Positions 1 through 34,900 of a stretch of 34,900 bases of DNA are shown here, piece by piece. The stretch's first letter is position 1, and every line of letters begins with the position of its first letter. The DNA is taken from positions 1-34,900 of the forward strand of contig JADGDR010000018.1 in assembly GCA_016744795.1 (NCBI GenBank), given 5' to 3'. This DNA is from Sulfurospirillum sp. GTDB lineage: Bacteria; Campylobacterota; Campylobacteria; Campylobacterales; Sulfurospirillaceae. The translations under genes were made by a program, and so were the position numbers. The notes under the pieces are model-generated. The model was not told the origin of the DNA, ran no database searches, and saw nothing but the letters and a program-made list of their open reading frames with translations.

Positions 1-92
1 GACCCATTTCGAACCAAGAAGCTAAGCTCTTCATCGCCGATGATACTTTCCCTTACTGGGGTGGAAACGTAGGTCGCTGCCGGTTCGCGTTA
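1..92 (+). rRNA. rrf: 5S ribosomal RNA, 3' part (5' end outside window)
   Basis: The first ~90 bases match the 3' two thirds of bacterial 5S rRNA: CCCATTTCGAACC near the start, AAGCTAAGCTC, then the closing GTAGGTCGCTGCC segment at 70-81. The rest lies upstream of base 1, so the window probably begins at the end of an rRNA operon. The 3' end is approximate (88-94). No terminator hairpin is obvious before the convergent pheA gene. Confidence 0.85.
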
Positions 93-115
93 TTTATTTA
101 CACCTACCCTATCTA

Positions 116-943
116 TTATTCCCTTTTATATATTCCTAAGTATTTTATATCTTTTGCAAAAAATGTTAATTCTTCTAATGCAAGTTTTAAACTTTTTTCA
201 TCAGGATGCGCATTTATGTCTATATGGAATTGGCTTACTTTAAGTGATCCTGGAAGTGAATAACTCTCAAGTTTTAAAAGGTTTACTCCATTTGTTGCAA
301 AACCTCCTAGAGCTTTGTAGAGAGCTGCTGGTATATCTCTAACTTGAAAAACTAATGAAGTTATGTATTCTTCATTTTTTTCATATTTTGGTGTTTGAAT
401 ATCTTTTGAAAGAATAATAAATCTAGTGATGTTTCCTACCAAATCTCCAAATTTATCATCTAAAATTTCTAAATTATATAATTTTGCTGCTAATTTTGAG
501 GCTATTGCTCCATATAATGGGTCATTTTTTTCACTTATTTCTTTTGCCGATCCTGCAGTATCAAATTTGGCTAATGCTTCAAAATTTAGATTTGTGATAT
601 TTGTATAACATTGGGCTAAAGCTTGTGGGTGAGAAGATACATATTTAATAGTTTTTTTATTTGAGCCTTTTATTCCAAGTAAACAGTGGTTTACTGGTTC
701 AAAATGTTCTTGAACAATATATAGTGATAATTTTGGTATAAGTCTATAAATCTCTTCTACTCTACCTGCTGTTGAGTTTTCTACTGGTATCATTGCTAAG
801 TTTGCTGTTTCTGATTCAACTAGTTTCATAGCATCGTTAAAACTGTTACAGGCTATAGTAATTGAGCTCGGGAATGCCTTTTTGCATGCTAAATGAGAGT
901 ATGCTCCCTCTACGCCTTGATAGGCTATTATGTTGTCGTTCAA
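116..943 (-). CDS. pheA: Prephenate dehydratase, monofunctional (PDT + ACT domains)
   Basis: Converts prephenate to phenylpyruvate in phenylalanine synthesis; cytosolic. The 275-residue protein starts directly in the PDT domain (IAYQGVEGAYSHLAC), carries PVENSTAGRV near residue 53 and the catalytic NITRF motif near 170, and ends in an ACT domain (about 200-270). No chorismate mutase domain is present, whereas C. jejuni PheA is, as I recall, a bifunctional mutase-dehydratase of about 357 residues. The ACT motif reads LESYSLPG rather than the usual ESRP, a form I associate with alphaproteobacterial stand-alone dehydratases. The start is a TTG preceded by AAAGGA; no in-frame ATG lies nearby. It is convergent with the rRNA operon. 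Confidence 0.9.
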   Translation of the reverse strand: MNDNIIAYQGVEGAYSHLACKKAFPSSITIACNSFNDAMKLVESETANLAMIPVENSTAGRVEEIYRLIPKLSLYIVQEHFEPVNHCLLGIKGSNKKTIKYVSSHPQALAQCYTNITNLNFEALAKFDTAGSAKEISEKNDPLYGAIASKLAAKLYNLEILDDKFGDLVGNITRFIILSKDIQTPKYEKNEEYITSLVFQVRDIPAALYKALGGFATNGVNLLKLESYSLPGSLKVSQFHIDINAHPDEKSLKLALEELTFFAKDIKYLGIYKRE

Positions 944-973
944 ATTAATCCTTTAAAATAGATTATACATATA

Positions 974-995
974 ATTTACTTCGTAGTAAGTAAAT
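974..995. repeat. Inverted repeat (8-bp arms) between pheA and the Gate pseudogene
   Basis: ATTTACTT and AAGTAAAT pair around a 6-base loop (CGTAGT). It lies downstream of the pseudogene 1085-1844 and upstream of pheA. There is no U-tract, so it may be a weak terminator or a protein-binding site. The surrounding 944-1073 stretch is otherwise AT-rich spacer with no gene visible. Confidence 0.35.
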
Positions 996-1084
996 AATGT
1001 AGACACTATTTTAGATATTTTCATAGATTAACTAAAAAAAGTAATTTTAATTTGAACTATATATAATCTTGAGTTAGAAGATAA

Positions 1085-1844
1085 CTAGTCTTGAACTTTT
1101 GAAGAAAGTAGTTTTGGACAAACAGCAGCAAATATAAAAGCAAATATAACTCTTAATGTAACAATAATCAAAAAATTTGCTCCAAATATAACAAACAATA
1201 ATGTATCTTCTATAAGTGCATGACATATCATTAAAAATGTTCCAATGTAAAGTATCTTTTTTTTTTGATAATGTATTTTTTTCATATTCATTTATGAGTA
1301 TACCAGCTCCATATGTTATACCAAGAATGACTCCAATTGTGATAGAAAAAGCACTATTAACTTTGTTAGAATACTCTTCAACAATCTTAAGTGATTTTAT
1401 AAAATCTAATCTAAAAATAAGTAGTGTAATAAGAATAATAATTTTAATAGACAAGAGTATTGATTGGAGGGGTAACCTAAATTCATACTAAGAATTAAAC
1501 AATTCTAAGTTAAAATAAAATGAATAAGGGTTGAAAATGAGAACAAGCAAATATAGCAAAGAGTTTAGAGATTCAACAGTCCAGTTAATTTTAAATAATA
1601 ATGATAGTGTGGCAAAAGTAGGAGCAGCATAAAGATTTAAAAAGACACCACTTACAATGGATAAAGCAGCTTCACTTGGTAAATTTAAAAATGATGTAAT
1701 AGGTTCAAAAATAAAAGTTATATATTCTAAGAGATTATAGTAAAAGAGAATATCAGCTAATATATATATAGGAACTACTAACTTTAATATGATTATAGAG
1801 CTTTTTATAGAGGATTTAAAAGAATTTTTTATTGAAAATATCAT
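1085..1844 (-). pseudogene. Nucleoside-recognition (Gate) domain membrane protein, disrupted
   Basis: Three collinear pieces make one integral membrane protein of about 250 residues. Residues 1-118 (1844-1491) hold a Gate-type segment (LSIVSGVFLNLYAAPTFATL). An in-frame TAG at 1488-1490 interrupts the frame, which then continues in the same phase (YEFRLPLQSILL...) to YGAGILINEYEKN. At a run of ten A on the coding strand (forward T run 1257-1266) the frame shifts; with nine A it would read on into FLMICHALIEDTLLFVIFG and stop at 1085. ICHALIEDT and YGAGIL are typical of the second half of nucleoside-recognition proteins. A suppressed stop or a sequencing error at the A-run remains possible. 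The function of the intact family is poorly known (suspected nucleoside or ion gate). Confidence 0.75.
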
Positions 1845-1881
1845 TTAATATCTTTTTTTCTATATTTTACACTAAAAAACT

Positions 1882-1909
1882 TTGATTTTTATATAAATTT
1901 AGGTATAAT
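1882..1909 (+). promoter_or_regulatory. Sigma70-type promoter of tRNA-Arg
   Basis: TTGATT (1882-1887) and TATAAT (1904-1909) are separated by 16 bases and end 19 bases before the mature tRNA start at 1929. The -10 box matches the consensus exactly. Confidence 0.65.
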
Positions 1910-1928
1910 CTCACTCTTAATTAAATGT

Positions 1929-2005
1929 GCGCCCGTAGCTCAGCTGGATAGAGCATCGGTTTGCGGTACCGAAGGTCACAGATTCGACTTCTGTCGGGCG
2001 CACCA
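1929..2005 (+). tRNA. tRNA-Arg (anticodon GCG), CCA encoded
   Basis: A 77-base cloverleaf: acceptor GCGCCCG/CGGGCGC, D arm from GTAGCTCAGCTGGATAGAGC, anticodon stem TCGGT/ACCGA with loop TTGCGGT (anticodon GCG, reading CGC and probably CGU), T stem ACAGA/TCTGT with loop TTCGACT, discriminator A and an encoded CCA at 2003-2005. Its 3' half is duplicated in decayed form at 2229-2280, which suggests it served as the attachment site of an integrating element. Confidence 0.95.
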
Positions 2006-2009
2006 TTTG

Positions 2010-2180
2010 TTTAAATATTCTTATATAATAATATTATCCTAACTTTTTTAAAATATAAACTGAATTTAGACCAAAAAACTTTAACTGGAGTTTTATACCC
2101 AAAAACCTTTCTATGTCGGTAATTTAATCGTTCATGTGCTTGTAAAATTTGTTTGTCAGTTATTGGTTGAATGCAGATAA
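2010..2180 (-). pseudogene. Remnant of an IS30-family transposase C-terminus
   Basis: On the minus strand, from about 2180 down to a stop near 2010, one frame reads QPITDKQILQAHERLNYRHR and continues KVFGYKTPVKVFWSKFS. This matches the C-terminal end of IS30 transposases, where a TDEEI-like helix is followed by LN-RPRK-LGYKTP-EVF. The conserved RPRK is degraded to RHRK. Upstream the frame is closed by a stop, so only about 50 codons survive; no DDE catalytic core or terminal inverted repeats are visible. It lies between the two tRNA-Arg copies. Confidence 0.7.
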
Positions 2181-2192
2181 TTTATAGGCACA

Positions 2193-2212
2193 AAAACCCT
2201 ATTAAGGGTTTT
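2193..2212. terminator. Hairpin terminator, probably for the chemoreceptor gene
   Basis: AAAACCCT (2193-2200), loop ATTA, AGGGTTTT (2205-2212): a perfect 8-bp stem whose 3' arm ends in four T on either strand. It lies 78 bases beyond the stop codon of the minus-strand chemoreceptor gene and could also stop read-through from tRNA-Arg. Confidence 0.55.
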
Positions 2213-2228
2213 GTATGCTATATTAATT

Positions 2229-2280
2229 GTTTATGGTACTAAAGGTTAAAGGTTTGACTTTTGTTGGATGCACTATTTAT
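2229..2280 (+). repeat. Decayed duplicate of the tRNA-Arg 3' half (candidate att site)
   Basis: Aligned without gaps at a constant offset of 270 bases, 2229-2280 matches 1959-2010, running from the anticodon loop through the CCA end and just beyond. By hand count 38 of 52 positions are identical. Twelve of the 14 differences are G or C in the real tRNA changed to A or T by transition. The copy has lost the encoded CCA (it reads CTA) and has no 5' half, so it is not a functional tRNA. Duplication starting at the anticodon loop is typical of tyrosine-recombinase integration into tRNA genes. Confidence 0.75.
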
Positions 2281-2290
2281 TTTAATCCTT

Positions 2291-4144
2291 TTATACTTTA
2301 AAATAATGCAACTTGTCATTTAACTTTTGTGTCACTTGATGTAAATGATTTGCTGCACTTGCTATTTCTTCTAAATCTCTGGCATTTGTTGTTGATATCT
2401 CATTGATATGTTCTAACTCTGACATAGATTTTTGTATCTCTTCTCCTGAACTTTCTGTTGATTTTGTTGATGACTCTACTGTTTTTACTGAATTTGTCAT
2501 TAACTCAACTGATGAGGAGATTTTTTGTGATACTGTTTGTGATTGGTCTACAAGTTCCTTAAACATATTTCCATTTTGATCCATTTGTGTTCCTGAGTCA
2601 CTTATGGCTTGGACTATAACATTTACAGTTGCATTTATCTCAATTAAGCTTTTTTGTGTTCTCTCTGCTAGTTGTCTGACTTCATCGGCAACAACAGCAA
2701 AACCACGTCCATGTTCACCTGCACGAGCCGCTTCTATAGCTGCATTTAACGCTAAAAGATTTGTTTGGTCTGCTATGTCATTAATAACGGTTAGTACACC
2801 TTTAACTTGTTCTGCATCTTGAGCAAGTAAATTCATTTTTTGTTGCAGTTCGTGTTCTACTTCTGATGTTTTTTCTATCTTCTCAATAAGTATTTCAAAT
2901 ACTTTATTTGCTTCAGTAAGAGAGTTGTTAGTCTCTTCTATCTCTGTTTTCGTTTGTTTTGATTGACTTACGGAAGAGTTTATATTTTCTCTCGCTCTTT
3001 GTCCTGTTTCAGTGGTTTTTTGGATTATTTCTGTCTCTTGTTCAGCACGTTGACCAATACTAAGTGAAGTTGATGAAAGCTGGTGTGCTACTGCTGCATT
3101 TTCATCACTTGCTGAGATAGTCTCGGCAACTACAGTTCTTAGTCTTCCCATAAAAATGTTAAGTGCATCTGCTATCTCTCTTAATTCATCATTATAAGGT
3201 ACTTCATACTTTATAGTTAAATCTTGTTCATTTGAAACTATAATATTTGTTAAAGACCTTAGTGGTTTTAAAATAGACATTATGATAAATGTAGTTAGTG
3301 ACAAAATTATAATAATAATAAAACTACCGAGTGCAATATAAATATTTAACGTGCTTTGTATATGATCTTCTATTTGTATGTTAAGTTGTTCTATGTTTTT
3401 TTCTATTAGAGATTCTGTTTTATGTACAGTGTCTCTTAGTTTTCCAAGAAAACCTATTTTATGGTTAAGTCCCATTATTTTATAACCTTCCGTTAAAGCC
3501 ATAAAATCTTTTTGATAATTATATAAAAGAGGTAAAGATTCTGTTAAGTTTTGGGTCGTGTTTATATATTGAGTTGTTTTTTCGAAATTTTTAGTGTGTT
3601 TATCAACATATTTTGGTAACTTTCTAATTAAAAAATCTTTTTCATTTTTTCTTAATGTTAAAATAAGAGCCTGTGCCTTAATATCATCGTATTTCTTAAA
3701 AAATGCTTCTGCATCATGTATAGCTACTCTTAGTTTTCCTTCCAAACCTTTATCTGGACTAAGTCCTATTTCTTGTTTGATTTTAACTAACTTATCAAAC
3801 ACTGTTTTATATTCATTTAAAACATCTAATATTTGTGACAATTCTTCTGTTTCTATATCATTATTTTTAGATAAAATCATCAAGTCATTAATATGTTTAT
3901 TTAACTTTGAAAGTTTACTATGAAGTTTTAGGACATACTTCATATCATTTCTTGCTAGAAAATCTTTTTCATATTTTCTAACAGTTAAAACATGTGTCTC
4001 AATTTGTGAAACTTTTTCATGTATGTTTAAAAGTGCTTTTTCTTGATTACTTAAAACTTTTGCTGAGGTATGGATAGAAATTATACCTAATATGGTTATG
4101 ATACCAAGTATAATTAGTCTTTGTTTTATAGATAAGTTCTTCAT
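2291..4144 (-). CDS. Methyl-accepting chemotaxis protein with helical bimodular (HBM-like) sensor
   Basis: A transmembrane chemoreceptor signalling to CheA through CheW. TM1 lies at about residues 8-25, a mainly helical periplasmic sensor at 30-265, TM2 at 268-291, HAMP at about 292-345 and the methyl-accepting signalling domain at 350-610 with its tip around 456-490 ([20 protein letters not shown]). The sensor has an internal duplication: [11 protein letters not shown] (55-65) recurs as [11 protein letters not shown] (164-174), and GKLR followed by H..E occurs twice. This RK.EKDFL.R signature fits the HBM sensor class, whose studied members bind small organic acids; the ligand here is unknown. 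No C-terminal CheR-docking pentapeptide is seen. RBS AAAAGGAG precedes the ATG. Monocistronic. Confidence 0.93.
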
Positions 4145-4163
4145 TAGAACTCCTTTTAGTTAT

Positions 4164-4180
4164 GTAATAAAATTTATTAC
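4164..4180. promoter_or_regulatory. Palindrome in the chemoreceptor leader (candidate operator)
   Basis: GTAATAAA-A-TTTATTAC is a perfect 8-bp inverted repeat around one base, 20 bases upstream of the chemoreceptor ATG and overlapping its likely leader or promoter. No regulator can be named. Confidence 0.3.
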
Positions 4181-4240
4181 TTGCATTTTAATATAAATTA
4201 GTTTAAATACAGCTGTAAAATATTTATAATTAATAAAAAT

Positions 4241-4471
4241 TTATCTTTTTTTGAAAAAAAAGTAGATTCTTGAAGATATTGAGTATATAAAGTAGGTGAA
4301 TCCTATGGATATAAATATATTTATAATTAACTTTTTATCTTCTCCTTCATAACCACAAAAATTTCCTGCAGAGGAGAGTGTAATAAGGACAACAACAATA
4401 GCAAAAGAGAGGATAAAGTCACCTATAATAGGAATCTTTTTTAAATCTGAGAACATTTTTTTTGCGTCCAA
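4241..4471 (-). CDS. Small two-helix membrane protein downstream of murG
   Basis: A 76-residue unrecognised protein. An N-terminal amphipathic stretch is followed by a hydrophobic helix (about 16-35), a short loop with one Cys (GNFCGYEGEDKK), a second helix (about 47-67) and a basic tail (FFFKKR). The start appears to be TTG, two bases after the murG stop, with AAAGG six bases upstream inside the murG 3' end; the next in-frame ATG (codon 6) is about 21 bases from that RBS and less likely. Tight spacing suggests translational coupling to murG and co-expression with ftsW-murG. The function is unknown. Confidence 0.7.
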   Translation of the reverse strand: MDAKKMFSDLKKIPIIGDFILSFAIVVVLITLSSAGNFCGYEGEDKKLIINIFISIGFTYFIYSISSRIYFFFKKR

Positions 4472-4473
4472 TT

Positions 4474-5490
4474 TTAGCCTTTTAATATAGTGTCTGTTAT
4501 CTTTTTGATACCATTTTTTGTTATGATTGATGATAGCTTTTCTGACATCGGTTTTAAGTTTATATCTTTAAGTATAGATAAAAGGTTTTTTTCATCCAAC
4601 TCATTTTGTATTTTAATAATTGATGCATTTTTTTCAACTAACTTTTTTGCATTAAAATATTGATGATTTTTTGCAGCATAAGGGTAAGGAATAAATAGAG
4701 CAGGAAGGGCATTGGCACTAAGTTCCCATAGTGTACTTGCTCCGGCACGACTTATTGCAAAATCTGCTTTTTTAAGGTAATCTAATATGTTTTTATTAAA
4801 GGCAAAACACTCTACATGTAAAGAGTTTTTTTCATAAAAATCTTTACATGTAGAGTAGTCATTTTGACCTGTTTGGTGGATTATATGGATACCTTTTTTT
4901 ATTAAAATTGGTACAGTTTTTATCGCCAGTTCATTAATAAAGTTTGCGCCTTGTGAACCACCTAAAAAAATGACTGTTTTTAACTCTTTTCTGATTCTTC
5001 GTGAGTTAAAAAATTTGTCACTTACAGGATACTCTTTGACTTTAGAGTTTTTGTCATAAGAGCTAAAAAACTCTTTTGCAAAAGGTTTTAGTAGTTTGTT
5101 TAGTGTTCCTATGACTGCATTTTGTTCATGTATATATAAAGGTGTTCTTGTAAGTAGTGAAGCAAAGGCTGCTGGAGCTGCTGAGTAACCACCTACACAA
5201 AAGACAGCTTTTACGTCGTGAGTTTTAAAAATATCTTTACATGTAAAGGCTGAAGCTAAGATGTCTTTTAGAACAAGTAGTTTTTTTAGACCACGTTTGT
5301 TTACTACTCCTTTAGAATCAAGGAAGTAGGTTTTCTCAAAGCCATTATCATTTTCAAACCATGATTTATCTTGCCCATTTTGAGAACCTATGAAAATAGG
5401 TTTTAATCCACGACTGTTTAATTCTTCTTTTAGTGCATTCGCAATGGCTAAATGACCACCAGTTCCTCCACCAGTTATTGCTACGATCAT
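4474..5490 (-). CDS. murG: UDP-GlcNAc:undecaprenyl-pyrophosphoryl-MurNAc-pentapeptide GlcNAc transferase
   Basis: A peripheral inner-membrane GT-B enzyme that adds GlcNAc to lipid I to make lipid II. The 338-residue protein has the N-terminal glycine loop GGGTGGH (7-13), HEQNAVIG near 119, FLGGSQGA near 172, and the donor-site motif SRAGASTLWELSANALPALFIPYPYA near 247-272. The length is normal. The gene carries three copies of the repeated TACATGTA palindrome; two of them form a 15-bp inverted repeat at 4810-4855. Its ATG overlaps the stop of the 37-codon gene upstream (ATGA), and the 76-residue membrane protein follows after two bases. Confidence 0.97.
   Translation of the reverse strand: MIVAITGGGTGGHLAIANALKEELNSRGLKPIFIGSQNGQDKSWFENDNGFEKTYFLDSKGVVNKRGLKKLLVLKDILASAFTCKDIFKTHDVKAVFCVGGYSAAPAAFASLLTRTPLYIHEQNAVIGTLNKLLKPFAKEFFSSYDKNSKVKEYPVSDKFFNSRRIRKELKTVIFLGGSQGANFINELAIKTVPILIKKGIHIIHQTGQNDYSTCKDFYEKNSLHVECFAFNKNILDYLKKADFAISRAGASTLWELSANALPALFIPYPYAAKNHQYFNAKKLVEKNASIIKIQNELDEKNLLSILKDINLKPMSEKLSSIITKNGIKKITDTILKG
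4810..4855. repeat. 15-bp inverted repeat within murG from two iterated palindromes
   Basis: CTCTACATGTAAAGA (4810-4824) and TCTTTACATGTAGAG (4841-4855) are perfect inverse copies, 16 bases apart, wholly inside murG coding sequence. Each contains TACATGTA. Confidence 0.85.
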
Positions 5491-5600
5491 AATTTTGCTT
5501 TCTTATTTAATTTCTCAAAATATTCGAACGAGTCCGAATATTTTTCAGACACTAAAGCACGAAGTAAACTTCTGCAAGTAAAAGAACAAATTATATTCAT
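5487..5600 (-). CDS. 37-residue small protein between ftsW and murG, coupled on both sides
   Basis: The open frame starts MNIICSFTCR and ends EKLNKKAKL. Its ATG (5598-5600) overlaps the ftsW TGA as ATGA, and its TGA (5487-5489) overlaps the murG ATG as ATGA, so ribosomes could pass from ftsW through this frame into murG. A 13-base direct repeat, AGCAAAATTATGA, occurs at both junctions exactly 110 bases apart; because of it the C-terminus KKAKL echoes the FtsW C-terminus SKRAKL. The interior holds an 8-bp inverted repeat. It may be a real small protein, or an inserted repeat that stayed open and kept coupling. No homologue is recognised. Confidence 0.5.
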   Translation of the reverse strand: MNIICSFTCRSLLRALVSEKYSDSFEYFEKLNKKAKL

Positions 5601-5610
5601 AATTTTGCTC
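5488..5610. repeat. Insertion-like segment bounded by a 13-base direct repeat
   Basis: On the minus strand AGCAAAATTATGA occurs at the ftsW end and again, 110 bases on, at the murG start. Removing one unit would rejoin ftsW and murG with a direct ATGA overlap. Between the copies, AATATTCG (5519-5526) and CGAATATT (5535-5542) form a hairpin around 8 bases. The layout resembles a small mobile or palindromic element with a target duplication, or a local duplication followed by divergence. Confidence 0.5.
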
Positions 5611-6757
5611 TTTTACTTACCATAAGTACCATGCCTATGCCAAAAGAGAGTGCTAATAGGGAACTTCCTCCATAGCTAATGAAAGGGACAGCTATTCCTT
5701 TTATGGGAGTGATTGATGTAATACCAAATGCGTTCATTAAAAAAGAGAAGACTATTAAAAGTCCGATACCTAATGAAAAAAGATAAAATACTTTGTTATT
5801 GCTTCTGCTTGATATTTTGAATATTCTATAAATAATTGTAAATATAATAAGAGTTAAAAAGGTAACTCCTAAAGCGCCAATCTCTTCTGAAATACCTGCT
5901 AAAACAAAGTCAGTATGTACTTCACTAAGGTATCCTAGTTTAAAAAGGCTATTACCTAAACCCTCCCCAAAAAGACCACCATGTTTGATTGCATTAAGTG
6001 AGTTTGATATTTGATAAGGTTCAGGGGCATTTTCTACTCGAAGTACGGATGCCATTGAGTCTGGAAACATAGAGAGAACCATGTCTTGGATTGTTGCCCA
6101 CCATGTTTTAATACGGATTATTCTTCTATCAGAACTTAAAATTGTAATAACAAATAGCATAATGGAACTCATGATGCTTATCATAAAAAGTCGTAAACTC
6201 GTACCAGCAAAAAATGCCATAAAGGCAAGCGTAAGAGCTAAAATAACTACTTGTCCTAGGTCATTTTGCATAATTGCTATAAGGTATATGACGAGTAAAA
6301 ACAGTCCAACATAAGGTAAAATTAGCATCAATTCATCTTTAAGTGGTTTTTTGTTGTCATCTAATTTTCTTGCAAAACTCCAAGCTAAAAAATATACAAA
6401 ACCAATTTTAAAAAACTCTACTGGAGCAAATGAAAAGCCAGGAAGCCTTACCCATCTTTTTGCACCACCTGCTGAGGTAACCATTGATTCTGGTAGATAG
6501 TGCATAATGCCCATCAAAAAGAGACAAGAAAAGAAGATAAAAAAACCAATCCAAACTAAATATTTATCTGGATTTAATTGTGATAAACTCCACATAATGA
6601 GAATAGAAACCATTCCAACTGTGGCTTGTCTAATGAAAAAATGTAGTTCACTATAGTTGAAAAACAGTGTAGTAAATACTGGCAATGATAATGAAAATAC
6701 GATACTTATAAATATACAAAAAGTACAAAGTATAAAAAGTGTTTTATCTGTTGCCAT
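5597..6757 (-). CDS. ftsW: SEDS peptidoglycan glycosyltransferase FtsW
   Basis: An inner-membrane divisome enzyme that polymerises lipid II together with FtsI. The 386-residue protein has about ten hydrophobic helices, the SEDS loop GGAKRWVRLPGFSFAPVEF near 99-116, QNDLGQVVI near 164, and the C-terminal signature near 355-365 (PFISYGGSS). I chose FtsW over RodA because murG follows. The ATG is preceded by AAAGAG, which overlaps a copy of the repeated palindrome (TTACATGTAA, 6766-6775). It is divergent from flgB and heads the ftsW-small ORF-murG-membrane protein unit. Confidence 0.93.
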   Translation of the reverse strand: MATDKTLFILCTFCIFISIVFSLSLPVFTTLFFNYSELHFFIRQATVGMVSILIMWSLSQLNPDKYLVWIGFFIFFSCLFLMGIMHYLPESMVTSAGGAKRWVRLPGFSFAPVEFFKIGFVYFLAWSFARKLDDNKKPLKDELMLILPYVGLFLLVIYLIAIMQNDLGQVVILALTLAFMAFFAGTSLRLFMISIMSSIMLFVITILSSDRRIIRIKTWWATIQDMVLSMFPDSMASVLRVENAPEPYQISNSLNAIKHGGLFGEGLGNSLFKLGYLSEVHTDFVLAGISEEIGALGVTFLTLIIFTIIYRIFKISSRSNNKVFYLFSLGIGLLIVFSFLMNAFGITSITPIKGIAVPFISYGGSSLLALSFGIGMVLMVSKRAKL

Positions 6758-6791
6758 AATTCTCTTTACATGTAAGGATTTATGTTATTTT

Positions 6792-6799
6792 AGTATAAT
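6792..6799. promoter_or_regulatory. Overlapping candidate -10 boxes in the ftsW/flgB divergent region
   Basis: TATAAT on the plus strand (6794-6799) and TATACT on the minus strand (6797-6792) overlap. The minus-strand box is a plausible housekeeping -10 for ftsW, whose ATG lies 35 bases away. No clear -35 box is seen, as is usual in Campylobacterota. Confidence 0.35.
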
Positions 6800-6826
6800 T
6801 ATGTTTAAATTAAGTTAATGAAAAAT

Positions 6827-6842
6827 TTGGAATAGATTTTGC
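6827..6842 (+). promoter_or_regulatory. Sigma54 (RpoN) promoter of the flgB operon
   Basis: The element reads TTGGAATAGATTTTGC: GG at 6829-6830 and GC at 6841-6842 with exactly ten bases between, the invariant spacing of -24/-12 promoters. It lies about 40 bases before the flgB ATG. Flagellar rod genes are RpoN-dependent in Campylobacter and Helicobacter, so motif and context agree. Confidence 0.8.
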
Positions 6843-6881
6843 TTATGTTTAGGCAACATTAAATGATACGAGAGGAAAATA

Positions 6882-7313
6882 ATGGTTTATACTACAACAA
6901 AAGCAAAACCTTTGATGGAAGCAGCACTTACAGCACGTGCTCAACGTCAAGATATGATTGCTGGAAATATAGCAAATATAGATACTCCATTTTATAAAGC
7001 TCGTGATATTGATTTTGAGTCTGCTCTTATAGAAAAAACTAAACAAATGTATGCTTCAAGTGATATAAAAGAGTTACAGATGGCTAGGACTGATGATAAA
7101 CACATGGGTTCTTATAAGAGTTTAGATAGTAGTAAATCAACAATTTACCTTAGAGATGGTCATATGGCTCGAAATGATGGTAATACAGTTGATTTGGATA
7201 TTGAAACAACAGAACTTGGTAAAAATTCAGTTATGTTTAATGCACTAACAGCAGCACTTAAGAAAAATAGTCAAATTTTCAAGAGTGTATTAGAAGCATC
7301 GGCAAAGGTATAA
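6882..7313 (+). CDS. flgB: Flagellar proximal rod protein FlgB
   Basis: A structural subunit of the proximal rod of the flagellar basal body, exported by the flagellar type III apparatus. The 143-residue protein has the rod-family N-terminal motif around residues 15-38 (ARAQRQDMIAGNIANIDTPF) and a hydrophobic-heptad C-terminus (FNALTAALKKNSQIFKSVLEA) that forms coiled coil in assembled rods. RBS GAGAGGA precedes the ATG. It is the first gene of flgB-flgC-fliE-ftsI, under a sigma54 promoter. Confidence 0.96.
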   Translation: MVYTTTKAKPLMEAALTARAQRQDMIAGNIANIDTPFYKARDIDFESALIEKTKQMYASSDIKELQMARTDDKHMGSYKSLDSSKSTIYLRDGHMARNDGNTVDLDIETTELGKNSVMFNALTAALKKNSQIFKSVLEASAKV

Positions 7314-7316
7314 TAA

Positions 7317-7811
7317 ATGGCATTTTTAAGTGATTTTGATATAAGCGGATATGGACTCTCAGCTCAGAGATTTCGCATGAATATCATAAGTGGAAATATT
7401 GCAAATGCAAATACAACTAGAACTAGTGAGGGTGGACCTTATCAAAGAAGAGAAGTTGTTTTTAAAGCAATGGATTTTGATAAAGTTTTAAATGCAGAAT
7501 TAAAGGGAAGCAATAATATGTTAGATTATGAGAATCCTTTAGATGATCCGCTTTCACAAAAAAATGCAAATCCTGCTATAATGAGTGTAGTAGTTGATAA
7601 GGTTGTCAGAGATGATAGTGATTTTAGGTTAAAGTATGACCCATCACATCCTGATGCAAATGGTGAAGGGTATGTAGCTTACCCAAATATAAATCCAGTA
7701 ATAGAAATGGCCGATTTAATAGAAGCTACAAGAGCATATCAAGCAAATGTTGCAGCGTTTCAAAGCGCTAAGAACATGGCAAATAGCTCAATAGATATGA
7801 TGAAAGGATAG
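7317..7811 (+). CDS. flgC: Flagellar proximal rod protein FlgC
   Basis: A proximal rod subunit assembled with FlgB and FliE. The 164-residue protein shows the family N-terminus around 9-33 (SGYGLSAQRFRMNIISGNIANANTT), YQRREVVF, the mid-protein segment YVAYPNINPVIEMADLIEATRAYQ (split near residue 134), and a C-terminal helix ending SSIDMMKG. The gene starts 3 bases after flgB and is followed 6 bases later by fliE. Confidence 0.97.
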   Translation: MAFLSDFDISGYGLSAQRFRMNIISGNIANANTTRTSEGGPYQRREVVFKAMDFDKVLNAELKGSNNMLDYENPLDDPLSQKNANPAIMSVVVDKVVRDDSDFRLKYDPSHPDANGEGYVAYPNINPVIEMADLIEATRAYQANVAAFQSAKNMANSSIDMMKG

Positions 7812-7817
7812 AGATAG

Positions 7818-8117
7818 ATGCAAAATAGTATAGGTAAAATTGCAAATATAAATGGCATCGCTAATAAACTTGAACATGCTAATAAGGTAACTGATGGCAG
7901 TGATTTTTCTAAAGTCTTACAAGAGTCTTTGGGAGAAGTAAATAAAACGCAGGTAAAAGGTGATCAAGCTATGGCTGATATTGCTACTGGTGAAGTTAAA
8001 AATCTTCATCAAGCTGCACTTGCTATAGGTAAAGCCGAAACAAGTATGAAAGTTATGTTAGAGATAAGAAATAAAGCACTTAGTGCTTATAAAGAGATTG
8101 CAAGAACTCAACTTTAA
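7818..8117 (+). CDS. fliE: Flagellar hook-basal body complex protein FliE
   Basis: Connects the MS ring to the proximal rod. The 99-residue protein has the conserved C-terminal half, ATGEVKNLHQAALAIGKAET followed by SMKVMLEIRNKALSAYKEI, typical of FliE. An upstream AGAGATAG serves as RBS close to the flgC stop. Confidence 0.95.
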   Translation: MQNSIGKIANINGIANKLEHANKVTDGSDFSKVLQESLGEVNKTQVKGDQAMADIATGEVKNLHQAALAIGKAETSMKVMLEIRNKALSAYKEIARTQL

Positions 8118-8141
8118 ACAATAGTTTGCTATACTCACTCT

Positions 8142-9911
8142 ATGGAACAAAAAGATACCCGTAAGATAAAAATACTATTTTTATTTGTTATAGTTACGCT
8201 TGGTTTTATTATATTTTTGGGTACGCTTTTTTATTGGGCTCAGATAGATAGACGACTTCCAAGACTTACTTACAAAGAGCAGATTCATGCCACTCGTGGA
8301 AATATCATAAGTAATGATGACTTTACAGTGGCAAGTAGTAAAAAACTATATAAAGCAGTAATTAATACCCAAAATATAGATCCAGATAAACTTGATTTGT
8401 TTGTAAATCTCTACTCTTTATATAGTGGAGACGACAAAAAGAGAGTTAAAAAAAGAATTCTTTTAAGAAGAGGAAGTCTAGTTTTATCTTACAAAATTAA
8501 TCCCAAAAGTGCAAAACATCTAAAATCATTAGCAAGAAAACTTTTTAGGCTAGGAGTTTTTAGAACTTATCATAATCCAAAAACTGGTATTGCTTTTTTA
8601 CACGGTCTTAGCATTGTTCAAAGTGGAGAGAGAAGAGTATATCCAGTTTCAACTACGCTTACTCCTGTTGTAGGGTATGTAAAAAAGATAGAAAAAGATG
8701 GTATCACCAAAGTTATGGGTGTAAAAGGTTTGGAGCGTTATTATGAAGATAGGCTTCTTTCTATTCAAGATACCTCGGTAATTGGTTATAGAGATATTTC
8801 AAATACTGTTATATTAAATAGAGATAGTGTCTCAAGTAGAAGAATAAATGGACTTGATATACATACTACAATATCTTTAAAACTTCAAAAAATGTTAGAA
8901 GATCTTATAGATAATTATAAAGTGAGTTTGGATGCAAAAGAGATAGTAGTTGCTGTTATGCACTCAAAAAGTGGAGCACTTCTTAGCTTAGCAAGCTCTA
9001 ATAGGTATGATCCTAATTTTATACGAAGAAGCGATTATTCTAATCTAAATGTTTCTGCAATAGAATATGTATACGAACCAGGGTCTGTTATGAAGCCATT
9101 TACCTTTTCACTTTTATTAGAAGATAAAAAAGTAAATCCGTACGATTTAGTTCGGACATATGGAGGTAAATATAAATTTGGGAAAAGAGTTATTACCGAT
9201 ACTCATGACTATGAATGGTTAAGCGCGGAAGATGTTGTAGTTCACTCAAGCAATATAGGAATGTTCCAACTTGCACAAAAACTCGATCCAATTGAGTTTT
9301 ATCAAGGCTTGAAAGATTTTGGATTTACACAAAAAACAGATATAGATTTACCTTATGAAAGATTAGGTTCAATTCCACCTCTTCATAAGTTTAAATCTGA
9401 GACATATAAAGGCACAGTATCTTATGGTTATGGTATGACTGCTACTTTTATGCAAATTTTAAAAGCGTATAATGTTTTTAATAACAATGGACGAATGCTT
9501 ACTCCTTATATAGCTTCTTATCTTGAGGGAGATGATGGCAAAAAATATTCAATTTTAAGACCTGGGGAAAAAGAGGTTATACCTATTTCTGTAGCAAAGA
9601 GAGTTCATAGTATTTTAATAAAAACTGTTCAAAAGGGTACCGGAATGAAGGCTAGAGTTGATGGTCTTATTATAGGTGGTAAAACAGGAACAGCTCATAT
9701 TGCTGAAAAGGGTGGTTATTCTAGAAGATACAATAGCTCATTTTTTGGTTTTGCAAACGATAAAAAAAATAGTTTCACCATAGGTGTTTTAGTGATTGAA
9801 CCTAAAAAGAAGTATCATTATTTTGCTTCTATGAGTGCAGTACCTATTTATAAAGAGATTGTTTTACGCCTTGTGGAAGAAGGTTTTTTGACTCCCTCAC
9901 TCACACCTTAG
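8142..9911 (+). CDS. ftsI: Peptidoglycan DD-transpeptidase FtsI (PBP2/PBP3 class)
   Basis: A class B penicillin-binding protein that crosslinks septal peptidoglycan with FtsW. The 589-residue protein has a short cytoplasmic tail, one TM (about 10-32), a dimerisation/pedestal domain and a transpeptidase domain with SVMK (Ser315, Lys318), SSN (369-371) and KTG (514-516). The same flgB-flgC-fliE-pbpB order occurs in C. jejuni, linking flagellar and division genes. The RBS is weak. Its last 11 bases overlap the end of hemH on the other strand, so the two transcripts are complementary at their 3' ends. Confidence 0.94.
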   Translation: MEQKDTRKIKILFLFVIVTLGFIIFLGTLFYWAQIDRRLPRLTYKEQIHATRGNIISNDDFTVASSKKLYKAVINTQNIDPDKLDLFVNLYSLYSGDDKKRVKKRILLRRGSLVLSYKINPKSAKHLKSLARKLFRLGVFRTYHNPKTGIAFLHGLSIVQSGERRVYPVSTTLTPVVGYVKKIEKDGITKVMGVKGLERYYEDRLLSIQDTSVIGYRDISNTVILNRDSVSSRRINGLDIHTTISLKLQKMLEDLIDNYKVSLDAKEIVVAVMHSKSGALLSLASSNRYDPNFIRRSDYSNLNVSAIEYVYEPGSVMKPFTFSLLLEDKKVNPYDLVRTYGGKYKFGKRVITDTHDYEWLSAEDVVVHSSNIGMFQLAQKLDPIEFYQGLKDFGFTQKTDIDLPYERLGSIPPLHKFKSETYKGTVSYGYGMTATFMQILKAYNVFNNNGRMLTPYIASYLEGDDGKKYSILRPGEKEVIPISVAKRVHSILIKTVQKGTGMKARVDGLIIGGKTGTAHIAEKGGYSRRYNSSFFGFANDKKNSFTIGVLVIEPKKKYHYFASMSAVPIYKEIVLRLVEEGFLTPSLTP

Positions 9912-10848
9912 CAGATATATCTGTTACTATTTGTGATATAAATTTCACAAATTTTTTAGAATCATTTGGACATTTTGCTACTAAATACTCTTTAAATCCA
10001 AGCTCATCTGCTACTTCTTTATACTCTATTGAGAGTTCAAATTCAGTCTCAGAGTTATCTATAGTAAAAGAGATAGGAGATATGATAACTTTCTTACATG
10101 TAAGAGATTTTAGTTTGTCTTCTAAAGAAGGTTCAAGCCATTTTACTGGTCCAAGTTTTGATTGATAGGCTACGTGAATATCTTTGAATATGATATTTTT
10201 TTCTTTAAGTATATCTTTTAAAAGTTCTACGTGTAAAAGGATTTCTTTTTGATAAGTATCGCCTTTATCTACTATGCTTTGAGGTAAAGAGTGAGCTGAA
10301 AATATTAGTTCAAATTCTTTTGAATTTTTAGTTTTTAATTGCTCTTTTATTTTGTCTATAAGTAGTTCATTATAGAGACCGTTTTCATAGAATTTGTCTA
10401 CATGTAAAGTCTTTACATGTAAAGATTCAAGTGCTTCTTCAAAATCTTCTAATGATGATTTAGTTGTAGTTGTAGAGTATTGAGGGTAGAGTGGAAAAAG
10501 TGTTACTTCTGTTATGCCTTTTTCTTTGAGTTTTGCAACTACATCTTTAGCAAATGGAGAAGTATAACGCATAGCATAAGTGACATAAGTATCTTTCAAT
10601 TCAAGTTGTAGTTTTTCTATAAGCTGTTTGGTGTATCCAATTATTGGTGATTTACCACCAATCTTTGCATAGTTTGAACGTGCTACTTTTTTTCTTGAAT
10701 TTACTATCATAAAAGATATAAAAGAGCGAAGTAAGTCACTCTTTACTGTGATGATGTTTTTGTCGTTAAACATGTTTTTTAGAAAAACTTCTACTTCATC
10801 TAGGGAGTTTGGTCCTCCCATGTTTAATAATATTAAGGCTTTACTCAT
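9901..10848 (-). CDS. hemH: Ferrochelatase (coproporphyrin/protoporphyrin)
   Basis: Inserts iron into a porphyrin in the last steps of haem synthesis. The 315-residue protein has LLNMGGP near the N-terminus, MRYTSPF near 92, PLYPQYSTTT near 119, SAHSLPQSIVDKGD near 185 (the His of the active site), and SPISFTIDNSETEFELSIEY near 257, where Glu should lie by the metal site. Three TACATGTA palindromes lie in the gene; two are nearly back to back (10397-10424) and encode SLHVKTLHVDK. The ATG overlaps the gnnA stop (ATGA). Confidence 0.96.
   Translation of the reverse strand: MSKALILLNMGGPNSLDEVEVFLKNMFNDKNIITVKSDLLRSFISFMIVNSRKKVARSNYAKIGGKSPIIGYTKQLIEKLQLELKDTYVTYAMRYTSPFAKDVVAKLKEKGITEVTLFPLYPQYSTTTTKSSLEDFEEALESLHVKTLHVDKFYENGLYNELLIDKIKEQLKTKNSKEFELIFSAHSLPQSIVDKGDTYQKEILLHVELLKDILKEKNIIFKDIHVAYQSKLGPVKWLEPSLEDKLKSLTCKKVIISPISFTIDNSETEFELSIEYKEVADELGFKEYLVAKCPNDSKKFVKFISQIVTDISAKV
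10397..10424. repeat. Back-to-back iterated palindromes within hemH
   Basis: TCTACATGTAAAG and CTTTACATGTAAAG follow each other with one base between, so ACATGTAAAG-T-CTTTACATGT is itself an inverted repeat. They encode LHVK and LHVD in hemH. Confidence 0.85.
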
Positions 10849-11741
10849 TTTGCTGAAGAGACTTCCAACGTTATTATGCTGTCTTCAATAGTGCTAAGTC
10901 CATGACGCTCACCTGTTTTTACAAACTTTCTAAAAGCTTTATGCTCACGTACTAGTGGTTCTTCTTTTTTGACCATACATTTTCTTATAACGTAAGAGTT
11001 ATTTTTTTGATATTCTGAAAATTCTGTAAGGTCTTGCTCCATTAGGTTCGCTTCAAAATAAGCATCTTTTGTAGCTACTTCAATTGTTCTTTTTCTAAAA
11101 GGAGTTAACCAGTTTGTGGTAATACTAGCTACTACTTCATCTTCAAGTTCAAACGAGAGGATTGCATTGTCTTCATGGTGATTATGTATTTTTTGAGATT
11201 TATATATGGAAGTGTTTATTATCTCTTTTCCTGTAATGTAGCGTATTAAATCTATATCGTGAACTGAGAGGTCAGTTAAAATTCCAACATCAGCTATGCG
11301 AGGAGGGAAAGGTCCAACACGTGTAATTCCTATAGAGTATATTTCACTACTAGCAATTTCATTTTTTAGTTGTTCAACCACTGGATTAAATCTTTCTATA
11401 TATCCTACACATACTCTAGCATCGTTTTTCCTTGCAACTTCAAGTATATCTTTTGCTTCTTCTACCGTTGATGCTACAGGTTTTTCTATAAAGAGGTGTT
11501 TACCTTTGTTTAAACACTTTATAGCTACTTCTTTATGTAAAAAAGTAGGAACAACAATAATTGCTGCATCAAACTGGGCATTTTCAAGCATCTCATCTAA
11601 GTCTGTATAAAAAGGTTCATCGTAATCTTTTGTTTGTTGAATATCACATAGTGCTGTTATCTCAAATCCTGTTAGAGCTTTTAGAACTCTATAGTGATTT
11701 TGTCCCATAGAACCTAATCCGATTAGTGCTACTTTTACCAT
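10845..11741 (-). CDS. gnnA: Gfo/Idh/MocA oxidoreductase, probable UDP-GlcNAc 3-dehydrogenase GnnA
   Basis: Predicted to oxidise the 3-hydroxyl of UDP-GlcNAc so that GnnB can aminate it. The 298-residue protein has an N-terminal NAD Rossmann fold (ALIGLGSMGQNH, 5-16), the family catalytic EKP motif (86-88), and GYIERFNP followed by a histidine-containing active-site region (DLSVHDIDLIRYITG near 158-172). The hemH-gnnA-gnnB order matches C. jejuni, where this pair makes the diamino sugar for amide-rich lipid A. The gene starts 2 bases after the gnnB stop. A related 3-amino sugar route (WlbA type) is the main alternative. Confidence 0.82.
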   Translation of the reverse strand: MVKVALIGLGSMGQNHYRVLKALTGFEITALCDIQQTKDYDEPFYTDLDEMLENAQFDAAIIVVPTFLHKEVAIKCLNKGKHLFIEKPVASTVEEAKDILEVARKNDARVCVGYIERFNPVVEQLKNEIASSEIYSIGITRVGPFPPRIADVGILTDLSVHDIDLIRYITGKEIINTSIYKSQKIHNHHEDNAILSFELEDEVVASITTNWLTPFRKRTIEVATKDAYFEANLMEQDLTEFSEYQKNNSYVIRKCMVKKEEPLVREHKAFRKFVKTGERHGLSTIEDSIITLEVSSAK

Positions 11742-11743
11742 GT

Positions 11744-12838
11744 TTATGCCTTTATCGCTTTAACAACCATATCTTGTTGTTCTTGTGTTAAAAATGGACT
11801 CATTGGAAGTGACATAATGCTTTTTCCAATTCTCTCACTTACAGGATAATCTCCCTTTTTGCCACCAAGGTATGCAAATGCTTCTTGCAAGTGAAGTGGG
11901 ATTGGGTAGTGAACTGCTGTTGGTATTCCTGCATCATTTAGTTTTTTACTTAGTGCTTCTCTATCTTTACATAAAACTGAGTATTGAGCATAAACACAAG
12001 TTCTGTCTTCAAATACAAATGGAGTTTTTAGTTCTTCACTATTTTCAAGAAGTTCGCTATAACGACTTCCAATTTCAAGACGTTTTTTTATTTCATCTTC
12101 AAAGTGATTTAGTTTTACATTTAAAATTGCTGCTTGCATAGCATCCATGCGACCGTTAATGCCTATATATTTATGCTCATAACGTTTGCCTTGTCCATGG
12201 TTTAAAATTGAACGAATTTTTTGGGCTAATGCGTCATCATTACAAAAAATTGCTCCGCCATCTCCATAACAACCTAGTGGTTTAGATGGAAAGAAACTTG
12301 TACATCCTATTGTACTAAGATTACAACTTTTTTTACCATTAAATTCTGCTCCAAAACTTTGACAAGCATCTTCGATAACAGGAAGATTGTGTTTTTTAGC
12401 AATTTCATTTATTTTGTCCATATTAGCAGTTTGACCATAGAGTGAAACTGGCATGATAGCTTTTGTTTTAGCTGTGATTTTTTCTTCTATTAAAGTAAAA
12501 TCTATATTGTAATTCATATCACAGATATCGACAAAAACAGGAACTGCACCAAGAAGAGCTATGACTTCAGCAGTAGCTATAAAAGTAAATGGAGTAGTTA
12601 TTATCTCATCTCCTGCTTTAATATCAAGTGCCAAAAGAGCTAAAATAAGTGAGTCCGTTCCACTAGAACAGCTAATAGCATGTTTTGAGCCTGTAAATTT
12701 TGCTAAACTCTCTTCAAGCTTAGTAACTTGTGGTCCAAAGATGAACTGAGTTGATTCCATCACTCCCAAAACTTCTTTGTTTATCTCATCTTTATATGTT
12801 TCATATTGTGTTTTTAGGTCTATAAAAGGCAATTTCAT
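11744..12838 (-). CDS. gnnB: DegT/DnrJ/EryC1 aminotransferase, probable GnnB
   Basis: A PLP-dependent sugar aminotransferase expected to convert the 3-keto UDP sugar made by GnnA into UDP-GlcNAc3N, the precursor of amide-linked lipid A acyl chains. The 364-residue protein has CSSGTDSL near 57-64, EDACQSFGAE near 156-165, the PLP lysine in SFFPSKPLGCYGDGG (Lys186) and HGQGKRYEHKYIGINGRMD near 215. It heads the gnnB-gnnA-hemH unit; GAGGAG lies upstream of its ATG. The assignment to GnnB rests on pairing and synteny, since DegT enzymes serve many sugars. Confidence 0.82.
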   Translation of the reverse strand: MKLPFIDLKTQYETYKDEINKEVLGVMESTQFIFGPQVTKLEESLAKFTGSKHAISCSSGTDSLILALLALDIKAGDEIITTPFTFIATAEVIALLGAVPVFVDICDMNYNIDFTLIEEKITAKTKAIMPVSLYGQTANMDKINEIAKKHNLPVIEDACQSFGAEFNGKKSCNLSTIGCTSFFPSKPLGCYGDGGAIFCNDDALAQKIRSILNHGQGKRYEHKYIGINGRMDAMQAAILNVKLNHFEDEIKKRLEIGSRYSELLENSEELKTPFVFEDRTCVYAQYSVLCKDREALSKKLNDAGIPTAVHYPIPLHLQEAFAYLGGKKGDYPVSERIGKSIMSLPMSPFLTQEQQDMVVKAIKA

Positions 12839-12887
12839 TTAGTTCTCCTCTAAAATTAAAATAATTCGTATTATACTTAAATAACTC

Positions 12888-14423
12888 TTAACATTTTATA
12901 TCTTTCATATTTTCATGCATATCAACATTATCAAAGATATGGGCTTTATTTACTTTTATTATTTTGGTAATATGTTTTTTCTTTAAAACTAAAGATATTT
13001 TGATATCTAATTCGTTTAGTTTTGATATCATATCTTCAAGTGCAAATATAGCAGATATATCCATAAATGGTACATTTAAACAGTTTATAATTAAGTGTTT
13101 GGTATCTAAAACTTTATTTACTTGGTCTTCAAAAATAGAAGCTGATCCAAAGAAAAAAGCACCGTTTATGTTAAGTATTCTAGTATCTGATTCTTCATTT
13201 TTAATTTCTGATTTTTTATAGTCTATAGTTTGTATATTAGACTCTTTAGATATTCTGTAAACTATTAAAAGTGAAGCTAGAACAATGCCCGCTCCAACAG
13301 CCATAATTAAATCTACAAAAACTGTTAATAAAAACACTACTACCATTACATAAAGATCATATTTTGGTGCATTTCTCATGATTCTTAGGAATTTATAATC
13401 AAGTATATCAATTCCCACTTTCATTAAAATACCAGCCAATAAAGCAAGTGGTATTTGTGAAACAATTGGAGCCATAAATAACATTGCTGCTAAAATTGTT
13501 AGAGAGTGAATAATTCCTGAGAGTCTTGTTGTGCCTCCACTTTTGACATTTATAACAGTCCTCATAGTTGCTCCCGCTCCTGCTAAACCACCAATTAAAG
13601 AGACTAGGGTATTTCCTATTCCTTGCCCAATTAATTCTTTGTTAGAGTTGTGTTTTGTTTTAGTAATAGAATCGGCAACTAAAGAAGTTAAAAGTGTATC
13701 AATACAGCCTAAAATAGCTAGTGTAAAAGCTAAAGTAATAATATTCTTTAGTTGAGAAATCTCAAATGAAGGAATTACAATATTAGGAAGTGTTGTAGGA
13801 ATTTCACCTATTGTTTTTACATTAAATCCAAAATATATACTTATACTTGTAATAACTACTAATGCTATAAGTGGAGATGGAATGATTTTAGCAATTTTTT
13901 TAGGAGTAAAAACAGTTATAATAAAAGTTAATATTGCAATAATAAGTGCTTGATTATTTATGCTTGTTAAGGTTTGTGGTAAATTGTATAGAGTATTAAT
14001 AACAGAACTATCACCATCTATGCCCATAAAAGGATTTATTTGCAAAATTATAATGATTAAGCCAATACCACTCATGAATCCAGAAATTACAGGATATGGT
14101 ATGTATCTTACATATTTACCTAATTTAAATATTCCAAAAAGTATTTGAAAGACACCAGTTAAAAACACTACGCACATAACAGCATTTAAATCACCTGCAA
14201 AAATTGCAATTGCACTTGCAAAAACTACAGTCATAGGACCAGTTGGTCCTGAAATTTGAGTTGGAGTTCCACCAAATAAAGAAGCAACAAAACCTAAAAC
14301 TATGGCACCATATAGCCCTGCTAAGGCACCTGCTCCACTAGCAACACCAAAAGCCAGAGCCAATGGAAGGGCAATAATTGCCGCAGTAATACCACCAAAG
14401 ATATTACCTTTTATATTATTCAT
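12888..14423 (-). CDS. SulP/SLC26-family anion transporter with STAS domain
   Basis: An inner-membrane anion transporter. The 511-residue protein has about a dozen hydrophobic segments, opening with ITAAIIALPLALAFGVASGA and GTPTQISGPTGPMTVV near 53-68, both SulP hallmarks, and a C-terminal cytoplasmic STAS domain (about 410-505) with the NVPFMDISAIFALEDM segment typical of STAS loops. The substrate cannot be read from the sequence; sulfate and bicarbonate are the usual candidates. It is divergent from the DUF3100 gene, and AGGAAA precedes the ATG. It may belong to an accessory block inserted between gnnB and alaS. Confidence 0.9.
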   Translation of the reverse strand: MNNIKGNIFGGITAAIIALPLALAFGVASGAGALAGLYGAIVLGFVASLFGGTPTQISGPTGPMTVVFASAIAIFAGDLNAVMCVVFLTGVFQILFGIFKLGKYVRYIPYPVISGFMSGIGLIIIILQINPFMGIDGDSSVINTLYNLPQTLTSINNQALIIAILTFIITVFTPKKIAKIIPSPLIALVVITSISIYFGFNVKTIGEIPTTLPNIVIPSFEISQLKNIITLAFTLAILGCIDTLLTSLVADSITKTKHNSNKELIGQGIGNTLVSLIGGLAGAGATMRTVINVKSGGTTRLSGIIHSLTILAAMLFMAPIVSQIPLALLAGILMKVGIDILDYKFLRIMRNAPKYDLYVMVVVFLLTVFVDLIMAVGAGIVLASLLIVYRISKESNIQTIDYKKSEIKNEESDTRILNINGAFFFGSASIFEDQVNKVLDTKHLIINCLNVPFMDISAIFALEDMISKLNELDIKISLVLKKKHITKIIKVNKAHIFDNVDMHENMKDIKC

Positions 14424-14790
14424 TATATTTCCTAGAGATTAATTATTCTTATGTAAGTTATTTGCTTAGAGGTAAGAAGTTGATTCTTTATCTTATTCCA
14501 AACTTCCTTAAATTAAAATATAAATAAATATATTAATGTTGGAGAAGAAATATTGTTATAAATATAAATAAATATTATTTTACGTAAGCCAATATTATTA
14601 AAGTTGATTTGAAGATATAATAAGAAAAAATTATGTTAACTTTGGTAGATTTCAGCAGACTTATGGAAAAATACTATATAAATTGTGGATAAAAATATAT
14701 TTTATTGTTATTGGCTAAGTTTTATTTAAGTTATCTTGGTCGTGCTGTAGATATGTTTTACAATTATATTTATACTCAAGGAGAGTTTTA
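14424..14790. promoter_or_regulatory. Divergent regulatory region between sulP-type and DUF3100 genes
   Basis: These 367 bases hold no gene I can support. They are very AT-rich and contain a perfect 16-base direct repeat, AAATATAAATAAATAT, at 14516-14531 and 14560-14575. A TATACT (14771-14776) just before the AAGGAGAG ribosome site would be a -10 with a very short leader. Promoters for both genes should lie here. Confidence 0.4.
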
Positions 14791-15585
14791 ATGAAGAATT
14801 TGCTGAATCCCAAGTTACATATACTTGTGATTTTAATTGTTATTATTTCTGATACCATAGGAATAAACAAGATTTCACTAGGTGTGGGGGCAATGATTTT
14901 GTTACCACTTTTTTATGCTTTTATTATTGCGGTTTTGCTTAATCCTAATGTTATTAAGGCATCCGAAAAAATAGTTGATAAGGTTAGCTTGAAATCTGCA
15001 ATTTCACTTGTAACAATTTCAATTATGCCTTTTATCGCAAAATTTAGTATAGGAATTGGTCCTAAAATCAATGAAATCATAAATGCAGGACCTGCTTTGG
15101 TTTTACAAGAAGTAGGTAACTTAGCGACAATGTTAATTGCTATGCCTATTGCCATTGTGGTATTTAAGATGGGAAGAGAGTCTATTGGTGCAACTCATTC
15201 AATTGCAAGAGAACCAAATATAGCATTAATCTCAGATAAATACGGCTTAAATAGTCCTGAAGGTGTTGGTGTAATGGGTGTTTATGTTGTAGGAACACTT
15301 TTTGGAACACTTTTTTTCTCTTTAATGGCCAGTTTTTTAGCTAGTTTAGATCTTTTTAGTATAAAAGCCTTAGCTATGGGTTGTGGTGTTGGTTCAGGTT
15401 CAATGACAGCAGCTTGTTCAGGTGCTTTAGTAGCGATGAAACCAGAAATGGAAGAGACAATTACAGCCTTTGCAGCAGCTTCAAATGTTATGACTTATGC
15501 AACGGGATTATATATGAGCCTATTTATCGCCTTACCTGTTTCAGAGTGGTTATATAAAGTTTTATCAAAGAAGGAAAAAGCATAA
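14791..15585 (+). CDS. DUF3100-like integral membrane protein, candidate permease subunit
   Basis: The 264-residue protein has about seven hydrophobic segments and conserved-looking loops: MGRESIGATHSIAREPNIAL near 127-146, GVMGVYVVGTLFGTLF near 158-173, and a Gly/Ser-rich GCGVGSGSMTAACSGALVA near 197-215 that resembles a substrate-path loop in transporters. I recognise it tentatively as DUF3100. A strong RBS, AAGGAGAG, lies 6 bases before the ATG. It is the first of three genes; the next starts on its stop codon and the third is an M20 amidohydrolase, suggesting uptake of an acylated or amidated substrate that is then hydrolysed. Confidence 0.65.
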   Translation: MKNLLNPKLHILVILIVIISDTIGINKISLGVGAMILLPLFYAFIIAVLLNPNVIKASEKIVDKVSLKSAISLVTISIMPFIAKFSIGIGPKINEIINAGPALVLQEVGNLATMLIAMPIAIVVFKMGRESIGATHSIAREPNIALISDKYGLNSPEGVGVMGVYVVGTLFGTLFFSLMASFLASLDLFSIKALAMGCGVGSGSMTAACSGALVAMKPEMEETITAFAAASNVMTYATGLYMSLFIALPVSEWLYKVLSKKEKA

Positions 15586-16121
15586 TGAATAATCAAAATA
15601 AATCTATTAATTTAGGTCAAAATGCTATTTTATTACTTTTAGTTTGTTTTATTGGTTTAATTGCAAATCATATTTATGGTTTTACAGGAGCAAACAAAGC
15701 TAGTATGTCTTTTCTTACTCGTCTTGTTGAAGGACCAAGTGGTTTAATTGGTGGTATGATTGAAGCTTCTTATGGCATGGCAATAATATATTTAATATCA
15801 TTAGGTGGGTTAGTTATAGCTAAATATATGCCATTTTATCTGCCTTCTATTGCTTGGATTTCTGCACTTGCAATTTTAGTTGCTTCTCCTATTTCTCCTG
15901 TTGCAGATGTTGTTGTTGCTGCTACTGCAAAAGTACATTTTTTGGCATTAACAACTTCAGTGTTAGCATACGCAGGTTTTGCAATTGGTAAGATGGAAAT
16001 TGAAACATTTAAAAAATCAGGATTAAAAATTGTTATTATTGGTTTGTTTGTTTTTATTGGAACTTATTTAGGTTCTGTTATAATCGCAGAAGCAATTTTA
16101 AAAAGTACAGGACAAATTTAA
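15585..16121 (+). CDS. Small membrane protein, partner of the DUF3100-like protein
   Basis: A 178-residue hydrophobic protein with about five helices; no characterised homologue is recognised. It contains SFLTRLVEGPSGLIGGMIEA near 42-61, ASPISPVADVVVAATAKVHF near 99-118 and a C-terminal hydrophobic pair of helices. The ATG overlaps the last base of the preceding TAA, so the two membrane proteins are probably made in equal amounts and form one permease, as in other two-subunit transporters. The function is inferred from context only. Confidence 0.6.
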   Translation: MNNQNKSINLGQNAILLLLVCFIGLIANHIYGFTGANKASMSFLTRLVEGPSGLIGGMIEASYGMAIIYLISLGGLVIAKYMPFYLPSIAWISALAILVASPISPVADVVVAATAKVHFLALTTSVLAYAGFAIGKMEIETFKKSGLKIVIIGLFVFIGTYLGSVIIAEAILKSTGQI

Positions 16122-16123
16122 TT

Positions 16124-17272
16124 ATGGAAGCAATTACACAAAGTTTTATAAATGAAGTAATTTTATGGCGTCATCAAATTCATAGTAACCCAGAAACAGC
16201 TTTTGAAGAAGTTAGTACAGCTGATTTTTTAGTATCAAAATTAGAAAGTTTTGGTTTAGAAGTTCACAGAGGTTTGGCTAAAACAGGTGTAGTTGCTACA
16301 TTGAACAAAGATAGTTTAGGTAAATCAATAGCGTTAAGAGCAGATATGGATGCTCTTGACATCAAAGAAGAGACTCTACTTTCGTACTCTTCAAAAAATT
16401 CAAATAAAATGCATGCCTGTGGTCACGATGGTCATATGGCTATGCTTTTGGGTGCCGCTAAACTTTTATCGCAAGATTCTAGTGTAACTGGTAAAGTTCA
16501 TTTTATTTTTCAACCTGCAGAAGAGAATGTAGCAGGTGGAAAAGTAATGATTGATGATGGTCTTTTTGATCTTATTGATTGTGACGAAGTCTATGGTATG
16601 CACAATTGGCCTGGTATTGAAGTTGGGGTTATTGGGGTAAAAAAAGGTGCTATTATGGCTTCAAATGATAATTTTGAGATAAAACTCAATGGTGCTAGTG
16701 GACATGCTGCTTTACCTCATTTGTCGAATGATGTTATTTCTGCAGGTTGTAGCTTAGTAACAAGTCTGAATCAAATAGTAAGTCGTGTGCAAAATACACA
16801 AGTTCCAACTGTACTTTCTGTGACAAAAATTGAGGCAGGTTCAGCATATAATATCTTACCAGAAGAGATTGTTATTTGGGGAACGGTGCGTACGTTTGAT
16901 AAAAAATCACAAGATTTAATCGAAGAGAGTATTGAGAAATCAATAAATAGCACTTGTTTGGAGTACAATTTAAAATATACATTTGAATATAATAGATGTT
17001 ATGTACCAACAATAAATCATGCAAAACAGACAGAGTTTTCTCAAAAAATCATAAAAAAAGTGACACAAAAAGAAGCCTTAGCCGTTATCCCATCAATGGC
17101 AGCAGAAGATTTTGGTTTTATGCTAGAGCAAAAACCAGGCTGTTTGGTTTGGTTAGGCAATGGTAAAAATAGTAAATCTTTACACAACTCAAAATACGAT
17201 TTTAATGATGATGCCTTGTCGTTTGGCATAAACTACTGGGTGCAACTTGCTAAAGAGTATTTTGTAAAGTAA
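16124..17272 (+). CDS. M20-family amidohydrolase (HipO-like N-acyl amino acid hydrolase)
   Basis: Predicted to cleave N-acyl amino acids such as hippurate or N-acetyl amino acids in the cytosol. The 382-residue protein has RHQIHSNPE near 16-24, RADMDALDI near 72-80, the metal site HACGHDGH (97-104), FQPAEENVAGG (129-139, with the catalytic Glu pair) and MHNWPG near 158. The length matches C. jejuni HipO (about 383). It starts 2 bases after the small membrane protein, so the predicted permease pair and this hydrolase form one transcription unit. The exact substrate is unknown. Confidence 0.85.
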   Translation: MEAITQSFINEVILWRHQIHSNPETAFEEVSTADFLVSKLESFGLEVHRGLAKTGVVATLNKDSLGKSIALRADMDALDIKEETLLSYSSKNSNKMHACGHDGHMAMLLGAAKLLSQDSSVTGKVHFIFQPAEENVAGGKVMIDDGLFDLIDCDEVYGMHNWPGIEVGVIGVKKGAIMASNDNFEIKLNGASGHAALPHLSNDVISAGCSLVTSLNQIVSRVQNTQVPTVLSVTKIEAGSAYNILPEEIVIWGTVRTFDKKSQDLIEESIEKSINSTCLEYNLKYTFEYNRCYVPTINHAKQTEFSQKIIKKVTQKEALAVIPSMAAEDFGFMLEQKPGCLVWLGNGKNSKSLHNSKYDFNDDALSFGINYWVQLAKEYFVK

Positions 17273-17291
17273 ACTTCTAATTGTAGAAGTT
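17272..17291 (+). terminator. Hairpin after the amidohydrolase gene
   Basis: AACTTCTA (17272-17279), loop ATTG, TAGAAGTT (17284-17291): a perfect 8-bp stem starting at the last base of the stop codon. No T-run follows, so termination would be weak or the hairpin serves another role. Confidence 0.4.
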
Positions 17292-17338
17292 ACATGTAAA
17301 TCTAGTTTTAATTAATGAGTAATTAGATTTACATGTAA
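17290..17338. repeat. 15-bp inverted repeat made of two iterated palindromes
   Basis: TTACATGTAAATCTA (17290-17304) and TAGATTTACATGTAA (17324-17338) are perfect inverse copies separated by 19 bases. Each arm contains the palindrome TTACATGTAA found throughout the window. The pair sits between the amidohydrolase gene and alaS. The rest of the 17273-17454 spacer is AT-rich and should hold the alaS promoter. Confidence 0.8.
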
Positions 17339-17454
17339 ATATCGCTAAGAGCATTTTCTAATATTTTCTTTAATTTGAGCTATTTCCACTATAAGCTATT
17401 TCTTCAGCAATTTTCGATAAAATAATAAAATTTTAAATATATTAGGATATATCT

Positions 17455-20001
17455 ATGGACGTAAGAGCGGAATTTTTAAACTATTTTGAGCAAAAGGGAC
17501 ATACGTTAACACCTAGTTCTCCCCTTGTTCCTGATGATGCTACATTACTTTTTGTAAACGCTGGAATGGTGCCTTTTAAGAGCATTTTTACAGGAGAAAT
17601 CCCAATACCAAATCCTCCAAGAGCGGTAAGTTGTCAGACTTGTATAAGAGCTGGTGGTAAACACAATGACCTTGATAATGTGGGTTATACTGCACGTCAT
17701 CATACTTTTTTTGAGATGCTTGGTAATTTCTCTTTTGGTGATTATTTCAAAGAAGAAGCAATTGCAAATGCTTGGGAGTTTATAACTGAGGTTTTAAAAC
17801 TTCCAAAAGAGAAACTCTGGGTAACAGTTTATACGAGCGATGATGAAGCTGAAAAGCTTTGGTTAAGACATGTTCCATTAGAGCGAATCAAACGTTTTGG
17901 AGATGCCGATAACTTTTGGCAGATGGGTGATACTGGACCATGTGGACCTTGTAGTGAAATATTCTATGACCAAGGTGAAGAGCATTTTAACTCTAAAGAG
18001 GATTATCTAGGTGGAGAAGGAGATAGATTTTTAGAGATTTGGAACTTAGTATTTATGCAGTATGAAAAAAGTAAGGACGGAACATTAGCGCCTCTTCCAA
18101 AACCTTCAATTGACACTGGAATGGGACTTGAAAGAGTTGTTGCTGTGTGTGAGGGAGTCCAAAGTAACTATGATTCATCTCAGTTTATGCCTATCATCAA
18201 TGAAGTGGCAAAACTTTGTGGTAAAAAATATGAGTACAAAACTGGTGCAAGTTATAGAGTTATAGCTGATCATATTCGCTCAACAATGTTTTTACTAGCT
18301 CAAGGAACTAGTTTTGATAGAGAAGGGCGTGGTTATGTTCTTCGTCGTATTATGCGACGTGCTGTTCGTCATGGGTATCTTCTTGGAATTCGTGAGCCTT
18401 TTATGTATAAATTAATAGATGTTGTAAACTCTTTGATTGGTGAGCAGTATCCGTATTTAATAGAGAAAAAAGATATTTTAGCTGAACAAATTAGACTTGA
18501 AGAAGAGAGATTTTTATCTACTATTGCTTCTGGGCTTGAGCTATTTGAAGCAGAGCTTAAAAATACAAAAGATATTTTTAGTGGTGAAGTAGCATTTAAA
18601 CTCTACGATACTTGTGGTTTTCCACTTGACTTGACTGAAGATATGCTAAGAGATAAAGGCTTAAAAGTAGATAGTGTAAAGTTTGATGAACTTATGAAAA
18701 TTCAACGTGAGCGTTCTAAAGCTTCTTGGAAAGGAAGTGGCGACAAAGCTGCAAGTGGAGACTTTAAAGCACTCTTAGAGAGAATTGGACATAATGATTT
18801 TGTTGGTTATGAAAAAACTACATGTAAAGCAAATGTTGTTGCACTTTTGGATAACGATTTCAAAGAGGTAAAAACCTTAGAAAAAAGTGGTTGGATGATG
18901 TTAAATAAAACACCATTTTATGCCTTAAGTGGTGGACAGTGTGGTGATAGGGGAGTAATAGAAGGTTATGGAAAAGTATTAGATACTCAAAAGTTTTTTG
19001 AACTGAATCTTTCTCAAATAGAACTTGAAAAACCTTTACATGTAAACAATACAATAGAGTTAAGCGTAGATGTTTCAAGAAACGAGATACAAAAACATCA
19101 CTCAGCGACTCATTTACTTCATAGTGCACTTAGAGAGATTCTTGGTGAGCATATAGCACAGGCTGGTAGTTCAGTTGATAGTGATAGACTTAGATTTGAT
19201 TTTTCTCATCCAAAAGCAATGAGTAGTGAAGAGATAACAAAAGTAGAAGATTTTGTAAACAATGTTGTGGCTCTTGGAACAAATAGCGAAACTAAAGTTA
19301 TGAGTGTTGATGAGGCTAAAAATAGTGGAGCTATGGCTCTATTTGGTGAGAAGTATGGTAATGAGGTCCGTGTTGTAAGTTTTGGTGATGCTAGTGTGGA
19401 ACTTTGTGGTGGAACTCATATTAAAAATGTGGGTGAAATCGGAAGTTTTATCATCTCTAAAGAGAGTGGAGTAAGTGCTGGAGTTAGACGTATAGAGGCT
19501 ATCTGTGGTGCTAGTTCATTAAGATATACAAAAGCACTAAGAGAAAACTTGAATGAAGTGAAAATTGCAGTTAAACATAAAGATGCACTTATTGGGGTTG
19601 AAAAACTAAAAAATGAGATTAAAACTCTTAAAAGTGAAGTCGAAGCACTTGAATCAAATGTTGGCAAAGAAGTTAGTGGAGAGAGTGTCAATGGAGTAGA
19701 GCTTATAGTAGACGAGCTTGGTGCTGGCGATATTAAAAAAGCTATAGATGATTTTAAAAACCAAAATGAGAACGTAGCTATTTTACTTTTTCAAGTAAAA
19801 GGTGATAAAGTTCTTATTGCCGCTGGTGTAAAAAATGCATCACTTAAAGCAGGTGATTGGATAAAAACAGTTGCTCCAATAGTTGGTGGAGGTGGAGGAG
19901 GAAGACCAGACTTTGCCCAAGCTGGTGGTCGTGATGCAAGCCGTGTTGAAGAGGCTAAAAAAGTAGCGTTAGAGTTTGCAAAAAAGTCTCTACAAGGATA
20001 A
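17455..20001 (+). CDS. alaS: Alanine-tRNA ligase
   Basis: Charges tRNA-Ala; cytosolic class II synthetase. The 848-residue protein has the N-terminal catalytic core ([12 protein letters not shown] near 34, [19 protein letters not shown] near 82, [14 protein letters not shown] near 158), the editing domain with zinc/water ligands HHSATH near 546 and CGGTH near 649, a coiled linker, and a C-terminal domain with the glycine-rich [16 protein letters not shown] near 808. The length is normal. Two TACATGTA palindromes lie inside. It is the first gene of a long packed run in which neighbours overlap or touch. Confidence 0.98.
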
Positions 20002-20004
20002 GGT

Positions 20005-20502
20005 ATGCAAGAGTTTTTGATAAGTATATTTGGTGATTTTGGTAGAGTTATTGTCTTTTTACACATCGTAGGGGCTGCTTTTTTGATAGGAAGTCTATTT
20101 ATGATTAGATTTATCATAAAACCAACTTTAGAGGTCATTGATGATGAATCTGTTAGATATAGCAGGTGTATACGTATACTTGATAGGTATTTTTACTACC
20201 TATTTGGTACTATGCTTCTTATTATATCAGCATCACTTACCATGAGTGTGGGGCTTGGATTTAAGTATGCTAATCCTACACTATATTCACTTATTCATGT
20301 TAAAGAGGCTCTTTGGCTTTTTATTGCTTTTAATTTTATTTATATGTACACAAAACTTATGAATGCAAAAAAACTTTTTAAAAAAAGAGAGTTTTTTGAG
20401 GTGCACGAAAATCTTGGTTTAATAGTAGACAGTTTGATTCCATTAAATTTGATTTTAACTTTGATAGCAGCCTATATTGGTGTTATTATAAGAGGATTTT
20501 AA
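20005..20502 (+). CDS. Four-helix membrane protein of unknown function
   Basis: A 165-residue protein with hydrophobic helices at about 12-38, 65-88, 95-115 and 140-162. Helix 1 holds FLHIVGAAFLIGSLF; a histidine in such a position recalls HemJ and CopD-type membrane proteins, but the similarity is too weak to name it. The gene lies 3 bases after alaS with AAGGATAAGG as RBS, and its TAA overlaps the maf ATG (TAATG). Its function is unknown; the neighbours suggest housekeeping co-expression only. Confidence 0.7.
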   Translation: MQEFLISIFGDFGRVIVFLHIVGAAFLIGSLFMIRFIIKPTLEVIDDESVRYSRCIRILDRYFYYLFGTMLLIISASLTMSVGLGFKYANPTLYSLIHVKEALWLFIAFNFIYMYTKLMNAKKLFKKREFFEVHENLGLIVDSLIPLNLILTLIAAYIGVIIRGF

Positions 20503-21068
20503 TGTTAGGTATTATTTTAGGTTCAAATTCAGTAACTAGAGCAGAAATACTCAAAAATAGTGGTGTAGAGTTTATCCAAAGAGCTACAAGTTTTGATGAA
20601 GAGAGTTTACATGTAAAGAATCCTGCTCATTTTGTTTATCGTGCTACGATGGGCAAGATGAATAGTTATGTAGATGAGTTTGGGCTTGATACACCTGTCC
20701 TTTGTGCCGATACAGTAGTTACATGTAAAGGCAAACTTCTACGAAAAGCAAAAGATGTAAATGATGCAAGAGATATACTCTTAACCCAAAGTGGGGGAGT
20801 AGTCTCTATACTTACATGTATGGTTTTTAAATCAAAAAAATTAGAGTTCATTGACCTCTCTAGTACGGATTATATTTTTAATGAGTTTGATAAGACTGCT
20901 TTAGAAGAGTATCTTAAAGGTGATGATTGGAAAGGCAAAGCTGGAGCTTGTATGGTTGAGGGTTTTTGTAAAGATTATATAAAAGAAGTAAGAGGGTATG
21001 AAAGTACTGCTATGGGGCTTTGTATAGAAAAACTTTTACCATTTTTAGAAGAGACTGATGTATACTAA
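20502..21068 (+). CDS. maf: Maf-family nucleotide pyrophosphatase
   Basis: Hydrolyses non-canonical or modified nucleoside triphosphates to monophosphates, a house-cleaning role. The 188-residue protein has the N-terminal GSNSVTRAEIL (8-18) in place of the usual S.S.RR.IL, CADTVVTCKGKLL near 68-80 with the catalytic Asp, GDDWKGKAGACMVEGF near 140-155 and a C-terminal GYESTAMGLCIEKL. It carries three copies of the iterated palindrome (20606, 20719, 20811) within about 210 bases, the densest cluster in the window, read in two different frames. Its end overlaps the next gene by 11 bases. Confidence 0.93.
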   Translation: MLGIILGSNSVTRAEILKNSGVEFIQRATSFDEESLHVKNPAHFVYRATMGKMNSYVDEFGLDTPVLCADTVVTCKGKLLRKAKDVNDARDILLTQSGGVVSILTCMVFKSKKLEFIDLSSTDYIFNEFDKTALEEYLKGDDWKGKAGACMVEGFCKDYIKEVRGYESTAMGLCIEKLLPFLEETDVY

Positions 21069-22140
21069 GGAGCTAAAGGCTATCAAAAAATCAAATAGAT
21101 TTCGTGAAAGAACTCTGTATGATGAGAGTTTGATAGATTTAGCATCAAATGATTACCTAGGTCTTTCAAATAAAGCTCAACTTTTAACTCGCGCAGTTGC
21201 ATGTGTGCAAATGTTTAAATCTCATGCTCCAAAAGCTTCACAAGTTGTTAATGGTTACCACCAAATTCATAAAGATTTTGAAGAGTTTTTATGCAGACAC
21301 AATGGTTTTGAAAGTGCAATACTTGCAGGCAGTGGTTTTTTAGCAAATATGGCTCTAATTGAAGCACTTCCAAGAAAAGGTGATATTCTTATATTAGATG
21401 AGGAGTATCATGCAAGTGGAATTTTAGCTGCCAAATTGGTCGATACTAAAGTTGTCACGTTTGAACATAACAATCCAGAAAAACTTGAAGAGATTTTAAA
21501 AAGTAGTAGTTATAAGCGTGCCATAATAGCAGTTGAAGGTATCTACTCCATGAGTGGCAATTTGTTAAAAAAAGAGATATTTGATGTTGTTGATAGATAT
21601 GATAATACTCTTTTGATAGTAGATGAGGCTCATAGTAGTGGTGTAGTTGGAGATAATTTTTTAGGAGTGTTTGAACTTTTTGGAATCAAACCACAAGCAA
21701 ATCATATAAAAATGGGAACACTTGGAAAAGCCTATGGAAGTTATGGTGCGTATATCTTAGCTGCAAAGCATATAGTAGAGTTTTTACAAAATAGAGCAAA
21801 AACTCTGATATATGCTACAGCACCTTCTTTAATAGACATTGAACTTGCTCACCAAGGTATGTTATATATTTTGAAGAATAAGGACTCTTTACATGTAAAG
21901 ATAAAAGAGCGCCAAGAGTTAGTAAAAAAGAGTTTTGGTGTAGATATGCAAGGATTGATTTTTGCATATGAGATGCCCAGTTCACAGGCTGTATTAGATA
22001 TGCAAAATAAGTTAAAAGAAGATGGTTTTTTAGTGGGAGCTATTCGTCCCCCAACAGTAGAAAAACCAATGCTTAGAATAATACCAAGAGTAAATGCAAG
22101 TATGGAAGAGTTAAAAAGGTTGTTTGATGTTTACATGTAA
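21058..22140 (+). CDS. bioF: 8-amino-7-oxononanoate synthase-like PLP enzyme (BioF family)
   Basis: The alpha-oxoamine synthase family joins an amino acid to an acyl thioester with loss of CO2; BioF makes the biotin precursor KAPA from alanine and pimeloyl thioester. The 360-residue protein has SNDYLGLS near 30, GSGFLANMA near 91, DEEYHAS near 114, VDEAHSSGVVG (188-198) and the PLP lysine in MGTLGKAYGSYGAY (Lys224). Kbl or CqsA-type activity cannot be excluded, but there is no tdh or quorum-sensing partner here. The last codons and stop lie inside a perfect GTTTACATGTAAAC palindrome that also spans the start of the next gene. Confidence 0.85.
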   Translation: MYTKELKAIKKSNRFRERTLYDESLIDLASNDYLGLSNKAQLLTRAVACVQMFKSHAPKASQVVNGYHQIHKDFEEFLCRHNGFESAILAGSGFLANMALIEALPRKGDILILDEEYHASGILAAKLVDTKVVTFEHNNPEKLEEILKSSSYKRAIIAVEGIYSMSGNLLKKEIFDVVDRYDNTLLIVDEAHSSGVVGDNFLGVFELFGIKPQANHIKMGTLGKAYGSYGAYILAAKHIVEFLQNRAKTLIYATAPSLIDIELAHQGMLYILKNKDSLHVKIKERQELVKKSFGVDMQGLIFAYEMPSSQAVLDMQNKLKEDGFLVGAIRPPTVEKPMLRIIPRVNASMEELKRLFDVYM

Positions 22141-22816
22141 ACAACTTCAAATAAGTTCAGACGAGAAAATACTAGTTGATATAAGTTTTAGTTTTGAAAA
22201 CTCTTTTGCATTGATTGGAGAGAGTGGAAGTGGGAAAAGTTTAAGTTTAAAAGCACTTCTTGGTATGTTGCCAAAGTCTTTATATGTAGATATGGATTTA
22301 GATGGATTTGTTGTTAAAAGAGGTAGAAGTGTTGCACTTGTTCCTCAAAATCCTTTTACGGCATTGTCTCCACTTACAAAGATAATAGATCAGTTCTTGG
22401 TGGAGCATGATGAGGCAAAAAAGTACTTTGAAATGGTTGGTCTTGAAGAGAGTTTTTTGGATAGATTTCCAAGTGAACTTAGTGGGGGACAACTTCAGCG
22501 TGTGGTTATTGCTTTTGCTTTACATGCAAAGCCTAAATTACTTTTATTGGATGAACCAACAACTGCGCTTGATATTAAAAGTAAAGAGGCTATTTTGAAG
22601 CTTTTAAAAGCTTTACATGTAGAGCATGGATTTAAGCTGATATTTGTAACTCATGACATTGAAGCGGTAAAAGAGTTGTGTGAAGATATTGCTATTATTA
22701 AAGATGGAAAGATAGTAGAAAGTGGTAATTTAAAAGAGCTTATCTCTTTACCCAAAGAGATATATACAAAACAGTTAATAGAATCAGGTTTTAAAAATAG
22801 GGAGTTTAGAGTATGA
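22127..22816 (+). CDS. ABC transporter ATP-binding protein (DppD/NikD-like), without permease
   Basis: The protein of about 229 residues has Walker A GESGSGKS near 32, Q-loop VPQNPF, signature LSGGQLQR near 117, Walker B LLLLDEPTTALD near 136 and an H-loop THD near 172. The sequence most resembles oligopeptide/nickel-type ATPases. I chose the ATG at 22127, 6 bases after AAAAAGG; a TTG directly before it (22124) is also in frame. It overlaps bioF by 14 bases and PBP1A by 4 (ATGA). No permease or binding protein is encoded in the window, so its partners lie elsewhere or it has another role. Confidence 0.85.
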   Translation: MFTCKQLQISSDEKILVDISFSFENSFALIGESGSGKSLSLKALLGMLPKSLYVDMDLDGFVVKRGRSVALVPQNPFTALSPLTKIIDQFLVEHDEAKKYFEMVGLEESFLDRFPSELSGGQLQRVVIAFALHAKPKLLLLDEPTTALDIKSKEAILKLLKALHVEHGFKLIFVTHDIEAVKELCEDIAIIKDGKIVESGNLKELISLPKEIYTKQLIESGFKNREFRV

Positions 22817-24738
22817 AATATTTAATTACAATATTTTTTACAGGTGTTTTTTTAGTTGCAGCAGGACTTATTTATTTATATTCTCAAGTTCGTTTTGATG
22901 CGTACAAAATCATAGATTACAATCCAAAATTAAGTACTCAAATATTTGATAGAAATGGAGAATTAGTTGCTAATATCTTTGATGGACATCATAGACTATA
23001 TGCAACTTATGATGAGATTCCTGCTCGAGTTATTGAAGCACTTGTTGCCATTGAAGATACTTCTTTCTTTGAGCATCATGGGGTAAACTTTGAAGCAATT
23101 TTTAGAGCTTTTATAAAAGATATAAAAGCAATGAAAATTGTAGAGGGTGCTAGTACCATCACTCAGCAACTTGTTAAAAATACAGTTTTAACTAGAGAAA
23201 AAAAGGTGATTCGTAAATTAAAAGAGGCACTTTTAGCTTTTAAGATAGAGAATGAGTTGACAAAAGAACAGATTTTGGAGAGATACTTTAATCATGTATA
23301 TTTTGGTCATGGATATTATGGTATTAAAACGGCAGCTTTGGGTTATTTCCATAAAAACTTGGATGCATTAACACTAAAAGAGATATCGATACTCGTAGGT
23401 CTTCCAAAAGCTCCAAGTTCATACGATCCAACACGTAATATTGACCTCTCTTTAAGCAGGGCGAATAGAGTACTTTACAGAATGCACTCTTTGGGTTGGA
23501 TAGGTGAGAAAGAGTATAGAGCTTCATTAACAGAACAACCAATAGTATATGATGAAACACTTACAAAAAATAGAGCACCATACATAGTTGATGAGGTTAT
23601 AAAAAGAGCTAGTCGTGAGTATGAGGATTTTAGAACAGGTGGTTATAAGGTTTATCTTAGTATTGATTTGAGGCTTCAAAATTTAGCAAGAAAATCTTTA
23701 ATGTTTGGATATGATAAGATTCTTAAGAGACATCCAAATGATGTAAATAGTTCTGTTATGAATGGAGCTTTGGTATCACTTGATAGTAAAAGTGGAGATA
23801 TCTTAGCTATGGTTGGTGGTGTAAACTATAAGAAGTCGCACTTCAACAGAGCAGTCCAGAGTAAACGTCAACCTGGATCTGCTTTTAAACCTTTTATTTA
23901 CCAAAAAGCACTTGATGTTGGGTACTCAACAATGAGTGAGATTCCTGATATATCCAGAGTTTATACAGATAAAAAAACAGATGAAGACTGGAAACCAAAA
24001 AACTATGAAGAGAATTTTGAAGGACTTTTAACACTTAAAGAGGCATTAGTTCATTCACGAAATTTAGCAACGATAAATCTTGTGAGTGCTTTAGGAATGG
24101 ATAGTGTCTACAGAGAGTTAAAAAAAGATGGTTTTAAAGATATACCTTACAATCTTTCTTTGTCTTTGGGTAGTTTTGGAATTTCTCCTCTTAATTTTAG
24201 TGGATTTTATTCTATATTTCCAAATTATGGAATTAAAGTAGAACCTAGGCTTATTAAAAAAATAGTCAATAGATTTGGTGATGAGACCATATATGAGAGT
24301 GATAAAAAAAGACTTATAAGTGCTGAACAAGCATTTTTGATGGTTGATATACTTAGAACAACTGTTGAGCGAGGTACAGGCCGAAAAGCAAAAGTAGTAG
24401 GAATTGAAACTGCAGGAAAAACGGGAACAACAAATAAAAATATAGATGCTTGGTTTTGTGGATTTACTCCAGAGATTGAAGTACTTGTTTGGTATGGTAA
24501 TGACGATAATTCTCCTATGCAAAAATATGAAACTGGTGGACGAGTTGCAGGACCTGCATTCGCTAATTTTGTAAAGGGATATATAGATATATATCCTCAA
24601 ACAAAACGAAAATTTACTCCACCAAAAGGAGTAACAATGAGAAAAATAAAAGGTAGAAGAGAGTATTTTACAAAAACTTCTCCTTTACCTAAAACAAATA
24701 GTTTAGAAGAGAATGAAAATGGAGGAATGTTATTTTGA
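22813..24738 (+). CDS. mrcA: Class A penicillin-binding protein 1A (glycosyltransferase/transpeptidase)
   Basis: A bifunctional inner-membrane peptidoglycan synthase. The 641-residue protein has a TM at about 4-24, a GT51 domain with EDTSFFEHHGV (catalytic Glu81), GASTITQQLVKN (112-123) and KEALLAFKIE, then a transpeptidase domain with SAFK (Ser356, Lys359), SRN (415-417) and KTGT (536-539). In C. jejuni pbpA follows maf; here two genes intervene. It contains no iterated palindrome, unlike its upstream neighbours. Confidence 0.96.
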   Translation: MKYLITIFFTGVFLVAAGLIYLYSQVRFDAYKIIDYNPKLSTQIFDRNGELVANIFDGHHRLYATYDEIPARVIEALVAIEDTSFFEHHGVNFEAIFRAFIKDIKAMKIVEGASTITQQLVKNTVLTREKKVIRKLKEALLAFKIENELTKEQILERYFNHVYFGHGYYGIKTAALGYFHKNLDALTLKEISILVGLPKAPSSYDPTRNIDLSLSRANRVLYRMHSLGWIGEKEYRASLTEQPIVYDETLTKNRAPYIVDEVIKRASREYEDFRTGGYKVYLSIDLRLQNLARKSLMFGYDKILKRHPNDVNSSVMNGALVSLDSKSGDILAMVGGVNYKKSHFNRAVQSKRQPGSAFKPFIYQKALDVGYSTMSEIPDISRVYTDKKTDEDWKPKNYEENFEGLLTLKEALVHSRNLATINLVSALGMDSVYRELKKDGFKDIPYNLSLSLGSFGISPLNFSGFYSIFPNYGIKVEPRLIKKIVNRFGDETIYESDKKRLISAEQAFLMVDILRTTVERGTGRKAKVVGIETAGKTGTTNKNIDAWFCGFTPEIEVLVWYGNDDNSPMQKYETGGRVAGPAFANFVKGYIDIYPQTKRKFTPPKGVTMRKIKGRREYFTKTSPLPKTNSLEENENGGMLF

Positions 24739-24926
24739 GTGGACAAAAAAGAGCGAATATAAGAGCTGGTATAAAAGTTAAAATAGTATTAAAAAAAGAC
24801 CAAAGAAGTGGAATTTTAACTCAGGGAGTTGTAAAAGATATTTTAACAAACTCTCCAACACACCCTCATGGTATTAAAGTAAGACTTGTTAGTGGTGATG
24901 TTGGAAGAGTAAAAGAGATTATATAG
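24735..24926 (+). CDS. YwbE-family protein (DUF2196)
   Basis: A 63-residue protein almost wholly matching the YwbE family: GQKRANIRAGIKVKIVLKKD followed by QRSGILTQG and ILTNSPTHPHGIKVRL, ending GRVKEI. The fold is a small KOW/SH3-like barrel; the function is unknown. It starts at TTG overlapping the PBP1A stop (TTGA), and yaiI begins on the next base after its stop. Confidence 0.9.
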   Translation: MSGQKRANIRAGIKVKIVLKKDQRSGILTQGVVKDILTNSPTHPHGIKVRLVSGDVGRVKEII

Positions 24927-25373
24927 ATGAAATTGTATGTTGATGGAGATGCTTTTCCAAATCTTTTAAAACCCATACTACTTAAAGCTATTGAGCGATT
25001 AAGTCTCGATACTTACGTAGTAGCAAATAAAAAAATAAACATAGGCAAATCAAAATATGTCTCTTATATTATTGTGGAACAAGGTGCAGATGAAGCAGAT
25101 AACCACATAGTTGAATTGGCTCAAAAAGGAGATTTAATTATAACTGCAGATATACCACTCGCAGATAGGATAGTCACTAAAAATGCTCATGCTATAGATC
25201 ACCGCGGAGAGCTATACAGCGAAGATAATATAAAGCAATATTTAACTATGAGGAATCTGATGAGTGAACTTAGAGAAAGTGGAGAAGTAACAGGTGGACC
25301 AGCCCCTTTTAGTAAAAAAGATGCAGAAGGTTTTGCAAATCAATTAAATGCTTTTTTACAAAAAAAGAGATGA
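24927..25373 (+). CDS. YaiI/YqxD family protein (UPF0178, DUF188)
   Basis: A 148-residue protein with a PIN/NYN-like fold suggested by its acidic motifs: LYVDGDAFPN (3-12), VEQGADEADNHIV near 50-62, DLIITADIPLA near 69-79, and the family tail GGPAPFSKKDAEGFANQLN near 122-140. The family is widespread and often annotated as hypothetical; nuclease activity is a guess from the fold. It directly abuts ywbE and overlaps the next gene by ATGA. Confidence 0.9.
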   Translation: MKLYVDGDAFPNLLKPILLKAIERLSLDTYVVANKKINIGKSKYVSYIIVEQGADEADNHIVELAQKGDLIITADIPLADRIVTKNAHAIDHRGELYSEDNIKQYLTMRNLMSELRESGEVTGGPAPFSKKDAEGFANQLNAFLQKKR

Positions 25374-25963
25374 ATACAATTTTTTGCGATGATAACTTCG
25401 CAGAAGATTATGAGAATTTAGATTTAAATAATAAAGAATTTGTAAATCTGGAATTTGAAGAGTGTAGTTTTAAAAAGTGTAACTTTTCTAATAGTAAATT
25501 CAAAAATTCAATTTTTTTGGGTTGTAGTTTTTATAATTGTGATTTAACTCTTTTGGGCGTAATAAACAGTAAGTTTTCAGAAATTACATTCATTGATTGT
25601 AAAATAATAGGAGTAGATTGGACAAAAGCCTGTTGGGATAGTCTTACTACAAAACCCATGAAATTTCAAACTTCAGTTTTAAATAGTTCATCTTTTTATG
25701 GATTAAACTTAGAAAGATTAATCATCAAAGGGTGTGAAGCAAAAGATGTAGATTTTAGAGAAGCTGACTTAAAAGAATCAGATTTTACTTTTACAGACTT
25801 TACTGATGCAACTTTTTTTAATACTAATCTTACAAATACAAATTTTGGATATGCCAAAGAGTTTAATATTAATATAAATCACAATATTTTAGATGGAGCA
25901 AAATTTAGTCGTTATGAAGCGATAAGATTGTTAAGTTGTCTGGGAATAGAATTGGTAGATTAG
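25370..25963 (+). CDS. Pentapeptide-repeat protein, Qnr/McbG-like
   Basis: The 197-residue protein has two blocks of pentapeptide repeats with F or L at the central position (about 25-85 and 100-165, for example DVDFREADLKESDFTFTDF), predicted to fold as a right-handed beta-helix. The two blocks are split by a WTKACW segment, and the C-terminus GAKFSRYEAIRLLSCLGIEL resembles the dimerising tail of Qnr proteins. Qnr proteins mimic DNA and protect gyrase from quinolones; most chromosomal homologues have no known phenotype. Last gene of the alaS-led run, closed by the terminator at 25966-25985. Confidence 0.88.
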   Translation: MNTIFCDDNFAEDYENLDLNNKEFVNLEFEECSFKKCNFSNSKFKNSIFLGCSFYNCDLTLLGVINSKFSEITFIDCKIIGVDWTKACWDSLTTKPMKFQTSVLNSSSFYGLNLERLIIKGCEAKDVDFREADLKESDFTFTDFTDATFFNTNLTNTNFGYAKEFNININHNILDGAKFSRYEAIRLLSCLGIELVD

Positions 25964-25965
25964 AA

Positions 25966-25985
25966 GAGGGCGTTATTACGCCCTC
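25966..25985. terminator. Bidirectional terminator between the pentapeptide gene and glnA
   Basis: GAGGGCGT (25966-25973), loop TATT, ACGCCCTC (25978-25985): a perfect GC-rich 8-bp stem in an AT-rich setting, followed by ATTTTATT on the plus strand. It starts 3 bases after the plus-strand stop and 6 bases beyond the glnA stop, so it serves convergent genes. Confidence 0.85.
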
Positions 25986-25991
25986 ATTTTA

Positions 25992-27422
25992 TTAACAAGA
26001 GTAAGTTGATTTAAATTCAAATGCAGTTGGACGAGCTTCATCTGGCCAAACTTGAGTTTCGAACTTGTAGTGTTGGTAAACATTGATAAAATCATCAGTC
26101 ATAACAGGCTTTAAGAACTCATTGTGTCTTATAAGTGCTTCTAGAGAACCTCTAAGAGTATGAGGCATTTGCTCTATTCCTCTTTTTCTAATTTGGGCAA
26201 GAGGCATTTCAAATAGATCTTCATCCATTGGACCAACTGGCTCAGTTTTTTTAGTTATTCCATCAATTCCTGCTAAAAGAAGAGCAGCAAAGGCAAGGTA
26301 AGGACAAGCAGTAGAGTCTGGAAATCTCATCTCAGCTCTTACTGATTTTTCGCCAGCTCCATAAGGAATACGACAACTTGCACTTCTGTTTTGAGAAGAG
26401 TAAGTTAAGATTGAAGGTGCTTCAAATCCAGGTATTAGTCTTTTATAAGAGTTAGTTGATGGGTTTGTAAATGCCGCAACTGTTCTAGCATTTGCTAAAA
26501 CTCCACCAATATAGTGTCTAGCCATATCACTTAGATTTGCGTATTGTCCTTCTTTGTAGAACATGTTTTTTCCATCTTTCCAGATTGACATGTGAACGTG
26601 CATACCACTTCCATTGTCACCATAAAGTGGTTTTGGCATAAATGTAGCAGTTTTTCCATTTAGGTGTGCTACCATTTTAACTACATATTTATATTTTTGT
26701 ACATTATCAGCGGCTTCTACTAATGTTCCAAATTTAACACCGATTTCGCCTTGAGCTTGTGCAACCTCGTGATGAACAACAAATGTATCAAGTCCAATTT
26801 GTTCCATAACTTGAACCATTTCAGCTCTAAGATCAACCATGCTATCAGTAGGTTGACAAGGGAAATATCCGCCTTTTGTTCTTGGTCTATGTCCTGTATT
26901 AAAACCATCTGGATAAGAGGCATCGTCACTCCATTCTCCCTCTTCAGACTCTACTTTATAGAATGAACAGTTTACATCATCTCTTATTTTTACATCATCA
27001 AATACAAAAAACTCATTTTCAGGTCCAAAATATGCAACATCACCAAGACCAGTTTCACTTAAGTGTTCTAGTGCTTTTTTAGCGATACTTCTTGGGCATT
27101 TTTCATACATTTGACCTTTGTAAATATCATAAACATCACAAATAACAATAATAGTAGAATCAGCAGTAAATGGATCCAAAAATGCAGTTCCAGCTTCAGG
27201 CATAAGAATCATATCTGATTTGTTAATAGGTTGCCATGCATCTACACTTGAGCCATCAAAAGGAATACCAATTTTAAAACTTTCAGCTCCAATTGCATGC
27301 ATAGTGTATGTAAGATGGTGCCACATACCTTTCACATCAGTAAAACGAAAATCTACAAACTCAACTTCATTCTCTTTACAATACTCGAAAAACTCTTTTA
27401 CACTATTGACAAATTTGCCCAT
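25992..27422 (-). CDS. glnA: Glutamine synthetase, type I
   Basis: Makes glutamine from glutamate, ammonia and ATP; a cytosolic dodecamer. The 476-residue protein has FDGSSVDAW near 55, [10 protein letters not shown] near 133, [17 protein letters not shown] near 216, [12 protein letters not shown] near 268 and [11 protein letters not shown] near 345. At the position where GlnE adenylylates a Tyr (usual motif NLYDLP) this protein has DLFEMP, with Phe404, so classical adenylylation should be absent. GAGGAGT precedes the ATG. Single-gene unit with the shared terminator at its 3' end. Confidence 0.97.
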
Positions 27423-27490
27423 AAGTACTCCTCATTAATTTATTGCCATCATTTTACCCAATAAAAGTAAATAACATCTTTTTTTTGTGA

Positions 27491-28270
27491 TTAAAATTTA
27501 ACCATTAGACGCTCTTTTTTTATAAAAGTAGCACATTTAGTATATCCGCATGCTTTTGCAAGAGAGTAAATTTCAGCTTGTTTGAATCCAACTTGTTCTG
27601 GTGCATGTGCATCTGAACCAAAGGTGATTGGTATTTCATATTCACTTAGAAGTTCCATAATACTTAAACTAGGATATGCCTCTTTTACAGGTTTTCTAAA
27701 CCCTGCGGCATTTATTTCTACTACCATATTTGCTTTTTTTATTGCTTTTATTGCTTTTATTGCTATTAGTTTTATATCTTTTTTAGGAAGAAAATTAAAA
27801 ATTTTTATAAGGTCAATATGTCCAACAATATGAAAAAGATTACTCTTTGCAAGAGCCTCAATAGCTTCAAAATACTCTTCCCAAATTTTGTCTATATTTT
27901 TGTGTTTATAGAGACCTATAAATTCAGGATTATCAAATCCCCATTTATCTATAAAGTGAATAGAACCTATTAAATAATCTACCTTAGATTTTAAAACTCT
28001 TTCATCTATATAGCCCTTTAAAAAATCAACTTCATAAGCTAAAAGTATATGAATATCATTTTTATATTTCTCTTTTAAATTCAAAATTGACTTTTCATAT
28101 TCATCCATTTGTTCAAATTTCATACGAAATTTTTGGTCAAAATTCATAGGGGCATGGTCACTAAAGCCAAAATATTTTATATTTTCTTTTATTGCTCTTT
28201 CTACATATTCTTGCGACGTACCAGTGGCATGTTTGCATAAAGTAGTGTGGTTATGTAAATCTACACTCAT
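27491..28270 (-). CDS. hisK: PHP-domain phosphatase, probable histidinol-phosphatase
   Basis: Probably removes phosphate from histidinol phosphate in histidine synthesis. The 259-residue protein has the PHP metal motifs: DLHNHTTLCKHATG (4-17), FSDHAPM near 36, SIHFID near 103, HIVGHIDL near 147 and a final GSDAHAPEQVG near 219. Between them lies a repeated IKAIKAIKKAN stretch encoded by three perfect 9-base repeats. The length fits HisJ/HisK enzymes. Other PHP phosphoesterases are possible, and no other his gene is in the window. Confidence 0.8.
   Translation of the reverse strand: MSVDLHNHTTLCKHATGTSQEYVERAIKENIKYFGFSDHAPMNFDQKFRMKFEQMDEYEKSILNLKEKYKNDIHILLAYEVDFLKGYIDERVLKSKVDYLIGSIHFIDKWGFDNPEFIGLYKHKNIDKIWEEYFEAIEALAKSNLFHIVGHIDLIKIFNFLPKKDIKLIAIKAIKAIKKANMVVEINAAGFRKPVKEAYPSLSIMELLSEYEIPITFGSDAHAPEQVGFKQAEIYSLAKACGYTKCATFIKKERLMVKF
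27737..27763. repeat. Three perfect tandem copies of a 9-base unit
   Basis: TTTTATTGC is repeated three times without change, inside the PHP phosphatase gene, adding AIK tripeptides in frame. Copy-number change would alter the protein length by three residues without a frameshift. Confidence 0.85.
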
Positions 28271-28309
28271 TATTTATCCTTTTAAAGTTAGATTATATAA
28301 AAACTTCTA

Positions 28310-28315
28310 TATAAT
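28310..28315 (+). promoter_or_regulatory. -10 box for cheZ
   Basis: TATAAT lies 30 bases before the cheZ ATG, followed by the RBS TAGGAG. No clear -35 is visible. The region is shared with the divergent phosphatase gene. Confidence 0.5.
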
Positions 28316-28344
28316 GTACATAAATATATTTCTAGGAGACACTA

Positions 28345-29094
28345 ATGACACAAGAAGAACTTGACGCATTGATGGCGGGCGGACTAGATGAGGAAGATAC
28401 AACATCTGAAGAAGCAGTAGAAGAGCCACTTGAAATAGATGATATTGAAGACAAAGATATTATAGAAGAGACAGCAGAAGCTGGCGAGATAACTGATGAT
28501 AAAGTAAAAGAACAAAAAGAGACACATGAGCATAGAACAGCAGCTAATATGGCTTGGCCACCACCACCACCAACAGATGATCATAAAATGGTTTATCAGC
28601 TTGATGATGTTACAAAAGATTCTGAAGTAAAAGCTGGTGAAGTTTTTGATAAACTTGAAGCAATTAACGAGTTTATGATGAGTGCGGAAGAGAGTGCTAG
28701 TGAAGTTATTACTCTTATAGACTCTAATATAGCCCTTTTTGGAACTTTGTGTGAAAAATTTCCAAATGTTAAAGATTTTTGTAAAGCTTTAGAAGACAAC
28801 AAAAATATGAAAATTAAAGTAGAGGGACTCATTCAAGGGGCCCAAGATACACAAGATGAAGTTATGATGACTATGGATATTATGCAATACCAAGATATAC
28901 ATCGCCAAAAGATAGAGCGTGTTATAAATGTTATGAGAGCATTGTCTAGTTATATGAGTAGCCTTTTTGAAGGTAAGATAGACGATTCTAAACGTGTTGG
29001 TTCTGCGGTTCATATTGAAGGTGATGCTGACACTGATGATGTTGTTAGCAATGATGATATTGAAGCATTGATAGCAAATTTAGGAAAGAATTAA
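28345..29094 (+). CDS. cheZ: CheZ-type CheY-P phosphatase (epsilonproteobacterial form)
   Basis: Accelerates dephosphorylation of CheY-P, ending chemotaxis signals. The 249-residue protein has an acidic, low-complexity N-terminal third with a PPPPP stretch, then a long helical hairpin (about 95-210) with the active-site pattern D...Q in QYQDIHRQKIERVINVMR (Asp184, Gln188). A C-terminal peptide, SNDDIEALIANLG, matches the CheY-binding tail of CheZ. The N-terminus, TQEELDALMAGGL, looks like the same kind of helix and like FliM/FliN N-termini. H. pylori HP0170 and C. jejuni Cj0700 are the likely orthologues, the latter by synteny. Confidence 0.88.
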   Translation: MTQEELDALMAGGLDEEDTTSEEAVEEPLEIDDIEDKDIIEETAEAGEITDDKVKEQKETHEHRTAANMAWPPPPPTDDHKMVYQLDDVTKDSEVKAGEVFDKLEAINEFMMSAEESASEVITLIDSNIALFGTLCEKFPNVKDFCKALEDNKNMKIKVEGLIQGAQDTQDEVMMTMDIMQYQDIHRQKIERVINVMRALSSYMSSLFEGKIDDSKRVGSAVHIEGDADTDDVVSNDDIEALIANLGKN

Positions 29095-29095
29095 T

Positions 29096-30355
29096 TTGTT
29101 AAAAACTGAGTTATTATCTCCTGCAGGAAATTTTGAAAAATTAAAAATCGCATTGGCTTATGGTGCTGATGCTGTTTATGGTGGAGTTAGTCATTTCTCT
29201 TTGCGAATCCGTTCAGGAAAAGAGTTTACCTATGAGAGTTTTGAAGAAGCAATAAAATATACACACTCAAAAGGCAAAAAACTTTATGTTACTATAAATG
29301 GATTTCCTTTTAACTCACAGATAGAACTTTTAAAAAAGCATATAAAACGTGTTGCTGATATGAATCCTGATGCATTTATTGTTGCTGCTCCTGGTGTTAT
29401 AAAACTAGCACGTCAGATTGCTCCTCATATACCAATTCATCTTTCTACTCAGGCAAATGTATTGAATTATCTTGATGCAGAAGTTTTTTATGAGATGGGT
29501 GTTAAACGAATAGTAGCTGCTCGTGAAGTAAGTTTGAAGGATTTGATAGAAATTAAAAAAAGATTGCCAGATTTAGAAATAGAAGCTTTTATACATGGTT
29601 CTATGTGTTTTGCATATAGTGGACGCTGTCTTATTAGCTCAGTCCAAAGCGGACGTGTGTCAAATCGTGGAAGTTGTGCTAATGATTGCCGTTTCCCATA
29701 TACTTTATATGCTAAGAATGAAGATAGCGGAACACTTTTTAAGATAGAAGAAGATGATGCTGGAACGCATATTATGAATGCAAAAGATTTAAATCTTTCA
29801 GCCCATGTTGAAGAGATACTTCAAAGCGGAGTTATAAGTGCTCTTAAAATAGAAGGTCGTACTAAAAGCAGTTATTATGTAGGGATTACATCAAAAACCT
29901 ATAGAAGTGCAATAGATGATTTTTATGCAGAAAAATTCGAAAAACAAAAATATGTAGATGAGCTTAACACAACAAAAAATCGTGGATTTAGTGACGGTTA
30001 TTTGGTAAGTCGACCTTATGAAAAAAATGATACGCAAAACCTAGAACACTCAATAAGTGAGGGTACTCACCAAGTTGTTGCAGAAGTAACAAAAGATGGA
30101 AAAGGTGTTTTATCTAAAGATAAACTTGAGCCTACTGTGGTATATGAATTAATTTTACCAGATGAAGGAATAGTTGAAGTAGATAATGAGATAGGAACTG
30201 TCAAAAGTGAAAATGGGAAGTGGAGTTTAGAGTTCAAAGAGTTAAAAACACAAAAAGGAAAAGTGTATGAGTCTATTCATAGTGGAAATACAAATGTTAT
30301 TGTAATACCATGTGAATTACCACCATATACTTTTTTAAGATTAAAAATAAATTAA
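29096..30355 (+). CDS. trhP: U32-family tRNA 5-hydroxyuridine synthesis protein (TrhP/YegQ-like)
   Basis: Annotated in many genomes as peptidase U32; the E. coli member is needed for 5-hydroxylation of U34 in some tRNAs using prephenate-dependent chemistry. The 419-residue protein has LLSPAGNFEKLKIALAYGAD (5-24), HLSTQANVLN near 116, a cysteine cluster from the signature IHGSMCFAYSGRCLISS through GSCANDCRFPY near 163-200 that could hold an Fe-S cluster, and NAKDLNLSAH near 226. The start is TTG one base after the cheZ stop, with AGGAAAG upstream. Confidence 0.9.
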   Translation: MLKTELLSPAGNFEKLKIALAYGADAVYGGVSHFSLRIRSGKEFTYESFEEAIKYTHSKGKKLYVTINGFPFNSQIELLKKHIKRVADMNPDAFIVAAPGVIKLARQIAPHIPIHLSTQANVLNYLDAEVFYEMGVKRIVAAREVSLKDLIEIKKRLPDLEIEAFIHGSMCFAYSGRCLISSVQSGRVSNRGSCANDCRFPYTLYAKNEDSGTLFKIEEDDAGTHIMNAKDLNLSAHVEEILQSGVISALKIEGRTKSSYYVGITSKTYRSAIDDFYAEKFEKQKYVDELNTTKNRGFSDGYLVSRPYEKNDTQNLEHSISEGTHQVVAEVTKDGKGVLSKDKLEPTVVYELILPDEGIVEVDNEIGTVKSENGKWSLEFKELKTQKGKVYESIHSGNTNVIVIPCELPPYTFLRLKIN

Positions 30356-30369
30356 AACAAGGTAAATAG

Positions 30370-30864
30370 ATGAAATTTGTATCAATATTAATGGGAAGTA
30401 AGAGTGATTATCCAATAGTATCAGAGGCAGCAAAAATACTAGAAAAATTTGGTGTTGCACATGAAGTAGTTATAGCTTCTGCTCATCGTAGTCCTGAACG
30501 AACTCATAAATACGTAAAAGAAGCTGAAACAAAGGGTGCTAAAGTATTTATTGCAGCAGCTGGTATGGCAGCACATCTTGCCGGAGTTGTTGCATCTTTG
30601 ACAACTAAGCCTGTTATTGGTGTTCCTATGAAAGGTGGAGCAATGGATGGGTTAGATGCTATGCTTAGTACCGTTCAAATGCCTTCAGGTATGCCAGTTG
30701 CAACAGTTGCTTTGGGTAAAGCTGGGGCAATGAATAGTGCTTATTTAGCAATGCAAATTTTAGCTATAGAAGATGAAGAATTACGTGCAAAACTTTTAGA
30801 AGATAGAATCCTTAAAGCAAAAAAAGTCGAATCTGATTCAAACGAGGTAGAAGTAAGAATATAG
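30370..30864 (+). CDS. purE: N5-carboxyaminoimidazole ribonucleotide mutase
   Basis: Interconverts N5-CAIR and CAIR in purine synthesis. The 164-residue protein is class I PurE: MGSKSDYPI (8-16), SAHRSPERT (37-45) with the catalytic His, AAAGMAAHLAGVVAS near 59-73, and MPSGMPVATVALGKAGAMN near 102-120. No purK is visible in the window. It lies in the conserved cheZ-trhP-purE-DUF3972-glyQ order known from C. jejuni. Confidence 0.97.
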   Translation: MKFVSILMGSKSDYPIVSEAAKILEKFGVAHEVVIASAHRSPERTHKYVKEAETKGAKVFIAAAGMAAHLAGVVASLTTKPVIGVPMKGGAMDGLDAMLSTVQMPSGMPVATVALGKAGAMNSAYLAMQILAIEDEELRAKLLEDRILKAKKVESDSNEVEVRI

Positions 30865-30876
30865 GGGAACTCAATT

Positions 30877-31356
30877 ATGCAAACTTGGTTAGAAATAGAA
30901 GAGTTTAGTAAACTTATACACTTAGATATACCGACTATTGAAGATATGATAGAAAGAGGAAAACTAAGTGCAAAAGAGGAAGATGGTAAGCGGTTTATAG
31001 AAGCTTCAAAAGCTACGAGTGAGCTTATGCCTTTGTCTAAAAGACCTGAGTCAGTTGATGCAGATGTCATAACTCTTGAAGGTGCTAATTTTGTTGAAAA
31101 GACTATAGGTACTATCTTAGGTCTGCATGAAAAAGTGATGGATGCTAAGGATGAAACTCTTGATGCTTTAAAAAGTGAAAATCGTTTTTTAAAAGAGGCA
31201 CTTTTTTCTATGCAAGAGTTGTATGATGAAGATAGAAAGATTGTAGAAACTTTAACAAAACAACTTGAACATACTCAAAATGAGTTAGAGTTTACAAAAA
31301 GAAAATATAAACTTATGTGGAATAAAGTAGTAGAAAATTATAAGAAGGAAGATTAG
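30877..31356 (+). CDS. Coiled-coil protein with MerR-like N-terminus (DUF3972-like)
   Basis: The 159-residue protein begins with a helix-turn-helix-like segment (WLEIEEFSKLIHLDIPTIED, 4-23) followed by a short basic wing (KRFIEA), as in MerR or excisionase-type DNA-binding domains, then a linker and a long coiled coil (about 75-155) rich in E, K and L. I match it tentatively to DUF3972, which seems restricted to Campylobacterota and keeps this place between purE and glyQ. The function is unknown; DNA binding is an inference. Confidence 0.7.
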   Translation: MQTWLEIEEFSKLIHLDIPTIEDMIERGKLSAKEEDGKRFIEASKATSELMPLSKRPESVDADVITLEGANFVEKTIGTILGLHEKVMDAKDETLDALKSENRFLKEALFSMQELYDEDRKIVETLTKQLEHTQNELEFTKRKYKLMWNKVVENYKKED

Positions 31357-32232
31357 TTGTTGACATTTAGTGAAATGCTTTTAAAGTTACAAACATTTTG
31401 GCAAGATGAGGGTTGTACTATAGTTCAGCCATATGATATGCCTGCTGGTGCTGGTACCTTTCATAACGCAACGTTTTTAAGAAGTTTAGGAAGTAAACCT
31501 TGGGCAACAGCTTATGTAGCCCCTAGCCGTCGTCCAACAGATGGTAGATATGGAGAAAATCCGAATCGTTTGGGAGCTTATTATCAATTTCAGGTTTTGA
31601 TTAAGCCTAGTCCTGATAATATTCAAGAGTTATATCTAAAAAGTCTCGAAGCCCTTGGTTTAGATTTGAAAAAACATGACGTAAGATTTGTAGAAGATAA
31701 CTGGGAATCTCCAACACTTGGTGCTTGGGGTCTTGGTTGGGAAGTATGGCTTGATGGTATGGAAGTGACTCAATTTACTTACTTTCAGCAAGTTGGAGGT
31801 ATTCCTTGTAATCCTATTTCTGTTGAGATTACATATGGAGTAGAGAGACTTGCTATGTATCTTCAAGAAAAAGATTCTATTTTAGATTTAGTTTGGAATG
31901 AAAATAAGCATGGTATTACTACCTATGGTGATGTTCATAAACAAAGTGAATATGAGTTTAGCAAGTATAACTTTGAAATTGCAGATGTAAAAATGCTTTT
32001 AAGTCAGTTTGAGCAGAGTCGTGAGGAGTGTAAAAGAGCACTTGAAGCGGATCTTCCTCTTCCTGCTTATGATTATTGTTTGATGGCTTCGCATACATTT
32101 AACGTTTTGGATGCTAGAAAAGCAATCTCTGTTACACAAAGACAGAATTATATACTAAAGATTCGTGAGCTTGCAAAAGGCTGTGCTGTTAAGTATAAAG
32201 AAGTAGTGGATGCAACTGAAAAAAATCTATAA
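31357..32232 (+). CDS. glyQ: Glycine-tRNA ligase alpha subunit
   Basis: The catalytic subunit of the heterotetrameric bacterial GlyRS; the beta subunit gene glyS is not in the window. The 291-residue protein has [20 protein letters not shown] near 15-34, the class II motif region [19 protein letters not shown] near 53-71, [20 protein letters not shown] near 115-134, and motif 3 around [13 protein letters not shown] near 158-170. The start is one of two adjacent TTG codons after the RBS AAGGAAG. Its end overlaps the next gene by 23 bases. Confidence 0.97.
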
Positions 32233-32932
32233 GATTTTAGATGAACTAAGTCCATTTGAGCTTCAAGCTTCATGGGACAATAGTGGACTTCAAGTTGGTG
32301 AGATGGATGATAAGATAAAACAAATTTATCTTAGTCTTGATGTGGATAGTTCTCTTCTTGAGGAGGTAAAAGAGAATTCTCTTATTATAACTCATCACCC
32401 TTTGATTTTTAAGGGAATAAAGAGACTAGACTCATCAGTTTATCCAGCAAAATTGATAAAAAAGATGATAAAAAAAGATATATCTTTGATAGCAATGCAT
32501 ACTAATTTTGATATTACACATTTAAATAAGTATGTAGCGAAAGAGATTTTAGGATATGAAGATATAACTTGTGATGGGCATATTTGTTACTTTGATGTTG
32601 ATTGTAGTTTTGATGATTTGGCTTTACATGTAAAGAAATCATTGGGTTTAAAAATATTAAGAAGTGTAGGTGATAAAAAGTATATAAAGAGATGTGCCTT
32701 AACAACAGGAAGTGGTGCTGATTTGATAGGTGAAGTTGATGCTGATTGTTTCCTTAGTGGCGACTTCAAATACCATCAAGCACTTGAAGCAAAAGAGAAT
32801 GATTTGGCTTTATTGGACATAGGACACTTTGAGAGCGAGTCCCATTTCCCAGCATGTTTAAGTAAAAATTTGATTAAATTTCCATTAAAAGCTATAATGA
32901 CAAATTCAAAAAACCCATTCGAGTACAAATAA
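32210..32932 (+). CDS. Nif3-like dinuclear metal-binding protein (DUF34)
   Basis: A 240-residue member of the NIF3/YbgI family, proposed as GTP cyclohydrolase I type 2 or a metal-handling protein; its role is unsettled. It has WDNSGLQVG (22-30), [14 protein letters not shown] with the metal His pair near 63, MHTNFD near 95, and a C-terminal DIGHFESE with the last His and Glu ligands near 203-210. A perfect CTTTACATGTAAAG at 32622-32635 encodes LHVK. It sits between glyQ and flgZ, as in H. pylori. Confidence 0.9.
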
Positions 32933-32948
32933 CGAGGAAAAAGAACTT

Positions 32949-33668
32949 ATGAATAAACATTTAGAGCAGTTAGTAAAGCTAGCAAAAACTGATAAAGAGA
33001 TTGATGATTTTGGCCCAAAAGTTGAAGTAATTGAGTCAAAATTAAGAGCATCGGCAGTGAAAGAGAAAGATATATTAGATAGTATTGCAATTCTTGAAGA
33101 AGATATTAAAGATTGTAAAGTAAAAAAATCAAAAAATGAACTTCATTTAGCAGAATTAGCAGATAAACTTACAGAACTTTCTAAAAAAGGTGCTATAGTA
33201 AAAACTGATAAAGAGATAAAAGCACTTCAACTTGAAGAAGAAATTTCAAAAGAGCAGTGTGAATTTGCAAATGAAGAGATAGCTAGACTTGAGAGTATTA
33301 TTGATGCAAAGCAGATTGATAAAGAAGAGATAAAAGAGGCCCTTGAAGAGATTCAAAAAGAGAGCCTAGAAATTAGAAAGTCAATAGAATCTGAAATGGC
33401 TGAGATTGAAAAACAAAGATCTGAAGTATATGGTACAAAACAAAAATTAATATCTCAAATGAGTCAAAAAATCTTAACTTTTTATGAGAAAATTAGAAAA
33501 TGGGCAGCTAATACAACAGTAGTGCCTGTTAGAAAACAAGCATGTTATGGTTGTTTTATGAGAATCAATGATAAAACGTATGCTGAAGTAATCAAACAAG
33601 ATGATATTGTGACTTGTCCTCATTGTGGAAGAATTCTTTATAAAGAGACAGAGGAAGAGCAGGCTTAA
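32949..33668 (+). CDS. flgZ: Coiled-coil zinc-ribbon protein, FlgZ (HP0958) orthologue
   Basis: H. pylori HP0958 protects RpoN (sigma54) from degradation and affects flagellin mRNA; by sequence type and gene order (glyQ, nif3-like, this gene, waaA) this is its orthologue. Residues 1-175 form a long coiled coil rich in E, K and I; the C-terminus is a four-cysteine zinc ribbon with CYGC (199-202) and CPHC (223-226). Its presence fits the sigma54 promoter seen before flgB. The 239-residue length is close to that of HP0958. Confidence 0.9.
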   Translation: MNKHLEQLVKLAKTDKEIDDFGPKVEVIESKLRASAVKEKDILDSIAILEEDIKDCKVKKSKNELHLAELADKLTELSKKGAIVKTDKEIKALQLEEEISKEQCEFANEEIARLESIIDAKQIDKEEIKEALEEIQKESLEIRKSIESEMAEIEKQRSEVYGTKQKLISQMSQKILTFYEKIRKWAANTTVVPVRKQACYGCFMRINDKTYAEVIKQDDIVTCPHCGRILYKETEEEQA

Positions 33669-33669
33669 A

Positions 33670-34803
33670 TTGCTTCTTTTTTTCTACTATACATTGGTAG
33701 TGCTGATATATTTTTTAGCACTACCAATTTTGATAATCCTCTCCTTTAAGCAAAAATACAAAGTTTCATTACCAGCCCGATTTTTTTTAAAAAACAATGC
33801 TCCATTTGAAAAACAAGGTATATGGTTTCACGGCTGTTCTTTAGGTGAGGTAAACTCTTTAAAACCAGTTTTTAAAGAACTAAGCGGTGAGAATGTAAAT
33901 TTGTCAGTAATAACAGGGACAGGGTATAACTCAGCTAATGAAATTAAAGCTTTACATGTAAGGTTTTTACCTTATGAGATGTTTTTGCCTTTTTGGATTA
34001 AAAAGCAGAAGACCTTGGTTGTAACAGAAGCAGAACTTTGGCCTATGCTTTTTATAGTTTCAAAAATAAAAGGAACTAAAACAGTACTAATAAATGCCAG
34101 AGTTTCTGATAATTCTTACCAATCATATAAAAAGTTTTCATGGTTTTATAGATGGATTTTTTCAAGTATTGATGAAGTTTTTGCTCAGAGTGAAGTAGAT
34201 AAAAATAGATTAGAAGAGTTAGGTGCTTTAAGTGTACATGTAAATGGAAATATAAAGACCTTTTCAAAACCTAAACTTACAAAAGAGTATAAAAAACCTA
34301 ATAAAAAGGTGATACTAATAGCTAGTTCTCACGAAGGTGAAGAACAGATGATATTAGAAAATATAAATATTAAAAAAGATGAGATGTTAGTAGTAGTTCC
34401 AAGGCATCCTGAGAGATTTGCTAGTGTTGATAAGCTGTTAGAAAAATATGTAAATGAGAAACGATTAAGTTATTCAAAAATTGATAATGGTTTAGAAACT
34501 GATGTTGTGTTATGTGATAAAATGGGTGAACTTATAAATCTTTATGCAATAAGTGATGTAGTTATATTGTGTGGTTCATTTTTGGAAGGTATAGGTGGTC
34601 ATAATCCACTTGAACCTGCATTTTTTGGAACAAAAATTCTAAGTGGAAAGTATTATTTTAATCAAAAACCACTTTTTAAACTCGTAGAAAATATAGAAGT
34701 ATGCTCCGTTGAAGAGCTAAAAAATATAAACTTTGAGAAGTTAAATCCTTCAAAAGTTTTGCATGTAGGGGATATAAATACCCTAATAGATAGGATAAAA
34801 TAA
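33670..34803 (+). CDS. waaA: 3-deoxy-D-manno-octulosonic acid (Kdo) transferase
   Basis: Transfers Kdo from CMP-Kdo to lipid A precursor at the inner membrane. I chose the TTG at 33670 (377 residues): it lies 6 bases after AGG, just beyond the flgZ stop, and starts directly in the N-terminal anchor helix (LLFFYYTLVVLIYFLALPIL). A GTG at 33625 would add 15 basic residues and overlap flgZ by 44 bases. Further motifs are WFHGCSLGEV near 53, TEAELWPML near 122, a GT-B donor region with ASSHEGEE near 219, and GGHNPLEPA near 309. Three palindromes or near-copies lie inside (33951, 34235, 34744). Confidence 0.92.
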   Translation: MLLFFYYTLVVLIYFLALPILIILSFKQKYKVSLPARFFLKNNAPFEKQGIWFHGCSLGEVNSLKPVFKELSGENVNLSVITGTGYNSANEIKALHVRFLPYEMFLPFWIKKQKTLVVTEAELWPMLFIVSKIKGTKTVLINARVSDNSYQSYKKFSWFYRWIFSSIDEVFAQSEVDKNRLEELGALSVHVNGNIKTFSKPKLTKEYKKPNKKVILIASSHEGEEQMILENINIKKDEMLVVVPRHPERFASVDKLLEKYVNEKRLSYSKIDNGLETDVVLCDKMGELINLYAISDVVILCGSFLEGIGGHNPLEPAFFGTKILSGKYYFNQKPLFKLVENIEVCSVEELKNINFEKLNPSKVLHVGDINTLIDRIK

Positions 34804-34900
34804 TGACAGAAAAAGCATATAAATTATTGGCAGTTCAAGAAGGAATTTCAAATCGAGCGGCAAAAGATTTGATAGACCGAGGAGTAGTTTACAGTGGTGG
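34803..34900 (+). CDS. Pseudouridine synthase with S4 domain, N-terminal fragment
   Basis: The ATG overlaps the waaA TAA (TAATG), and 32 codons are visible before the window ends. The sequence (YKLLAVQEGISNRAAKDLID followed by RGVVYSGG) is an S4 RNA-binding domain start, as in RluB/RluD-type 23S rRNA pseudouridine synthases. C. jejuni has such a gene (Cj0708) after waaA, which supports the call. Confidence 0.75.
   Translation, partial: MTEKAYKLLAVQEGISNRAAKDLIDRGVVYSG

Follow-up and report, generated by a model that had tools for sequence, protein, structure and literature searches.

A structured, probably mobile intergenic repeat at the ftsW-murG overlap of Sulfurospirillaceae

The window, that is, the whole stretch of 34,900 nucleotides analysed from a Sulfurospirillum genome, carries on its minus strand ftsW, an open frame of 37 codons, murG and both copies of a direct repeat. 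The nearest relatives of this genome are Sulfurospirillaceae (the S. arcachonense genus and MAGs), not Sulfurimonas. The junction between the two genes is laid out as follows.

5597-6757, minus strand: ftsW, from the list of open reading frames (PF01098, E 4e-81), ending in ATGA at 5600-5597
5597-5619, minus strand: upstream copy X of the duplicated target at the ftsW end, TAAGTAAAAGAGCAAAATTATGA
5487-5600, minus strand: 37-codon open frame linking the ftsW stop to the murG start, with ATGA at both ends; probably no conserved protein
5574-5595, minus strand: inverted copy of the ftsW end, forming the 3' arm of hairpin H0 (5' arm at 5600-5620)
5498-5582, minus strand: full match to covariance model R2, built from other copies only (44.3 bits, E 1.4e-7)
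5561-5572, minus strand: hairpin H1 of the repeat, GAAG TTTA CTTC; H1 covaries in the family
5545-5558, minus strand: conserved core of the repeat family, GCTTTAGTGnnTGA, from the alignment of copies
5517-5544, minus strand: hairpin H2 with a conserved GGACnnGTTC top, supported by covariation
5503-5516, minus strand: conserved 3' tail of the repeat, GAGAAATTAAATAA, from the alignment of copies
5487-5509, minus strand: downstream copy of X in the murG start region, exact over AGCAAAATTATGA and imperfect past it
4474-5490, minus strand: murG, from the list of open reading frames (PF04101 and PF03033), starting in ATGA at 5490-5487

An earlier, sequence-only reading of this DNA had described a 13-base duplication at the ftsW end and the murG start. 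Both copies of AGCAAAATTATGA are indeed exact, at 5487-5499 and 5597-5609 of the minus strand with a spacing of 110 bp. As 0.38 matches with at most one mismatch are expected in the window, the occurrence of two exact copies at both gene ends is not due to chance. The direct repeat around them stretches imperfectly to about 23 bp (TAAGTAAAAGAGCAAAATTATGA). The 37-codon frame was also correctly described: it is open over 5487-5600, its ATGA overlapping the ftsW stop and its TGA overlapping the murG ATG. The hairpin named at that time, H2, is present too, with about 12 pairs at 5517-5544 rather than the 8 bp assigned to it. Several copies of TTTACATGTAAAG-like palindromes (ctttacatgtaaa) lie inside murG and near ftsW (4700-5260 and 6760-6780 of the window), and such palindromes are also present in loci L127 and L131.

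The insert opens with the ftsW end copied in inverted orientation (5574-5595 against 5600-5620, 17 bp), a feature absent from the earlier description. It gives rise to a hairpin of about 20 bp spanning the ftsW stop, in which GTAAGTAAAAGAGCAAAATTAT pairs opposite ATAATTTGTTCTTTTACTTGC. The 141-nt junction RNA has a computed folding energy of -38.9 kcal/mol (z = -5.1), and none of 200 shuffled sequences was equally low.

A BLAST search of the insert against its own genome returned weak partial copies, the alignment of which gave a core of GCTTTAGTGnnTGAG-hairpin-GAGAAATTAAA. A covariance model built from eight copies (R1) found 12 copies in the window genome and up to 21 in other genomes. For a further model (R2), 31 copies of a subtype other than that of the window were used, with H1 included and the window copy left out. 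Other copies of the core, proposed earlier as something to look for, proved numerous with this model: 34 in the window genome, 63 in S. arcachonense DSM 9755 (G001) and up to 104, the number found in each of two genomes of genus g2, with 0-3 in the sister genera g3 and g4. The ftsW-murG copy is the sole R2 match in the window (E 1.4e-7). In a sample of the phylum, 22 of 200 genomes were positive at E <= 1e-4.

The repeat unit consists, in order, of hairpin H1, a GCTTTAGTG core, hairpin H2 and a GAGAAATTAAA tail, H2 being preceded by GTGAnTGA/GTGAGAGGAA. Subtypes were split for the structural work, as MAFFT misaligned H2 in the mixed alignment A3 and RNAalifold gave no structure. The covariation in the R2 set is 0.554, against 0.185 ± 0.018 in shuffled alignments (0 of 500 as high), and slid controls are far lower. 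With the two-hairpin model, 91.5% of cells are paired, and the covariation of H2 in the subtype A set is in agreement. In alignment A4, the base before H2 and the Shine-Dalgarno (SD) base after it covary by subtype (G/G in B1; T/A in B2), which may point to a non-canonical contact involving the SD.

Other searches were negative within their scope. A pattern search allowing two mismatches was barely above its control, and a plasmid search with the insert gave chance pieces only. A scan of viral contigs with the core pattern gave one match, which falls in a coding frame of a phage and does not represent an element. When nine element loci were compared with the 4227 Rfam models at E up to 10, no element match exceeded any gathering score; one sub-threshold HPnc0260 match occurred at L071, on the opposite strand. 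No such repeat was found in the literature on Campylobacterota, most subscription journals lying outside the coverage. Small motifs from Arcobacter sp. L, HRC-4 among them, are given in one paper (PMC6429828). Judged by its absence from Rfam and the papers searched, the repeat forms a new family of structured, mobile repeats of intergenic regions.

By analogy, the new family is closest in behaviour to the BOX elements of Streptococcus pneumoniae, which are small dispersed repeats with an RNA-type fold, transcribed in intergenic regions, with tandem modules and short expressed frames, and which likely affect co-transcribed genes (PMC3049150). Both are small, dispersed and intergenic, with a conserved fold, tandem arrays and short frames, a likeness of kind; BOX is modular (boxA-boxB-boxC), whereas the new repeat is a single two-hairpin unit, one subtype of which carries the SD of the next gene. 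The bcr1 repeats of the Bacillus cereus group measure 147-167 bp according to PMC2267715, where the title of the original paper, cited there, calls them short structured repeats with traits of mobile elements. They share with the new repeat a short, structured and mobile-like character, but are about 150 bp long and belong to other bacteria, the Rfam scan being the only sequence comparison made. Rickettsia palindromic elements are short, palindromic and stay open on joining a coding sequence; insertion within genes is frequent among them, and the peptides that they encode are conserved (PMC10969869). The new repeat is likewise short and palindromic and leaves the frame open; unlike them, its copies sit between genes and its core frame is not conserved. 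It resembles MITEs in being AT-rich, folded, non-coding, multi-copy and short, with target duplications in a minority of copies (8/103), and differs from them in its long (12-27 bp), variable duplications and perhaps in lacking terminal inverted repeats and a parent insertion sequence, neither of which was identified. REP/RAYT elements are defined (PMC3733652) by a 20-40 nt palindrome with a GTAG/GGAG or CGTC tag at the foot of the hairpin. The new repeat departs from this definition, with its 65-86 nt, two hairpins and GTGAnTGA/GTGAGAGGAA before H2.

Copies of the family occupy 5' leaders and intercistronic gaps. Of 103 copies, 82 lie just upstream of a gene start on the same strand, against 4 in the opposite-strand control, a contrast that overstates the number of events because orthologous copies of related genomes are not independent. 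In subtype B1 (GTGAGAGGAATTT...AAAGGAG), AGGAG is present in 43 of 47 copies and a start codon follows directly in 36 of 47; when every copy whose start follows directly is counted, GGAG mostly lies 7-9 nt from the start. Subtype B2 (GTGAGATGAATTT...AAAGAAG) is without SD and the start is mostly further downstream. Subtype A, to which the window copy belongs, is also without SD and is often found at the ends of genes or next to genes for tRNA or rRNA. By this pattern, an SD goes with those copies in which the leader is formed by the element itself, and B1, judged by its position, appears to have taken on the role of ribosome-binding site for the next gene. The downstream genes have mixed functions (tuf, atpA, purA, dnaK, ftsZ-like, leuB-like and ndk, names read from translations). 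With gene names read in the same way, copies are kept at grpE/dnaK across genera (G000 and G034; L113, L286) and at hemB/argF in three Sulfurospirillum genomes (L282, L283, L285); despite these kept junction copies, Sulfurospirillum proper is otherwise almost free of the repeat.

Some copies lie between tRNA genes, apparently antisense to the tRNAs (L136, L138, L141, L142, L145), and others in the rRNA operon spacers of G001, before 5S and 23S (L120). These copies could be processing sites or spacers.

In 18 of 22 Sulfurospirillaceae genomes, the ftsW-murG junction has no insert, and nearly all of these are direct ATGA or GTGA overlaps; G006 and G011 have short junctions of slightly different form. 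The sequence-only reading had arrived at a direct ATGA junction by deleting one repeat unit, and relatives do possess it. Its proposal that a palindromic element entered such a junction with a target duplication is supported by these empty sites and by the other copies of the core. The four of the 22 that have an insert are the window genome, UBA6810 (G041), and G009 and G014, two sister MAGs of another genus (g2). The window and UBA6810 inserts are of equal length and both begin with the inverted ftsW end; the g2 insert is of another subtype, with a length of 104 against 110, and in G014 consists of two identical units in tandem. The distribution of the four filled genomes on the FtsW+MurG tree requires three changes, which branches of good support make unavoidable: either the insert was gained three times, or it was gained once and then precisely lost several times. 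As the long direct repeats make precise loss possible, the choice between gain and loss at this junction is ambiguous. A parallel pattern is seen at atpH/atpA, where the element is present in G000, G002, G005 (in tandem) and G041 and in a decayed-looking version in G001; G043 and the sampled g2, g3 and g4 genomes have a short gap without it, and the upstream region of G009 differs.

A target duplication score of at least 12 was obtained for 8 of 103 copies, compared with 0.08% of controls. Long duplications occur at L055 (27 bp or more), L132 (25 bp) and L036/L038 (20 bp), and others at the window copy, L203, L135 and, by inspection, L275, which lies outside Sulfurospirillaceae. Since a clear duplication remains in just 7-10% of copies, most could be old or have spread otherwise. 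Target duplications and empty sites on the one hand, and shared old junction copies on the other, suggest that the family comprises both recent insertions and leaders that have long been kept. No terminal inverted repeats are conserved in alignments A3 and A4, a target-derived inverted copy being present at some copies only. Tandem arrays have unit lengths of 70, 74, 78, 96, 104 and 116 bp. Three to four near-identical tandem units precede genes at L112 (G000:C15:171237-171441), L154 (G015:C1:526781-527070), L207 (G015:C1:602338-602650) and L133 (G007:C82:8600-8858), and the number of units in arrays could vary between strains.

The ftsW-murG segment is most probably, with a probability of about 0.78, one subtype A copy of a dispersed, structured, mobile repeat family of about 65-86 nt. 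At the level of sequence comparison, the family membership, the empty sites, the target duplication, the recurrence at this junction in separate lineages and the open frame are all found.

Instead, the repeat may act chiefly in cis as a regulatory RNA leader, with a protein or a ligand binding to it, and may have spread through its usefulness before genes, the murG copy controlling murG translation. The location just before starts with the SD of B1 at 7-9 nt, the covarying two-hairpin fold with its invariant core, and the positions kept at grpE/dnaK and hemB/argF make this a serious minority possibility; against it stand the mixed functions of the downstream genes, the copies beside tRNA and rRNA genes, the tandem arrays, the loci that are empty in close relatives and the patchy distribution. 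It is unlikely that the insert is ancestral and was removed precisely in most lineages by recombination of its direct repeats: repeats of 13-23 bp permit such loss, and the window and UBA6810 inserts agree in length and in the inverted ftsW end at their start, but losses would be required in five congeners, in G043, in most of g2 and in all sampled g3 and g4 genomes, and the g2 insert differs in subtype and length.

Mobilization as a REP-type element by a host Y1 (RAYT) transposase would be compatible with the hairpin anatomy and with the Y1 transposase-like genes of most genomes. However, no Y1 was detected in the copy-rich G005, G009, G014 and G230, copy-poor g4 genomes have 1-2, and the presence of Y1 transposase and reverse-transcriptase genes does not follow copy number across genomes. 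As long target duplications like those at the copies are not expected from Y1 transposition, this route is considered highly improbable. The sequence-only reading had also allowed for a new small division protein, and a gene for a membrane or division protein might be supposed from a 37-codon frame that is open in the window as well as in UBA6810 and coupled by ATGA to both neighbours. Yet the frame is missing from 18 of 22 relatives, and the shared core is read in different frames (offset 2 against 0) in the window and UBA6810 inserts and in those of G009 and G014, so that no peptide is conserved. Substitutions between the window and UBA6810 copies are distributed 9/7/13 over codon positions, a Pfam search with the 37-codon product gave no match, and both ends of the peptide merely reflect copies, inverted or direct, of the ftsW end. 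That the frame encodes a small protein is very unlikely, and we give the idea hardly any credence.

If a mobile repeat has been inserted, as preferred here, the copy would have entered the ftsW end and duplicated the stretch holding the ftsW stop and the murG ribosome-binding and start region. Each ATGA would be kept owing to the duplicated target stretch, and since this stretch has ATGA and an SD-like AAAAGAG/AAGAAAG run, the insertion would restore much of the murG start context. With an insert length of 2 mod 3 and no stop in frame, ribosomes could pass from ftsW through the 37 codons to murG. The frame has 37 codons in the window and UBA6810 inserts and 35 in the g2 inserts, all inserts found at this junction having an open frame of the right length. 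In a shuffled insert of given length, the probability of an open frame is 0.046 for the window and about 0.10 for g2, falling to about 0.015 and 0.033 when the 1-in-3 length requirement is added, surviving inserts being a biased sample for such odds. With chances of about 1.5% and 3%, the earlier proposal that coupling was kept through the open frame gains some weak support and is plausible. With two to three independent open inserts, selection has probably acted to keep the relay unbroken, though this falls short of proof. We infer that translation runs through the 37-codon frame and that selection kept it open.

A more specific scheme is put forward tentatively. The repeats might be mobile leader cassettes that insert beside purine-rich SD-like runs, with the target copied both directly (X ... 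X) and inverted (X, rc(X), element, X); insertion into an operon would rebuild stop, ribosome-binding site and start, and some copies would be retained for good as the ribosome-binding site of the gene. At murG, the window and UBA6810 copies clearly show the order X, inverted X, element, X, with 17-18 bp in the inverted part; at L055, L132, L133 and L275 it is short but discernible. As hairpins upstream of copies show only modest enrichment over all copies, the signature is claimed for the murG copies only, and with less weight for these four loci. If true, it would indicate a distinct insertion mechanism; we know of no described bacterial repeat with a mechanism of this type.

The sequence-only reading was right about the insertion, and the finding is larger than was supposed there. 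The repeat can enter tight gene overlaps without breaking the stop-start relay, and the junction points to the route by which an intergenic repeat comes into a gene overlap of the cell-wall cluster with the operon left uncut. A large structured repeat family is found where the translation of many core genes begins, tuf, atpA and dnaK among them. The series of filled and empty junctions provides natural material on how mobile repeats turn into leaders and ribosome-binding sites.
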